Of a stretch of DNA of 64,000 bases, positions 1 through 64,000 are shown in pieces (the first letter of the stretch is position 1; each line of letters opens with the position of its first letter). Both the position numbers and the translations under genes were made by a program. The notes below the pieces were generated by a model that was not told the origin of the DNA, ran no database searches, and saw only the letters and a program-made list of their open reading frames with translations. This DNA comes from Hymenobacter convexus (lineage in GTDB: Bacteria; Bacteroidota; Bacteroidia; Cytophagales; Hymenobacteraceae), in NCBI RefSeq assembly GCF_030580955.1, contig NZ_JAUQON010000003.1, forward strand, positions 372,001 through 436,000. The letters run 5' to 3'.

Positions 1-897
1 ATATAACTCCTTCTGCGCTGCCCACCAGAACTCTAATACCATGCTGCGCTGGCGCTGGGCCACCCGTGTTTTCGGCCCTTGGGGCCCTGTGGGCGCGGTT
101 TTGGCTTCCAAAGGCTCGACAACGTCAGCCGCGCGCCCCGCCCCCTGTTTCGTCGCTTGCGCGGCCTGCACGGGGTGGGCCGGCTGCCCCGTGTAGCCTG
201 ACGGTGTAGCCTGATGGACTGCTGGCTCCTCTCGGCCCCGTTGCGCAGCGCATTTATCCACCCCGCCGGTTTCTATTTCAGTAGCTTGAATGGGTTCATG
301 AACTCCTTTAGGCGGAAAGTTTGTGCCTTCCGGCGGCTGAAGCGCCGAAAAAGCGGCTTTTTGAAAACGCGGTTTTTCGGCCGTCTGGGCGGGTTTTTCA
401 CCGGCTTCCCACAGGAACAGTGGGTTTATCCACACGTAGTAGTCGCGCTGGCGGCCGCGGAACTGCATGCGGGTGATGATGCCGGCGGCCTTCATCTCGG
501 CCAGGTGGTTGCGCACCGTGCGCCCGGCTACGCGCTTGCCCCGCACGCTGGTGCGGCAGATGGCCTCGCTGTTGGTGGCCACCGGCGGCGGGGTGGGCTC
601 GGCTTCGGCGAGCTCGGCTTCGGCGGGCCCGGCCAGCAGCGGCACCCGGCGCACCTCCCCCACCGCTTTTAGCGCCAGGCGGATGAAGGCCCAGGCCGTC
701 TTCTCGGCCCCGTCGGAGAGGATACTGCCGCGCACGGCGTACTGCTCCGTGCGGGCCGGCACCAGGGTGCCGTCCTTGCGGGTGCGGGCTTTGAGCGTGC
801 GGGTGCGCCAGGTTTTGGGCAGCTGGGCGCTGCGCTGCTCGATGAACTCGGACAGGGCAATGCGCGCCCGGGACGGGCAATAGGGAATCGGCAACAT
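1..897 (-). CDS. Winged-helix DNA-binding protein, 3' end outside window
   Basis: The reading frame is open on the minus strand from an ATG at 897 to position 1, so at least 299 codons lie in the window and the C-terminus is missing. About residues 45-145 look like a winged helix: an alternating helical segment, then a VAGRTVRNHLAEMKAAGII stretch typical of a recognition helix, followed by a basic wing (RGRQRDYYVW). The rest is low-complexity and rich in Pro, Ala and Gln. It is the last visible gene of a leftward operon of small genes, as is common for replication or control proteins of Bacteroidota plasmids and integrative elements. A replication initiator or regulator is possible; the exact role is not shown. 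Confidence 0.6.
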   Translation of the reverse strand, partial: MLPIPYCPSRARIALSEFIEQRSAQLPKTWRTRTLKARTRKDGTLVPARTEQYAVRGSILSDGAEKTAWAFIRLALKAVGEVRRVPLLAGPAEAELAEAEPTPPPVATNSEAICRTSVRGKRVAGRTVRNHLAEMKAAGIITRMQFRGRQRDYYVWINPLFLWEAGEKPAQTAEKPRFQKAAFSALQPPEGTNFPPKGVHEPIQATEIETGGVDKCAAQRGREEPAVHQATPSGYTGQPAHPVQAAQATKQGAGRAADVVEPLEAKTAPTGPQGPKTRVAQRQRSMVLEFWWAAQKELY

Positions 898-1169
898 TCT
901 TCGAACGTGCGGGGGGTGAGTGAGCGATATGGAAAAAGTGGCGGCACGCGCCGGGCCGGGGCTGTCATCCCTGCCCTGCGCGGCCGCCGGGTAGCGTTTC
1001 GGCTAGCCCAGTGCGCACCCGGCCCGGCTCGATGCGGGCATCCGTTGGCTACATAGTTTTCAACCTTCTGGTGAGGCAAAAAACCAACGGGTCTTCGTTA
1101 GACGACGGGGCTACTGCAACGGCAGTGGCCGGGCCAGTGGCGGCGGGCGAATGGGCATGGGCGCGGCGC

Positions 1170-1427
1170 TCATGGCTTGCTGGCCTTATCGGTGGCCTTA
1201 TCGGTGGCCTTATCGGCGGCCTTATCGGTGGCCTTATCGGTGGCCTTAAAGCCCACGAGCAGCAGCGCCCCCGTGAGCAGCAGGCCCCACGGCCCCCACA
1301 CGGGCGCCGTCACCGCCCACCAGCTCCAGTGGGCCACCGGGGCCACGCCGGCCTCCTTCAGGCAGGCCAGCCCGAGCACGAGCAGCAGCAGCACCCCCAG
1401 GGTGCGGGGCAGGCGGGGCTTAGCCAT
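1170..1427 (-). CDS. Small two-segment membrane protein with KATD repeat tail
   Basis: This 85-residue protein starts with MAKPRLPRTLG. The ATG at 1427 is preferred over one 22 codons upstream because it overlaps the stop of the preceding gene by 8 bases and sits just before the hydrophobic stretch. Two membrane segments are visible (LGVLLLLVLGLACL and WGLLLTGALLLVG). The C-terminus is five to six copies of KATD encoded by a 12-bp tandem repeat. The layout suggests an inner-membrane protein with a charged cytoplasmic tail. No family recognised. It is part of the leftward mobile-element operon. Confidence 0.6.
   Translation of the reverse strand: MAKPRLPRTLGVLLLLVLGLACLKEAGVAPVAHWSWWAVTAPVWGPWGLLLTGALLLVGFKATDKATDKAADKATDKATDKASKP
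1182..1248. repeat. 12-bp tandem repeat, about 5.5 copies
   Basis: The unit GGCCTTATCGGT recurs in register at 1182, 1194, 1206, 1218, 1230 and 1242, with one variant base in the third copy. It encodes the KATD tail of the small membrane protein on the minus strand. Because the unit is a multiple of three, copy-number change would lengthen or shorten the tail without shifting the frame. Confidence 0.9.
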
Positions 1428-1758
1428 TGTGCAGCCCTCCCTTCCCCACGCGGAGCATGGCCTCCACCGCCCGCAGGCGCGCGTGCAGGGCATCCCGGTC
1501 GGCTTTGAGCCCGTTCTCGCGGCCCGCGTCGGCCGGCACGTCGCCGTAGGCCAGGCGCTCCAAATCGTGTTCAGCCTGCGCGATGGACTCGATGAGCTCC
1601 GTGCGCTCCACGCGCAGGGCCTGCAGGCGCAGCGGGTCGGGGGCCGGCAGGCGGGTGAGCGGCAGCAGGCGCACCGGCCGCTGCAAGTTGAAGCCCAGGG
1701 CGAGCACGAAGCCCGCCAGGCCCCTATCGGCGGGGTCAGAGGTGTAGACGGTAATCAT
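1420..1758 (-). CDS. Small coiled-coil hypothetical protein
   Basis: A 112-residue protein. The N-terminal 40 residues are mixed hydrophobic. Residues about 45-105 are strongly helical and rich in Leu, Glu, Ala and Arg (for example TELIESIAQAEHDLERLAYG and DALHARLRAVEAMLRV), which suggests a coiled coil. It ends 8 bases inside the next gene, consistent with translational coupling. No catalytic motif and no signal peptide are visible, and no family is recognised. Confidence 0.6.
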   Translation of the reverse strand: MITVYTSDPADRGLAGFVLALGFNLQRPVRLLPLTRLPAPDPLRLQALRVERTELIESIAQAEHDLERLAYGDVPADAGRENGLKADRDALHARLRAVEAMLRVGKGGLHNG

Positions 1759-1784
1759 GAGCGGAGAGAGATTGGGAAAAAGGG

Positions 1785-2186
1785 TTAGGCCACGCGCAGG
1801 GCCTGCTCGGAGGCCACGGCAGCGGATTTGGCGGATTTCTTGGGGGCCGCCTTCACTGGCTCGGGCCGGCCGCCGGGCTGAAGCGAGGGCTTGAGCACGC
1901 CGATGCCCAGCCCGAAGGCTTCCACCTCGGCGAGCTTGAAGCGCAGCCGGCCCGAGAACTGGTAGGCCGGCAGGTACACCTTCTTGCCCCGGCCGTCAAA
2001 GCGGCCCTGCTCCACCCACTGCTCCACCGTGCGGCGGTCGAAGTGGGTGTAGGCGGCCACCCGCTCCACGCTCACCAGCTCGTCGGCGGCCGGCGGGCGC
2101 TGAGCTTGCAGGAAGGCCAGCACGGCATCGAGCTTGGCTTGGAGGGCGTCGTAATCTTGGCGGGTAGGCAGGTCGAGCAGGGCCAC
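1785..2186 (-). CDS. Helix-turn-helix (excisionase/MerR-like) DNA-binding protein
   Basis: A 133-residue protein. An N-terminal helix (DYDALQAKLDAVLAFLQAQ) precedes a helix-turn-helix of the type found in excisionases and MerR-like domains: ELVSVERVAAYTHFDRRTVEQWVEQGRF, followed by the wing KVYLPAYQFSGRLRFKLAEVEAF. The basic Ala/Lys tail (KAAPKKSAKSAA) could aid DNA binding. Bacteroidota mobile elements often carry such small helix_turn_helix_17-type proteins beside mobilisation or excision genes. A recombination directionality factor or a regulator are both possible. Confidence 0.7.
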   Translation of the reverse strand: MALLDLPTRQDYDALQAKLDAVLAFLQAQRPPAADELVSVERVAAYTHFDRRTVEQWVEQGRFDGRGKKVYLPAYQFSGRLRFKLAEVEAFGLGIGVLKPSLQPGGRPEPVKAAPKKSAKSAAVASEQALRVA

Positions 2187-2188
2187 GG

Positions 2189-2599
2189 CTAGACGTTTGG
2201 AAGGTTAGCGGATGGGGTAAGGGTGGCGCGGGCCGCCTTCAGGCGGGTGCGGGCCGCGTCGAACTGGTCGTTGCCGAGCACGAGCAGGCGCACTTCCTTG
2301 AGGCGGCGCACCTGGGTGCTGGCAAAGCAGACCTGGGCCTCCCGGGCCCCGGCCGGCAGCACGCCCATGCTGCACGCGGCCCAGCTGACGGGGCCGGCGG
2401 GCGGGTGGTGGTGAGCGTACTGAAAAGAGAACTGCTCGCCCGTCAGGCCCGTCCAGGTGCCGGTCACCAGCGAGAGGCTGGGCGTGGGCGTGGGCTGCTC
2501 CCACACCTGGAAGCCCTGCGCGCGCAGCCACTGGGCCACGTGGGGGCTCAGGTCGCGGGGGCCGGGCGGCAACGAACCGTAGGGGGCGCGGGCTTCCAT
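2189..2599 (-). CDS. Hypothetical protein of mobile-element operon
   Basis: A 136-residue soluble protein with no signal peptide or membrane segment. The N-terminal half has a helix (LSPHVAQWLRAQGFQVWEQ) followed by beta-prone segments. The C-terminal part has the basic helix QFDAARTRLKAARATL. Its start is only 1 base after the stop of the upstream gene (2601) and its stop is 2 bases before the next start, so it is within one operon. No family recognised. Confidence 0.6.
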   Translation of the reverse strand: MEARAPYGSLPPGPRDLSPHVAQWLRAQGFQVWEQPTPTPSLSLVTGTWTGLTGEQFSFQYAHHHPPAGPVSWAACSMGVLPAGAREAQVCFASTQVRRLKEVRLLVLGNDQFDAARTRLKAARATLTPSANLPNV

Positions 2600-2600
2600 T

Positions 2601-2894
2601 TTAGGCGGCTTTTTGGGGGAGTAGCAGTTGAAACTCGCGGCGGCAGTCCGTCACGTCGATTTCGCGGATACCCGTGGGCAAGTCCTTCACCAGCCACATT
2701 TCGGCTTCGGTGTGGCCTTCTTCCTGGGCTGTGCGCAAATCCAGCGGCATCGAGCCGTTGACGTACACCGTCAGGTGGCCGGCCTGGTAGCAGTAGCCCA
2801 GGATGGGCTCCACCAGAGCCGCGCCCTGGGGCAGCTCGACCACGCGCACGCGCTTGCCGGTGCGGGCATCGGTAAGGGACACGGGCCTAAGCAC
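2601..2894 (-). CDS. Hypothetical protein of mobile-element operon
   Basis: A 97-residue, probably beta-rich soluble protein. Segments such as KRVRVVELPQGAALVEPILG and HLTVYVNGSMPLDL suggest a small sheet. There is no signal peptide. Its ATG overlaps the end of the upstream gene by 8 bases, so translation is probably coupled. No family recognised; the coding call rests on tight packing and lack of competing frames. Confidence 0.6.
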   Translation of the reverse strand: MLRPVSLTDARTGKRVRVVELPQGAALVEPILGYCYQAGHLTVYVNGSMPLDLRTAQEEGHTEAEMWLVKDLPTGIREIDVTDCRREFQLLLPQKAA

Positions 2895-3183
2895 GGGAGT
2901 AGCCTTGAAGGACGGGGGACTCGGCCAGCGGGCGGCGGCCCACTACCTGCAACTGCTGAAACCGGGCGCGGCGGCGGGTCTCGTGCTGCCACACGATGGG
3001 CGTTTCTTCCACCAGGTGCGGGTGCTCGGCTTCGATTTCGCTCAGCCGGCGCTCCAGCTCCGAAAGTGGCACCAGCGTGACAAGGGCCGGGTTGAGGTGC
3101 TTGGTGGTGAGCTCGTGCAGGTCGCGCCAGCACGGCTTTTTGGCGGGGGCCGCCGGGGCAACGGGGTCGGTGTTGAGGTGCAT
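2887..3183 (-). CDS. Hypothetical protein of mobile-element operon
   Basis: A 98-residue protein, mainly helical (LHELTTKHLNPALVTLVPLS and ELERRLSEIEAEHPHLVEE), with an Arg-rich patch (ETRRRARFQQLQVVGRR). It has no signal peptide. It overlaps the next gene by 8 bases and starts 24 bases after the upstream stop. Function unknown. Confidence 0.6.
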   Translation of the reverse strand: MHLNTDPVAPAAPAKKPCWRDLHELTTKHLNPALVTLVPLSELERRLSEIEAEHPHLVEETPIVWQHETRRRARFQQLQVVGRRPLAESPVLQGYSRA

Positions 3184-3207
3184 GAGATGCGGGGGAATGG
3201 TGAACTG

Positions 3208-3459
3208 CTAGCGGAAAAGAGGCACACCGGCCGGCGCTGGGGCAGCGGGCCGCAGCGACTCGGGAATCTCAAACTCGGGCAGGCCGACCTCGATGAGCTT
3301 GACCAGGTGCGGCAGGTTCATCACCCGTCCCATGCGCACGTTAGCCAGCATGGTGGTGGTGGCCTCGTAGCCGGCCCGCACGGCCGTATCGATGGCGCTG
3401 GTGGGCAGGTCTTCGATGACTGCTGCCAACAGGTGCAGGAATTTTTGCCGCTCGGTCAT
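3208..3459 (-). CDS. Small Cro/XRE-like DNA-binding protein, first gene of leftward operon
   Basis: An 83-residue protein with a compact helical layout: a first helix (RQKFLHLLAAVIEDL), then IDTAVRAGYEATTTMLANVRMGRV, which reads as helix-turn-helix, then the helix NLPHLVKLIEVGLP. This pattern of a helix-turn-helix followed by a helix ending in a Pro-rich tail is frequent in small repressor-like proteins. As the first gene after the divergent control region it is a reasonable candidate for autoregulating the operon. The regulatory role is inference. Confidence 0.6.
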   Translation of the reverse strand: MTERQKFLHLLAAVIEDLPTSAIDTAVRAGYEATTTMLANVRMGRVMNLPHLVKLIEVGLPEFEIPESLRPAAPAPAGVPLFR

Positions 3460-3629
3460 GGCGCGTGTTTGAGTGGTTTGCCGGAATTATTGCTTCCTTG
3501 CCTTGCCTGTAGATTACTGTACAGGAGACACCACAAACATACGTTCTATTTATAAATACTGTACACCTAATTATGGTGTTTATGTATGTATTATTTATAA
3601 ATAGCACATATACAGCGTCATAATTTTAC
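3460..3629. promoter_or_regulatory. Divergent AT-rich control region with nested inverted repeats
   Basis: These 170 bases separate the leftward operon from the rightward regulator gene and are far richer in A+T than the flanks. An inverted repeat with 13-base perfect arms lies at 3546-3558 (CTATTTATAAATA) and 3592-3604. Between the arms, ACACC and GGTGT also pair. The palindrome CTGTACAG lies at 3517-3524 and a related CTGTACA at 3559-3565. Divergent promoters with operators for the adjacent DNA-binding proteins are the simplest reading. Exact promoters were not assigned. Confidence 0.6.
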
Positions 3630-4094
3630 ATGCCCAATAGCAAAGCTGAAAAGGCTCGTGGACCCAAGACAGCCCTTGATGAAAAATTTCTGGCCGTAGC
3701 TAGGCAGGTTATGAAAGCCCGTGGCATCACTTCGGACAGAGGCATCAGCCTAGAGCTTGGCCGCAGTCAGGACTTTATCAACCGTGTGCAGAATGGTTTT
3801 CAATCTGCTACTCCAGATGCTTGGGATACCCTACTCAGCAAGTATCCAGAGGCCGCAGCCATCAACCAGAGCCAAGTTACCGGCATCGCCGTGGGCGTTA
3901 ACAACGGCGTAGCGGCCCACACCTACACGATGGCCGACTGCGAGAAGGAGCGCGACGATGCCCGGGCCGAGCGGGATGCCCTGAAAAAAGAAAACGAGTT
4001 GCTCAGACAGCAACTCGCCATGCAGACGGAACTCATCGCCGCCAAAGATGAAACACTGGCCCTGCTACGGGGCGGGCATAACCGACCTAACTGA
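3630..4094 (+). CDS. HTH regulator with C-terminal coiled coil
   Basis: A 154-residue protein. Residues about 15-75 form a helix-turn-helix-like segment (FLAVARQVMKARG, then RGISLELGRSQDFINRVQNG) of the kind seen in small XRE-type regulators. Residues about 105-148 are a charged coiled coil (EKERDDARAERDALKKENEL and following) that would mediate dimerisation. It is the first gene of the rightward cargo, 9 bases ahead of the RES-domain gene. In RES-Xre toxin-antitoxin pairs the DNA-binding partner also comes first, but this protein lacks the usual antitoxin domain, so a regulator role is safer. Confidence 0.65.
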   Translation: MPNSKAEKARGPKTALDEKFLAVARQVMKARGITSDRGISLELGRSQDFINRVQNGFQSATPDAWDTLLSKYPEAAAINQSQVTGIAVGVNNGVAAHTYTMADCEKERDDARAERDALKKENELLRQQLAMQTELIAAKDETLALLRGGHNRPN

Positions 4095-4103
4095 CTGCCG
4101 AAA

Positions 4104-5291
4104 ATGATGCCTGATAACCAACTTGATTCTACCCGACTACCCACGAGGAAATTTGACCAACTTATAAATGAGTTGCGGTCAAATCAAAAAGAATTAGTGC
4201 TACCCATCAGCCAACCACCAGGAAGCTACTTTCCTGAATTCCTAGAAGAGCGACTAGAGGCATATGTGGCTTTTTGTGACAGAACCTTACTAAGGCAATT
4301 GCAGGCAGTCGGTATTATCGCTAACGGCCACGGTGCTGGCGTAATGCCTCACCTACTAGATGACGTTAGGGCATTGGTCGATGGATTAATCCAAGCCGTT
4401 AAATGCCACTACAGTGGCAGCTTACGCGAAGCCAATGAATCTTTTGATGCAGCGCTGTCAAAAATTGATTTTATTAGACGAACATCTGTTGAAACGATTC
4501 CCGCTACTGCGCAAGTTTTCTATCGCGCCCGCCAAAGTGCAGGGCGTCGATTCACTCGCAAGGATATCTTTCACAACCCTTTTGAAAACCGGCACCTAGT
4601 CGCTACAAGCCGATATAGTATTCCTGGCCTGCCTGCTTTATATTTAGGCAGTTCTGTTTACGTGTGCTGGGAAGAATTCAGTCAGCACCCCTTCAAAGAC
4701 CTATATTTCAGTCGCTACGAAGCCCAGCGGGATTTACGCGTTGTTAAAATTGAACGGCTCTTCCAATTTTTAGCCCGTCTTGCAGTCAATTGGAAGAGCA
4801 ACGAACGCAGCATGGACTTGCTTACTCGCTACATTCTACTATTTCCACTATTCATTGCCTGTTCAATTAAAACTCAGCATCCTGTCGGCAATTTTAAACC
4901 CGAATATATTGTACCACAATTACTTTTGCAATATGTGACTAAGCATAAGGAGGTAGATGGCATCATGTTTCCCTCTACTAAAGTCAATTACGATAATCTG
5001 CATCTAGTCCCTGCGTACAATTACGTTTTCCCAGTCAGAACCACCTACAACAAGTCAGGCTTCTGTCCAGATTTGGAAGCGACGTTTTATCTGACTGAAC
5101 CAACTTCTACAGAGCTAGAAGCCCTCCTCAATCATTCTGCTTCCTATCCTCTTAAATCTGACGGCTGGGCTGAAATGAAACAGACAATCACTCTTGTGGA
5201 GGGCGTGAAAAGCGAATACCCAATAACGTCTTTTGGCACCATGGAGCGAATACTACGCGGTCGGGATGTGGCGCCAGTCAAAGGCAGTTAG
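4104..5291 (+). CDS. RES-domain protein with long N-terminal extension
   Basis: A 395-residue protein. The first 130 residues are helical and of unknown function. Residues about 138-310 carry RES-domain features: FYRARQS (Arg141/Arg143), SRYSIPGLPALYLGSSVYVC (Arg170), the acidic pair Glu190-Glu191 after Trp189, and a late serine in GIMFPSTKV. Known RES toxins (for example ParT, MbcT) use these Arg, Glu and Ser positions to attack NAD+ or ADP-ribosylate targets. The protein is about twice the length of a simple RES toxin. It follows a DNA-binding gene and precedes a nucleotidyltransferase-hydrolase fusion. NAD+-directed toxicity is inferred. Confidence 0.7.
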   Translation: MMPDNQLDSTRLPTRKFDQLINELRSNQKELVLPISQPPGSYFPEFLEERLEAYVAFCDRTLLRQLQAVGIIANGHGAGVMPHLLDDVRALVDGLIQAVKCHYSGSLREANESFDAALSKIDFIRRTSVETIPATAQVFYRARQSAGRRFTRKDIFHNPFENRHLVATSRYSIPGLPALYLGSSVYVCWEEFSQHPFKDLYFSRYEAQRDLRVVKIERLFQFLARLAVNWKSNERSMDLLTRYILLFPLFIACSIKTQHPVGNFKPEYIVPQLLLQYVTKHKEVDGIMFPSTKVNYDNLHLVPAYNYVFPVRTTYNKSGFCPDLEATFYLTEPTSTELEALLNHSASYPLKSDGWAEMKQTITLVEGVKSEYPITSFGTMERILRGRDVAPVKGS

Positions 5292-5358
5292 CCGCTTCAC
5301 CTACCCCTATACATTGCATAAAACCAGCACTTTACTCAACCCTTTTTAAGAAAATACA

Positions 5359-6513
5359 ATGAGTAGACTACCAGATTTTGTTAATGGGAAGCTCCCAATA
5401 GGCATTCACCAATGTTCGGGTGATGAATTTATTGATAGATTTTGTAGTGGAGAAGAGCGAAAGGGGTTTGCAAAATCGGTTAGTGATATATTAGACTTTG
5501 CTAAAGACCGGAATGCCAGATATTTATTTTTTGGCGGCTCATTTGTCACTGATTCAAAATTACCGGGCGATATCGATTGTCTGATGGCTTTTGTATTGGA
5601 CGAGTTTATTCCCTCTCGCACTGAGAGAATCACACTTGGAAGTATTCGGTTGGACATACAATTTTGTTCGCTTGAGCACCGGGCAATCTTAGACTCCTTC
5701 GTCTATCTCTTTTCCCGAAATAGATATGGAGCGGAAGTTGGAGTCGTTCAAGTCGATTTATACGCAAATTCCGAAGTATGGGAAATTAAGCACCAGCCGG
5801 ATGACCACGCAATAGAAATTGTGAAGCGGGCCTACGTCAACAGAAGACTGATTGATTTGAATGAGCCAACAGGCATTTTGGTCACAATACATGGCTTGTT
5901 GAGCGATGGCCCTTGGAATAATGAAATAGCACCTATAGCCAGTAGTCAAGGGTGGATTTTTGCGCCTTATACTTACGAAACTAACAAACCTGATTTGTTA
6001 TTCAAATCAGGTAAGAGGGCAGCAGTAGTTGACCAATTTAGAGAATGGATTTATGAATTATCGCAACGCTACGATGCGCCCATTTCCATACTAGCACACT
6101 CTTTTGGAACATACATCATCACATCATACATACAAGGCTTTGCCAATCCCCCCGTTGGCTTTGATAGCGTAATTCTTACCGGGTCCATCATTACCTCCTC
6201 CTTTGATTGGAATCCCTACATTGGGAAATCAGTTGCTAGAATTTTGAATATGAGGTCGCCGGGTGACGAATGGGTCAAACAAATGCCACAGACAGAATTA
6301 AAGAAATATATTGGGATGGATACCCTTTTCGGTGATTCAGGGCAAGCGGGCTTCCAAACACCTTGTACAAGTCTATTTGAGATAGAAAACTCTATATTCA
6401 ACCACAACAATACCATCAAGAGGGATATTGTAGAAACAATGTGGATGCCCTTTTTGAATGGCAACAAGAATGCCCTCGATACAGAGCAACACATCAAAAT
6501 GAGAAGACGGTAG
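5359..6513 (+). CDS. Nucleotidyltransferase-like and alpha/beta-hydrolase fusion protein
   Basis: A 384-residue two-domain protein. Residues 50-135 match the minimal nucleotidyltransferase signature: Gly60-Ser61 (FFGGSF), Asp71 and Asp73 (GDIDC), and a third carboxylate at Asp99 (RLDIQF). Residues 172-365 look like an alpha/beta hydrolase: an oxyanion-type start (VTIHGL), the nucleophile elbow AHSFG with Ser248, a candidate acid Asp303 (SPGDEW) and a candidate His349 (FNHNN). No signal peptide is present, so it should act in the cytoplasm. Base composition is AT-rich compared with flanking genes. The combination is not one I can name; a defence or toxin-type function is inferred from context. 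Confidence 0.65.
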   Translation: MSRLPDFVNGKLPIGIHQCSGDEFIDRFCSGEERKGFAKSVSDILDFAKDRNARYLFFGGSFVTDSKLPGDIDCLMAFVLDEFIPSRTERITLGSIRLDIQFCSLEHRAILDSFVYLFSRNRYGAEVGVVQVDLYANSEVWEIKHQPDDHAIEIVKRAYVNRRLIDLNEPTGILVTIHGLLSDGPWNNEIAPIASSQGWIFAPYTYETNKPDLLFKSGKRAAVVDQFREWIYELSQRYDAPISILAHSFGTYIITSYIQGFANPPVGFDSVILTGSIITSSFDWNPYIGKSVARILNMRSPGDEWVKQMPQTELKKYIGMDTLFGDSGQAGFQTPCTSLFEIENSIFNHNNTIKRDIVETMWMPFLNGNKNALDTEQHIKMRRR

Positions 6514-6651
6514 TCTTGGGATACTTGAAGTAAGGCTCATCAGAACTGAGATTTCTTCACCAATCCAAATCAAAATAGGTTTCTTTTTAAATCTATATCA
6601 ATGAGATTTTGAAAGCATTGGGCTTGGGAGTTCACAAAACCCTTGTTACTT

Positions 6652-6688
6652 AGCGCCTAGAATCTGTACAGTACAGATTCTAGGCGCT
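6652..6688. terminator. Perfect 18-bp inverted repeat, terminator or operator
   Basis: Two perfect 18-base arms (AGCGCCTAGAATCTGTAC and its complement) flank a single A at 6670, and the right arm runs into TTTG. It lies between the nucleotidyltransferase-hydrolase gene and the ParB-like pair. It could end the upstream transcript. The CTGTACAGTACAG core resembles CTGTACA sites in the divergent control region, so an operator role for the downstream operon is equally possible. Confidence 0.6.
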
Positions 6689-6724
6689 TTTGTAAAGGCG
6701 CAGCCTACCTTCTTCCTCCACTCA

Positions 6725-8212
6725 ATGGCCCGCCCGAAAATTCCAACTGCCTGGACACATCCGTCTACCATCAAAATTGACGAGTTAAATCCCCGTCAAG
6801 CTCCACAAAAAGGCCAACGCGAAGCCATTCAGGCGTTGATTAAGTTACAGACTACTAAGGTTGTCAATCTTGCCAAGGACATCAATAGCATTGGTCTCAG
6901 TGCTGCGGAGCGCCTTATGGTAATTAAAGCACCTGGCAAAGGAGAACATTATATCTCTATTGACGGCAATCGGCGCTTATTGGCCTTAAAGCTCCTGGAT
7001 GACCCTACGCTTGCTGACGGCATTCTCTCCAAGGCCCAGGTAGCAACTATTGAGGCCGAGGCCGCAACCTTTGCCAAAAACCCTATCGAGGAGGTGGAAA
7101 TTGCCATCTACCCAGACCGTAGGGAGGGTTCGCCTTGGGTAGCTCGCCGCCACGGCAGGAACTTGCAAGGTCGGGGCCAGGACAACTGGGGAGCGGAAGA
7201 AGGGGCGCATTTTGATGCCTGGCTCAATGAGACCAAAGGCCGCGCTGACCTGCAAATACTCATGTTCGTGCGTGAACGCGGTCATTTGACGGCTGCCGAA
7301 GCTGAGCAGCTAGCCAATTTCCCCATCACCAACTTACGTCGAGTCATCACCAACGCGCTCACGAAAGAGATGTTCGGGTATGAAATAGTGAAAGGGGATG
7401 TATTCACATCTCATTCAGATGACGAGTTTGTCAAGCCCTTCAAAAAGATGCTGCTTGACATGACCTTGCCCAATAAAAAGGAACGCATCAAAGTAACCAG
7501 CTTAGAAGATGAGAAGCTGAGAACAAATTACTTGCGCTCGTTCAAAAAAGCTGATTTACCCTCTACAACAAAACCGCTGGTCGTTTCGCACCGACTTGGC
7601 GAAAAAAACGAAGCTCTTCCGGTCGAGAAAAAACCAAAAGCTGAAACTAAGCCCAAGGGCGAGGAGAAACCGAAGGATGGTGAAAAACCCAAGGGCGAGG
7701 AGAAACCGAAGGGTGAGGAAAAGCCGAAGGATACCAAAAAATCAACTCATGAGAGAACGCAAATCATTCCTCAAGAATGCGTTTTAACCATTCCAGTACA
7801 CCGGATATATGATATATACCTCGAACTTAAAAACTCGCTCAATACTGTTACTATGCGCAATTCCTGCGCCGTTTTACTTCGTGTCTTTATTGAATTGAGT
7901 ACGGATGATTACCTTGCTCGTAATCCCAGCATCCCTGTCTCAAACAGCAAAGGGAAAGACCCCTCGCTAGGCGATAAACTATGGGCTGTGGCCGAATATG
8001 CAGCTGACAATAATCTTATAGGGACCGCTGAAGCTGAAGTGGTTAAAGAAGGCACGTTGAAGGAAAATTTTCTTGCTCCTCGTGTTAGAACGATGCACTC
8101 TTATGTGCATACAGCACATACGCCTCTGAGTGGTGACCTATGTGCTCACTGGAACAATGTGGAGCCATTGATGAAAGCCATCTGGGCCCCAATAACCTCA
8201 CCAGCGAATTAA
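6725..8212 (+). CDS. ParB-like N-terminal domain protein, first paralogue
   Basis: A 495-residue protein. The N-terminal 100 residues carry a ParB/sulfiredoxin-type core with SIDGNRRLLALKLL (Gly81-Asn82-Arg83-Arg84), the ribosomal-style nucleotide-binding motif of ParB-like domains. Residues about 110-215 contain a conserved VARRHGRNLQGRGQDNW segment and a helical region. Residues about 298-338 are a KPKGEEK-type low-complexity linker, encoded by imperfect tandem repeats. The C-terminal domain includes SCAVLLRVFIEL and RVRTMHSYVHTAH. Its stop overlaps the start of the second paralogue by one base, so the two are translationally coupled. Not a partition ParB: no ParA is present nearby. Confidence 0.75.
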   Translation: MARPKIPTAWTHPSTIKIDELNPRQAPQKGQREAIQALIKLQTTKVVNLAKDINSIGLSAAERLMVIKAPGKGEHYISIDGNRRLLALKLLDDPTLADGILSKAQVATIEAEAATFAKNPIEEVEIAIYPDRREGSPWVARRHGRNLQGRGQDNWGAEEGAHFDAWLNETKGRADLQILMFVRERGHLTAAEAEQLANFPITNLRRVITNALTKEMFGYEIVKGDVFTSHSDDEFVKPFKKMLLDMTLPNKKERIKVTSLEDEKLRTNYLRSFKKADLPSTTKPLVVSHRLGEKNEALPVEKKPKAETKPKGEEKPKDGEKPKGEEKPKGEEKPKDTKKSTHERTQIIPQECVLTIPVHRIYDIYLELKNSLNTVTMRNSCAVLLRVFIELSTDDYLARNPSIPVSNSKGKDPSLGDKLWAVAEYAADNNLIGTAEAEVVKEGTLKENFLAPRVRTMHSYVHTAHTPLSGDLCAHWNNVEPLMKAIWAPITSPAN

Positions 8213-9606
8213 TGCCCCGCCCAACAATCCGAAAGGTAACTGCTCCAATTAAAAGGGTAGGTTTAGATGAGCTAAATCCCCGGCTAGACCCACAATCCGG
8301 TCAGCGTGAGGCCATCCGCGCCATGATAAAGCAGCAGGGCGACAAAATTGTCAACCTTGCGGCCGATATTACCGAGCATGGCCTGAGTGCTGCCGAGCGG
8401 TTTATGGTGGTGGTACCGGAGAACCGCAAGTTTCCCTACATCTCCATCGACGGCAACCGGCGGCTGGTGGCGCTGAAGCTGCTTCATGAGCCCTTACTGG
8501 CCGAGGGCACCATGTCCGGCAAAACCCTTACCCGCCTAAAGAAGCTGGCCGATGATTTTGCCGAAGACCCCATCGACGAGGTGGAGCTGGCCGTTTTCGA
8601 CAGCCGTGAGCACGGCGCGCTTTGGGTGGCCCGGCGGCACTCGGTCAACATGAATGGCGTAGGCCAGGACGGTTGGGAAGCCATCGATAAGCAGCGCTTC
8701 GATGCCTGGCGGGGCTTTGAGTCGCGCGAGTGGCAGATTCTAGAGTTCGTGCGCAAGCACGGCACCCTCACCCCTGCCGACATTGATAACCTGAACAGAG
8801 TGCCGATTACTACCCTGCGCCGCCTGGTAGCCGATGGCTACATCCGCACGCAGTTGGGCCTCGAATATCGGGAAGGCCGCCTGCTCACCACGGCTCCCAA
8901 CGCCGAGGTCATCAAGCCTCTCCAGCGCATGGTGGTGGACTTGCTACACAAGCACGTTGATGTGACGATGCTGGCATTATCTCAGGACCGCAAAAAGTAT
9001 TTTGACTCCCTGGAGGAAGCCGCGCCCTTTGTTGAGCAGGCGTCTCCCCTGCGGGTGCAACCTCACCACCTCGGTGAAAAAGAAAAGCCGCTACCCCCTC
9101 CCGTGCTTGATTCGGATGAGGATACCGCCCCGGCAATCCAGCCAATCCGCAAACAACCCGTGCGGGAGCGTCGCAGCGTCATCCCAGTTGATGCCCTGCT
9201 GCCGTCTGTTCCGGAATATGCCATGGGTATGTACCAAGAGCTCCAGCGCGCCGATGCTAATACGTACCCCCAAGCCTGCGCGGCTTTGCTACGGTTCCTG
9301 CTCGAAGCCAGCTTTTGCCATTATCTAAATCAGGTACCCGAAGCTGACAAGCGACCAGCAACTAAGAAAACGGCATCCATCCCCGGCAAGCTTCAGGCAG
9401 TTATCACCCACGCCACCGCAGTCGGATTGCTCAGCGTGGAGCAAAGCGAAACCTTGTCAGCCGACATCAAAAAAGCTAACTTCTTCGCTTCCAACGTTAG
9501 GACAATACCGGACTGTACACCGTGGCCAGACATGACCCCAACAGGCCCTATCTTGCGTAAATACTGGAACAGCATACAACCCTTGTTCCAAGCCATTTGG
9601 CTATAA
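8212..9606 (+). CDS. ParB-like N-terminal domain protein, second paralogue
   Basis: The ATG at 8212 is chosen because it overlaps the upstream TAA by one base and places the DGNRRL core at the same residue numbers (80-85) as in the first paralogue. The protein has 464 residues. The ParB-like core, the VARRHSVNMNGVGQDGW segment and the helical middle region align collinearly with paralogue one. The Lys/Glu linker is replaced by a short Pro/Asp-rich linker. In the C-terminal domain the HSYVHTAH motif of paralogue one is replaced by PDCTPWPDM. This gene is GC-richer than its partner. The pair precedes an adenine methylase. Confidence 0.75.
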   Translation: MPRPTIRKVTAPIKRVGLDELNPRLDPQSGQREAIRAMIKQQGDKIVNLAADITEHGLSAAERFMVVVPENRKFPYISIDGNRRLVALKLLHEPLLAEGTMSGKTLTRLKKLADDFAEDPIDEVELAVFDSREHGALWVARRHSVNMNGVGQDGWEAIDKQRFDAWRGFESREWQILEFVRKHGTLTPADIDNLNRVPITTLRRLVADGYIRTQLGLEYREGRLLTTAPNAEVIKPLQRMVVDLLHKHVDVTMLALSQDRKKYFDSLEEAAPFVEQASPLRVQPHHLGEKEKPLPPPVLDSDEDTAPAIQPIRKQPVRERRSVIPVDALLPSVPEYAMGMYQELQRADANTYPQACAALLRFLLEASFCHYLNQVPEADKRPATKKTASIPGKLQAVITHATAVGLLSVEQSETLSADIKKANFFASNVRTIPDCTPWPDMTPTGPILRKYWNSIQPLFQAIWL

Positions 9607-9616
9607 ACGTATTGCT

Positions 9617-10510
9617 ATGTCTGCCCGACCTTATCCTTCCCCGTTGCGCTATCCTGGTGGCAAACTCAAAGTTGCCAACTACGTCAAATACCTTTTCGAG
9701 GTAAACGATTTACTGGATGGCGACTATGCGGAGCCGTATGCGGGAGGCTGTAGCGTAGCTTTTTCGTTGTTGTTCGGGCAATACGCTTCCCGCATCTTTA
9801 TCAATGATTTAGACCCGGCAGTGTACGCTTTCTGGCATTCGGTGCTCAACGAAACCGAAGGCCTGAACAGGCTGATTACCGATGCTACGCTCGATATGAC
9901 GGAGTGGAAGCGTCAGCGGTCAATCATTATTGACCCGAATGTGACCATGCTGGAGCGCGGGTTTGCCGCCTTCTACCTCAACCGGGCCAACCGTTCTGGC
10001 ATCATCATGGGCGGCGTCATTGGCGGGCAGGACCAGAGCGGAAACTGGAAGATTGACGCTCGCTTCAACAAGCGAGAGCTTATCCGTAGAATCCAAAAAA
10101 TAGCCCGCCACCGGGATGTTATCCACCTGTCCAACCTTGATGCCTCTGTTTTCCTCGCCGAGGTCGTGCCAACCATGGACGTTCGTAGTTTGACCTACCT
10201 CGACCCGCCGTACTATGTGAAGGGTCAGGGGCTCTATGCGAACGCCTATGACAAAGATGACCACGCGGCGGTAGCAGCGCAGGTAAGCGCATTGGATAAG
10301 CCGTGGCTGGTTTCTTACGACGACACGCCAAAAATTATTGAGCTTTACCCAAACTTCCGGCGGCTCCAGTACGGCTTGACCTATAGTGCCCAGGAACGCA
10401 GAAAAGGTGGGGAAGTAATGTTTTTCTCGGATGGATTAGTAGTGCCCGAAAATATTACAAACCCATCGGAGGTCTCTACGCAAGAGATACTTAACCTGCT
10501 AAACCACTAG
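9617..10510 (+). CDS. DNA adenine (N6) methyltransferase, Dam/D12 class
   Basis: A 297-residue enzyme that would transfer a methyl group from S-adenosylmethionine to adenine in DNA. Motifs in D12-class order are YPGGK at residues 12-16, AEPYAGGCSVAF at 38-50 (motif I, an FxGxG variant), and the catalytic DPPY at 196-199, followed by YANAYDKDDHA. Length matches the family. It starts 10 bases after the second ParB-like gene and likely shares its transcript. No restriction endonuclease is recognisable next to it, so it may be an orphan or the protective arm of a ParB-like system. Confidence 0.88.
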   Translation: MSARPYPSPLRYPGGKLKVANYVKYLFEVNDLLDGDYAEPYAGGCSVAFSLLFGQYASRIFINDLDPAVYAFWHSVLNETEGLNRLITDATLDMTEWKRQRSIIIDPNVTMLERGFAAFYLNRANRSGIIMGGVIGGQDQSGNWKIDARFNKRELIRRIQKIARHRDVIHLSNLDASVFLAEVVPTMDVRSLTYLDPPYYVKGQGLYANAYDKDDHAAVAAQVSALDKPWLVSYDDTPKIIELYPNFRRLQYGLTYSAQERRKGGEVMFFSDGLVVPENITNPSEVSTQEILNLLNH

Positions 10511-10567
10511 CAGCAGGCTTGGCTGATTATACACGGGCTGACTTCTCAGTTTACCTTGTAAGCCACT

Positions 10568-11896
10568 ATGAAAATCACCCGCCAGCTCCGCCTCGACGCC
10601 CTGGCCGCTGACGGCACCGTCCCCATCCAGCTCACCATCACCTGGGAGGGCAACCGCCTGCGCGTGGGCACCGGCGCCGTGGTCAAGCCCGAGCACTGGG
10701 ACGAGAAGCAGCACCAGGTGAAGGTGCTCAAGGGCACCCCGCACGAAACCATCAACCCGCGCCTGAACCGCGCCGCCGAAGCCGCCAGTAACGCTCAGGC
10801 CGCCGCCACGCGCCAGGGCCGCCGGCTGCCCAAGGAAGAGCTTAAAGCGGCCGTGGAGGCGGCCCTGTCCCTGGAGCCCGTGGCCGAGGCGGCCCCCGCT
10901 CCCACCGAGGCCATCGGCTTTGACGCGCTGTTCCGGCGCTGGATACCCGAGCACAGCCGCCGGCCGCGCACCGGCACCGGCAAGGCCCTCTCGGCCAAAG
11001 CCGTGGCCGGCCTCGAAGCCACCCGCGCCCGTTTCGCCCAGTACGCCCAGGCCCGGGGCCTGCCCCTGCGCTTTGAAGGCCTGGACCTGGCCTTCTACCA
11101 GGATTTTCGCACCTACTTCCTCGACGAGCTGGGCCAGAGCCTCAACACCTTCGGCAAGCACATCGACCGCCTCAAGTCGTTTCTGGCCTGGGTCGAGGAC
11201 GAGCTGGACCTGCCGGTGCACCGCCACTACCGCAAGTTTGTAGCCCCGCGCCAGCGCGGCCGCGTCGATGCCCTGACCGAAGACGAGCTGCGGCGCATCG
11301 CGGCCCTGAACTTCCGCGACGCCGCTACCCGCGCCCGCCTGCTGGAGCTGCGCGGCCAGGTGCGGGCCCAGGACAACCGCCGCGAGGAATGGAGCGCCGA
11401 GCGCTGGATGGAACACGTCGAGCTCTCGCGCGACAAGCTGCTGGAGTGCTGCTACACCGGCCTGCGCATCAGCGACGCCAACCGCGCGGCCTGGAAGCAC
11501 GTCAACGGGCAGATGCTGGTGCTGGAAGGCTCGGCCAAGAACGGCGTCACCGTCTACATTCCCTTCTACGACGACGACCTGTTCACGCCCGTGGCCCTGG
11601 CCAACCGCTACGAGCACCGCTCCCCCCACGACCTGTTGGTGCCCGACTGCTACCGGGCCAACGAGTTCCTGCGCGTCGTGCAGCAGCTCTGCGGCATCAC
11701 CCGCCTGAAGCTCACCACCAAGATTGGCCGCAAAACCTTCGTCACCCTCAAGCTCTACCAGGGCGTCTCGGCCCGGCTCATCATGCAGGCCACCGGCCAC
11801 CAGACCGAGGAAGCCTTCAACCACTACGTGGGCATCGACCAGCTGCGCCTGCTGGAGGAATTCATGCGCAAGTCGGCCCGGCGCCGGGCCGCCTGA
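10568..11896 (+). CDS. Tyrosine recombinase / integrase
   Basis: A 442-residue site-specific recombinase with an N-terminal arm-binding part (MKITRQLRLD, then TWEGNRLRVGTGAVVKPEHWD), a SAM-like core-binding domain (about 115-225) and the catalytic domain (about 235-435). Catalytic positions are Arg300 (YTGLRISD), Lys324 (GSAKNG), Arg388 (KIGRKTF), His411 (GHQTEEAF) and Tyr420 (NHYVGID). The usual HxxR histidine is a lysine (Lys385). GC content matches the host flank more than the cargo. It probably integrates and excises the element on its left. Attachment sites were not identified. Confidence 0.88.
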   Translation: MKITRQLRLDALAADGTVPIQLTITWEGNRLRVGTGAVVKPEHWDEKQHQVKVLKGTPHETINPRLNRAAEAASNAQAAATRQGRRLPKEELKAAVEAALSLEPVAEAAPAPTEAIGFDALFRRWIPEHSRRPRTGTGKALSAKAVAGLEATRARFAQYAQARGLPLRFEGLDLAFYQDFRTYFLDELGQSLNTFGKHIDRLKSFLAWVEDELDLPVHRHYRKFVAPRQRGRVDALTEDELRRIAALNFRDAATRARLLELRGQVRAQDNRREEWSAERWMEHVELSRDKLLECCYTGLRISDANRAAWKHVNGQMLVLEGSAKNGVTVYIPFYDDDLFTPVALANRYEHRSPHDLLVPDCYRANEFLRVVQQLCGITRLKLTTKIGRKTFVTLKLYQGVSARLIMQATGHQTEEAFNHYVGIDQLRLLEEFMRKSARRRAA

Positions 11897-12227
11897 GTGT
11901 GGCAGAATCTGCGGCAGTTTTTCCGCTACGCAGTGCCAGCTCACGCCAAGCCTTGCGCGCCAAAACCGCCCTACGGCTTAATCAGGGCACATGAGGCCGC
12001 CTCCCCTGCCCTGGCGTAGCACCCGTTTCTTCCCCTACGGACTACTAAAAAGGCTCTCACCGCAACGTGAGGGCCTTTTTTATTATCTTTCGGTTAAGCT
12101 TTCGGCCGCAGGGGCTCCGGGTCCCGCCCGTTACGGCTAGTGTAAATAGGCCTGGCCCAGGTATTGACTGCTTAGCGACGAACTTCCCGTCCCATTCGGG
12201 GCCAACCACAACCGCCTGAGCCAATCG
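11897..12227. other. Gap after integrase: terminator, no gene seen
   Basis: These 331 bases contain the terminator at 12047-12081 and no convincing reading frame. It is the natural place to look for an attachment site of the mobile element, but no tRNA gene is recognisable and a matching direct repeat cannot be found because the far end of the element lies outside the window. Confidence 0.4.
12047..12081 (+). terminator. Rho-independent terminator after integrase
   Basis: A hairpin with stem AAAAAGGC-TCTCAC paired with GTGAG-GGCCTTTTT around a short CGCAAC loop, followed by further T residues. It lies 150 bases after the integrase stop and could serve both strands because of the flanking A and T runs. 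Confidence 0.8.
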
Positions 12228-13022
12228 ATGAAAATTATACCTTTTTCACTGCTTCCCGTTATACTCGCCTTTTCTGCTGCTGCTCAGAAGCTGGAAGCAT
12301 CGGGCGCGCCCAAAACCTTCCGGGTTGGCCATGACCGGGCTTACCTCTACCGCAGTGCCGCCGACACGGCCAGGCCGTCGGCCTCGTTTCTTGCCCCCGG
12401 TGAGGACGCGGCCGTGGTTGGGCAGTTCTCGCCGCGCTGGCTGGTGGTGAAACGGACCGGGTTTCTGTTTCTGGTTTCCAGCAAGCTGCTCATAGACCCC
12501 AGCGCCCCCGCCGGCCCGCCCCAGTTGCTCGACGGCACGCGCCTGCCCTACGATGCCGAAACGCACCTCATCACCTACCAGGGCGTGGTGGAGGTGCCCG
12601 GTGTCGGCAAAGACCAGCTCTATGTGCGGGCCCACGAGTGGGTAGCCAAGGCCTACCGCTCGGCCAACGCCGTGATTCAGATGCAGGACAAGGAAGCCGG
12701 CCGCCTCGTGGCCAAAGGCGCCATGCAGATAACGCTGCCTGTGCTGGGCGCGGCGGCCGATGCGGGGTACATCCGCCACACCCTCACGCTTTACGTGAAA
12801 GATGGCCGCTACAAGTACGTGCTCAGCAACTTGGAACACACCGATGTGCGCCTGCGGGCCACGTCGGTCGGGCCGCTGGAAAAGGAGGATTTGCCCTTCG
12901 GCATGAGTAAAAAGCAGTGGGACCACCTGCGCCGCGATGCCGACAAAGGCGCGAAAGAGCTCATCAGCGAGCTACAGGCGGCCATGACCCTAAAAGGCAC
13001 CAAAGACCCCAGCGACTTCTAA
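12228..13022 (+). CDS. Secreted DUF4468 domain protein
   Basis: A 264-residue protein with a signal peptide (MKIIPFSLLPVILAFSAAAQ). Residues about 20-95 form an SH3-like beta-rich part (DRAYLYRSAAD, RWLVVKRTGFLF). Residues about 115-215 match DUF4468, with YQGVVEVPGVGKDQLYVRAH, then AYRSANAVIQMQDKEAGRL and a following KGAMQ. DUF4468 proteins are common secreted proteins of Bacteroidota with a TBP-like fold and no known enzyme activity. It lies outside the mobile element and is followed by a small membrane protein. Confidence 0.75.
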   Translation: MKIIPFSLLPVILAFSAAAQKLEASGAPKTFRVGHDRAYLYRSAADTARPSASFLAPGEDAAVVGQFSPRWLVVKRTGFLFLVSSKLLIDPSAPAGPPQLLDGTRLPYDAETHLITYQGVVEVPGVGKDQLYVRAHEWVAKAYRSANAVIQMQDKEAGRLVAKGAMQITLPVLGAAADAGYIRHTLTLYVKDGRYKYVLSNLEHTDVRLRATSVGPLEKEDLPFGMSKKQWDHLRRDADKGAKELISELQAAMTLKGTKDPSDF

Positions 13023-13070
13023 CCGCCGCGCGGAAACGGCACTGGCGGCCCGCACCTCAAGCGCCATCTG

Positions 13071-13199
13071 ATGCAACTACTGAAAAAGCTATTGCCTGGG
13101 CTGCTGCTTTTAATCGGGCTGCTCGCCGTGCTCAATCAACTCATTCCTGACGTCGATTCCAGCGACGATATTGACCGGGAAATGGGTACGATGAAGTAG
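13071..13199 (+). CDS. 42-residue single-pass membrane protein
   Basis: A short frame from ATG 13071 to TAG 13197-13199, 48 bases after the DUF4468 gene. It has a Lys-Lys start (MQLLKKLLPG), one hydrophobic segment (LLLLIGLLAVLNQL) and an acidic tail (DVDSSDDIDREMG). The charge pattern fits a positive-inside single-pass membrane peptide. Function unknown; it may be cotranscribed with the DUF4468 gene. Support is only compositional. Confidence 0.5.
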   Translation: MQLLKKLLPGLLLLIGLLAVLNQLIPDVDSSDDIDREMGTMK

Positions 13200-13267
13200 G
13201 TGAAATCGGGCATCGTTCGCCGGCTTTGCTCAGGCAGGCCGGGCAAGTGCCGAAGCGTGCCCACTCC

Positions 13268-14335
13268 CTAGCCTGCAAGCCGGTAGTCGGCCATAATGGT
13301 TTTGGGCTGCGCCAAACCCCCACCGGGCATGGTGGACGCCCGTACCACCAATTCCGATTTCAGCTCCAGGCTCTGGGAGGGCAGTACGGGCTTGTTTTTG
13401 GTGATGGCCTGGAACAGGATGCGGGCCGCCTCGTGGCCGATGGCGTGGGCCGGCTGGGTGATGGTGGTGAGGGCGGGCGCCAGCAGCGCGGCGGTTTCCA
13501 TGTTGGAAAAGCCGACGATTTTGATGTCGTCGGGAATACCAATGCCCATGCTCTGGCAGGCCTGGTAGCTGCTCAGGGCCAGCCGCTCGACGGAGGCGAA
13601 GATGCCGTCGACCTTGGGGTGCTGCATCAGGAAGTGCCGGATGCGCATCAGGTTTTCGGCGTTGGTACCGCTGCCGTTGAGCACCAGACTGGCATCGTAA
13701 GGAATGTGGTAGTCGTGCAGCGCAGCCGAGTAGCCCTGCATGCGCCGGCAGCCGATGGACAGGCTGGCCGACACCTGCAAATGCGCGATGTGGCGGCAGC
13801 CGGCCCGCAGCAGGTGGGCGGTGGCCTTGTAGCCGCTGGCGTAGTCGTCGGTGGTCACGGTGGCGGTGTTGAGCTTGCGGCTCACGCGGTCGAACTGCAC
13901 CATGGGCACGCCCAGGTTCTTGAGCTTTTCGAGGTGGCTGATGTTGCGCGTGCCGCCGGCCAACGACACCAAGATGCCATCGACGCGGCCGCTGGTGAGG
14001 AACTTGGATACCGTTTTCTCCTGCTCCTCGCTGTCGTGCGTCAGGTAGATGAGGACGTGGTAGCCGTTTTGCTGGGCCACTTCCTCGATGCCGTTGATGG
14101 CCGAGGAGAAGAAGTGGTTGTCGACCTCGGGCAGGATGACGCCGATGGTTTTGGTCACGTTGTTGCGCAGGCTGCCGGCGTAGGGGTTGGGCTGGTAGTC
14201 GAGCTGCCGGGCCATGTGCTTCACCCGCTCGCGGGTGGCGAGGCTGATTTCGTAGCTGTCGCGCATGGCCCGCGACACGGTGGACGAGGACAGGCCCAGC
14301 CGACTGGCCAGCTGCTTGAGGTTGACTGTGCTCAT
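13268..14335 (-). CDS. LacI-family transcriptional regulator
   Basis: A 355-residue regulator. The N-terminal helix-turn-helix (TVNLKQLASRLGLSSSTVSR and following) and hinge (YQPNPYAGSLR) are classic LacI features, followed by a periplasmic-binding-like effector domain from TIGVILPEVDNHFF to the C-terminus with VDGILVSLAGG and VDGIFASVERL. Length is normal for the family. It sits divergently about 3.4 kb upstream of susC and next to the hybrid sensor kinase, so control of the polysaccharide locus or of the sugar acid cluster is likely. The effector is unknown, probably a sugar or uronate. Confidence 0.9.
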   Translation of the reverse strand: MSTVNLKQLASRLGLSSSTVSRAMRDSYEISLATRERVKHMARQLDYQPNPYAGSLRNNVTKTIGVILPEVDNHFFSSAINGIEEVAQQNGYHVLIYLTHDSEEQEKTVSKFLTSGRVDGILVSLAGGTRNISHLEKLKNLGVPMVQFDRVSRKLNTATVTTDDYASGYKATAHLLRAGCRHIAHLQVSASLSIGCRRMQGYSAALHDYHIPYDASLVLNGSGTNAENLMRIRHFLMQHPKVDGIFASVERLALSSYQACQSMGIGIPDDIKIVGFSNMETAALLAPALTTITQPAHAIGHEAARILFQAITKNKPVLPSQSLELKSELVVRASTMPGGGLAQPKTIMADYRLAG

Positions 14336-14604
14336 GGAAAGGGTGGGTTAGCCAGGCGGCGCTGCCGAAATGCAATTCGGCCACGTCGTTTGGGTGAGTA
14401 AGAAGGTGGAAAGGCCACGCCGGCTGGTGGCTGGCTCTTGTAAAATTCCGCTTCCTTCTCCCCTTGCCCTTCCTCATTTTTAACACAGCTTGTTCAAACA
14501 AACATTTTATTCTAATCAGTTTTATACCAACACTTTATACAGCAAAAAACCGCATTCATTGCTGGGTGCGGTTTCGTTTATATAACAACGGTTTTGAAAT
14601 TATT

Positions 14605-17412
14605 TCACGGTGTCGACGACACATGCAGGGCCCGAAACTCCGACGGCGTCACCTGGTAGCGCGCCCGAAAGCTGGTGGCGAAATAAGACGGCGACGAGAA
14701 GCCCAATTCGTAGGCGACGTCGGCAATGGTGCGCTGCTCGTCGAGCAGCAGCTCGCGGGCTTTGGTGAGGCGCAGGCTCTGGATAAAATCGGTGACGCCG
14801 GTACCCAGCACGGCCTTCACCTTGCGGTAGAGCTGCATGCGCGAGATGCCCAGCGCGCGGGCGATGTCCTCCACGCTGAGGTCGGTTTTGGTGAGGTGGG
14901 CTTCGACGGCGGCGGTGAGGTCGGTGAGGAATTTCTGGTCGGGGTTGGTGGCGGCTACGGTGGCGGCGTCCACGGCCAGCTCGCGGCGGGTGTGGGTGCG
15001 CTGGCGGGCGCGGTTGGCCAGCAGCGTGCGCACGCTTTCGAGCAGGAAGGCGGGGTTGAAGGGCTTGGTGAGGTAGAGGTCGGCGCCGGCCTGCACGCCT
15101 TCCAGCAGCTGTTCGGGGGCGTTGCGGGCCGTGAGCAGCACCACCGGAATGTGCGAGGTGCGCCAATCGGCCCGCAGCTGAGCTACCACCTCCAAGCCGC
15201 TGAGACCGGGCATCATCACGTCGCACACAATGAGGTCGGGTATCAGCTCGGTGGCCATTCGCAGGCCGGTGTGGCCGTCGGCGGCGCTTTGCACCCGGAA
15301 ATCGCCGCGCAGCTTGCGGGCCAGGAAGTCGTTCACCTCGGCATTGTCCTCGATAACCAAAATGAGGGTTTGGTGCTCGGATTCGGCAGCAACCGCCGAA
15401 TCACTTGCTTCAAAATCGGCCGGAATCAGTGCCAACTCATCCATCGCGCTGGCTGGCGCCTCCACGCCGCCAGCAGCCCGCAGCTCGGCCGGCAGCTCGC
15501 GCGGCAGCTCCACCGTGAAGGTGCTGCCCTGCCCTGCCTGGCTGCTGAAACTGAGCTGCCCCTGATGCAACCGCACCAGCCCGTGCGCCAGCGCCAGGCC
15601 CATACCCGAGCCTTTGGCCACGCTGCCCGGCGCGCCCTGTTCGCCCTGATAGAACCACTCGAACACGTGCGCCCGGTCCTCCTCGCTGATGCCGCGGCCG
15701 GTGTCGGCCACGCTCAGGCGCAGGGTGCGGCCGTCTTCAGCGGCTTGCAGGCTGACGGTTATTTGCCCTTGGTCAGGCGTGAATTTCAAGGCGTTGGATA
15801 GCAGATTCAGCACCACCTTGTCCAGCAGGTTGGCATCAAACCAGGCGCGCAGCTCCGGCTCGGCAGGGAGGAACTGCAGGCGCACGCCGCGCAACTGGGC
15901 GGGCTTCTCGAAAGCTTCCACGATGTCGCGCACGAAAGCCACCAGGTCGTTTTCAGTGGCGCGCACGGCCATCTTGCCCACTTCGATTTTGCGGAAATCC
16001 AGTAGCTGATTCACCAGCTGCACCAGGCGCTGGGTATTGCGGCGCACCAGGGCCAGGTCCTGCCGCTGGGTGGGCGTGAGGGCGGCGCCTTCGGCCAGCA
16101 GCTCTTCCACGGGCCCCAGAATGAGGGTGAGCGGGGTGCGCAATTCGTGCGAGAAATTGGTGAAGAAGCGCAGCTTGGCTTCGGTGTCGGCGCGGGCCTG
16201 CTCGGCCAGGGCTTCGAGCTGGTTGCGCTGCCGGCTGATTTCCTCGTTCTGGCTGATGAGCTGGCGGTTTATCTTGTCGTTTTCGGCGTTTTGCAGGGCT
16301 AGTTGGTGGTTTATCAGCCGGTTTTTGCGGGCCGAGCGCCAGGCCAGCGCACCCAGGGCCAGCGCGCCCAGCAGCGTAGCCAGCAGGCCATAAAGCGCGG
16401 TTTGCAGGTTGGAGTAGGTGGCGCGCAGGTTTTGCAACAGGTTGTGCTGCTGCTCGATGTCGTTCTGCTGCGTCAGGATTTTGTCGCTCTGCTGCTGCAT
16501 CGTCAGCACGTTGGTCGAGTCGATGACGATGGTATTGAGCTTATTTTCGCGCTTGAAGGGCTGGTGGTGCAGGATTTTCAGGGCCAGCCGAATAGCGTCC
16601 TCGCCGGCCGGCGAGTACAGCAGCGAGGCGCTCAGCACGCGCTGCTGCACGAGGTCCAGGGCCAGGCCATCGACGCCGATAATGCGGACTTTGCCGGCCC
16701 GGCCCAGCTCCTGCAGCACCTCGGAAGCGGCGCGGCCCATGTTGTCGTTGTGCGAGAAGATAAGCGACACTTCCGGATGCGCTTTCAGGACGGCGCGCAA
16801 TGGCCGCTTCAGCGTGGTCGGGTTCCAGTAGCCGTTCACCTGGGCCACCACGTGCATATTCGGAAAGGCTTCCAGCGCCTGCGTGAAGCCCTGGTGCCGC
16901 CCGGCCGTGGCCGACGACCCCGGCGCCCCCAGCAGCTCAATGACGCTGCCCCGTTCCCGCAGCAGCCGGGCGGCGTAGCGGGCGGCCGTGGTGCCCACTT
17001 CCACGTTGTCCCCGCCCACGTAGGCGGTGTAGTCCTCGGAGGTGGTGCGGCGGTCGAGCAGCACCACCGGGATGCCGGCGCGGTAGGCTTCCTCCACGGC
17101 GGGCGTCACGGGCCCCGCTTCGTAGGGCGACACAATCAGCAAATCGATGCCGCTGCGCAGCAGGTCACGGATTTGCTGGGCCTGGCGGCGGCTGTCGTCC
17201 TGGGCGTCGAGCATGCGCAGCTGCTCCACTTCGGGGTAAAAGCTCAGCTCGCGCTTCATGCCGGCCAGCACGGCCTGGCGCCACGGCCCGGTGGTGCTGC
17301 ACTGCGAGAAACCAATGCGGTAGGTTTTGGGCGGCGGCTGGGTGCAGCCGGCCAGCAGCGCCAGCACGGGCAGCAGCCATCGAATTCGCAACAGAGAGGA
17401 AAGGGAAGTCAC
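14605..17412 (-). CDS. Hybrid two-component regulator with sugar-binding sensor and AraC output
   Basis: The frame could begin at 17532, but a GTG at 17412 places the start right at a signal/anchor sequence (RWLLPVLALLAGC), giving about 935 residues. Order: periplasmic binding protein type I domain (about 30-300), coiled segment, membrane segment (about 338-358), histidine kinase with FFTNFSHELRTP (His422), HATPase, receiver domain with IVCDVMMPG and a KPF lysine, and AraC helix-turn-helix at the end. This is the single-protein sensor type that controls Bacteroidota glycan loci, like the fructose sensor BT1754 in architecture. It lies divergently next to susC. The N-terminal LLAGC looks like a lipobox, which is unusual. 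Confidence 0.88.
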   Translation of the reverse strand: MTSLSSLLRIRWLLPVLALLAGCTQPPPKTYRIGFSQCSTTGPWRQAVLAGMKRELSFYPEVEQLRMLDAQDDSRRQAQQIRDLLRSGIDLLIVSPYEAGPVTPAVEEAYRAGIPVVLLDRRTTSEDYTAYVGGDNVEVGTTAARYAARLLRERGSVIELLGAPGSSATAGRHQGFTQALEAFPNMHVVAQVNGYWNPTTLKRPLRAVLKAHPEVSLIFSHNDNMGRAASEVLQELGRAGKVRIIGVDGLALDLVQQRVLSASLLYSPAGEDAIRLALKILHHQPFKRENKLNTIVIDSTNVLTMQQQSDKILTQQNDIEQQHNLLQNLRATYSNLQTALYGLLATLLGALALGALAWRSARKNRLINHQLALQNAENDKINRQLISQNEEISRQRNQLEALAEQARADTEAKLRFFTNFSHELRTPLTLILGPVEELLAEGAALTPTQRQDLALVRRNTQRLVQLVNQLLDFRKIEVGKMAVRATENDLVAFVRDIVEAFEKPAQLRGVRLQFLPAEPELRAWFDANLLDKVVLNLLSNALKFTPDQGQITVSLQAAEDGRTLRLSVADTGRGISEEDRAHVFEWFYQGEQGAPGSVAKGSGMGLALAHGLVRLHQGQLSFSSQAGQGSTFTVELPRELPAELRAAGGVEAPASAMDELALIPADFEASDSAVAAESEHQTLILVIEDNAEVNDFLARKLRGDFRVQSAADGHTGLRMATELIPDLIVCDVMMPGLSGLEVVAQLRADWRTSHIPVVLLTARNAPEQLLEGVQAGADLYLTKPFNPAFLLESVRTLLANRARQRTHTRRELAVDAATVAATNPDQKFLTDLTAAVEAHLTKTDLSVEDIARALGISRMQLYRKVKAVLGTGVTDFIQSLRLTKARELLLDEQRTIADVAYELGFSSPSYFATSFRARYQVTPSEFRALHVSSTP

Positions 17413-17653
17413 GCGGTGTTGGTCGAACCTGAAATGAGGCGGGCGGTGCCGCTTCTTCAAATATACAGAACCGGGCTGCGAGCGCCACGGCCAAAAACCC
17501 CGGCAACGACGCGGCTTAGGCGACCAGGGCAACTGATATGCCGCTCAATGGCAAGTGCTGACTTCAACGCTAGGAACTGGGTGGGCAGGCGAATCAGGAA
17601 ATTTTTGCACTTGCAATGCACTCAACTCATTCAACATCAGCTAATAACCAGTC

Positions 17654-17681
17654 GTTTTTACGTAAACGATTCCGTAAAAAC
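17654..17681. promoter_or_regulatory. Inverted repeat upstream of susC, candidate operator
   Basis: GTTTTTACG (17654-17662) is repeated inverted as CGTAAAAAC (17673-17681). The left arm also overlaps the perfect palindrome TTTACGTAAA at 17657-17666. The site lies about 90-115 bases before the susC start codon, in the shared upstream region with the hybrid regulator. Binding by the AraC domain or the LacI-type protein is inference. Confidence 0.45.
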
Positions 17682-17767
17682 CCGGTTTTTGGGTGTTGAG
17701 TCGGGCAAGGCGTCTTCTTTCTTTACTAAACCCAATTAAGGCCTCACTCACCTCCAAATCCCACCTT

Positions 17768-20700
17768 ATGCATAAATTTCGTCTCTTAATCGGGCTGCTG
17801 GCGTTCCTGGGAACGTTTGTGGCCCAGGCCCAGACCCGGCAAGTGTCCGGGCGCGTGCTGAACGCGGCGGACAAAACGCCCCTGCCGGGCGTGTCTGTGC
17901 TACTGAAGGGCACCACCACGGGCAGCACCACCAACCCCGACGGGGTGTTTGAGTTGAACGTGCCGGCTACTGGCGGCACGCTGGTGTTCTCGTTCGTGGG
18001 GTTCGAGTCGGTGGAAATGCCGGTCGGCACCTCGGCTTCGATGAATATCCAGCTCAAAGAGCAAAGCCAGGGCCTCAACGAGGTGGTGGTAGTGGGCTAC
18101 GGCTCGCAGCGCAAGCGCGACATCACCGGCTCGGTGGCCTCCATTTCGGCCGAGCAGGTGGCCGAAACGCCCATCACCCGCGCCGACCAGATTCTGCAGG
18201 GCCGCGTGAGCGGTGTGCAGGTGACCCAGACCAACTCGGAGCCGGGCGGCAACGTGTCCATCCGCATCCGCGGCACCAATTCCATCAACACCGGCAACGA
18301 GCCGCTGTTTGTGGTGGATGGCTTCCCCGGCGCCGGCGACTTGAACTCCATCAACCCCAGCGACATCGAGAGCGTGGAGATTCTGAAAGACGCCTCGGCC
18401 ACGGCTATTTACGGCTCGCGCGGAGCCAACGGCGTGGTGCTCATCACCACCAAGAAGGGCAAAGTGGGCAAGGGCACCGTGAGCCTGGAGGGCTACACCG
18501 GCGTGCAGGTGGTGCGCCACAAGTTTGATTTGATGAACGCCAGGGAGTTTGCGCAGTACCTCAACGACGTGAACGCCGGCTCGACCACCCTGCCTCCGCC
18601 CTACCGCCAAAGCCAGATAGACTCGCTGGGTGAGGGCACCGACTGGCAGAAGGAGCTGTTTCGGCCGGCGCGCATGAGTAACTACCAGCTGGGCTTCAAC
18701 GGCGGCACCGAAGAGACGCGCTATAATCTGAGCTTCAACTATTTTGACCAGGATGGCGTGGTGATTAACTCGGGCTTCAAGCGCGCCACGGTGCGGCTGA
18801 ACCTCGATAAGAAAATCGGCAGCAAGCTGAGCTTCAACTTTTCGAGCCAGGTAGCCGGCACCTTTGAGAACCGGGCGTTTGTGAACTCCTCGGGTGGCAG
18901 CAACGGCGGGGTGCTGCTCGATGCCCTGCGCATTAGCCCTGTCGTGCCGGTGCGCGACGCCTCGGGCGCCTTCACCTATTCCAATAGCCCCCTGCCCTAT
19001 GTGGAGGACGTGGGCAACCCCATTGCCTACGCCGAGAAGGTGAAGGACCAGCGCACCACCGCCCGCGGCCTGTTCAACGTGGCGGCCAACTATGAAATCA
19101 TCCCCGGCCTGACGGCCCGCGTGACCGGTGGCTTCGACTACAACAACAACCAGGTCAACATCTACCGGCCCTCCGATATTTTCCTTGGGCGCCTCACCAA
19201 CGGCTCGGCCACGCGCAGCACCACCTACCGCTACAGCTGGCTGAACGAAAACACGCTGACCTACGACAAGAAGCTGAATGAGAACAATTTCCTCAACGTG
19301 GTGGTGGGCGTGACCGAGCAGCAGTTTTTCGGCGACAACTTCGGCACCTCGGCCAATGGCTTCTTTACCAACACGCTGGGCTCCGACAACTTGGCCTTGG
19401 CCTCGACCTTGCTCACGCCCAACTCGGGCAAGCCGTCGAACACGCTGGCTTCGTTTTTTGGCAGAGTCAATTACCGCCTGTTCGAGCGGTTTTTGTTCAC
19501 AGCCACGCTGCGGGCCGACGGCTCGTCGCGCTTTGGGGCCAATAACAAGTGGGGCTACTTCCCCTCGGCGGCCTTCGCTTACCGGCTGATTGACGAGCGG
19601 TTTATGAAGGATTTGAGCTTCCTGAGCGATTTGAAGCTGCGGGTGGGCTTCGGCATCACGGGCAACCAGGAAATCAGCAACTACCAGTCGCTGGCCCGCT
19701 ACGATGCCGGCTCCTACGCCTCGGGCAGCACCCGCCTGGTGGGCCTGGTACCGCTGAACATTCCGAACCCCAACCTGAAATGGGAATCGACGGCAGCCTC
19801 GAATGTGGGCATCGACATGGCTTTCCTGCAGAACCGCATTATCGTAACGGCCGACGCCTACTATAAGAAGACCAGCGACTTGCTGCTGCAGGTTTCGACG
19901 CCCCGCACCAGCGGCTACAACAGCATCTTGCTGAACGCGGGTAGCGTGGAGAATAAGGGCGTGGAATTCGCGCTGACCACGACCAACATCGACAGCAAGC
20001 AGTTTTCCTGGACAACGAACTTCAACATCTCGGCCAACCGCAACAAGGTGCTCGACCTCAACGGCGAGTACGAGCGCTACGTGGGCAGCTCCAGTTCCAG
20101 CCTGTTTGTGGGCTCGGGCCTGGGCAACACCAGCCTGCTGCGCGTGGGCGAGCCCATCGGTACGTTCTTCGGCTACCAGTTTGATGGGCTTTGGCAGAAC
20201 ACGGACGAGATTACGGCCAGCGGCACCCGGTCGGGCGCCCGGCCCGGCGACCCGCGCTACGTGGACCAGAACGGCGACAAGGCCATCACGGCCGACGACC
20301 GGGTGATTATCGGCCGGGCCCAGCCCAAGTTCATTTACGGCTTCACCAACGGCTTCAAGCTGGGCGGCTTCAACCTGAGCGTGTTTATCCAGGGCGTGCA
20401 GGGCGACGACGTGCTGAACCTAAACCGCTACGAGCTGGAATCGGGCATCACGACCACCAACAAGCTCAAAACCGTCATCAACCGCTGGACGCCGACCAAC
20501 ACGAATACCAACATTCCGCGGGCCGGCAGCACGCTGCGCCGCAGCACCGGCATCGTGAGCGACGTGGTAGAAGACGGCAGCTTCCTGCGCCTCAAAACCG
20601 TGACGCTGGGCTACACGCTGCCCAAGTTCAGCAAGGTTATTAAGTCGGCCAGCGTGTACATCACGGGCCAGAACGTGCTCACGTTCACCAAATACACTGG

Positions 20701-20812
20701 CTACGACCCCGAGGTGAACTCCTTCGGCAGCGACAACCTGAGTTTGAACACCGACTACAACGCCTACCCCAGCACCCGCACCTTCATTGCGGGGGTGCGG
20801 CTGGGCTTCTAG
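17768..20812 (+). CDS. SusC-like TonB-dependent outer-membrane transporter
   Basis: The ATG at 17768 gives a clear signal peptide (MHKFRLLIGLLAFLGTFVAQ); an ATG 25 codons earlier is disfavoured. The protein has about 1014 residues. It contains a carboxypeptidase-regulatory-like domain (VSGRVLNAADKTPLPGVSV), the plug domain with EVVVVGYGSQRKRDITGSV, SIRIRGTNSINTGNEPLFVV and DASATAIYGSRGANGVVLIT, then a long beta-barrel with the usual C-terminal ending in aromatic Phe (FIAGVRLGF). It imports oligosaccharides across the outer membrane with the SusD partner encoded next. Likely controlled by the divergent hybrid regulator. Confidence 0.95.
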   Translation: MHKFRLLIGLLAFLGTFVAQAQTRQVSGRVLNAADKTPLPGVSVLLKGTTTGSTTNPDGVFELNVPATGGTLVFSFVGFESVEMPVGTSASMNIQLKEQSQGLNEVVVVGYGSQRKRDITGSVASISAEQVAETPITRADQILQGRVSGVQVTQTNSEPGGNVSIRIRGTNSINTGNEPLFVVDGFPGAGDLNSINPSDIESVEILKDASATAIYGSRGANGVVLITTKKGKVGKGTVSLEGYTGVQVVRHKFDLMNAREFAQYLNDVNAGSTTLPPPYRQSQIDSLGEGTDWQKELFRPARMSNYQLGFNGGTEETRYNLSFNYFDQDGVVINSGFKRATVRLNLDKKIGSKLSFNFSSQVAGTFENRAFVNSSGGSNGGVLLDALRISPVVPVRDASGAFTYSNSPLPYVEDVGNPIAYAEKVKDQRTTARGLFNVAANYEIIPGLTARVTGGFDYNNNQVNIYRPSDIFLGRLTNGSATRSTTYRYSWLNENTLTYDKKLNENNFLNVVVGVTEQQFFGDNFGTSANGFFTNTLGSDNLALASTLLTPNSGKPSNTLASFFGRVNYRLFERFLFTATLRADGSSRFGANNKWGYFPSAAFAYRLIDERFMKDLSFLSDLKLRVGFGITGNQEISNYQSLARYDAGSYASGSTRLVGLVPLNIPNPNLKWESTAASNVGIDMAFLQNRIIVTADAYYKKTSDLLLQVSTPRTSGYNSILLNAGSVENKGVEFALTTTNIDSKQFSWTTNFNISANRNKVLDLNGEYERYVGSSSSSLFVGSGLGNTSLLRVGEPIGTFFGYQFDGLWQNTDEITASGTRSGARPGDPRYVDQNGDKAITADDRVIIGRAQPKFIYGFTNGFKLGGFNLSVFIQGVQGDDVLNLNRYELESGITTTNKLKTVINRWTPTNTNTNIPRAGSTLRRSTGIVSDVVEDGSFLRLKTVTLGYTLPKFSKVIKSASVYITGQNVLTFTKYTGYDPEVNSFGSDNLSLNTDYNAYPSTRTFIAGVRLGF

Positions 20813-20834
20813 CACGTCATGTCGAGCTAGAAAG

Positions 20835-20945
20835 AACGTCATGTCGAGCGTAGCCGAGACATCTCGCGTGTGGTAGTAATCCAATCGTGCGAAAAGTCTT
20901 GATTACTGCTGCACGCGAGATGTCTCGGCTACGCTCGACATGACA
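20835..20945. repeat. Palindromic element family B, copy 1
   Basis: Two inverted arms of about 34 bases (20835-20870 and 20912-20945) begin with AACGTCATGTCGAGCGTAGC and contain GAGACATCTCGCGTG. The spacer has GTGGTAGTAATCCAATCG, which recurs in copies 2 and 3. A truncated arm start (CACGTCATGTCGAGCTAG) lies just before it at 20814-20831. The element sits between susC and susD and could form a large hairpin that reduces read-through. Confidence 0.85.
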
Positions 20946-21003
20946 GCCTGCTGGCATTTCAGCCAAATCCTCCACTCCCTCCCGACTTTCCCATCAACTC
21001 CCG

Positions 21004-22431
21004 ATGAAAAAAAATATCCTCCTGCTCGGCATCCTGGCCCTCGGCCTGAGCCTGGGCGCCTGCGAGAAATTCCTGCAGGAAAACCCGGCCGATTTCCTGG
21101 CCGCCGAGAACTTTTACCAGAACGAAAGCGACGCCGTGGCCGGCCTCAACGGCGTGTTTAACGCGCTGCTGCCCCAGACGTACTACGGCCGCACGGGCTG
21201 GCAAATCACGGAGCTGCCCGGCGAGCTGATTCGCGTGGGCTCCAGCACCGACGAGCGGGCCCAGCTCTCGCGCTTCACCTACACGCCCACCAACACCGAA
21301 ATCAACAGCTGGTGGACCAACTCGTACCGGATGATAAACCGGGCCAACGACGTGATTGAGAAGGTGCCGGCCATTGCCATGGACGCCACGCGCAAGGCCA
21401 ACATCATCGGCAACGCCCGTTTCCTGCGCGCCCAGGGCTACTTCGATTTGGTGCGCTGCTTCGGCGACGTGCCCCTGCTGACGGCCACCGTGAAGGGCCC
21501 GGCCGACGACCTGCGGCCCGCGCGCACGCCCCTGGCGCAGGTGTACCAGCAGATTATCGACGACCTGACCTTTGCCGAGGCCAACTGCCTGCGCGAAGAC
21601 CGGATTGCGGCCGGCGAGAAGGGCCGCGTGTCGAGCGGCGCGGCGGCGGCCGTGCTGGCCAAGGTGTACCTGACGCGCGCCACCACCACCGCGGCCCAGC
21701 CCGGCGACAACCAGAGCGCCCTCGACGCCTGCAACCGCGTCATCAGCTCGAACGTGTACCAGTTGCTGCCGGTGTACGGCGACGTGTTCAACCCCGACAA
21801 GGAAAACGGGCCGGAGCACATCTTCAGCATTCAGTTCGATTTGCCACCGAACACGGGCAGCATCATTGTGCGGCAGTTTTTGCCCTCGCAGCTGGCCGGC
21901 CTGGGCACCTTCACGGTGGAAGACAGCCTCGTGCGCTCCTACCGCGCCAACGACGTGCGCCGCGCCTGGAACATCAGCAACCAAGCCGGCAGCACCACGC
22001 TGGCGCGCTACTACTTCAACAAATTCCGCGACGACAAGCGCATCATCAACGACTCGCGCTGCAACTACCTCATCACCCGCTACGCCGACGTGCTGCTGCT
22101 GCAATCGGAAGCCCGCAACGCCCTCAACCCCAACGACCCGCTGAAGTACGACGGCTACAACAAGGTGCGCCAGCGCGCCGGCATCGCGCAATGGCCCACC
22201 ACCCGCGTGACCACCAAAGACGCCTTCGTGGACATGCTGCTGCGCGAGCGGGGCTGGGAGTTGGTGCAGGAAGGCCACCGCTGGTTCGACCTCGTGCGTC
22301 TGGGCCGCCTGTTCGAGCGCGAGCGCGCCATCTTCAACCGCACTGTGGACCCGCGCTACGTGTTGTTTCCCCTTCCGCAGCCCGAGTTGCAGCTGAACCC
22401 CAATCTGACCCAGAACCCGGGGTACAACTAG
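21004..22431 (+). CDS. SusD-like glycan-binding lipoprotein (RagB/SusD family)
   Basis: A 475-residue lipoprotein with signal sequence and lipobox (ILALGLSLGAC, Cys20). The early FLQENPADFLAAENFY segment is typical of SusD N-termini, and the helical TPR-like body includes NARFLRAQGYFDLVRCFGDV and the C-terminal RERGWELVQEGHRWFDLVR, hallmarks of the family. It caps the SusC transporter on the cell surface and binds the incoming glycan. It follows susC by about 190 bases, with a palindromic element between. Confidence 0.95.
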   Translation: MKKNILLLGILALGLSLGACEKFLQENPADFLAAENFYQNESDAVAGLNGVFNALLPQTYYGRTGWQITELPGELIRVGSSTDERAQLSRFTYTPTNTEINSWWTNSYRMINRANDVIEKVPAIAMDATRKANIIGNARFLRAQGYFDLVRCFGDVPLLTATVKGPADDLRPARTPLAQVYQQIIDDLTFAEANCLREDRIAAGEKGRVSSGAAAAVLAKVYLTRATTTAAQPGDNQSALDACNRVISSNVYQLLPVYGDVFNPDKENGPEHIFSIQFDLPPNTGSIIVRQFLPSQLAGLGTFTVEDSLVRSYRANDVRRAWNISNQAGSTTLARYYFNKFRDDKRIINDSRCNYLITRYADVLLLQSEARNALNPNDPLKYDGYNKVRQRAGIAQWPTTRVTTKDAFVDMLLRERGWELVQEGHRWFDLVRLGRLFERERAIFNRTVDPRYVLFPLPQPELQLNPNLTQNPGYN

Positions 22432-22435
22432 CCGG

Positions 22436-22547
22436 ACCCCACCCCCGGCCCCTCCCCGGTGGGGAGGGGTGCGTTCAGCAATTACAAGAACTCGCGTTTG
22501 GCACCCTTCGGCACCCTTCCCCACCGGGGAAGGGCCGGGAGTGGGGT
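22436..22547. repeat. Palindromic element family D, long form
   Basis: Two GC-rich inverted arms, ACCCCACCCCCGGCCCCTCC onward (22436-22471) and its near complement (about 22512-22547), each with an internal short hairpin (CCTCCCCGGTGGGGAGG; CTTCCCCACCGGGGAAG). It starts a few bases after the susD stop. Other members are at 24658, 30179, 32874 and, degenerate, 59706. Confidence 0.75.
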
Positions 22548-22585
22548 ACGCCCGTCCGCGCCAGAACAAAACCAACTCATAAGCA

Positions 22586-23779
22586 ATGCGTCCTTTCCTT
22601 CTTTTCCTAATGCTGTGGTGGGTGATGAGCGCACCGGCGCGCGCGGCTGCAACCGCCGCGCCGGCTGCGTTCATCCTGCTCGACCCGGCCGCTATGGCCG
22701 CCTACAAAACGGCCTATAAAGCCGGCCACCAGCCCGAAGCCGCGCAGGTAAAGACCCTGCTGAGCCGGGCCGACCGCGCCCTGAAAACTGCCCCCTACAC
22801 CATTGCCACCAAGCCCCAGACGCCCCCTAGCGGCGACAAGCACGACTACATCTCGCAGGCGCCCTACTGGTGGCCCGACCCCAGCAAGCCCAACGGCCTG
22901 CCCTACATTCAGAAAGACGGCCTGCACAACCCCGAGGCCGAAGCTATGAAGGATAGCGAGGCCCTGAGCAAGCTCTGCACCGATGTGCAGGCGCTGAGCC
23001 TGGCCTATTATTTCTCGGCCGAGGAGAAATACGCGCAGCAGGCCACGCGCCAGCTGCGCACGTTTTTTCTGGACCCTGCTACTCGCATGAACCCCAACCT
23101 GAACTTCGGGCAGGGCATTCCGGGCATCAATTCGGGCCGGAATTTTGGCATCATCGAAACGCGCCATCTGGTGAATATTCCGGAGGCGCTGGCCTTGATG
23201 AACGACAGCAAAAGCGTAGATGCAAGCCTGACTTCGGGCCTGAAAGCCTGGTTTAAGGCCTTCAACACCTGGCTCACCACCAGCCCCATTGCGCTGCCCG
23301 AAGGCCAGGCCAAGAACAACCACGGCACCTTCTACGACACACAGGTGGTCGATTTCGCGCTCTTCACCGGCGATGACGCCCTGGCCAAACGCACCCTCCA
23401 GCAGCAAACCTGGCCCCGCGTGGCCGTGCAGCTGGCCCCCGACGGCGCCCAGCCCCTGGAGCTAGCCCGCACCCGCCCCTGGAACTACGTGAGCATGAAC
23501 CTGCAAGGCTGGGTGCGCCTGGCCCTGATGGCCCCACACGTCGGCCTCGACCTGTGGCACTATACTACGCCCGATGGCCGCGGCCTGCGCCCTACCGTGG
23601 AGTGGTTCCGGCCCTACCTGCTGGGCGAAAAAAAGATGGAGAAAGCCGACGTGGCCGGCACTTCCAACACCCCGGCCCTCGACGCCTACGCCCAGGCTGC
23701 CCGCGCCTACCCCGACCTGAACGCAGCCCCGGTTTTCGCCAAATTCCCCACTTTCACTCCCCTTCCGTGGACCTACTAA
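22586..23779 (+). CDS. Alginate_lyase-superfamily secreted polysaccharide lyase (PL38-like)
   Basis: A 397-residue protein with a signal peptide (FLLFLMLWWVMSAPARA). Motifs of the alginate_lyase superfamily are present: PYWWPDPSKPNGLPYIQKDG, TRMNPNLNFGQ, an RHL motif and the NNHGTFYDTQ segment with the conserved Asn-Asn-His. The all-helical toroid and length fit PL5/PL38-type lyases, which cleave glucuronan or alginate by beta-elimination; I favour PL38 because of the NNHG context and plant-polysaccharide neighbours. It overlaps the next gene by 13 bases. A paralogue lies at 30264. Confidence 0.75.
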   Translation: MRPFLLFLMLWWVMSAPARAAATAAPAAFILLDPAAMAAYKTAYKAGHQPEAAQVKTLLSRADRALKTAPYTIATKPQTPPSGDKHDYISQAPYWWPDPSKPNGLPYIQKDGLHNPEAEAMKDSEALSKLCTDVQALSLAYYFSAEEKYAQQATRQLRTFFLDPATRMNPNLNFGQGIPGINSGRNFGIIETRHLVNIPEALALMNDSKSVDASLTSGLKAWFKAFNTWLTTSPIALPEGQAKNNHGTFYDTQVVDFALFTGDDALAKRTLQQQTWPRVAVQLAPDGAQPLELARTRPWNYVSMNLQGWVRLALMAPHVGLDLWHYTTPDGRGLRPTVEWFRPYLLGEKKMEKADVAGTSNTPALDAYAQAARAYPDLNAAPVFAKFPTFTPLPWTY

Positions 23780-24648
23780 ACCAGACTTTACCCGAAGCTG
23801 CTGCCCTTGCAAATCCTGACACGGCCAGCCTAAACGAGGCTTTTTCGCTCCGCGGCAAAGTCGTCGTCGTGACCGGCGGCACCGGCATTCTGGGCCAGGC
23901 TTTCATTGACGGCATCGTGGCGGCCGGCGGTACGGTGGGCATCCTGGGCCGCAACGCCGACGAAGCCCACCGGCGCGCCGATGCCATCACCGCGCGGGGC
24001 GGGCAGGCCCTGGCGCTAGTGGCCGATGTGCTGGACGAAGCCCAACTCCGCGTCGCTTGCCAGCAGGTGCTCGACACGTTCGGGCACATTGATGGGCTGG
24101 TGAACGCAGCCGGCGGCAACGGCGCCGACGGCGTGCTCGACCCCGCCGAGGACGTTTTTCAGATGAACCTGGCCGGCATGAAGCGCGTGATGGAGCTGAA
24201 CTTGTGGGGCGCCATTGTGCCCACGCAGGTGTTTGGCGAGGCGCTGGCGCAGGCGCCCGGCAAGGCCAGCATCGTGAACATTTCCTCGATGAACTCGAAG
24301 CGGGCCATCACCAAAGTGCTGGGCTACAACATGGGCAAAGCGGCTCTGGACTGCTATAACCAATGGTTTGCCGTGGAAATGGCCAACCGCTACGGCGACC
24401 GCATTCGCATGAACGCGCTGGCGCCCGGCTTCTTCCTAACCGAGCAAAACCGTGCCCTGCTCACCACCCCCGAAGGCGGCTTCACGCCCCGCGGCGAGTT
24501 GGTTATCCGCCAAACGCCCTTCAAGCGCTTCGGCCACCCCGACGAGCTGAAGGGCGCGCTGGTCTGGCTGCTGAGCGACGCCTCGCAGTTCGTGACCGGC
24601 TCCATGATATGCGTGGATGGCGGCTTTTCGATTTTCGGCGGGGTGTAG
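23767..24648 (+). CDS. SDR-family D-mannonate oxidoreductase-like enzyme
   Basis: The GTG at 23767 overlapping the upstream stop gives 293 residues and a start shortly before the dinucleotide fold; the longer upstream frame is a shadow of the lyase gene. Features: VVVTGGTGILGQ (cofactor glycines), NAAGGNGAD, catalytic NISSMNS and YNMGK, and the substrate-loop sequence APGFFLTEQNR typical of UxuB-like mannonate/fructuronate oxidoreductases of the short-chain class. A role in turning unsaturated or free uronates into 2-keto-3-deoxygluconate precursors fits the two lyases and the GH88/GH105 hydrolases. A DEH reductase role is the main alternative. Confidence 0.78.
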   Translation: MDLLNQTLPEAAALANPDTASLNEAFSLRGKVVVVTGGTGILGQAFIDGIVAAGGTVGILGRNADEAHRRADAITARGGQALALVADVLDEAQLRVACQQVLDTFGHIDGLVNAAGGNGADGVLDPAEDVFQMNLAGMKRVMELNLWGAIVPTQVFGEALAQAPGKASIVNISSMNSKRAITKVLGYNMGKAALDCYNQWFAVEMANRYGDRIRMNALAPGFFLTEQNRALLTTPEGGFTPRGELVIRQTPFKRFGHPDELKGALVWLLSDASQFVTGSMICVDGGFSIFGGV

Positions 24649-24657
24649 TTCTGGCGG

Positions 24658-24768
24658 GCGCCTCACCCCCGGCCCCTCCCCCTTGGGAGAGGGGAGCCAG
24701 ACGGTTTTCGTATGAAGCTATTCCGGTGCCCCCTCTCCCTTAGGAGAGGGAGTCAGGGGATGAGGCGC
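24658..24768. repeat. Palindromic element family D, long form
   Basis: Inverted arms CCTCACCCCCGGCCCCTCCC and AGAGGGAGTCAGGGGATGAGG (with outer GCG/CGC), each with its own short internal hairpin around CCCTCTCC/GGAGAGGG, separated by a spacer of about 30 bases. It lies in the gap before the first GH2 gene. Confidence 0.75.
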
Positions 24769-24808
24769 CCCGTACGCGCAACCTAAACATCTTTCCAAGT
24801 CCAACTCC

Positions 24809-27289
24809 ATGCCCCTCCCCCGAACCAGCCAGCCCCCTCAGTTGCTGCTGATTCTGCTGTTCCTGCTCACTGCCCTTTCCTCGCGCGCCCAGCAGCGTAG
24901 ACGCCTCACGGCCGGCTGGGAATTTGTGCGGCAGGACCTGGGCGGCGTCTGGGAGGCCGTGCGCCCCGTGGTGGCCGGCAACCCCGAAAGCGTGCCACTG
25001 TGGCAAGCTGTCACCCTCCCTCACTGCTTCAACGCCCGCGACGCCGTGGACCCGGACGTGAATTACTACCAGGGCCCCGGCTGGTACCGCATCCAACTCG
25101 CGGTGCAAAACCCCTACCCCGGCGGCCACACCCGCCTGCATTTCGAGGGCGCCGGCCAGAAAACGGAAGTCTACCTCAACACCACCAAAGTGGGCAGCCA
25201 CGTGGGCGGCTACGACGAATGGACCGTGGACGTCACGCAAGCGGTGGCCGATTTCCAACAAATAGAAGCGTTTCAGAAGCAGTTCAAGGGCAAAATTCCG
25301 CTCAGCATTCGCTGTGACAATTCGCGCGATTTGGAGATGATACCGTCCGACTTGTCGGACTTTAATATTTACGGCGGCCTCTACCGCTACGTAAATCTGG
25401 AATACCTGCCGGCCGTGGCGCTGGAGCACCTTTCGGCTAAAGCAGAGGTGGACCCAGCTGGCAAAAACGGCTTGCTCACGCTCAAAGCCACCTTTCTCGA
25501 AAACACCCCGGCCGCAGCCGATACAAAAGTTACAGTGCGCCTGCTCGACCCACTGGGCAAGGCCGTGGGCAAATATGAAGGCACGCTAAGTGTGAAAGCC
25601 GGCGAATTGGACCTGCACCAGTTCAAGGTAAAAAGCCCGCGGCTGTGGTCGCCCGACCGGCCGCAGCTCTATACGGTGGAAGTGACGGTGGGCACCGGGC
25701 CGCAGGCCTTCCGGCAGACCGAGAAGGTGGGCTTTCGCCACAGCGAGTTTGTGGAGCACGGGCCCTACCGGCTGAACGGCCAGCGCCTGCTGCTGCGCGG
25801 CACCCACCGGCACGAAGACCACGCCGGCGTGGCCGCCGCCATGACCGAGCCGCAGATTCGGCAGGAAATGCGGCTGATGAAGCAGATGGGCGTCAACTTC
25901 ATCCGCCTCGGCCACTACCAACAGTCGCGCATCGTGCTGAATCTGTGCGACTCGCTGGGCATTTTGGTGTGGGAGGAAATTCCGTGGTGCCGGGGTGGGC
26001 TGGGCGGCCCGGTGTACCAGGCGCAGGCCCGCCGCATGCTGACCAACATGGTGCAGCAGCATTACAACCACCCGGCCGTCATCATCTGGGGGCTGGGCAA
26101 TGAGAACGACTGGCCCGGCGATTTTCCCGAGTTCGACAAGGAGAGGATTCGCGCCTTCATGAAAAGCCTCAATGACTTAGCCCACCAGCTCGACGCCTCG
26201 CGCTACACGGCCATCCGGCGCTGCGACTTCTGCAAGGACATTCCCGATGTGTACTCGCCCTCCATCTGGGCGGGCTGGTACCGAGGCATCTACACCGATT
26301 ACAAGGCCGCGACAGAAGAAGAATTCAAAGGCGTGAAGCGCTTTCTGCACGTGGAATGGGGCGGCGACAGCCATGCCGGCCGCCACGCCGAAAACCCCGA
26401 CAACGCGCTGGCCAAAATCACGGCCGGCCGGGGCGCCGACGAGCGGGCCGGCGACGCCTCCCTGTTCGGCGGCAGCGCCCGCGTCTCGAAGGACGGCGAC
26501 TGGAGCGAAACCTACCTCTGCAACCTCGTCGACTGGCACCTCAAGGAGCAGGAAACCATGCCCTGGCTCAGTGGCGCGGCCTACTGGCCGTTCAAGGATT
26601 TCTCCACGCCCGTGCGCCCCGACAACCCCATTCCCTACATGAACCAGAAGGGCGTGGTGGAGCGCGATTTCACCAAGAAAGAGGCTTACTACGTGTTCCA
26701 ATCTTACTGGACTACCGCGCCCATGGCCCACCTCTACGGCCACTCCTGGCCCGTGCGCTGGGGCGAGGCGGGCGAGCTGAAAATGGTGAAAGTGTACTCC
26801 AACTGCGCGCAGGCCGAGCTGTTCGTGAACGGCAAAAGCTACGGCACGCGCCAGCGCAACAGCCAGGATTTCCCCGCCGCCGGCCTGCACTGGAACGTGC
26901 CCTTTGCCGCCGGCCCCAACGAGGTGCGCGTGCTAGCCCGCCAAGGCCGCCAGACGGTGGAAGACCGCATCAGCTTCCAATACGAAACCCGCAAATGGGG
27001 CAAGCCCACCAGGCTGACCCTGACGAAAACCGCCGAAGCAAACGGCCTGACCACTGTCGAAGTGAAGCTCTTCGACGCGCAAGGCGTGCAGTGCCTCGAC
27101 GCGGCCAACTGGGTGGAGTTTTCATTGGCCGGCGCGGGCCGGCTGCTCGATGACCTGGGCACCAGCAGCGGCGCGCGCAAGGTGCAGGCCTACAACGGCC
27201 GCGCCATCATCCGGCTCGAAGCCCAAGCCGGGCAAAGCGTGGTGGCCGTGCAGTCACCTGGGTTAGAAGCCGTATTGTTGCCGCTATGA
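24809..27289 (+). CDS. Glycoside hydrolase family 2 enzyme (beta-galactosidase type)
   Basis: An 826-residue secreted enzyme with signal peptide (LLLILLFLLTALSSRAQ). The sugar-binding, immunoglobulin-like and TIM-barrel domains of GH2 follow in order. The acid/base glutamate is in VIIWGLGNENDW and the likely nucleophile in FLHVEWGGDS. Conserved LRGTHRHEDHAGVAAAM matches the GH2 signature region. A C-terminal DUF4982-like and Ig-like part follows. Exact sugar (beta-galactoside, beta-glucuronide or other) cannot be read from sequence alone. Its TGA overlaps the ATG of the next GH2 gene (ATGA). Confidence 0.88.
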   Translation: MPLPRTSQPPQLLLILLFLLTALSSRAQQRRRLTAGWEFVRQDLGGVWEAVRPVVAGNPESVPLWQAVTLPHCFNARDAVDPDVNYYQGPGWYRIQLAVQNPYPGGHTRLHFEGAGQKTEVYLNTTKVGSHVGGYDEWTVDVTQAVADFQQIEAFQKQFKGKIPLSIRCDNSRDLEMIPSDLSDFNIYGGLYRYVNLEYLPAVALEHLSAKAEVDPAGKNGLLTLKATFLENTPAAADTKVTVRLLDPLGKAVGKYEGTLSVKAGELDLHQFKVKSPRLWSPDRPQLYTVEVTVGTGPQAFRQTEKVGFRHSEFVEHGPYRLNGQRLLLRGTHRHEDHAGVAAAMTEPQIRQEMRLMKQMGVNFIRLGHYQQSRIVLNLCDSLGILVWEEIPWCRGGLGGPVYQAQARRMLTNMVQQHYNHPAVIIWGLGNENDWPGDFPEFDKERIRAFMKSLNDLAHQLDASRYTAIRRCDFCKDIPDVYSPSIWAGWYRGIYTDYKAATEEEFKGVKRFLHVEWGGDSHAGRHAENPDNALAKITAGRGADERAGDASLFGGSARVSKDGDWSETYLCNLVDWHLKEQETMPWLSGAAYWPFKDFSTPVRPDNPIPYMNQKGVVERDFTKKEAYYVFQSYWTTAPMAHLYGHSWPVRWGEAGELKMVKVYSNCAQAELFVNGKSYGTRQRNSQDFPAAGLHWNVPFAAGPNEVRVLARQGRQTVEDRISFQYETRKWGKPTRLTLTKTAEANGLTTVEVKLFDAQGVQCLDAANWVEFSLAGAGRLLDDLGTSSGARKVQAYNGRAIIRLEAQAGQSVVAVQSPGLEAVLLPL

Positions 27290-30099
27290 TGAAGATTATA
27301 GCTCTACCATCCTACACGTGTAGAGACGCGACACTTCGCGTCTCGTTGTCTGCGCATTTAGCGAATCGTACTTTGCAGCGTTCAACGCCGAGACACGAAG
27401 TGTCGCGTGTCTACATGGTTCTGGCGTTCGTGCTGTTGGCCCTGCCCGCCACCGCCCAGCGCCTCACGCAGTCCATCAATTCCAACTGGCTTTTCCGCAA
27501 AGACGAAGCCGGCCTGAGTGTCGCCCAAGCCTCAGCCGTTGTAGCTGGCTGGGAGAAAATTTCTCTGCCCCACACCTGGAACGCGGCCGACGTGCTCGAC
27601 GACGAGCCGGGCTATTACCGCGGCGTCGGCTGGTATAAAAAGACGTTGGCCGTGCCCGCCGACTGGCAGCAGCGGCGCGTTTTCCTGCAGTTTGAGGGCG
27701 CCAACCAGGAGGCCGAGGTGTATGTGAACGGACAACTGGCCGGGCGGCACGCGGGTGGCTATACCGCCTTCCGCTTCCCCATCAGCCAGTGGCTGAAATT
27801 CAGCGGCAGTGAGCCGGCCCCAGCCGAAATCCTGGTGAAGCTCACCAACCGCTACAACCCTGATATTCCGCCGCTCACGGCCGATTTCACCTTCTACGGC
27901 GGCATCTACCGCGACGTAGTTCTGGTGGCGGCCGAGTCGGTGCATTTCGACCTCGACAACCACGCCTCGGCGGGTGTTTTCGTGAGTACCCCGGCCGTGT
28001 CGGCTGAGGCGGCGGACGTGCTGGTGGCCGGGGCTTTAAATAACGAATTCGCTACCGCGCGCAAGGTGACGGTGCTGAGCCAGTTGCTTGACCGCGACGG
28101 CCGCGCCGTGGCCCGGCAGCAAACCAGTCTCACGCTGCAGCCCGGCGCGAAAACGTCGTTTCGACAGCTGCTGCCGAAGCTGGCGCGGCCCCACCTCTGG
28201 ACGCCCGACGACCCGTATCAGTACCGCGTGGTGACGTCGGTGCTTGACGGCAAGAAAGGCGCGCCACTCGATGAAGTCAGCAACCCGGTGGGGGTGCGCT
28301 GGTTTCGGTTCGATGCCAATGAAGGCTTCTTTTTAAATGGCAAACCGCTCAAGCTCATCGGCACCAACCGCCACCAGGACTTTCCCGGCCTGGGCAACGC
28401 GCTGCCCGACGCGCTGGCCGAACGCGACCTGTTGCTGCTCAAGCAGATGGGGAGCAACTTCCTACGCGTGTCGCACTATCCGCAGGACCCCGCCGTGCTG
28501 GCCGCCTGCGACCGGCTGGGCCTGCTGGCGTCGGTCGAAATCCCCGTCGTGAATGCAATCACCGACTCGCCGGCTTTCTTCCAAAACTGCCTCACGATGC
28601 AGATGGAGATGATTCGCCAGGGCTTCAACCACCCCAGCGTCGTCATCTGGGCTTACATGAACGAGGTGCTGCTACGCCTGCCCGCCGGCCTGAAGCGCGA
28701 CAACGACGCCGGCCGCGCCTACCTGCGGCGCGTGACTGCGCTGGCCCGGCAGCTCGACAGCCTCAGCCGCCGCGAGGACCCGGCCCGCGCCACCATGCTG
28801 GTGTGCCACGGCGATTTCGGGCTCTACCAGCAGGCCGGCCTGCTCAGCGTGCCGCAGGTGTTGGGCTGGAACCTGTATTCGGGCTGGTACTCGGGCGATT
28901 TTTCGGGCTTCCCCGCCTTTCTCGACCGTCATCACAAGGAATTGCCCACGCAGCCGCTGCTCGTGACCGAGTACGGCGCCGACTCCGACGAGCGGCTCCA
29001 CGCCTTCCAGCCCCGGCGCTTCGACAAAACCACCGAGTACGCCAACCGCTACCACGAATTTTACTTGCGCGCCATCCTGGAGCGTCCCTTCGTAGCCGGC
29101 AGCACGGTCTGGAACCTGGCCGAATTCAACTCCGAAACCCGGCAGGAAGCCGTGCCCCACATCAACAACAAAAGCCTGCTGACGGGCGACCGGCGGCCCA
29201 AGGACGCCTACCTGTTTTACCAGGCCCACCTGCTCAAAACGCCCTTCCTGCGCATCGGCTCCCGCGCTTGGACCTTGCGCGCCGGCCTCGCTGCCGGGCC
29301 CGATTCGCTGTTCTGCCGCCAGCCGGTGGACGTGTACACCAACCAGCCCGCCGTGCGTTTGCTGCTCAACGGCCGCGACCTGGGAACCCGGCCCGCGCAG
29401 TTCGGTGTGGCACACTTCTCGGTGCCCTTCGGCAATGGCCTGAACCAGCTGCGCGCCCAGGCCGCTGGCCAGCCCATTGAGGACTTGGCCGACATCGAAT
29501 TTCAATTAATTCCCACCAATCTGGCATCCGCCCAGCTGCCGTTCACGGAATTGAATGTGAGCCTGGGCGATGAGCGGATTTTCACCGATGCGAAGCTGCA
29601 CCAGGTCTGGCTGCCCGAGCAGGAATACCGGCCCGGCGGCTGGGGCTACGTGGGCGGCCACCCCTACAAAATGGCTGGCGACCGCCTACCCTACGGCTCC
29701 GACCGCAACATCCTCGGCACCGACTACGACGCTGTGTATGAAACCCAGCGCCTCGGCCTGAGCCAGTTTCGCCTCGACGTGCCCGCCGGCAACTACGAAG
29801 TCACCCTGCACTTCGCCGAGCTGGAAGCCGCCCCGGCCGGCGAGCAGCTGGCCTACAACCTGGCCGGCAGCAGCGCCGCCACCGCCACTGCCGCACCCCA
29901 GAATCGGGCATTTGCGGTGCTGGTGAATGGGCTAGCCGTGCTGCCGAATCCGAGCACCGCCACGACGCTGATGCCACTGCAGGCAGTGAGCTACAAGGTG
30001 CCGGTTTCGGTGCGCTCCGGGCAGGGCATCATTGTCGATTTCAAGGCCCAGACGGGCGAAGCCTTTCTCAATGGCATTCAGGTAAAAAAGCTATTTTAA
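27286..30099 (+). CDS. GH2 enzyme with malectin domain; repeat element in signal region
   Basis: The ATG at 27286 overlaps the upstream stop as ATGA, the classic coupled start. The N-terminus then runs MMKIIALPSYT, next about 32 residues translated from an A-family palindromic element, then the hydrophobic core LAFVLLALPATAQ. An internal ATG at 27415 is an alternative start but leaves a signal peptide with no positive n-region. The GH2 body has NRHQDFPGLGNALPD, the acid/base motif VVIWAYMNE and the nucleophile VTEYGAD. The C-terminal 190 residues are a malectin-like carbohydrate-binding domain (ELNVSLGDERIFTDAK onward). Total 937 residues. Confidence 0.87.
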   Translation: MMKIIALPSYTCRDATLRVSLSAHLANRTLQRSTPRHEVSRVYMVLAFVLLALPATAQRLTQSINSNWLFRKDEAGLSVAQASAVVAGWEKISLPHTWNAADVLDDEPGYYRGVGWYKKTLAVPADWQQRRVFLQFEGANQEAEVYVNGQLAGRHAGGYTAFRFPISQWLKFSGSEPAPAEILVKLTNRYNPDIPPLTADFTFYGGIYRDVVLVAAESVHFDLDNHASAGVFVSTPAVSAEAADVLVAGALNNEFATARKVTVLSQLLDRDGRAVARQQTSLTLQPGAKTSFRQLLPKLARPHLWTPDDPYQYRVVTSVLDGKKGAPLDEVSNPVGVRWFRFDANEGFFLNGKPLKLIGTNRHQDFPGLGNALPDALAERDLLLLKQMGSNFLRVSHYPQDPAVLAACDRLGLLASVEIPVVNAITDSPAFFQNCLTMQMEMIRQGFNHPSVVIWAYMNEVLLRLPAGLKRDNDAGRAYLRRVTALARQLDSLSRREDPARATMLVCHGDFGLYQQAGLLSVPQVLGWNLYSGWYSGDFSGFPAFLDRHHKELPTQPLLVTEYGADSDERLHAFQPRRFDKTTEYANRYHEFYLRAILERPFVAGSTVWNLAEFNSETRQEAVPHINNKSLLTGDRRPKDAYLFYQAHLLKTPFLRIGSRAWTLRAGLAAGPDSLFCRQPVDVYTNQPAVRLLLNGRDLGTRPAQFGVAHFSVPFGNGLNQLRAQAAGQPIEDLADIEFQLIPTNLASAQLPFTELNVSLGDERIFTDAKLHQVWLPEQEYRPGGWGYVGGHPYKMAGDRLPYGSDRNILGTDYDAVYETQRLGLSQFRLDVPAGNYEVTLHFAELEAAPAGEQLAYNLAGSSAATATAAPQNRAFAVLVNGLAVLPNPSTATTLMPLQAVSYKVPVSVRSGQGIIVDFKAQTGEAFLNGIQVKKLF
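27319..27415. repeat. Palindromic element family A, copy 1, inside coding frame
   Basis: Left arm TGTAGAGACGCGACACTTCG onward (27319-27344) and right arm ending in CGTGTCTACA (27390-27415), each itself a hairpin (GAGACGCGA-CACT-TCGCGTCTC). Translated in the GH2 frame it gives CRDATLRVS on the left and PRHEVSRVY on the right. Inner flanks contain GTTCAACG as in other copies. Confidence 0.88.
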
Positions 30100-30178
30100 C
30101 GTGAATAGGCAAGCCGCCTGAAACCAAATTAACATTCTTATTATGAATGAATTAATAGCGCATTTCTTGGTTTCGGCT

Positions 30179-30220
30179 GGCTCCCCTCTCCCTGAGGAGA
30201 GGGGTCGGGGGTGAGACGCC
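30179..30220. repeat. Palindromic element family D, short form
   Basis: A single hairpin, GGCTCCCCTCTCCCTGAGGA then GAGGGGTCGGGGGTGAGACG, upstream of the second alginate_lyase-superfamily gene. Nearly identical to the copy at 32874. Confidence 0.75.
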
Positions 30221-30263
30221 ACGTCAAAACCAAGTCCAACAGTTTTTCTCGAAATCCTCTCAC

Positions 30264-31442
30264 ATGCCGACCCGGATACTCATCATGCTCCTGAGCCTGC
30301 TAGTGCTGCTGCCCGGTGCCCGCGCCACCCCGCCCGCCAACAAGCTGGCTCAGGCCGCGGCGCACACTCTGCGCACCCACGTGCTGGCCGAGGCCGCCTG
30401 GGCCTTGCAGCAGGCGCCGGTTACGGTTACGGCCAGTACCTCGCCGCGCAGCGCAGGCGGGCCGCACGACTTCTTTTCGGAAGGCGACTACTGGTGGCCC
30501 GACCCGCAAAACCCCGCCGGCCCCTACGTGCAGCGCGACGGCCAGACCAACCCCGCCAACTTCACGGCCCACCGCCTAGCCATGATTCGCTTCAGCCGCA
30601 TCGTCGGGGCGCTGGCCTCGGCCTACAAGCTGACCGGCGACGAGCGGTACGTGCGCCACGCGCTGCTGCATCTGCGGGCCTGGTTCCTGGATTCGGCCAC
30701 CCGCATGAATCCCTCGCTACTGTATGCGCAAGCCATTTCGGGGCGGTTTACGGGGCGTGGCATTGGCATCATCGACACCATTCAACTGCTGGAAGTGGCG
30801 CAGGGCGTGCTGGTGATGCAGGCGGCCAAGGGCTTTGGGGCGGAGGATTTGGCGGGCATCAAAGGCTGGTTTGGGCAATACCTGAGCTGGCTCACTACGC
30901 ATCCCTACGGAAAAGACGAGATGAACGCGGCCAATAACCACGGTACCTGCTGGGCGATGCAGGTGGCCGCCTTCGCCCGCCTCACCGGCAACCAGGAGCT
31001 GCTGAGCTTCTGCCGGGAGCGGTACAAAACCGTGCTGCTGCCCACCCAGATGGCTCCCAACGGCAGCTTTCCCCTCGAAACCAAGCGCACCAAACCCTAC
31101 GGCTACTCGCTGTTCAACCTCGACGCCATGACCATGCTGTGCCAAATCCTGAGCGACCAAACCGACAACCTCTGGGCCTACCAGATGCCCGACGGGCGCG
31201 GCATTCGCCGGGGCATCGAGTACCTCTACCCGTTTGTGGTGAACAAAAGCGCCTGGCCCTTCGCGCACGACGTGATGTACTGGGACAACTGGCCGGTGGC
31301 CCAGCCTTTCCTGGTGCTGGGCGCGGTGCAGTTTGGAAATAAGGACTGGCTTGCCACCTGGCAGCGCCTCGACCACGCCCCGCAGGTGGAAGAAGTGGTG
31401 CGCAATCTGCCGGTGCGCAACCCAATTATTTGGCTGAACTGA
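30264..31442 (+). CDS. Alginate_lyase-superfamily secreted polysaccharide lyase, second copy (PL38-like)
   Basis: A 392-residue protein with signal peptide (ILIMLLSLLVLLPGARA). It shares the family landmarks of the gene at 22586: FFSEGDYWWPDPQNPAG, TRMNPSLLYAQ and NNHGTCWAMQ. Identity to the first copy looks moderate, so they probably differ in substrate or in exo/endo mode. It sits directly ahead of GH88 and GH105 genes, whose enzymes remove the unsaturated uronic acid that such lyases leave at the non-reducing end. Glucuronan, alginate-like or another uronic-acid polymer are possible substrates. Confidence 0.75.
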   Translation: MPTRILIMLLSLLVLLPGARATPPANKLAQAAAHTLRTHVLAEAAWALQQAPVTVTASTSPRSAGGPHDFFSEGDYWWPDPQNPAGPYVQRDGQTNPANFTAHRLAMIRFSRIVGALASAYKLTGDERYVRHALLHLRAWFLDSATRMNPSLLYAQAISGRFTGRGIGIIDTIQLLEVAQGVLVMQAAKGFGAEDLAGIKGWFGQYLSWLTTHPYGKDEMNAANNHGTCWAMQVAAFARLTGNQELLSFCRERYKTVLLPTQMAPNGSFPLETKRTKPYGYSLFNLDAMTMLCQILSDQTDNLWAYQMPDGRGIRRGIEYLYPFVVNKSAWPFAHDVMYWDNWPVAQPFLVLGAVQFGNKDWLATWQRLDHAPQVEEVVRNLPVRNPIIWLN

Positions 31443-31477
31443 GCGAAGCAGCAACATAGAAATCGGACTAAATTATC

Positions 31478-32719
31478 ATGATTAGCAAGCCTATCATCGC
31501 CGCCCTGGGCCTTCTGCTTCATACCGCTTCGGCCCGGGCCCAGGCGCCTTTCGCCAAAACCCTGAAGCTGGCCGAAACCCAGGCCACGCTCCTGCTGCAG
31601 GAGGTGCCTAAGGCGCAGCAGCACCCGGCCCCGCCCGGCAAGCCGCCGCTGGTGTCGCCGCGCACGCTCTCGCCGGCCGGTGAGCTGGTGCTGGTGCCCT
31701 CCCGCGACTGGACCAGCGGCTTCTTCCCCGGCTACCTGTGGCTGCTGGCCGAGGCCACGGGCAACACCCAATGGCAGGCCGCCGCCCGCGCCTACACGGC
31801 CCCCATCGAAGCTGAAAAAACCAATGGCACCACCCACGACATGGGTTTTAAGGTGTATTGCAGCTTCGGCACGGGCTACCGCCTTACCAAAGACCCGGCT
31901 TACCGCGAGGTCGTCCTCACGGCGGCGCGCACGCTCAGCACGCGCTTCAACCCGAAGGTGGGCAGCCTGCGCTCCTGGGACCACCACCGCGACACGTGGG
32001 GCTTCCCGGTCATCATCGATAACATGCTGAACCTGGAGCTGCTCTTTGCCGCCACGCGGCTGTCGGGCGATTCTTCGTTCTATAAAATTGCCGTCAGCCA
32101 CGCCAACACGACGCTGAAAAACCACTTCCGACCCGATTTCAGCACCTATCACGTGGTGGACTACGACTCGGCCACCGGCCGCGTGATGCGCCGCATGACG
32201 CACCAGGGCTACGCCGACGAATCGGCCTGGGCGCGCGGGCAGGGCTGGGCGCTGTATGGCTATACTATGTGCTACCGCGAAACCCGCAGCCCCACCTATC
32301 TGGCTCAGGCCGAGCACGTGGCCCAATTTATTCTCAACCATCCCAACCTACCCGCCGACCTCATCCCCTACTGGGATTTTAACGCCCCTGACATTCCCCG
32401 GGCGCCGCGCGATGCCTCGGCCGGCGCCGTCATCGCCTCGGCCCTCTATGAGTTGAGCACCTACAGCCCCAACGGCGCTTTCTACCGCCGCCAGGCCGAT
32501 AAGATGATGGCGAATCTGGCCCGCCACTACACGGCCCGGCCCGGCAGCAGCCACGGCTTCCTGCTGCTGCACAGTACCGGCAACAAGCCTGCTAATGGCG
32601 AAATCGACGTGCCGCTGAACTACGCCGACTATTATTTTATGGAAGCGCTACTGCGCTGCAAGAATCTGGGGGAGCGTACGGGTGCGGCGCCGCGGGCGAG
32701 GGAGGCGGTGACGGAGTGA
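31478..32719 (+). CDS. GH88 unsaturated glucuronyl hydrolase
   Basis: A 413-residue secreted enzyme (signal peptide about residues 1-21). It has the family landmarks DWTSGFFPGYLWLLAEATGN, the THDMGFKVYCSFGTGYRLT segment with the conserved catalytic Asp, FPVIIDNMLNLELL with the second Asp, and GYADESAWARGQGWALYGY. GH88 enzymes hydrate the 4,5-double bond of unsaturated uronic acids and release them from oligosaccharides. It follows a polysaccharide lyase and precedes GH105 in the same orientation. Confidence 0.9.
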   Translation: MISKPIIAALGLLLHTASARAQAPFAKTLKLAETQATLLLQEVPKAQQHPAPPGKPPLVSPRTLSPAGELVLVPSRDWTSGFFPGYLWLLAEATGNTQWQAAARAYTAPIEAEKTNGTTHDMGFKVYCSFGTGYRLTKDPAYREVVLTAARTLSTRFNPKVGSLRSWDHHRDTWGFPVIIDNMLNLELLFAATRLSGDSSFYKIAVSHANTTLKNHFRPDFSTYHVVDYDSATGRVMRRMTHQGYADESAWARGQGWALYGYTMCYRETRSPTYLAQAEHVAQFILNHPNLPADLIPYWDFNAPDIPRAPRDASAGAVIASALYELSTYSPNGAFYRRQADKMMANLARHYTARPGSSHGFLLLHSTGNKPANGEIDVPLNYADYYFMEALLRCKNLGERTGAAPRAREAVTE

Positions 32720-32786
32720 GTGGCCTTTCACCTGCCGCCGTCAGCTTATTCCCAGCCCCTCATCAGGAAGAGGGGACTGACGATTT

Positions 32787-32859
32787 GTAACGTGGACTTT
32801 TAGTCCGCGAATTATCTGAACCAAGACTAACAATACGCGGACTAAAAGTCCGCGCTACA
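32787..32859. repeat. Palindromic element family C, copy 1
   Basis: Arms GTAACGTGGACTTTTAGTCC and GGACTAAAAGTCCGCGCTACA around a spacer of about 25 bases. Each arm holds the small palindrome GGACTTTTAGTCC. It lies downstream of the GH88 gene and immediately upstream of a D element. Confidence 0.85.
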
Positions 32860-32873
32860 GCACGCGCCGCCGT

Positions 32874-32915
32874 GGCTCCCCTCTCCCTGAGGAGAGGGGC
32901 CAGGGGGTGAGGCGC
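32874..32915. repeat. Palindromic element family D, short form
   Basis: Single hairpin GGCTCCCCTCTCCCTGAGGA then GAGGGGCCAGGGGGTGAGGC, ending in GGCGCC. It lies 15 bases after a C element, so two unrelated element families are stacked in the GH88-GH105 gap. Confidence 0.75.
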
Positions 32916-33001
32916 CCGTGCGAACGAAGCAGGACAGCGCAGGAGAATCCGCCCTCAACCGGCTTCTACCTTGGCCGGCCAACGCCATTCCCATCCTGCA
33001 C

Positions 33002-34351
33002 ATGCGCTTCCTGACCAAAACTCACCTCTCAGCCCTGCTCCTGCTCCTCGCCGCCGCGCCCCTCCACGCCCAGGTAAAAGCCAACGACACCACCACCCCC
33101 CTCCACCTCCTCAAACCCGACTACCCCATCCCCTACGGCCAGACCAAAGCCGAGGACGTGAAGCAGGTGCTCGACCGCGTGTACACCTACCTCAACGCCG
33201 CTACGCCCGCCGAGCTGGTCGATAAAAAGACCAACGCCCCCATTACGGACCGCCGGAAATTCAACCCCGACGCCATCATCAAGCCCGGCGACTTCCGCCT
33301 CACCAGCTACGAGTGGGGCGTGACTTACGCCGGCATGCTGCGCGCCTCCGAAACCACCGGCGACCCCAAATTCGCCGCCTACACCCGCAGCCGCCTCACC
33401 TTTCTCGGCGAGCTGGTGCCCTACTTCCAGGCCTACCAAACCCAGCACCCCGAGGCGGCCACGCCCGTGCGCTCCATCGTGCAGCCCCACGCCCTGGACG
33501 ACGTGGGTGCCATCTGCGCGGCCATGATAAAGACCCAGCGCCTCGACCCCACCGCCAACCTGCGGCCGATGATTGACCCGTTCGTGAGCTACATCATGAC
33601 CAAGGAATTCCGCCTCGCGGATGGCACGCTGGCCCGCAACCGCCCCCAGCCCAACACCCTCTGGCTCGACGACCTGTTTATGAGCATCCCGGCCCTGGCC
33701 CAGATGGGCAAGCTCACCGGCGAGGCCCGCTACTATGACGAGGCCGTGAAGCAGCTCACCCAGTTTGCTCCGCGCATGTTTGATAAGCAAAAGGGCCTAT
33801 ACATGCACGGCTGGGTGCAGGGCATGGCCGAGCACCCCGAGTTCCACTGGGCCCGCGCCAACGGCTGGGCCATCCTCACCACCGTGGAGCTGCTCGACGT
33901 GCTGCCCGCCGACCACCCCGGCCGCCCCGCCGTGCTGGAGCTGCTCCGCGCCCACGCCCGCGGCCTGGCCGCCCAGCAAAGCGGAACAGGATTCTGGCAC
34001 CAGCTCCTCGACCGCCCCGACAGCTACCTCGAAACCTCGGCCACGGCCATCTACGCCTACGCCATCGCCCACGCCGTGAACCAGGGCTGGCTCGATGCCC
34101 AGGCTTACGGCCCCATGGCCCTGCTGGCCTGGAACGCCGTGAGCACTAAAGTCAACAAGCAGGGCCAGGTCGAAGGCACCTGCGTGGGCACCGGCATGGG
34201 CTTCGACCCGGCCTTCTACTACTACCGCCCCGTGAACGTGTACGCCGCCCACGGCTACGGCCCCGTGCTGCTGGCCGGCGCCGAAATCACCCAGCTGCTC
34301 AAGCAGCACCCGTATGGCATCAACGACAGCTCCGTGCAGATTGTGAAGTAG
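33002..34351 (+). CDS. GH105 unsaturated rhamnogalacturonyl/glucuronyl hydrolase
   Basis: The ATG at 33002 starts a proper signal peptide (MRFLTKTHLSALLLLLAAAP), while an upstream ATG would extend into the D element; about 449 residues. Family landmarks are TSYEWGVTYAGMLRA, LWLDDLFMSIPALAQMGKL and the catalytic-region segment HWARANGWAILTTVELLDVL. GH105 enzymes (YteR type) remove unsaturated galacturonate or glucuronate from rhamnogalacturonan fragments or arabinogalactan side chains. Together with GH78, GH28 and PL22 this points to pectin. Confidence 0.88.
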   Translation: MRFLTKTHLSALLLLLAAAPLHAQVKANDTTTPLHLLKPDYPIPYGQTKAEDVKQVLDRVYTYLNAATPAELVDKKTNAPITDRRKFNPDAIIKPGDFRLTSYEWGVTYAGMLRASETTGDPKFAAYTRSRLTFLGELVPYFQAYQTQHPEAATPVRSIVQPHALDDVGAICAAMIKTQRLDPTANLRPMIDPFVSYIMTKEFRLADGTLARNRPQPNTLWLDDLFMSIPALAQMGKLTGEARYYDEAVKQLTQFAPRMFDKQKGLYMHGWVQGMAEHPEFHWARANGWAILTTVELLDVLPADHPGRPAVLELLRAHARGLAAQQSGTGFWHQLLDRPDSYLETSATAIYAYAIAHAVNQGWLDAQAYGPMALLAWNAVSTKVNKQGQVEGTCVGTGMGFDPAFYYYRPVNVYAAHGYGPVLLAGAEITQLLKQHPYGINDSSVQIVK

Positions 34352-34421
34352 AAAGCAGGAGTGTGTAAAGAAATTTGGTATCGACAAATATTAAGTAGAC
34401 GTCTTGCGTTAGCTTGCTACC

Positions 34422-34973
34422 ATGAGAGCATACTCGCAACTCCTGTTATATCTTCTCCTGAGTTATTTTCTATTTGGAACAGCTGATAAAGCATACGCGC
34501 AAACTAGCCAATGCCCGTACGAGTATTTTCAGTTGAGAACCAATGAAAGGGACTACTTCTCATTCAATGTGGCATTCAAAGGCACCACAAGACTCGCGTG
34601 TGGCACATTTCAAGATGTGAAGGGCTTTTATAAGAAGTACCCGCCATTCAATCGAGAATACACTGACTATGACTTGGCGTCCATTTTAGCCCGTGGGCTA
34701 ACGCTCAAATCGCCTGTTCCTCTCGATAGCCTTGTCTCCTTGGATTTCGCTTTAATGATTGACATTGAAAAAGCGAATGCCATTGCGGCAAAAGGAGAAC
34801 AGTACTTTTTAGCTTACTATTTCAACAGATTCGGTGGCCTGCGTGAGGACCGCAAAGCCAGCCCGGCAGCTGTTATGAAACACCTGCAAAAATGGTGCAT
34901 CGCGGCTAGCCAAGATGACGAGACAGGCATTCTGTGTGCACGGTATAAGTTTGCTGCGCTCAACAGAAAGTAA
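34422..34973 (+). CDS. Hypothetical secreted protein, AT-rich
   Basis: A 183-residue protein with a signal peptide (LLLYLLLSYFLFGTADKAYA). The rest is soluble, with two candidate Cys (Cys31 and Cys60) and later Cys in KWCIAAS and GILCARY that could form disulfides. Its base composition is clearly lower in GC than all neighbouring glycan genes, which suggests separate acquisition. It starts 70 bases after GH105. No family recognised. Confidence 0.6.
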   Translation: MRAYSQLLLYLLLSYFLFGTADKAYAQTSQCPYEYFQLRTNERDYFSFNVAFKGTTRLACGTFQDVKGFYKKYPPFNREYTDYDLASILARGLTLKSPVPLDSLVSLDFALMIDIEKANAIAAKGEQYFLAYYFNRFGGLREDRKASPAAVMKHLQKWCIAASQDDETGILCARYKFAALNRK

Positions 34974-34998
34974 TACTTCTTGGCCAGCACCTCCCCAC

Positions 34999-35682
34999 AT
35001 GAAAAAGCTTCTCCTGTTTCTGTTGCTCCTGCCGGCCCTGCTGCCCGCGCAAACCCCGGTGGCGTCGGACAAGCCCCTCAACATCTTTACCCTGGGCGAC
35101 AGCAACGGCACGTTTCCCCAGAGCTGGCCCAAGCAGCTGGAGCTGGCCCTGCCCCGGGCGCAAGTCTTCAACCTCAGCAAATCGGGCCGCACCATTGGCT
35201 TCGTGAACAACGGCGACAGCACCTTGAATTCGCTGCTGGTCATCGACGAAAACCTGCGGAAAGCGGCCGAGTTTACCAAGGACCGGCCGTTCGATTTCGT
35301 GGTGCTCGAGCTGGGCACCAACGACGCCAAAGCCGTGTTTGCCGACCGCCAAAAAGAAGTCCCGGCCAACCTGGAAACGCTCATCCGCAAAATCAAAACC
35401 TGCCCCTACCCCGCCATCCGCCAGGCCCGCATTATCATCATCTCCCCGCCGCCCTACGGCACCAAAGCCGAAGCCCTGCCCAAGTACCAGGGCGGCAACG
35501 AGCGGGTCCGCACCATGGCCAAAACCTTTCAAAAAGTAGCGCGCCGCACCCACTCCCTCTTCGTGAACGGCTACCAAACCCCGGGCCTCGACATCAACAC
35601 CATGACCGCCGACGGCCTGCACCTGGACGCCACCGCCTCCCGACTGCTGGTAGCGCCCGTGCTGGCCATTATGGCGCGGTAG
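34999..35682 (+). CDS. SGNH/GDSL-family secreted esterase
   Basis: The ATG at 34999 starts a signal peptide (MKKLLLFLLLLPALLPAQ); upstream in-frame codons belong to the previous gene region. About 227 residues. SGNH blocks are visible: GDSNG with the serine nucleophile, a glycine block near SKSGRTIG, ELGTNDAK with the catalytic Asn, and DGLHLDATA with Asp and His. A probable acetyl- or methyl-esterase that deacylates pectin or xylan fragments, judged from context. An A-family element lies directly downstream. Confidence 0.82.
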   Translation: MKKLLLFLLLLPALLPAQTPVASDKPLNIFTLGDSNGTFPQSWPKQLELALPRAQVFNLSKSGRTIGFVNNGDSTLNSLLVIDENLRKAAEFTKDRPFDFVVLELGTNDAKAVFADRQKEVPANLETLIRKIKTCPYPAIRQARIIIISPPPYGTKAEALPKYQGGNERVRTMAKTFQKVARRTHSLFVNGYQTPGLDINTMTADGLHLDATASRLLVAPVLAIMAR

Positions 35683-35715
35683 ATTGCCGGTTTTTTTGGT
35701 TGGCGGGCTGAACGA

Positions 35716-35839
35716 TGTAGAGACGCGACACTTCGCGTCTCGTCGTTGAACGGTAATGATAGAACGATGACGCCTGAACGATGCAAGCGGCACGGTGCTG
35801 GTCGTTCAACGACGAGAGGCGAAGTGTCGCGTCTCTACA
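35716..35839. repeat. Palindromic element family A, copy 2
   Basis: Arms TGTAGAGACGCGACACTTCG onward (35716-35742) and CGAGAGGCGAAGTGTCGCGT onward (35813-35839), with inner GTTGAACG / CGTTCAAC. It separates the esterase from the convergent oxidoreductase gene. The right end supplies the TAG stop (35837-35835) of that oxidoreductase. Confidence 0.88.
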
Positions 35840-37286
35840 CCCCGTACAACGGCGGCGCAGCCAGCCCGAACACCTCGCGCAGGGCCAGGCGGGCGGCGCG
35901 GTAGCCACACATGCCGTGCACGCCACCGCCGGGCGGGGTAGCCGAGGAGCACAGATACAAGCCGCGCTGCGAGGTGCGGTAGTTGGACGCCCGCAGCGCC
36001 GGACGCGTGAAAAGCTGTCCGATGTCCAGCACGCCGCCGTTGATGTCGCCGCCCACGTAGTTGGGGTTGTGCTCCTGCATTTGCATGGGGTCGAAGGTGT
36101 GGCGGGCCAGAATGCGCGCCCGGAAGCCCGGCGCGAACCGCTCCACCTGGCTTTCAATGGCGGCCGTCATGTCCTGGCGCGAGCCGTTGGGCACGTGGCA
36201 GTAGGCCCAGGCGGTGTGCTGCCCGGCCGGGGCGCGGGTGGTATCGAACCGGCTTTGCTGGGCCAGCAGCACGAAGGGCCGCGCCGGGTGCTGGCCGCGC
36301 GCGGCGGCTTGTTCGCCGGCGGCAATTTCGGCCAGCGTGCCGCCCAGGTGCACAGTACCAGCCTGCGCGCACTCGGGCGCCGTGAAGGGAATGGGCGCGG
36401 CTAGGGCCCAATCAATCTTGAACACGCCCATGCCGTAGCGGTAGCGCCGCAGCTGCCACTGGTAGATGCTGCTGAGGCTATGCCCGGCCATCTGGAGCAG
36501 CTGCGCGGGCGTGACGTCGAGCAGCACGGCGCGGGCGGGCGGCAGTTGCGCGAGCGAGCGCACGAAGGTGCCCGTTTCGACGTGCCCGCCCAGGGCCCGG
36601 AAGTGCGCCACCAGCGCATCGGCAATGGATTGCGAGCCGCCTCGCGCCAGGGGCCAGCCGCCGCGGTGCGCCGCCATCAGCAGCACCAGCCCGATGGCCG
36701 AGGTGGTGAGGTTGCTGAGCGGCTGGATGGCGTGGGCGGCCATACCAGCCAGCAAGCCCTTGGCCTTTTCGCCCGCAAACCGCCGGGCCAGCACCGTGGC
36801 CGGCAGCAGCGCCGAGAGCCCAAACCGCGCCAGCGCCAGCGGCTTCGGCGGGAAGCGTAGCGGGCCCAGTGCGTCGCGCACGAGACCGGGCCACTCGGCC
36901 ACCAGCGGGACCAGCAGGCGGCGGTAGGCCTCGGCATCGGGGCCGAGGGTGGCGGCGGTGGCTTCAATAGAAGAAAAGGCGGCCGCGGCGGTGCCATCGT
37001 CAAAAGGGTGCGCGGCGACAACGGGCGGCGTGAGGTATTCGAGGCCGTATTGGGCCAGCGGCAGGGTTTGGAAATAGGGCGAAGCGGCGGCCAGCGGATG
37101 AATGGCCGAGCAGATGTCGTGACGGAAACCTGGCAGCGTCAGCTCGGCGGTGCGCAGGCCACCACCCAGCTCGTCTTTGCCCTCAAGCAGCAGCACCGAC
37201 AGGCCCGCCTGCTGCATGGCAATGGCGGCGGCCAGCCCGTTGGGGCCAGAGCCGACGACGACGGCATCATAGGTGGAATCGGGCAT
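35835..37286 (-). CDS. FAD-dependent oxidoreductase, phytoene desaturase-like
   Basis: A 483-residue soluble protein. The N-terminus has the FAD-binding dinucleotide fold AVVVGSGPNGLAAAIAMQQA followed by LLLEGKDELGGGLRTAEL, typical of CrtI/amine-oxidase-like NAD(P)/FAD-dependent oxidoreductases. The C-terminal GLYLCSSATPPGGGVHGMCG is also typical of this class. Such proteins act on carotenoid-like or unknown substrates; there is no carotenoid gene nearby, so the substrate is open. It does not obviously belong to the glycan locus and is flanked by A and B elements. Confidence 0.82.
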   Translation of the reverse strand: MPDSTYDAVVVGSGPNGLAAAIAMQQAGLSVLLLEGKDELGGGLRTAELTLPGFRHDICSAIHPLAAASPYFQTLPLAQYGLEYLTPPVVAAHPFDDGTAAAAFSSIEATAATLGPDAEAYRRLLVPLVAEWPGLVRDALGPLRFPPKPLALARFGLSALLPATVLARRFAGEKAKGLLAGMAAHAIQPLSNLTTSAIGLVLLMAAHRGGWPLARGGSQSIADALVAHFRALGGHVETGTFVRSLAQLPPARAVLLDVTPAQLLQMAGHSLSSIYQWQLRRYRYGMGVFKIDWALAAPIPFTAPECAQAGTVHLGGTLAEIAAGEQAAARGQHPARPFVLLAQQSRFDTTRAPAGQHTAWAYCHVPNGSRQDMTAAIESQVERFAPGFRARILARHTFDPMQMQEHNPNYVGGDINGGVLDIGQLFTRPALRASNYRTSQRGLYLCSSATPPGGGVHGMCGYRAARLALREVFGLAAPPLYGV

Positions 37287-37350
37287 GCGGGGCAGAGTTG
37301 AAAAAGTGGTAGAGCAATTAGGCGGATTAAAAGAACGTCGGTATTTAGGC

Positions 37351-37455
37351 CGTCATGCCGAGCGCAGCAAAGCATCTCGCTTGTGGTAGTAATTCAATCG
37401 CAAGGAAAAGGATTGGCGGTGGCAAGCGAGATGCTTCGCTGCGCTCGGCATGACG
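37351..37455. repeat. Palindromic element family B, copy 2
   Basis: Arms CGTCATGCCGAGCGCAGCAA onward (37351-37382) and AAGCGAGATGCTTCGCTGCG onward (37424-37455). The spacer has GTGGTAGTAATTCAATCG, shared with copies 1 and 3. Located upstream of the oxidoreductase start codon. Confidence 0.87.
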
Positions 37456-37658
37456 GCCTACCCTCCCGCACCCTGCCCACGCTTTTCAACTACGCCAGCC
37501 GGCGCGGGTCGTTGGCCGAGAGCGGGGGCAGTCAGACGTCAACCCGCTCCCGGTTCCACCAACGGCCGGCGGAGCTACCGGGTTGGCCGAAGTTGTCGCG
37601 GTAGCGAATGGCATGGCTGAAACGCGGCGGCTGCGCAGAAAAGGGGATTATCAGCGGC

Positions 37659-37690
37659 AAAAAAAAGAGCCCCGAATCGGGGCTCTTTTT
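37659..37690 (-). terminator. Rho-independent terminator after CE15 gene
   Basis: AGAGCCCCGA and TCGGGGCTCT form a perfect stem flanked by A and T runs. On the minus strand it starts 5 bases after the CE15 stop and is followed by eight T residues. It may also stop rightward read-through. Confidence 0.9.
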
Positions 37691-37694
37691 GCTA

Positions 37695-40097
37695 TTATTG
37701 GACGACAAGGCGTTGGGTTTTGGTGGTATCCCCTCGGAAGCGCAGGAGGTAAACACCCGGTTTCAGCTTGTCGCTCGGGATGTTGAGCGTGGTTTGCTTA
37801 CCGACGCTGGTTTGCCAGAGCACCCGGCCCACCACGTCCAGCACGTCGATGCGTTGCACATTCAGCAGGTTGGCGCCCAGGCGGATGTTAATGTTGTCGC
37901 GGGCCGGATTGGGGTAGACTTCGATGCCCGTGTTTGCCAGCGCGTTGTTGGTCGATGTTACAATGCAGTTGGTACCAGTCGTGCCCGTCCCGGTGATGGT
38001 GGCGTTAGAGCTGGCTACCAGCAGCTTGTCCAGGCCGGCGGTGCCGCCGGCGTTATAGGCGATGGTGAGCGTGTGCGGCCCCACGGTCAGGGGCACATTT
38101 TGCAGTTTCACCCATTTCCAGCCGGCGGCGCCTACTTCCTTCACGCTGGCATCGTCGATGTAGTAGGTGTTGGCCACCTGCCCCATATCAAACAAAAACG
38201 TAGTGGAAGCCAAGGACGCCGTGATGGTCCAGGACACCTGCTGCCAGGTCGTGCCGATGGCCTGGTCGGCCTGGTACTGCGCACTGCTCGGCCCGGTCGA
38301 AAGGCGAATAGAACCGCCAGTTGCCGCGGCTTTCACCCAATAGGATATCACATACTGCTTGCCAATCGTAGTCGGAAACGCCGTGCTGCTCACCTGCACC
38401 TTCCACTGGTTGCCGGTTTGGGCGGTGGGGTTCACCACTTTCATCGCTCCGCTACCGGAATGAATCTCCGCGGCCACCGTATTGGCCGAAATGGTGGCGC
38501 CGTTGGCGTTGAGCGTCGTCCAGCCGGTGAGGCCACTTTCGAAGCCGTTGTTGGTCAGCAGTTGGCTGCTCACCGCCTGAAACGTACCGTTGTCCAGCTT
38601 GGTCCAGTAGCCGTAGTCGTCGGTGGCCGGCACGTTGAGGCGGGCCAGCAAGTTGTAGGTGCCGGCGCTATCGGCGGTGAAGGGCAGCGTCAGCGCGGCC
38701 GCGGCGCCGGTGGGCGCCGTGGTGGGGCTGCTGAGGCCGGTTTGCACCCGCACGTAGCTGCCATTGGAGGCCGTGGCGTCGGGCACCACCGTCCAGTTGG
38801 AGCCCACCGTGGCGCACTCGGCTTCGAGCCAGATGCGCTTGCCCAGCGGGTCGGGCGGCAGGGGCGGCAGCACGGGATTGTTGGTGCCCCACCACTGGTA
38901 CCAGCGCTGGTAGTTCAGCGTCGGGAACGGATGCACGGCGATGTTGCTCGTGTTGACGCTGGTGTTACCCAGCAGGAATTTATCAACAAACAATTCCATG
39001 GTGGGCTGTTGCGAGGCCGGCACCGCGCAGTGGTTGTGCCCCCCATCGATGTAAAAACCGAACCGGTCGCCAATCCCGAACGTACTCCACACCACGCTTG
39101 CGGCCCGGGCCGACACGTAGGCCGCCGGGTTGGCCAGCCACTCGAAATCGGTATTGCCCGTCACCAGCAGGGCGCGCGGCGCAATCATGGCCATCAGCTC
39201 GTGGTGGTCTTCGGGCAGCCGCACCACGTTGGTGTCGGCAAACTGCACCATGTCGTCCTTAAACCAGCGGTAGTCCGTAGCGCCTAGCTTTTCCACGGCG
39301 CCCAGGGTTTCCGACACGCGCCAGGCCGGCGCCCCGCCCCCACCCGATTCCTGCGCAATGGTCAGGGCAATGCGCTCATCAAAGGCCCCGGAAAACAGCG
39401 CCATCTTGCCCGCATACGAGCAGCCCGTCACGCCGATGCGCTGCAGGTTGATGGGCAGGCTGGCCTGCACCAGTTCCAGGCCGTCGATGATGCGGCTCAC
39501 GCCCCAGGCCCAGGCGCTGTACTGGCCCGAGTTGGCCAGCGTCTGGCTGGGGTACAAGCGGTAGAAAGGGTCGGTCAAGGCGGGGTTGCCGTAGGTCGTT
39601 ACCTGGTTGTGGTTGAAGGTAATCATGGCAATGTTGCGGCTGGCGAACACCGAAGCCGGGACGCTGCCCGAAGGGCTATTCATGCCGATGACGGCTGGGA
39701 ACGGGCCGGTGCCCGTCGGCAGCGTCACCTGCGAGGTCAGCGTCATGGTTTGGCCGTTCACGGTCACGTTCACGGTGAGCACGCCGGCCGCGTAGCTGGC
39801 CGTGATGTTCTGCGGCCGGGGTGGCTTGGTGCCGATTTCGTAGTTTTCAATCTGCGCTTTAATCTCATTGCGGCGGCATTCCCAGTCGCTAAAACTCGTG
39901 GAGCGCCCGCTGCCGTTGGCCCATTTAAACGGGTCGGGCAAGGGCGCGATGCGGGGCAGCTGGCCAAAGGCCGGCAGCGCCGGCACGGGGCAGCTCGCGC
40001 CTGTATTTTCAGAGGAATACACCAGCGGCGTTTGCGCAAACCCGCGCAGGCAGCTCAAGCTCAGCAGGAGCGCTAAAAAAGTAGTTTTCATGGTCAT
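37695..40097 (-). CDS. CE15 glucuronoyl methylesterase with CBM domains and T9SS tail
   Basis: An 800-residue secreted enzyme (signal peptide MTMKTTFLALLLSLSCLRG and following). Residues about 25-415 are an alpha/beta hydrolase with CE15 landmarks: GVTGCSYAGKMALFSGAFDE with the catalytic Ser, the acidic EDHHELMA region, and GHNHCA with the catalytic His. It should split ester links between glucuronoxylan and lignin. CBM-like beta domains follow (about 440-560 and 565-710). The C-terminus from EVYPNPARDNINIRLG to the basic end is a T9SS type A sorting domain. A GH10 xylanase follows upstream on the same strand. Confidence 0.87.
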   Translation of the reverse strand: MTMKTTFLALLLSLSCLRGFAQTPLVYSSENTGASCPVPALPAFGQLPRIAPLPDPFKWANGSGRSTSFSDWECRRNEIKAQIENYEIGTKPPRPQNITASYAAGVLTVNVTVNGQTMTLTSQVTLPTGTGPFPAVIGMNSPSGSVPASVFASRNIAMITFNHNQVTTYGNPALTDPFYRLYPSQTLANSGQYSAWAWGVSRIIDGLELVQASLPINLQRIGVTGCSYAGKMALFSGAFDERIALTIAQESGGGGAPAWRVSETLGAVEKLGATDYRWFKDDMVQFADTNVVRLPEDHHELMAMIAPRALLVTGNTDFEWLANPAAYVSARAASVVWSTFGIGDRFGFYIDGGHNHCAVPASQQPTMELFVDKFLLGNTSVNTSNIAVHPFPTLNYQRWYQWWGTNNPVLPPLPPDPLGKRIWLEAECATVGSNWTVVPDATASNGSYVRVQTGLSSPTTAPTGAAAALTLPFTADSAGTYNLLARLNVPATDDYGYWTKLDNGTFQAVSSQLLTNNGFESGLTGWTTLNANGATISANTVAAEIHSGSGAMKVVNPTAQTGNQWKVQVSSTAFPTTIGKQYVISYWVKAAATGGSIRLSTGPSSAQYQADQAIGTTWQQVSWTITASLASTTFLFDMGQVANTYYIDDASVKEVGAAGWKWVKLQNVPLTVGPHTLTIAYNAGGTAGLDKLLVASSNATITGTGTTGTNCIVTSTNNALANTGIEVYPNPARDNINIRLGANLLNVQRIDVLDVVGRVLWQTSVGKQTTLNIPSDKLKPGVYLLRFRGDTTKTQRLVVQ

Positions 40098-40324
40098 TTG
40101 CTGTTGGGTGGGATGAAGAAATGAGGTGACGGCCAGCCAAATGCGCTGGCAGAGTGGTTCAAGGGCGTATAGTCATAGGCGTGGGGCAAGCAGGTTGAAA
40201 AGAAGCAATTCGGTGGAGCAATGGCCCTGGCCCGAGCGCACGAAACAGCCAGCCGGCCTGTTGCAGGCCCGCTCCTCATGGCTAATTCCCTTGTAAAAGG
40301 CCCGAGTGCGCCGCGCTAACAGCC

Positions 40325-42304
40325 CTACTCGACGTACAGCTGCTGGCTGCTGACCCCGGTGGCGCTTTGCAGGCGCAGGGTGTAGAGGCCCGCCGGCACG
40401 CCCGGCAGCGCGAGGGCGCGCACGGCATCGGCACTGGCCGGGAGCGTGCGGCAGAGCACTCGCTGGCCCAGCGAGTTGAGCAGCTGCGCCTCCACCGCCT
40501 GCTGGCTAAAGGCCGCGGGCAGGCTCAGCGACACGCTGCCGGCCGTAGCAGGATTTGGGAAGACGGAGATGCCTGCGCTGGCCGTGGAGGCAGCTTTCGT
40601 GCCCAAGGTCGTGTTCTGGATGTAGCTGCGCAGCCACAGCATGGCCGGGCGCTCGGTGGCATCGGCATTCACCAGGTTGGCGCCCTGGGCGGTGCGCCAG
40701 TGGCCCACGCGGTAGCCCCACAGCGTGACGCCGCGCACCGCCGGATTCTGCCAGAACAGCGGAAACACGCGCTGGTATTCCGCCAGCTGGTCGGCATCGG
40801 CGAGGCCGTCCGAGTCGTATTCCGTGATGTAGAGCGGCACGCCAGTAGTGGCCAGCGTGGCCAGGTTGCCGTTGATGGTGGCGGCCGTTTGCCCCGCCGT
40901 GGAGAAGGCGTGGCCCTGAATACCCACGCCATCAATCAGGCCCCGAGTGCGGAGCAGGTTGATGATGGTGGCGTAGGTGGCCGCCCGGGTCGAGGAGTTT
41001 TCCACGCTGTACTCGTTAATCATGAGCTGCGCATTGGGGAAATACTGCCGGGCCAGCTGGAAAGCCGTGATAATCCAGTCGTAGCCGGTGGTGCCGGTGC
41101 CGCCCAGGGCGTTGATGTAGCCGCCCCCATCGGCCGCCGGCGAGCCGGCCGGCGTGCCGGGCGAGCCCACCGTCACGAAACCGGTGGGCGGGGTGTTGAT
41201 GGGCTCGTTCACCACGTCGATGTGGTTGATGTTGGGGTAGCGGGCGGCCACCGCCGCAAACCACGCATTGATAGCCGCCAGCTGGTCGGCGCTCGACAGG
41301 TTCTTAATCCAGGTGGGCTGCTGGGCGCCCCAAATCAGGGTGTGCATCCGGAATAGCGACTGGGTGCCGGTAGCGGGCTTGGCCTGGGCGTAGGCCGCGT
41401 CAAGGTCGGTCCAGTTGAAGGCGCCCTGCGTGGGCTGCACGCTGCCCCATTTGCCGCCGTTTTCGGGCGTCACGGCGTTCCAGTACGCGCCAAAGTTGGG
41501 CGCCTGCTGGGGGCTGTAGGCGCAGCCCAGGTACTTGGGCTTGCCGGTGGCCAGCGGCGGGCCGCTGGGCGTGAACGTGGTGGGCGGCGTGGCGGAGCCC
41601 TGCGTTCCGGCATCGAGGTTGGCCACCGTGAAATACAGCCCGCTCTGGCCAAACACGAACTTATCGAAGTCCAGCCCGTCTTCGCGGGCCCCAATCTGGA
41701 AGGTTTGGGTGAGGCTGCCGGCCGGCACGGTGTACGTCACCAGCGCGGCCCCGCCGAAGCTGTATTTCGAGATGTTTATCCATTTCCAGACGCTGGTGCT
41801 CGCCCCGCCCCCGCCGTCCACCACCTGCGTAGCGCCGGTGTAGCCGATGTTGAAGATGTTGTTGGCGCTGGTCCAGTCGCTGCCCGTGGTCACGCTCTTG
41901 CTCCCGAAGCTGTTGGCGTAGAAAAAGCTGTCGTCGTTGGCGCCGCCGCTGCCTACCCGCACGCGGGCGTACAGTTCGTAAGTGCCCGGCCCGGGGAAGG
42001 TGACGGTGTAGCTCAGCACGCGGTTGGCCGTGGCCGGGGCGGTGCCGCCCACGCCCCCGCCCGGCGAAGTGGGCGCCGTGAAGGCCGAGACGTCGGTGAG
42101 CGAGGTGGCGTAGGCGACGGCCGGCGTCGGCGTCGCGGCCGTGAGGAAAGCCCAGTCGCCGGCCGAGGCCGCGGTGGAAGTTGGAGCGGTAGAAGTGCCG
42201 GCTTCGGCCTGAATGGTGACGGGCGCATTCTGGGCCCGCAGCGGTGTGAGATGACTGCTTAGTGCGGTTGCCAGCGTCAGCAGGTAGAGTTGAGGTTTGT
42301 TCAT
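40325..42304 (-). CDS. GH10 endo-beta-1,4-xylanase with N-terminal CBM and T9SS tail
   Basis: The ATG at 42304 starts a signal peptide (MNKPQLYLLTLATALSSHL); about 659 residues. An N-terminal carbohydrate-binding module (about 30-220, with YELYARVRVGSGGANDDSFF) precedes the GH10 barrel, which starts at YLGCAYSPQQAPNFGAYWN and has TPENGGKW, the acid/base in DVVNEPI, and the nucleophile in YITEYDSDG (Tyr where Leu/Phe is common). The C-terminal domain with VFPNPATAGSVSLSL is a T9SS type A sorting signal. It should cut xylan outside the cell, upstream of the CE15 product. Confidence 0.92.
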   Translation of the reverse strand: MNKPQLYLLTLATALSSHLTPLRAQNAPVTIQAEAGTSTAPTSTAASAGDWAFLTAATPTPAVAYATSLTDVSAFTAPTSPGGGVGGTAPATANRVLSYTVTFPGPGTYELYARVRVGSGGANDDSFFYANSFGSKSVTTGSDWTSANNIFNIGYTGATQVVDGGGGASTSVWKWINISKYSFGGAALVTYTVPAGSLTQTFQIGAREDGLDFDKFVFGQSGLYFTVANLDAGTQGSATPPTTFTPSGPPLATGKPKYLGCAYSPQQAPNFGAYWNAVTPENGGKWGSVQPTQGAFNWTDLDAAYAQAKPATGTQSLFRMHTLIWGAQQPTWIKNLSSADQLAAINAWFAAVAARYPNINHIDVVNEPINTPPTGFVTVGSPGTPAGSPAADGGGYINALGGTGTTGYDWIITAFQLARQYFPNAQLMINEYSVENSSTRAATYATIINLLRTRGLIDGVGIQGHAFSTAGQTAATINGNLATLATTGVPLYITEYDSDGLADADQLAEYQRVFPLFWQNPAVRGVTLWGYRVGHWRTAQGANLVNADATERPAMLWLRSYIQNTTLGTKAASTASAGISVFPNPATAGSVSLSLPAAFSQQAVEAQLLNSLGQRVLCRTLPASADAVRALALPGVPAGLYTLRLQSATGVSSQQLYVE

Positions 42305-42445
42305 GGGAAAGAAGTTTTGGGTGGGATTTAAGGCGTTCAACCTGAATGCGAGCAGCTACCTGCCGCCCGGTTGAATGCCTTAAATTTGGCCGATTCTTCT
42401 CAGAACAAAACTCTGTATAACAGTATTTTATGGAATATTTTTACG

Positions 42446-42484
42446 ACAAACGTTTGTGATAGATATAACAATCGTTTGTGATAG
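42446..42484. promoter_or_regulatory. LacI-type palindrome and repeated half-site upstream of GH10
   Basis: The perfect 12-bp palindrome ACAAACGTTTGT lies at 42446-42457 with a central CG, as in LacI-family operators. CGTTTGTGATAG occurs at 42451-42462 and again at 42473-42484. The region is strongly AT-rich and about 140 bases upstream of the GH10 start. Binding by the LacI protein at 13268 is a guess. Confidence 0.5.
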
Positions 42485-42580
42485 AAAAAATAATTTTCCG
42501 CTTGTGCCCAGGCCATTGCTGCATAGCCCGAGCCGGCTATTTTGCTACTCAGCGCCCCATCCACTGCGTTTGGGATGGCC

Positions 42581-43663
42581 TCACTGCACCGCCACGTCCC
42601 ATACCTTGGCCATGCGCGCTTTGCCGGCCGGGCCGTCTACATCCAGCACCACGATGTATTTGCCGGCGTCTTTGTAGCGGTGCACCGGGCTTTGTTCGGT
42701 GGAAGTCGTGCCGTCGCCGAAATCCCAGTGCCAGCGCTTGATGGGGCCCCGGCTTTCGTCCAGAAACGTGACCTGGCGGCGGGCCATGTCCGTAACTTGA
42801 AATGACCATTGGGCCGCCAGTTTCGGCAGGTACTGGGCGGCCAGCGGCAGCAGCGTGAAGACGGTGCCCAGGCTAGAATTGCCGTACATCTTGTGGTTTT
42901 TCGACAGATTCCAGAAGCCTTTTTTGCTTTCGTCGGCCACGTCGTCGTAGTCAATCACGGCCCAGGTGAGGCCGATTTTCTTGCCCTCCGTCAGCACCGA
43001 TTCCACGGCGCGGGCTGGTCCTTCGGCCCCGGCGTAGTCGAAGGGCGTAATCCAGAACTCGGCCGTGAGCTTGCCGGATTGGCCGGGCCGGAAGTCGTAG
43101 CTGTAGGCAATGTTGGAATAGGGCAGCTTTTTAATCCAGGGCTGCGCGCCCCAGGCCAGCGCCCAGTCTTTGCCCTCGGCGGGCATGAAAATGTGGTAGT
43201 TCTGCGCGTGCACGCCGTGGAAGGCGAAGTAGCGCTCCATCAGCGGCAGGTCCGGGTTGGGGTGCTGCTCGGCGATGAGCGGGCCGCCGGAAAGGTCGCC
43301 GTCCACCACGATTTCGAAGGTGTCGTTGTGCAGACCCGGCAGGCTGAAATCCCAGTAGTTGTCGTAGGCTTCGTAGAGAAAATAGAGGCGGTTGAGCCCC
43401 GCCACCCAGGCCACGCGCACCTGCACGGCAAGGTTAGTGGAGTCGGCCTTGGGGTAGTGGCCGGAGTCGTCGCGCAGCTGGTCGGTGCCCACGATGTATT
43501 CCTTCGGAAACGTAGCCCAGTCGTCGGCCTTGCCGTCGATGCGCGGTATCATATTGGCCGGAAACTGGTAGACTTTGAAGCCCCGGTCTTCCTGGGCGTG
43601 CGCGGCGGGAATGAGGATGCAAAGGGAAAGGACGAGGGCGATGCTTCGACTATAGCACGTCAT
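42581..43663 (-). CDS. Secreted CBM9-like and PKD domain protein; start inside a B element
   Basis: The ATG at 43663 gives a normal signal peptide (MTCYSRSIALVLSLCILIPA). A further in-frame ATG at 43720 lies in the spacer of the same B element and would add 19 residues. The first 230 residues resemble a CBM9-like domain (IPRIDGKADDWATFP; FEIVVDGDLSGG). The last 85 residues are a PKD domain (RWHWDFGDGTTSTEQSPVHR, YKDAGKYIVVLDV). No catalytic domain is seen. A surface carbohydrate-binding accessory protein is likely; about 360 residues. Confidence 0.75.
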   Translation of the reverse strand: MTCYSRSIALVLSLCILIPAAHAQEDRGFKVYQFPANMIPRIDGKADDWATFPKEYIVGTDQLRDDSGHYPKADSTNLAVQVRVAWVAGLNRLYFLYEAYDNYWDFSLPGLHNDTFEIVVDGDLSGGPLIAEQHPNPDLPLMERYFAFHGVHAQNYHIFMPAEGKDWALAWGAQPWIKKLPYSNIAYSYDFRPGQSGKLTAEFWITPFDYAGAEGPARAVESVLTEGKKIGLTWAVIDYDDVADESKKGFWNLSKNHKMYGNSSLGTVFTLLPLAAQYLPKLAAQWSFQVTDMARRQVTFLDESRGPIKRWHWDFGDGTTSTEQSPVHRYKDAGKYIVVLDVDGPAGKARMAKVWDVAVQ

Positions 43664-43767
43664 GCTGAGCGCAGCCGAAGCATCTCGCGTGGGGTAGTAA
43701 TTCAATCGTTGTTTCATCATTAATTAGTGCTGCACGCGAGATGCTTCGGCTGCGCTCAGCATGACGT
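43657..43767. repeat. Palindromic element family B, copy 3
   Basis: Arms ACGTCATGCTGAGCGCAGCC onward (43657-43690) and CACGCGAGATGCTTCGGCTG onward (43733-43767). The spacer shares GGTAGTAATTCAATCG with copies 1 and 2. The CAT at 43661-43663 is read on the minus strand as the likely start codon of the CBM9/PKD gene. Confidence 0.88.
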
Positions 43768-43789
43768 TCTTTTTACGTTCAGAATAACC

Positions 43790-45133
43790 CTAATACTTCC
43801 GTTTCAGCCACGCCGCCGGCACCGGGATGACGCAGATATTCATGCTCTTCCCATCACTCGAAAGCATGGCCGATTGAATCTCAATGCGCGTGCCGTCCGG
43901 ACTCATGGTGGGGTGCGGGTGGTCGGCGGCGGTGGTTTTGTGGCCGGTGCTGAGCAGCAGCATTTCGTGGTTGTGCCGGTCTATCAAGTAGATGTTGCGG
44001 GCAAAGTCATCCCCTACCGCCCAGCGGCCATCAGCCGAGCCGCTGACGTGCCAGAGGCCGCTGCCGCTGGGCGTCTGGCCCACGATGGTCATTTCGCGGG
44101 TGCGGTGGTTGACGATGGCCAGGCCCGTCGGCTTTTCGCGGGTGCCGGAGGGGCCCCAGGCGGCCTCCTGGCCGGGGTTGGCGCCGCTCACGGGCGTGCC
44201 GGGGGCCACGTCTTTGGCCACGGCCGGAATAGGGCGGTGACCCATGATGGCAAAAGCGGTTTCGTCCTTGGTAATCACGGCCTCGTGCGTCACCCACTCG
44301 TATTCGGCTTCGGGGTAGAGGGGCCGCAGGCCGCTGCCGTCGGCCTCCACGGTCCAGGTCCGCTGGGGCGACTTCCCGCCCGTTTCCCAGCAGAACACAA
44401 TTTCGCCCGGCACCCAGGGGTTGGTCTGGATGTGCCCAATCTGAAACGGTACCGATACCACGTATTTGATAGCGCCGGTCTGCACGTTCATGGCCGCGAT
44501 GCCGGCCGGGCCCGCGCCCATATGGCGCGGGCCGAACTCGGTTTCCAGCCTGGTGCCGGGCGCGAGGTGGCGGGCGGCTTCGTCCTTGCCCACGCGGAAG
44601 TATGCCCAGGTTTCGTCGCCATCGAGGGCCATGTCGCCGCCGGCCTGCAGTTCCGGCGGCGTGGTGCCGCAGATGCGCTGGTAGACGCTGGCGGGCTGCA
44701 TGTGGCCGGCCTTGCTGTCGGCAAACACTTTGGCGAGGTCAACTTCTATAATCTGCACACCGACCGGTTTTTCCTTGCTGGCGCCGGGCAGGTCGCGCAT
44801 GAAATACAGCTTCATGGTTTTGCGGGCCACATTCAGCATACCGGTGTAGCCGCCCTCGCTCACCTGCACGATGTCGCCGGTTTTCTCATTCACCGCCAGC
44901 GCCTCGTTCCGGGCCCGGTTCGAGCGGAAGATGAGCCATTGCAGGTCCGAAGTCCATTGGTTGTGGGTTTGGTAGATTTTGGAATCGCCGGCCGGCGTAC
45001 TGGTGAGGAAAGTGAGTTCCGTACCCGTCACGGGGTCTTTGACGGTCTTTTTTTCAGCAGGAAAGCGCCGGCCGATTTGGGCGTGGGCAGCGGTGGCGAA
45101 GAGGAGGCTCGCAAGGATTAAAGCGTGTTTCAT
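43790..45133 (-). CDS. PL22 oligogalacturonate lyase
   Basis: A 447-residue secreted beta-propeller (signal peptide MKHALILASLLFATAAHA). PL22 landmarks are SKIYQTHNQWTSDLQWLIFR, HIQTNPWVPGEIVFCWETGG, YEWVTHEAVITKDE and HPHPTMSPDG, which carry the histidines and other residues that bind manganese and the substrate in known oligogalacturonate lyases. It would cleave short galacturonides by beta-elimination. Most PL22 enzymes are cytoplasmic; this one carries a signal peptide, so it probably acts in the periplasm. It is next to a GH28 gene. Confidence 0.88.
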   Translation of the reverse strand: MKHALILASLLFATAAHAQIGRRFPAEKKTVKDPVTGTELTFLTSTPAGDSKIYQTHNQWTSDLQWLIFRSNRARNEALAVNEKTGDIVQVSEGGYTGMLNVARKTMKLYFMRDLPGASKEKPVGVQIIEVDLAKVFADSKAGHMQPASVYQRICGTTPPELQAGGDMALDGDETWAYFRVGKDEAARHLAPGTRLETEFGPRHMGAGPAGIAAMNVQTGAIKYVVSVPFQIGHIQTNPWVPGEIVFCWETGGKSPQRTWTVEADGSGLRPLYPEAEYEWVTHEAVITKDETAFAIMGHRPIPAVAKDVAPGTPVSGANPGQEAAWGPSGTREKPTGLAIVNHRTREMTIVGQTPSGSGLWHVSGSADGRWAVGDDFARNIYLIDRHNHEMLLLSTGHKTTAADHPHPTMSPDGTRIEIQSAMLSSDGKSMNICVIPVPAAWLKRKY

Positions 45134-45160
45134 GGGTGGGATTGGGAAAGGATTGAACGC

Positions 45161-45270
45161 TGTAGAGACGCGACACTTCGCGTCTCCTCGTTGCTGATGT
45201 TGTTATTACCGCACGGCGGTGTGCGGCCCTGGCCGTTCAACGAGGAGACGCGAAGTGTCGCGTCTCTACA
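45161..45270. repeat. Palindromic element family A, copy 3
   Basis: Arms TGTAGAGACGCGACACTTCG onward (45161-45187) and CGAGGAGACGCGAAGTGTCG onward (45241-45270), with inner CCGTTCAACGAGG as in other A copies. Its right end supplies the TAG stop (45268-45266) of the GH28 gene. Confidence 0.9.
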
Positions 45271-46789
45271 GCGTTCTGGTGGACTTTTTCAGCGCTTCAC
45301 TCGCACTCACCTCAAGCCTGCGCACGCCCTTCAGTACCAGCAATGGCGCGGCCCCGGCCTTGTCGGCTGCTACGTTTCGCAGGCTAGCCCCGTCCACGTC
45401 GGTCAGCATGAGCGCGGGGCGGGTTTCGGCGCCCAGCAGGTGGATGTTCACGTCGTTCAGCTCAATGTTTCTGGCGTGGCGGATGTAGAAGCCATAGGCC
45501 GGGCCCACGCCCAGCTTCTGGGGTTCGGGGTAGCCTTTTTCGTCTTCGGGCAAGTCATTCTGAATGGCAGCGGCCGAGGCTGCATCGAGCGGCCGGTACC
45601 AGATACTGATGTTGCTCAGGCGTACGTCTTCGATGGGGTGGCCGGGCACGCCGCTGATAAGCGTGGCAAAGCGCGCGTCGGCATTATACACCGTGACATT
45701 GCTGATGTTGATGCGGCGCAGCCGCCCCGTAGCGGTGCCGGCCGGGGCCCGCAAGCGGCTGCTCAGGCGTAGGAAAATAGGCGAGTTCGTGACGTCGCGC
45801 ATCGTGATGTTGCTGATGGTCACGTCTTCGAGCAGGCCGCCGTCCACGGTTTCGAGGGCCAGGCCGCGGCAGTAGGTGAACACGCAGTTGCTGATGGCAA
45901 TGTTCCGAAAACCGCCGTTCGATTCGGTGCCGAACTTGATGCGGCCGGTGGGGCCTTCGTGGTCAGGCACGAGGGCGGCCTCGTTGCGCCGGTAGGTGCC
46001 GTCGAGCAGGCTGCCGCGGTCGAAGCCGCTCACCTGGCAGTTGGTGATGGTGACGTTTTCGGTGAGGCGCGCGTAGCCGAGGGCGAAGGAGCTTTTCAGG
46101 CAAATGGCGTCGTCCCAGGGCGAATTGACGGTGCAGTTGCTCACCCGCACGTTCTGGCAGCCGTCGATGTCGAGGCCGTCGCGGTTGGTGTCGAGCTTAA
46201 GGTTGTCAATGGTCAGGTTATCGACGCCGGTGGCCAGCAGAGCGAAATGCCCCCCCTGCCGCACGGTGAAATCCTTGAGCATCACGTTGCGGCACAGTTT
46301 CAGGGCAATGGCTTTGTTGCCGACGGGCGCTTGGTGCGGCCCTTCCCGCGTGAGGCCCTGCCCGTAGATGGTGCCCGGCCCGAGGATGGAAATATCCACC
46401 AGCCGCTCGCCCCAAATCAGGCTGTTGTGCCAGTGGCTGTGGCCGAAATCCTGGAACTGGTCGTTGTCGGCCGGCTCCGGCGCATCGTAGCCGGTGGCGC
46501 CCACGGGCGCGGCGGCCAGCAGCACGGCGCCCTGGTCGAGGTAGAGCGAAATGTGGCTTTGCAGCCGAATGGAATAGCTGCGGTAGGTGCCGGCCGGGAA
46601 ATACACGGTGCCCCCGCCCGCCCTGGCCGCCGCCGCAATGGCCCGGTTGATGGCGTCGCTGTCGAGGCTTGCGCTGTCGCCCTTCGCCCCAAAGTCGCGG
46701 ACGCTGAAGCCGCCAGCGAACGGGGCCGCTTCGGCATTTCGAAAGCAATTCAGCAACAGAAGGAACAGGAAAGCGGCGCGGTACAGCAT
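45266..46789 (-). CDS. GH28 polygalacturonase-type enzyme
   Basis: The ATG at 46789 starts a signal peptide (MLYRAAFLFLLLLNCFRNAE); upstream in-frame codons overlap the small lipoprotein gene and are disfavoured. About 507 residues. The beta-helix start (FSVRDFGAKGDSASLDSDAI) and the catalytic strand NRDGLDIDGCQNVRVSNC followed by SPWDDAICLKS give the Asp residues of the GH28 site; RIKFGTESNGG contains the RIK motif. It likely removes galacturonic acid (or related residues) from pectin or rhamnogalacturonan. It partners with PL22. Confidence 0.9.
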   Translation of the reverse strand: MLYRAAFLFLLLLNCFRNAEAAPFAGGFSVRDFGAKGDSASLDSDAINRAIAAAARAGGGTVYFPAGTYRSYSIRLQSHISLYLDQGAVLLAAAPVGATGYDAPEPADNDQFQDFGHSHWHNSLIWGERLVDISILGPGTIYGQGLTREGPHQAPVGNKAIALKLCRNVMLKDFTVRQGGHFALLATGVDNLTIDNLKLDTNRDGLDIDGCQNVRVSNCTVNSPWDDAICLKSSFALGYARLTENVTITNCQVSGFDRGSLLDGTYRRNEAALVPDHEGPTGRIKFGTESNGGFRNIAISNCVFTYCRGLALETVDGGLLEDVTISNITMRDVTNSPIFLRLSSRLRAPAGTATGRLRRINISNVTVYNADARFATLISGVPGHPIEDVRLSNISIWYRPLDAASAAAIQNDLPEDEKGYPEPQKLGVGPAYGFYIRHARNIELNDVNIHLLGAETRPALMLTDVDGASLRNVAADKAGAAPLLVLKGVRRLEVSASEALKKSTRTL

Positions 46790-46847
46790 GGGCGCAAGCA
46801 CCAGCTTTCTCACGTCGCAACCTTCCTGTACTGTGCTGACGGCCGGC

Positions 46848-47084
46848 TTAGCGGCTGGCGGGCGGCGAAGGGCTGCGCTCGCCCAGAATCCGCCCAATCT
46901 TGGTGGGAGCCACGAAGGGCACCGGCTGGCCCGGCACCCGCGTCCGCTTGAGGGTATCGGCCGTGGTGTCGGCCACCGGAGCGAGGGCTTCCGTGGCGGC
47001 GGGCGGCGAGGGTTTATCCTGGCAGGCCCCGAGCACCAAGCCGGCAATGAGGGCTCCGGCGATGGCGGCAACTTTCTCCTTCAT
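46848..47084 (-). CDS. Small lipoprotein, unknown function
   Basis: A 78-residue protein with a lipoprotein signal (AIAGALIAGLVLGAC, Cys21), followed by a Pro/Ala/Thr-rich disordered stretch and a short GRILGERSPSPPASR end. It starts 58 bases upstream of GH28 in the same direction and is probably in that operon. No family recognised. The coding call rests on the clean lipobox. Confidence 0.6.
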   Translation of the reverse strand: MKEKVAAIAGALIAGLVLGACQDKPSPPAATEALAPVADTTADTLKRTRVPGQPVPFVAPTKIGRILGERSPSPPASR

Positions 47085-47327
47085 AATTCTTCCGGCGCCA
47101 TGCGCATTGATTAGCCGCTTAACGGGGTGTCTGCCCCTAGGGTTGGAAAAAACTCGACAGTAGCTACCCAGAGGCGCATGCTAACATCCTACAACAAGAT
47201 GCCAACGCCCAGCACGGGCCTGGCGAGCCTAAATAATACATTTGTCAATGGCCTGAGAAGGCCGATTCCACTTTCCCAGTCGCGTATCCACTCCCAGCCC
47301 AGCCCCGTCGCAGCGACATTCAAGGCA

Positions 47328-50144
47328 ATGAAAATAAGGTCTTTTCTTTCCTTCCCGCCTTCGCCTGCCGCCGCCGTTCTGCTCACGCTCATTGTACTGA
47401 TTTACCATCCGGCCGCCGCCCAGAAACTGACCGTGGCTAACCTGAAATGTGCGTATCAGGCGCACCCGCTGGGCGTGCAAACCCGCACGCCTGCCCTGAG
47501 CTGGGAGCTGCGCTCCAGCCGCCGCAACGTCCGGCAAACCGCGTATCGGATTCTGGTGTCGGACAGCCGCAAAGGCCTCGACCAGAACATTGGCAACGCC
47601 TGGGATTCCGGCAAAGTCCAGTCGGACGCCTCTATCCAGGTGAGCTACGCGGGGAGCGCCCTGCAGCCCGCCCGCTCGTATTATTGGAAAGTAAAAACCT
47701 GGGACAACGGGAGCGGCATTTCGGAGTGGTCGGCTAGCGGGGAATGGCAAATGGGCCTGTTTGGCAAAGCCGACTGGCAAGGCGCCCGTTGGATAGCCTA
47801 CGACCAGCTGCCCGCCGAGCGCGTGACCGTGCTGCCCGTGGACGGGGCCAAGGACACCTACCGCGACAACAACGTCCTGCCGCTGCTGCGCAAGCCCTTC
47901 ACCCCCAAAAAGCAACCCACCAAGGCCACTCTTTTCATCAGCGGCCTGGGGCAGTTTGAAGCCTATTTGAACGGCCAGAAAATCGGCAACCACTTCCTCG
48001 ACCCCGGCTGGACGAAGTACGACCAGCACGCCCAGTACGTAACATTTGACGTAACAAACCTGGTCAAAAGCGGCCCCAACGCACTGGGCGTCATGCTTGG
48101 CAATGGCTTCTACTACGTGCCGGCGGTGAAGGAGCGTTACCGGAAATTAAAGTCGGCTTTTGGGCACCCGAAGCTGATTTGCCGGCTGGCCCTGACGTAC
48201 GCCGACGGCTCGCACGAAGACGTGGTGAGCGACCCCACTTGGCGCACCGCCGCCGGCCCGGTCACCTTTTCCAGCATCTACGGCGGCGAGGATTACAACG
48301 CCACGCTGGAGCAGGCCGGCTGGGCCACGGCTGCTTTTCAGGATAAGAGCTGGCGGCCCGTGGTGGCCGTGGATGGACCGCCGCAGCTGGTGGCGCAGGA
48401 GCAGGAGCCGCTACGGGTTTTCGATACATTCAAGGCCCAAAGCACAACGCAAGCTCAGCCCGGCAAGTGGGTGTACGACTTCGGGCAAAATGCCTCGGGC
48501 ATCATCGAAATCCAGGTGAAAGGCCAACGCGGCGACACGGTGCGCATTACGCCGGCCGAGTTGCTGGGGGCCGACAAAACGGTGACCCAGAAGAACACCG
48601 GACGCGGCTTCTATTTCACTTACATCCTGAAAGGCAGCGGTGTGGAAACCTGGCGGCCCCGCTTCACTTACTATGGCTTCCGCTACGCGCAGGTGGAAGG
48701 TGGCGCGCCCAAAGGCCAGCCCAACCCGAAAAACCGGCCCGAAATTCTGAATCTGACAGCGCTGCACACCCGCAACTCGGCGGCCAGCGCGGGCTCGTTT
48801 TCGTGCTCCAACGACTTGCTCAACCGCACGAATACGCTGATTGACTGGGCCATCAAAAGCAACCTGGCCAGCGTGATGACCGACTGTCCGCACCGCGAGA
48901 AGCTGGGCTGGCTGGAACAAACCCACCTCATGGGCGGCTCGCTGCGCTACGGCTACGACATGGCCACGCTCTGCCGCAAGACTTTGGCCGATATGCGCGC
49001 CTCGCAAACGGCCGACGGATTGGTGCCGGAAATTGCACCGGAGTTTGTGAAGTTTGAGTGGGGCGGCGACATGTTTCGCGACTCGCCGGAGTGGGGCAGC
49101 GCCAGCATTATCCTGCCTTGGTACGTGTACCAGTGGTACGGCGACCGCCAGGTGCTGGCCGAGAACTACGACATGATGCGGCGCTACGTGGCCTACCTCG
49201 GCACCAAGGCGCAGGGCCACATGCTCGCGCAGGGCCTGGGCGATTGGTACGACCTCGGCCCCAAGCCGCCGGGCGTTTCGCAGCTCACGCCGATGGGCGT
49301 AACCGGCACGGCCACTTATTATTATGACCTCACCATCTTGGCCCAGATTGCCCGCCTGTTGGGTAAAAACGATGAAGCTTCGGCCTACGAAAAGCTCGGC
49401 ACGGAAGTAAAAACCGCCTTCAACGCGAAATTTTTCAACCCTCAAACCAAGCAGTACGCCACCGGCAGCCAGACGGCCAACGCCATGGCCGTGTACATGG
49501 GTCTGGTCGCGCCCGCCGACAAGGCGGCAGTGGTGGAAAACATCGTGCAGGACCTGCGCACCCGCGACAACGCCCTGACCGCCGGCGACATCGGCTACCG
49601 CTACCTGCTACGCGTGCTGGAAGACGCGGGCCGCTCCGACGTCATTTTTGCGATGAACAACCGCGCCGACGTGCCCGGCTACGGCTACCAGCTGGCCCAC
49701 GGCGCCACGGCCCTCACCGAATCGTGGGCCGCACTGCCCACGGTGTCGAACAACCACCTCATGCTGGGGCATTTAACGGAGTGGTTTTATAGCGGCCTGG
49801 CAGGTATTCGGCCGGCTGACGGGTCGGTGGCTTTCAACAGAATCGACATCCGGCCCGAGCCGGTGGGCGACGTGACCAGCGCCAAAACCAGCCACCTGTC
49901 GCCCTACGGCCTCATTGCTACGGACTGGAAAAAATCCGCCAGCAGCTTCGAGCTCACGGTCACGATTCCGGCCAATACCACGGCCACCATTTACCTGCCG
50001 GCCCCCGCGTCGGCGCGCGTCACAGAAGGCGGACAGCCACTGGAGAAGCACCCGGAGCTAGAATCGCTGGGCTTTGCGGAGGGGCGCGCGCGCATCAGGG
50101 CCGGTTCGGGGACTTACCATTTTGAGGTTGGTTCAACCTTGTAA
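47328..50144 (+). CDS. GH78 alpha-L-rhamnosidase
   Basis: The ATG at 47328 opens a signal peptide (FPPSPAAAVLLTLIVLIYHP, then AAAQ); the longer upstream frame has no signal features. About 938 residues. Order of domains: N-terminal fibronectin-like (ALSWELRSSRRNVRQTAYRI), two beta-sandwich domains, the (alpha/alpha)6 catalytic barrel (TDCPHREKLGWLEQTHLMGG, with the acidic residues of the family) and a C-terminal beta domain ending in TYHFEVGS. It should release rhamnose from rhamnogalacturonan or arabinogalactan. The following gene starts 4 bases after its stop. Confidence 0.93.
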   Translation: MKIRSFLSFPPSPAAAVLLTLIVLIYHPAAAQKLTVANLKCAYQAHPLGVQTRTPALSWELRSSRRNVRQTAYRILVSDSRKGLDQNIGNAWDSGKVQSDASIQVSYAGSALQPARSYYWKVKTWDNGSGISEWSASGEWQMGLFGKADWQGARWIAYDQLPAERVTVLPVDGAKDTYRDNNVLPLLRKPFTPKKQPTKATLFISGLGQFEAYLNGQKIGNHFLDPGWTKYDQHAQYVTFDVTNLVKSGPNALGVMLGNGFYYVPAVKERYRKLKSAFGHPKLICRLALTYADGSHEDVVSDPTWRTAAGPVTFSSIYGGEDYNATLEQAGWATAAFQDKSWRPVVAVDGPPQLVAQEQEPLRVFDTFKAQSTTQAQPGKWVYDFGQNASGIIEIQVKGQRGDTVRITPAELLGADKTVTQKNTGRGFYFTYILKGSGVETWRPRFTYYGFRYAQVEGGAPKGQPNPKNRPEILNLTALHTRNSAASAGSFSCSNDLLNRTNTLIDWAIKSNLASVMTDCPHREKLGWLEQTHLMGGSLRYGYDMATLCRKTLADMRASQTADGLVPEIAPEFVKFEWGGDMFRDSPEWGSASIILPWYVYQWYGDRQVLAENYDMMRRYVAYLGTKAQGHMLAQGLGDWYDLGPKPPGVSQLTPMGVTGTATYYYDLTILAQIARLLGKNDEASAYEKLGTEVKTAFNAKFFNPQTKQYATGSQTANAMAVYMGLVAPADKAAVVENIVQDLRTRDNALTAGDIGYRYLLRVLEDAGRSDVIFAMNNRADVPGYGYQLAHGATALTESWAALPTVSNNHLMLGHLTEWFYSGLAGIRPADGSVAFNRIDIRPEPVGDVTSAKTSHLSPYGLIATDWKKSASSFELTVTIPANTTATIYLPAPASARVTEGGQPLEKHPELESLGFAEGRARIRAGSGTYHFEVGSTL

Positions 50145-50148
50145 TTGC

Positions 50149-51276
50149 ATGAAAATTCAACTTGCTTCTCTCTTGCTGCTTAGCGGCCTTTGCCAACCGG
50201 CTTGGGCGCAAAAAGCGCTGCCCAAAGATGTTCCGGCCGCCACCATGCAGAAGGTGTACGAGGAGGTGAAAACGCCTTATAAGTACGGTCTGGTGCTCGT
50301 CACCGACGACAACAAGAAGAAGATGGACTGCCCCAGCGTGTTCCGCAAAAACGGGCAGTGGTGGATGACCTACATCATCTTCGACGGGCGCGGCTACGAA
50401 ACCTGGCTGGCCCAGAGCAAGGACCTGCTACACTGGGAAACGAAGGGCAAAATCTTGGCTTTTACCGATAGTACCGACTGGGACACCAACCAGAAAGCCG
50501 GCTATGTGGCCCTGCAAGACCCCAAGTGGGGCGGCAGCTACGAGTGGCAGCCCTACCAGGGCAAGTACTGGCTATCGTACTTCGGCGGCAACTCACGGGG
50601 GTATGAAAAGGGCGTGCTTTCCATCAGCCTGGCCTCGACGGACAAGGACCCCACCACCCTGCCCACCTGGCAGCGCCTGGCCAAGCCCGTGCTGCGCCCC
50701 GACGACAAAGACGTGCGCTGGTGGGAGAACCACACCATCTACAAAAGCTCGGTGGTGTGGGACAAGAGCAAGCTCACCGGCCACCCCTTCGTGATGTACT
50801 ACAACGCCAACGGCGACAGCCTCAACGCCAAGCGCGGGGCCGAGCGCATCGGCATGGCCGTGTCGGACGACATGACGCACTGGACACGGTACCTGCGCAA
50901 CCCCGTGCTGAACCACCACACCGGCATCACCGGCGACGCCTACCTGCAGAAAATGGACAACAGCCTGTGGGTGATGTTCTATTTCGGCGCCTTTTACCCC
51001 GGCGTGAAGGGCGCCGTGAACCGCTTCGCCTGCTCCTACGACCTCACCCACTGGACCGACTGGACGGGCGCGAATTTGATTGAGCCATCCGAGCCCTACG
51101 ACGAATTATTCGCCCACAAGTCCTTCGTGCTGAAATACAAAGGTGTGGTGTACCACTACTACTGCGCCGTGAACAAGCCCGACCAGCGCGGCATCGCCGT
51201 GGCCACTTCCAAGGATTTGGGCAAGAGTACGGTGGCGTTTATCGCGCCGCCGGTGAAGAAACCCAAAGCAAAGTAG
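50149..51276 (+). CDS. Secreted five-bladed beta-propeller glycosidase-like protein
   Basis: The ATG at 50149, 4 bases after the GH78 stop, starts a signal peptide (LASLLLLSGLCQPAWAQ). About 375 residues with repeated propeller strands: MDCPSVFRKNGQWWMTYIIF, WLAQSKDLLHWETKG, GMAVSDDMTHWTRYLRNPVL and CSYDLTHWTDWTG. This is the pattern of the GH43/GH117/GH130 superfamily, but the exact family is not clear. Candidate acidic catalytic residues are in KMDCPS and in EPYDELF. Its TAG stop is part of a C-family element. Confidence 0.75.
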   Translation: MKIQLASLLLLSGLCQPAWAQKALPKDVPAATMQKVYEEVKTPYKYGLVLVTDDNKKKMDCPSVFRKNGQWWMTYIIFDGRGYETWLAQSKDLLHWETKGKILAFTDSTDWDTNQKAGYVALQDPKWGGSYEWQPYQGKYWLSYFGGNSRGYEKGVLSISLASTDKDPTTLPTWQRLAKPVLRPDDKDVRWWENHTIYKSSVVWDKSKLTGHPFVMYYNANGDSLNAKRGAERIGMAVSDDMTHWTRYLRNPVLNHHTGITGDAYLQKMDNSLWVMFYFGAFYPGVKGAVNRFACSYDLTHWTDWTGANLIEPSEPYDELFAHKSFVLKYKGVVYHYYCAVNKPDQRGIAVATSKDLGKSTVAFIAPPVKKPKAK

Positions 51277-51345
51277 CGCGGACTTTTACTCCGCGAGTAA
51301 ACGATAACAACCTCGAACATTCGCGGACTAAAAGTCCGCGCTACA
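51273..51345. repeat. Palindromic element family C, copy 2
   Basis: Arms GTAGCGCGGACTTTTACTCC and GGACTAAAAGTCCGCGCTACA, spacer about 30 bases. The first TAG (51274-51276) is the stop codon of the propeller gene, and the GH2 start lies 9 bases after the element. Confidence 0.88.
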
Positions 51346-51354
51346 TCCCACCCA

Positions 51355-53766
51355 ATGCCTCGCCTGCTCCTTTCCCTGCTCCTGTTACTCAGCGCCCAAA
51401 GCATCTTTGGCGCGCAGCCGGGCACGCGGGTGGTGGCAGATTTCAACCAGGGCTGGAAATTCTACCTCGGCGACGAGGCCGGTGCGAAAGACGCCGCATT
51501 CAGCGACGCCTCCTGGCGCAAGCTCACGCTGCCGCACGACTGGAGCATTGAGGGCCAATTCGATGAGAAGAACCCCGCCAAGCCCGAGGGCGGCGGTCTG
51601 CCCACCGGCATCGGCTGGTACCGCAAGACGTTTACGCTGCCGAGCACGGCGGGACGCAACGTGTTTATCGAGTTCGATGGAGTGTACAAGCGCAGCGAGG
51701 TGTGGCTCAATGGCTACTCGCTCGGACAGCGGCCGAATGGCTACATCTCCTTCCGCTATGAACTGACGCGCTATTTGCAGCCGGCCGGCAAGCCCAATGT
51801 GCTGGCCGTGCGGGTCGATAACTCGGCCCAGCCGGATTCGCGCTGGTACACCGGCTCCGGCATTTACCGCAACGTGCGGCTGATGACTACCCACCAGGTG
51901 GCCGTGGACGAGTGGGGCACCTTCGTGACCACGCCCACCGTGAGCGCGCAGGCCGCCACCGTGGCCGTGCAAACCCAACTGCGCAACGCCACGGGCGCGC
52001 CCCGCATGGTAAGCCTGCAAACCGTGCTGCTGGACCAAAACGGCCGGGAGGTAGCGCGGCAGCTGACGCCGGGCGTGAAACTGGCGGGGGCTTCCACCAC
52101 GGCCTCCCAAAAGCTCAGCCTCAAAAACCCGCAGCTTTGGTCGGTAGCGAAACCGTATCTGTACCGGGTGAAAACCACCATTCTGGCTGGAAAAATAACG
52201 GAGGACGAATACGAAACGTCGCTGGGCGTTCGCACCTGTGAGTTTACCCAAACCGGCTTCCTACTTAACGGCCAGCCGCTGCGCATTCAGGGCGTGTGCC
52301 AGCACCATGACTTGGGCGCGCTGGGTGCGGCCGTGAATGTGCGGGCTATGGACCGGCAGCTGGAAATCCTGAAGGCGATGGGCTGCAACGCCATTCGCAC
52401 CGCCCACAACCCACCCGCGCCGGAGCTACTGGACTTGTGCGATAAAATGGGCTTTCTGGTGTTGGACGAGGCCTTCGACATGTGGCAGAAAAAGAAGAAC
52501 GGCCAGGATTACCACCTCGATTTCAAGCAATGGCACCGGCGCGATTTGGAGGACCAGATTCGCCGCGACCGCAACCACCCGAGCGTGTTTCTGTGGAGCA
52601 TCGGCAATGAAATCCGGGAGCAGTTCGACAGCACCGGCACCCGCCTCACCCGCGAGCTGACCGCTACCGTGAAGCGCCTCGACCCCACCCGGCCCGTTAC
52701 CTCGGCCCTCACGGAGCAGGAGCCGGCCAAGAACTTCATCAGTCAGGCCGGCGTGCTCGACGTGCTGAGCTTCAACTATAAGCACGCCGAATATCCCAAG
52801 CTGCCCAGCAGCTTTCCCGGCCAGAAATTTCTGGCCACGGAAATCGCGGCGGCCTACGAAACGCGCGGCCACTACGACCTGCCCTCCGACAGCCTGCGCA
52901 TCTGGCCAAAGGATGGCAAAACCAAGCTCACCTCCGGCAACCCCGATTTCACGGCCTCCAGCTACGACCACGCCGCGCCCTACTGGGGTGCCACGCACGA
53001 AGCCGCCTGGCGTGCCGTCAAAAACAGCCCATTTATCAGCGGGGTATTCGTGTGGAGCGGCTTCGACTACCTGGGCGAGCCCCTGCCTTACCCATGGCCG
53101 GCGCGCAGCTCCTACTTCGGCGTCATCGACCTGGCCGGCTTCCCCAAGGACGCTTACTATTTGTATCAAAGCGAATGGACCACCCAGCCCGTGCTGCACC
53201 TGCTGCCCCACTGGAATTGGAAGCCCGGCCAAACCGTGGACGTGTGGGCCTACTACAGCCAGGCCGACGAAGTGGAGCTATTCCTGAATGGCAAGTCGCT
53301 GGGCATTAAAAAGAAAAGCGCCGACGACCTGCACGTGATGTGGCGCGTGCCCTATGCCCCCGGCACCCTGCAAGCCATCTCGCGCAAAGCCGGCCAAACC
53401 GTGCTCACCAGCACCATCAAAACTGCCGGCCCGCCCGCCAAAATCGAGCTAAACGCTGACCGCAGCAAGCTGCGCGCCGATGCCAAAGACTTGGCCTTCA
53501 TCACAGTGCGGGTGCTGGACAATGCCGGCAACTTAGTGCCTGACGCGGCTAATCTGGTGAAATTTTCGGTGAGTGGGCCGGGCTTTGTGGCGGGCGTAGA
53601 CAATGGGTATCAGGCTAGCATGGAATCATTTAAAGCGCGGGAACGCAAGGCCTACAACGGGATGGCGCTGGCCATTATTCAGACGACGGATAAGGGCGGC
53701 CAAATCACGCTTCAAGCCACGTCCGAGGGCTTGGCACCAACTGCCCTGAAGCTTACCAGCAACTAA
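51355..53766 (+). CDS. GH2 beta-galactosidase with DUF4982-type C-terminus
   Basis: An 803-residue secreted enzyme (signal peptide MPRLLLSLLLLLSAQSIFGA). N-terminal sugar-binding domain with LPHDWSIEGQFDEKNPAKPE and GIGWYRKTF, then Ig-like, then the barrel with GVCQHHDLGALGAAVN, the acid/base in VFLWSIGNEIREQ, and the candidate nucleophile Glu in FLATEIAAAYETRG. The C-terminal part has DUF4982-like (VWAYYSQADEVELFLNGKSL) and Ig-like (FSVSGPGFVAGVDNG) domains. A typical Bacteroidota beta-galactosidase of plant-glycan loci. Confidence 0.9.
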   Translation: MPRLLLSLLLLLSAQSIFGAQPGTRVVADFNQGWKFYLGDEAGAKDAAFSDASWRKLTLPHDWSIEGQFDEKNPAKPEGGGLPTGIGWYRKTFTLPSTAGRNVFIEFDGVYKRSEVWLNGYSLGQRPNGYISFRYELTRYLQPAGKPNVLAVRVDNSAQPDSRWYTGSGIYRNVRLMTTHQVAVDEWGTFVTTPTVSAQAATVAVQTQLRNATGAPRMVSLQTVLLDQNGREVARQLTPGVKLAGASTTASQKLSLKNPQLWSVAKPYLYRVKTTILAGKITEDEYETSLGVRTCEFTQTGFLLNGQPLRIQGVCQHHDLGALGAAVNVRAMDRQLEILKAMGCNAIRTAHNPPAPELLDLCDKMGFLVLDEAFDMWQKKKNGQDYHLDFKQWHRRDLEDQIRRDRNHPSVFLWSIGNEIREQFDSTGTRLTRELTATVKRLDPTRPVTSALTEQEPAKNFISQAGVLDVLSFNYKHAEYPKLPSSFPGQKFLATEIAAAYETRGHYDLPSDSLRIWPKDGKTKLTSGNPDFTASSYDHAAPYWGATHEAAWRAVKNSPFISGVFVWSGFDYLGEPLPYPWPARSSYFGVIDLAGFPKDAYYLYQSEWTTQPVLHLLPHWNWKPGQTVDVWAYYSQADEVELFLNGKSLGIKKKSADDLHVMWRVPYAPGTLQAISRKAGQTVLTSTIKTAGPPAKIELNADRSKLRADAKDLAFITVRVLDNAGNLVPDAANLVKFSVSGPGFVAGVDNGYQASMESFKARERKAYNGMALAIIQTTDKGGQITLQATSEGLAPTALKLTSN

Positions 53767-57306
<3,540 letters not shown>

Positions 57307-57332
57307 GCCTTAATTAAGAAACGTCCCCAATA

Positions 57333-58490
57333 ATGCCCTCCGAACCCATCCACCTGAAAGGAATCACCTGGAATCACAGCCGGGGCTTCGTGCCCATGGC
57401 GGCCACGGCCCAGCGCTTCGCCGAGCTGCACCCGCACGTCGGCATTACGTGGGAGAAACGCTCCCTGCAACAGTTTGCCGACGAGTCGATTCAGCAGCTG
57501 GCCGAGCGGTTTGATTTGCTGGTGATTGACCACCCGTGGGCGGGTTTTGCCGCCCGCACCGGCTCCATTTTGCCCCTGGATGAATACCTGCCAGCCGAAT
57601 TCCTGGCCGACCAGCAAGCCAATACCGTCGGCCACTCATTCGAGAGCTACCGCTTCAACGGCCACCAGTGGGCGCTGCCCATCGACGCGGCCACGCCCGT
57701 AGCCGCCAGCCGCCCCGACCTGCTGGCCCGGCACGGCCTGGCCCTCCCCGAAACCTTTGCCGACCTGCTGGCCCTGGCCGACCTCGGCCTGGTCGCCTTT
57801 TCGCTTATCCCCATCGACACGCTGATGAGCTTCTACATGTTCTGCTGCTCGCTGGGCGAAGACCCGTGTCAGCGCGAAGACGAAGTAGTAAGCGAAGACA
57901 TTGGTATCCAGGCCCTCCAGCTATTCCACCAGCTAGCGAGCAAAGTAGAATCGGCCTGCTTCCACCGCAACCCCATCCAGACCTACGAGGCCATGACGCA
58001 GACCGATGCGCTGGCCTACTGCCCCTTCGCCTACGGCTACTCCAACTACGCCCGCCGCGGCTACGCCCGCAAGCTCCTGCACTTCCACGACATGGTGAGC
58101 CTGACGCCCGGCGGCCCGCGCCTGCGTAGCACCCTCGGCGGTACCGGTCTGGCCATCTCGGCCAAGTGCGCCGAAGTTGAAACCGCCGTGCGCTACGCTG
58201 AATTTGTCGCCTCGCCCGCCTGCCAGCAAACCCTGTACTTCGACAACGGTGGCCAACCCGGCCACCTCACCGCCTGGCAGGACGAGCACGTGAACAGTCA
58301 GTCCAGCAACTACTTCGCGGCCACGCTGCCCGCCTTACAACGGGCCTTCCTGCGCCCGCGCTACCACGGCCACATGTTCTTCCAGGACCACGCCGGTGAG
58401 CCCGTGCGCCAGTATCTGCTCAACGGCGGCGATGAGCGGGCGCTGCTGCGCGAGCTGAACGAGCTGTATGTAAAATCCAGAACGATGTAG
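57333..58490 (+). CDS. Solute-binding-like protein without signal peptide (first)
   Basis: A 385-residue protein with the fold pattern of family-1 extracellular solute-binding proteins: an N-terminal strand-helix start ([20 protein letters not shown]), [39 protein letters not shown] and [20 protein letters not shown]. There is no signal peptide or lipobox, and no ABC permease or ATPase nearby. It may bind a sugar acid in the cytoplasm or act as a sensor or chaperone for the enzymes beside it. Its stop is within a C-family element. Confidence 0.72.
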
Positions 58491-58516
58491 CGTGGACTCT
58501 GCGAGTCCACGCTACA
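58486..58516. repeat. Palindromic element family C, copy 3 (short)
   Basis: A compact hairpin, TGTAGCGTGGACTCTGCGAG then TCCACGCTACA. The TAG at 58488-58490 is the stop of the solute-binding-like gene, and the CoA-transferase ATG is 15 bases downstream. Confidence 0.85.
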
Positions 58517-58530
58517 TTCAATCCCTCCCT

Positions 58531-60924
58531 ATGTCTCTTCCCCTATCCGGCCTTTTGGTTATCGAGTTCAGCCAGTTCCTGGCTGGACCTTCCGCGGGCT
58601 TGCGCCTGGCTGACCTGGGCGCGCGCGTCATTAAAATTGAGCGACCGGGCACGGGCGAAGCCGGCCGGCAGATTGCCATCAAAAACCTGTTTGTGGAAGG
58701 CAGCAGCCTGGTTTTCCACACCATCAACCGCAATAAGGAATCGTACGCGGCCGACCTGAAAAACCCCGCCGACCTGGCCTTGGTGAAGCAACTGCTGGCG
58801 CAGGCCGACGTGATGACCCATAACTTCCGACCGGGCATCATGGAAAAAATCGGCCTCGATTACGACGCCGTGCGCGCCCTCAACCCGCGCATCATCTACG
58901 GCGTGGTGACGGGCTACGGCCCCACCGGCCCCTGGGCCACCAAGCCGGGCCAGGATTTGCTGATTCAATCCATGTCGGGCCTCACATATCTATCGGGCAC
59001 GCAGGACGACGGACCGACGCCCTTTGGCATCGCCGTGGCCGACATCATCTGCGGCTCGCACTTTGCGCAGGGCCTACTGGCCGCGCTGCTCAAACGTGGC
59101 AAAACCGGCCAGGGCGTACTGGTCGAAGTAAGCCTGTTGGAGTCGGTGCTCGACATGCAGTTTGAGCTGCTCACCACCCACCTGAACGACGGCGGCCAGC
59201 TGCCCCAGCGCGGCGCGGCCCGCGGCACCGCCCACGCCTACCTCAGCGCGCCCTACGGCATCTACCAAACCCAGGACGGCTACTTAGCCCTTGCCATGGG
59301 CAATCTGGATAAACTCGACGCCAAACTGAGCACGGGCATTCTGGCCGACTACCCCACCGCCAGCTCCTGGTTCGATGGCCGCGACGACATTACCGCGCGT
59401 CTTGCCGCAGCTTTGCGCCAACAACCCACCGCCGAGTGGCTGAAGCAGCTGGAGCCACTGGGCATCTGGTGTGCCGAGGTGCTGAACTACCAGCAAGCCA
59501 CCAGCAGCCCCGGCTACGAGGTGCTGGGCATGCAGCAGCTTGTGAATTTGACGGATGGTCAGCAGTTGCCAACCACACGCTGCCCCATTCGGATTGATGG
59601 CGAGAAGCTGTACTCGACTAAAGCTGCACCGAAGCCAGGGCATGATACGGATGTTATTCGGGCAGAATTTGGGTTGGGCACGTCCACCGCGACAATCTTA
59701 CAAGCCGGCGCCCCCTCTCTTTTGAATAGGGGGTCGGAGGGTGAGGTTGACGCAGGCGCCAACCCCCTGGCGGGCCTCCTAGTAGTCGATTTCAGCCAGT
59801 TCCTTTCCGGTCCTTCCGCCGCCTTGCGCCTGGCCGACCTCGGTGCCCGCGTCATCAAAATCGAGCGGCCCGAAACGGGCGACATCTGCCGGCACCTCTA
59901 CACTTCGAACGTCATCATGAACGGCGAGTCGTCGGTGTTTCACGCCATCAACCGCAACAAGGAAAGCTTTGCCGTTGACCTCAAAAATGCCGCCGACCGC
60001 GAGCAGGTGTGGGAACTGGTGCGCCGCGCCGACGTGGTGATGCACAACTACCGCCCCGGCGTGATGGAGCGCCTGGGCTTCGACTATGCCCGCGTGAAAG
60101 CGCAGAACCCCAACGTGGTATACGGCGAGATATCCGGCTACGGTACCGAAGGCCCCTGGCGCGACAAGCCCGGCCAGGACCTGCTGCTGCAATCCGTGTC
60201 GGGCCTGACCTGGCTGAGCGGCAACGCCGACGCCGGCCCCGTGCCCATGGGTTTGTCCATCGTCGACATGCTGGCCGGCGCGCACCTGGCGCAGGGCCTG
60301 CTGGCCTGCCTGGTGCGCCGTGGCCGCACCGGCGCGGGCGGGCTGGTGCAGGTGAGCATGCTGGAATCGGCCTTCGATTTTCAGTTCGAAACCCTCACCA
60401 CTTTCTTCAACGACGGCGGCGCGCTGCCCCAGCGCACCCGGCACAACAACGCCCACGCCTACCTCGGCGCGCCCTACGGCATCTACCAGACCAGCAACGG
60501 TTTCCTAGCCCTGGCCATGGGCTCGATTCCGAAGCTGGGCCAGCTATTGGGCTGCGCATCATTGCTGAATTACCCAGAACCCGCACAAGCCTTCACCCAG
60601 CGCGACGAGATAAAAGCCACGCTGGCCGAGCACCTGAAAACGAATACGACCGAAGCCTGGCTGGCCATCCTGGAGCCCGCCGACATCTGGTGCGCCAACG
60701 TGCTGACCTGGGATAAGCTGCTGGCGCACGAAGGCTTCGCGGCGCTGAATATGGTGCAGGAAGTGACGATGGCCGACGGCTACGCTTACCGCACCACGCG
60801 CTGCCCCATCCGCCTCGACGGCGAGCTGCTCACCTCATCCAAAGGCTCGCCGCAGCTGGGCCAGGACAACGCGGCCCTGCTGCGCGAAATAACTGACTTT
60901 CAATTCACTCGCCATGAGACCTGA
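58531..60924 (+). CDS. Tandem fusion of two CaiB/BaiF (class III) CoA-transferase domains
   Basis: The ATG at 58531 lies after the C element and gives 797 residues. Two full copies of the family follow: [20 protein letters not shown] with [13 protein letters not shown] and [13 protein letters not shown] in the first, [20 protein letters not shown] with [11 protein letters not shown] and [13 protein letters not shown] in the second. Both retain the Asp that carries the CoA intermediate. Normal family members are single chains of about 400 residues that dimerise as interlocked rings. The linker between them (about residues 392-412) is encoded by a D-like palindromic element. Acyl substrate unknown. 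Confidence 0.87.
59706..59760. repeat. Degenerate D-like palindromic element inside coding sequence
   Basis: GGCGCC at 59707-59712 and 59755-59760 bracket CCCCTCTC-TTTTGAATA-GGGGG and GGGTGAGG, which match the pattern of D elements at 24658, 30179 and 32874. It is read in frame as [19 protein letters not shown] and joins the two CoA-transferase domains. Confidence 0.65.
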
Positions 60925-62155
60925 GCTCCCCCCGTTTCGGATTGCCGTACGCCAGTTTGGCCCGTTCGAAAGCGCTATGGCGAAGCTGTGGGCCAGTTTT
61001 TGCCAGGAAACCGGCTGCGCACTGAACGTAGAAATGGTGCCCATGGATTTGCACCAGCTCTACGCCAGCCTGCTCACCGATAAGGGCCTGCAGAATGGCA
61101 ACTGGGACGTGGCCCACATTAACACCGACTGGCTGCCCGAAGCCGCCAGCACCGGCGCGCTCGAAGACCTAACGCCCTACATCCGGCAAAATCCCCCAAT
61201 GGGTTTCCCCACAGGTTGGAGTCCTTCGCTGCTCGGGATGCAACAGGTCGGCTATGCCGTGATGGGCTTGCCATTTCACGACGGGCCGGAGTGCCTCATC
61301 TACCGCAAAGACCTGTTTGAGAGCCCGCAAGAGCAAGCTCGTTTCCAGCAACTGCACGGCCGGCCGCTGCAAGTGCCCGAAACATGGGAAGATTTCCAGA
61401 CCGTGGCGCGCTTCTTCCAGCGGCCGGCCGACAACCTGTTCGGCTTCGTCGCCGCCGGCTTCCCCGACGGCCACAACACGGTGTTCGATTTCTGCCTGCA
61501 GCTCTGGACGCACGGCGGCCAGCTGGTTGATGCGCAGGGCCACGTCCGCATCGACAGCGCGGCGGCAGCGGAGGGCCTCGCCTTCTACCGCCAGTTGCTG
61601 CGCGACCCGTCCGCCGGGCACCCGCAGACCATGCAGTACGAGTCGGTGGCGGCCGGGCAGGCGTTTGCGCGGGGCGAAGCGGCGATGATGGTGAACTGGT
61701 TCGGCTTCGCGGCCGTGTGCGACGTGGACGCGGCCTGCCCGGTGCGCGGCCGGGTCGACATTGGGCACATTCCGCACGGCGCCAGTGGGCAGTCGGCTTC
61801 GCTGAACGTGTACTGGCTCTACGCCATTGGGGCAGGCAGCCGCTACAAGACCGTCGCCTACGATTTTTTGCGCTTCGCCATTCACCCCGAAAACGATAGG
61901 CTCTTGACCCTGGAAGGCGGCATCGGCTGCCGCCTCTCCACCTGGCACGACGCCGAAATCAACGCCCTCGTGCCCTACTACCACAAGCTGGAAATGCTGC
62001 ACCAGCAGGCCCAAAGCCTGCCGCCCAAGGCCAACTGGGCCCGCATTGCCGACATCATCGACGAGGTGGTGCGGCAGGCCATCAACACCGATGCGCCGGT
62101 GACGGAACTGCTTGCCGCCGGCCAACAGAAAATTAACGCGCTCGACCATGTTTAA
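60914..62155 (+). CDS. Solute-binding-like protein without signal peptide (second)
   Basis: A 413-residue protein overlapping the CoA-transferase end by 11 bases. It has family-1 solute-binding features: [76 protein letters not shown] and [18 protein letters not shown]. Like the first, it lacks any signal peptide and no transporter subunits are nearby. It overlaps the following oxidoreductase gene by 8 bases, so it is translationally coupled. The two genes bracket the CoA-transferase. Confidence 0.75.
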
Positions 62156-63215
62156 GCTGGAAAACACCGAGATTCCCTACCTGCCTGTGCTCCCGCAGCG
62201 GCCGCTGCCCATCGTCATTATCGGCGCGGGCGGCATTGTGAACGACGCGCACTTGCCGGCCTACCGCAAGGCCGGTTTTGAGGTCGTCGGCATCACCAAC
62301 CGCACCCGTGCCCGGGCCGAGAAGCTGGCCGCCGCGTGGGGCATTCCGCACGTGTACGACACGGTGGCCGAGGCTGTGGCCCACGCGCCCGCCGAGGCCG
62401 TGTACGACATCACCATCATGCCCGAGCAGTTTGTGGAAACCCTCAACCAGCTGCCCGACGGCGCCGGCGTGCTGATTCAGAAACCGATGGGCGACTACTT
62501 CTGGCAAAGCCAGGAAATTCTGGAAGTGTGCCGCCGCAAAAACCTGGTGGCCGCCATCAACTGCCAGCTGCGCTTTGCGCCCTACGTGGCCGCCGCCCGC
62601 GAGATGCTGCGCCAGGGCCTCATCGGCGAGCTGTACGACCTGGAAGTGCGCGTGACGCTGGAAACGCCCTGGGAGTTGTTCCCGCACGTGATGGTGCATC
62701 CGCGCCTCGAAATTCAGTACCACAGCATTCATTACATCGACCTGATTCGCAGCTTCCTGGGCGAGCCTAGCCGCGTAATGGCCAAGACCTTGCGCCACCC
62801 GGCCAAGGCGTTGTCGTCGTCGCGCTCCACCATTTTGTTTGATTACGGCGCCACCATGCACGCCGTCATCAACACCAACCACGACCACTCCTTCGGCCCC
62901 GAAAACCAGGAGAGCTTCATCAAGTGGGAAGGCACGAAAGGCGCTATTAAAGCCCGCATGGGCCTGCTGATGAATTACCCGCACGGCGTGCCCGACAAGT
63001 TCGAGTACTGCCTGATGAAGGAAGGGGAAGCGCCGGTTTGGCACACGGTAGCGCTGGAAGGCTCGTGGTTTCCGGATGCTTTCATGGGTACGATGGGCAG
63101 CCTGATGCGCTTCAAAAACGGCGAAACCGACATGCTGCCCACCAGCGTGGAAGACGTGATAAAAACCATGGCCGTGGTGGAAGCGGCTTATGCGTCGAGC
63201 GACGGCAAACAGTAG
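62148..63215 (+). CDS. Gfo/Idh/MocA-family oxidoreductase
   Basis: The ATG at 62148 overlaps the upstream stop and is followed by [20 protein letters not shown], the NAD(P)-binding start; about 355 residues. [16 protein letters not shown] carries the conserved EKP-type lysine (here QKP) and the C-terminal domain has [14 protein letters not shown]. Such enzymes oxidise or reduce sugar or sugar-acid hydroxyls. Its TAG stop lies in a C-family element. The Glu-to-Gln change next to the catalytic lysine is unusual. Confidence 0.85.
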
Positions 63216-63334
63216 CTTGGACTCTGCGAGTCCGAGCGCGCGCGCAGCGAGCATCTGCGCCAGGTTCAATTATTCATTTGCGGACGCCGGATGCTCGCCA
63301 GGCTCGCGCTCGGACTCGCAGAGTCCAAGCTACA
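63212..63334. repeat. Palindromic element family C, copy 4 (long)
   Basis: Arms GTAGCTTGGACTCTGCGAGT onward (63212-63245) and CTCGCGCTCGGACTCGCAGA onward to 63334. TAG at 63213-63215 ends the oxidoreductase gene; the MaoC start lies 6 bases downstream of the element. Confidence 0.85.
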
Positions 63335-63340
63335 CTTCTC

Positions 63341-63784
63341 ATGTACTTCAAATCGACCTTTTTCGAAGACTACACCATCGGTGAAAAGCGTGTGACCTTA
63401 GGCCGCACCATCACCGAAACCGACTTCGTGGTGCACGCCGGGCACACCGGCGACTTCTTCCCCCACCACCTCGACGCGGAGTGGTGCAAAACCCAGCCCT
63501 TCGGCCAGCGCATCGCGCACGGCACCATGATTTTCAGCATCGGCATCGGCCTCACGGCTTCTGAAATCAACCCTGAAGCTTTCTCCAAAGGCTACGACCG
63601 GCTGCGCTTTATCAAGCCCGTTTTCATCGGCAATACCATCCATTCCGAAGTCACGATTTCGGCCAAGGAAGAAAGCAAAAAGCCCGGCTACGGCACCGTG
63701 ACCGAGCACGTGGAAGTCATCAACGAGCACGGCGAAGTGGTGCTAGCCTGCGACCATTTGCTGGTGGTGAAATTACGCGCCTAA
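63341..63784 (+). CDS. MaoC-like hot-dog hydratase/dehydratase
   Basis: The ATG at 63341 gives 147 residues, the normal size of a single hot-dog MaoC domain. Landmarks are [31 protein letters not shown] with the active-site Asp/His region and [18 protein letters not shown], the MaoC signature with His. It would add or remove water from an acyl-CoA, consistent with a CoA-transferase in the same cluster, suggesting a CoA-activated organic acid route. Confidence 0.88.
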
Positions 63785-63816
63785 TTCCCTGACTTAACTC
63801 TCTAAAATCCCACCCA

Positions 63817-64000
63817 ATGGCCCTTGCTCCCGCTTCCATTCCGCCACCTATTGCCACGGGCGGCTCCGTCAGTGCCCGCACCTATCTGCTGCCTTTTAGC
63901 TTGGTGGTGGGCGTGTTCTTCCTGTGGGGCATGGCGCACAGCCTCGATTCCATTCTGATTCCGCACCTCCAGAAAGCCTGTCAGCTCAACAACCGGCAGT
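63817..64000 (+). CDS. FucP-type MFS sugar transporter, 3' end outside window
   Basis: Only the first 61 codons are present. After MALAPASIPPPIATGG comes the first membrane segment with LVVGVFFLWGMAHSLDSILI and PHLQKACQL, a hallmark of the L-fucose:proton symporter family (FucP and relatives). It probably imports the sugar or sugar acid that the cluster degrades. It starts 32 bases after the MaoC gene. Confidence 0.82.
   Translation, partial: MALAPASIPPPIATGGSVSARTYLLPFSLVVGVFFLWGMAHSLDSILIPHLQKACQLNNRQ

Follow-up and report, generated by a model that had tools for sequence, protein, structure and literature searches.

A palindromic repeat between the start codon and the hydrophobic signal core of a Hymenobacter GH2 gene is probably translated

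Where does translation of this GH2 gene begin, and does the palindrome lying between its first possible start codon and the hydrophobic core of its signal region form part of the protein? The gene lies in a 64,000-nt stretch of the Hymenobacter convexus genome, the window in what follows. It had been taken for a GH2 enzyme from its letters, an assignment with which Pfam agrees, and its best named protein matches are in Hymenobacter. The ATG at 27286 overlaps the TGA of the preceding GH2 gene (ORF 24809-27289), and the frame is open from this point. Read from there, the N-terminus runs MMKIIALPSYT, an inverted repeat and then MVLAFVLLALPATAQ. The repeat is formed by 27319-27345 pairing with 27389-27415 (27-nt arms, 93% complementary, 43 nt apart), which bears out the original prediction that an in-frame element, hereafter element A, separates MMKIIALPSY from the hydrophobic core by about 32 residues. 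The last A of the palindrome is also the A of the ATG at 27415. The features of the region are:

27286..30099 (+): ORF of the GH2 enzyme with element A in its signal region; 937 aa, GH2 by Pfam
27286..27318 (+): putative ancestral start and original n-region MMKIIALPSYT; ATG overlapping the upstream TGA, common to orthologues G050, G062 and G026
27319..27415 (+): palindromic element A, 97 nt, TGTAG...CTACA, in frame; an inverted repeat and one of the 42 two-arm copies located
27319..27345 (+): left arm, holding the GTAG-tagged half palindrome GTAGAGACGCGACACTTCGCGTCTC; from the inverted repeat and the lined-up copies
27389..27415 (+): right arm, in which the exit frame used gives HEVSRVY; from the inverted repeat, the exit frame being common to the gene at 53776 and the sialate-esterase-like genes
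27400..27402 (+): in-frame GTG within the right arm, a rival start that would give MSRVYMVLAFVLLALPATAQ; from the list of starts and orthologue comparison
27415..27417 (+): in-frame ATG at the end of the element, a rival start; CTT in orthologue G039 (orthologue comparison)

The RNA of 27286-27435 is predicted to form a stable hairpin (-63.3 kcal/mol, z -4.8; 0 of 200 shuffles as low). A known RNA family was dropped as the identity of the region, no Rfam family reaching its curated threshold in 27200-27500, where only mir-4798 appeared, its 20.6 bits falling short of the gathering score of 75. We consider, with a probability of about 0.74, that a palindrome resembling the Rickettsia palindromic elements (RPEs) and built like a GTAG-REP dimer was inserted downstream of an ancestral start and is translated as an Arg-rich n-region.

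Element A belongs to a repeat family. With up to three mismatches allowed, the window contains a 20-nt core 8 times (largest count in 100 shuffles, 0), and the genome a 22-nt core 79 times at up to two mismatches (reversed control, 0), beyond what chance would give; 42 two-arm copies were located in the source genome. An exact half-element pattern is present in 92 of 120 Hymenobacter genomes, with 0 control matches in each. Lining up 39 two-arm copies gave 83-126 nt between the TGTA and TACA ends and a by-eye consensus of GAACGA-TGTAGAGACGCGACACTTCGCGTCTCGTCGTTGAACG, a variable middle and then the mirror image, with base frequencies computed for the ends only. According to these frequencies the half-element reads GTAG-AGACGCGA-CACT-TCGCGTCT, GTAG standing at the outer end of a short palindrome. 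The best core match is forward at the left and reverse at the right in nearly all 39 copies, the exception being L068, with a single orientation.

Halves made of GTAG plus a short palindrome and set in opposite orientation are the two features of a GTAG-REP dimer as given in the available part of PMC3733652, and element A has both. Unlike GTAG-REPs, however, element A has no linked RAYT in the source genome: there are two PF01797 matches, one over and one under the cut-off, and neither is flanked by element A, one having a different repeat, GCGGACT..AGTCCGC, on its flanks. On this ground a linked RAYT was rejected as the means of mobilisation. Not every REP family has a linked RAYT (PMC3733652, in its available part). 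Element A is probably mobile.

How often is element A read as protein? Spanning ORFs were sought for 43 copies, namely the 39 lined up plus 4 more; L233, whose left arm was not located, is among these 43 and not among the 42 measured, and L061 and L234, with one arm found, are outside both sets. For 38 of the 42 measured, no supported ORF was counted as spanning the copy. Of the four supported in-frame cases in the source genome, three lie between a start and a signal core. L046, RES-domain-like by a name read from its sequence, was rejected as an in-frame case, since its ORF spans the element and the upstream part scores as non-coding. Counted by eye, nine copy ends are followed, at a distance of 7-27 nt, by the ATG of an outward ORF. 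Two of the copies in the window without a spanning ORF are:

35716..35839 (+): element A copy, no spanning ORF found; from core search, inverted repeats and ORF check
45161..45270 (+): element A copy, no spanning ORF found; from core search, alignment and ORF check

The second precedes by 27 nt the ATG of an ORF on the minus strand whose N-terminus, MKHALILASLLFATAAHAQ, looks like a signal. The predominance of unspanned copies, together with the nine placed just before an ATG, would suit a reading in which the repeat at the GH2 gene stays untranslated as part of the spacer and ATG 27415 is the start. We regard this as very unlikely, given the orthologues.

The GH2 orthologue set comprised 30 loci including the source genome's own; L036, whose match starts at residue 93, was left out of the arm detection, the frame test and the tree. 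Two orthologues, G039 (88% identical) and G115 (87%), carry element A at the same position without loss of frame. In G039 the distance from ATG to core is 9 nt less and CTT stands in place of ATG 27415, yet the frame is open back to ATGATG, with the N-terminus MMKIIAK. In G119, MMKITARP is followed in frame by a different palindromic repeat. G050 (MKKARLII..), G062 (MRKNSK..) and G026 (MIPHLS..), in which arm detection found no inverted repeat, start at the same stop-start overlap. Because these repeat-free orthologues start at the same ATGA overlap, the 27286 start is most simply ancestral and the repeat a later arrival. Neither of the two outcomes that would have told against the original prediction was seen: G039 keeps the frame without an ATG at the 27415 position, and traces of MMKII persist upstream in G039 and G119.

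A start at ATG 27415 was thus rejected as a general account, G039 being without that ATG. For the source gene itself it is disfavoured: the peptide from 27415, MVLAFVLL, would lack a charged n-region, and the orthologues without the inverted repeat start at the overlap. The spacer arrangement does occur at this gene, in G040, G015 and G016, where element A or a remnant lies in the spacer and a separate ATG follows. In a tree of 29 mature GH2 proteins (stop signs stripped from the translations; the matches used listed without internal stops), the three orthologues with the A insert in frame form a single clade (support 100/100), and those with it in the spacer form another. Three rows labelled as in-frame element B, a distinct palindrome (CCCCCTCTCC..GGAGAGGGGG) that other species carry at the same sites, need three changes.

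It might be argued that the gene has decayed at its 5' end and that the upstream frame is open by chance. Elsewhere in the genus at least one 5' end does appear damaged, that of the G118 beta-galactosidase, whose frame is lost and whose open frame is short (646 aa). Set against this, the mature GH2 proteins of G039 and G115 are 87-88% identical to the source protein from end to end and free of stops, all three GH2 genes retain the frame, and the arrangement recurs in other genes; we hold decay to be extremely improbable.

This recurrence begins within the window, where a further gene, absent from the original prediction, shares both arrangement and exit frame:

53776..57252 (+): second GH2 (beta-galactosidase) ORF, with 13 residues, the element and 15 residues; Pfam
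53815..53914 (+): second in-frame element A copy, 100 nt; from core search, inverted repeat and alignment

A third gene of the source genome, sialate-esterase-like (SASA domain), reads MKKHIEP, element A and then IVLALFLSIPAHA, its ATG again overlapping the upstream stop; the three signal-peptide genes share one exit frame. For the sialate-esterase-like and beta-galactosidase genes, 30 loci each were fetched and 24 close orthologues of each examined, L131-L136 and L161-L166 (about 40-43% identical) lying outside these 24 + 24. By eye, element A is at the beta-galactosidase site in 6 of 24 (G000, G092, G039, G008, G050 and G067) and at the sialate-esterase-like site in 8 of 24 (G000, G065, G043, G008, G067, G092, G039 and G112), and all 14 copies are in frame. 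Empty sites are seen in the G105 beta-galactosidase (MKKLALAFLFLSYL..) and the G057 sialate-esterase-like gene (MMEKRRLIGRLLLLL..).

Element B was detected in 13 of the 24 beta-galactosidases (about 16 by eye), many of which read ..FRRGGRGVRR or the like from its arm ahead of the core. In one frame the arms of both elements would give an Arg-rich segment leading into the hydrophobic core, which for element B takes the form ..RRGGRGVRR-xVWAxLLL in many beta-galactosidases. The sialate-esterase-like genes of G045 and G002 use a different and less basic frame of element B, which argues against a strict exit-frame rule. A secreted VWA-like protein of the source genome, with its domain name read from its sequence, also has in-frame element B as its signal region, MRYRSDV..PPSLRRGGRGVRRHVWTLLLLLLSFAAHAQ (L265; G000:C4:21616-21705, minus strand).

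Retention of the frame was assessed over 77 orthologous loci (29 GH2, 24 sialate-esterase-like and 24 beta-galactosidase), in 36 of which an arm could be recognised no more than 75 nt from the core. In 33 of these 36 the coding frame has an ATG on the far side of the palindrome that is open to the core, against 3 and 1 for the other two frames; the loci are related by descent, and the 33 are not independent events. The GH2 genes of G040, G016 and G019 account for the three misses; in each of them a separate ATG follows the matched arm, and G019 counts as arm-bearing through a one-mismatch match. By eye, the detector overlooked arms in the sialate-esterase-like gene of G065, the GH2 genes of G119 and G100, and the beta-galactosidases of G002, G015, G101 and G118. 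In all but G118 the coding frame contains an open ATG upstream (as does another frame in G119 and G100); G118 has none, and counting it would add one miss.

These data also bear on whether the element itself supplies the start. A GTG at 27400, replaced by TTG or ATG in sister copies, would then begin a compact signal peptide, and the upstream frame would be a leftover. The resulting peptide resembles a normal signal peptide, and by eye 15 of the 17 element A copies read in frame have an in-frame GTG, TTG or ATG 12-18 nt upstream of the exit. A start in the arm, however, leaves the open upstream ATG in the coding frame unexplained, and GTG 27400 lies inside the stable predicted hairpin. Moreover, no such codon is found in the arms of two sialate-esterase-like genes, those of G000, the source genome, and G065. 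In G065 a TTG and an ATG do occur farther upstream within the element. The G000 gene would start either at the ATGs upstream of the element or at a GTG in the hydrophobic core, as its arm holds no GTG, TTG or ATG. We judge it rather unlikely that the arm provides the GH2 start. On grounds of ancestry and frame retention, initiation at ATG 27286 or 27289 is favoured over the others.

Loops between the 25-nt arms are multiples of 3 in all 17 in-frame element A copies, which were chosen for in-frame read-through, with the spacer copies of G040, G015 and G016 left out, so that the loop lengths restate the frame result; a Fisher value of about 1e-6 on loop length rests on this choice of in-frame copies and on related rows. 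The 38 unspanned copies of the source genome fall 17, 12 and 9 into length classes 0, 1 and 2 modulo 3, and its three signal-peptide copies are all in class 1 (p = 0.04). Mismatches between the arms of one copy average 1.12 in the sialate-esterase-like, 1.50 in the beta-galactosidase and 3.00 in the GH2 genes (8, 6 and 3 copies), as against 3.68, 2.87 and 8.50 between arms of different species; the G067 beta-galactosidase copy has 7 between its arms. Arm-to-arm or copy-to-copy conversion, re-insertion or selection for the hairpin would each give such a match within copies.

Element A is also found in frame outside signal peptides. In a kinase-phosphatase-like gene of the source genome (L043; AAA_33 and Metallophos domains) it lies between DVHGC and GDLVDRG, and the exit frame, ETRSVASL, is polar, unlike that of the signal-peptide genes. 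All of the best-scoring 30 of 110 matching genomes (L077-L106), a choice biased towards insert-bearing genes, have extra in-frame sequence in this loop, which by eye is element A in 9, element B in 18 and other sequence in 3. The G079 match contains a TGA somewhere, and in G092, G065 and G083 the two parts are in different frames at the element. In about 50 further listed genomes, by eye, the match breaks off near residue 247 and continues from near 288; as the interruption is mostly a gap of a few nt, these sites are taken to be empty.

How might a repeat come to serve as part of a signal peptide? We propose that a repeat of the GTAG-palindrome type was inserted between the GH2 start codon and the hydrophobic core in an ancestor of the source species and two relatives. 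An insertion at this 5' end would fall into coding sequence, because the start overlaps the upstream stop and there is no spacer. Translated from ATG 27286 or 27289, the insert would form a positively charged n-region of about 43 residues, ending ..HEVSRVY and leading directly into MVLAFVLLALPATA. Sec signal peptides can accept long, arginine-bearing n-regions. The insert may therefore have been tolerated, since n-regions of this kind are acceptable and the exit frame used suits a signal peptide. The protein would still be exported, and the insert would be neutral or mildly adaptive. A broader and distinctly more tentative idea is that palindromes of more than one family act as recurrent n-region donors in Hymenobacter: secreted enzymes in tight operons may repeatedly replace or extend their n-regions in this way, with selection picking the exit frame and the arms staying complementary.

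Translated palindromes have precedents. RPEs were reportedly the subject of Ogata et al. 2000. According to the available parts of PMC2229807 and PMC10969869, they are palindromes of about 105-150 bp (105-146 bp in PMC2229807) with a long stem-loop, which occur in spacers and also as in-frame fusions to 19 reading frames, and one RPE-bearing product was shown to be translated and active (PMC2229807). Element A is likewise a dispersed palindrome with a predicted long stem-loop, lying in spacers and in frame in unrelated genes; at 97 nt in the GH2 gene it is, as a family, somewhat shorter than those RPEs. In-frame insertions with empty orthologues were found for the GH2, sialate-esterase-like, beta-galactosidase and kinase-phosphatase-like genes. 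The proposal of an RPE-like insertion into a signal peptide is thus supported by orthologues, frame and recurrence, the likeness being one of behaviour in a different phylum. Unlike RPEs, the Hymenobacter repeats are in frame mainly in the segment from start codon to signal core, with different repeats at a site across species.

The available part of PMC3733652 (Di Nocera et al. 2013) describes GTAG and CGTC REPs inside genes, many of them for DNA synthesis and repair, and cautions that many NH2-terminal copies may be extragenic, with translation starting downstream. The Hymenobacter orthologue comparison, in contrast, argues that the copies studied here are coding. Wolbachia protein-coding palindromes (Ogata et al. 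2005) and Methanocaldococcus coding palindromes (Suyama et al. 2005), both cited in PMC2229807, are by their titles coding palindromic repeats outside Rickettsia, as the Hymenobacter ones would be. The palindromic amphipathic repeat coding sequence of PMC2996958 is, in the part available, also a translated palindrome, as element A appears to be, but an intragenic tandem repeat. A keyword literature search for Hymenobacter palindromic repeats returned only titles judged off the topic, and one combining Bacteroidetes, REP, signal peptide and insertion returned nothing.

Protein-coding palindromes are best known from Rickettsia, going by the available parts of PMC2229807 and PMC10969869, and Hymenobacter is a free-living genus. 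With 120 searchable genomes holding empty, filled and differently filled orthologues, the path from selfish DNA to peptide becomes testable, as do selection on the exit frame and the role of signal peptides as permissive landing sites. In addition, automatic start calls could trim or misplace the signal peptides of element-bearing enzymes.

The window holds other repeats. The last 13 residues of the 53776-57252 ORF (57211-57252) are encoded by another palindromic repeat, with arms at 57211-57245 and 57272-57306, so that this enzyme seems to owe both its ends to repeats. Yet another family of palindromes, ..GCATCTCGC..GCGAGATGC.. or near variants of it, occurs at 20828-20944, 37346-37460, 43654-43770 and 57211-57306. 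Palindromes of the form GGACT..AGTCC at 32787-32859 and 51273-51345 apparently belong to the family flanking the RAYT-like gene at G000:C12:81441 (L009). C-rich repeats of the CCCCTCTCC type or similar, at 22433-22550, 24657-24758, 30174-30220 and 32873-32906, resemble the element B of the orthologues' signal regions, and a short array of a 12-nt unit, GGCCTTATCGGT, lies at 1170-1260.
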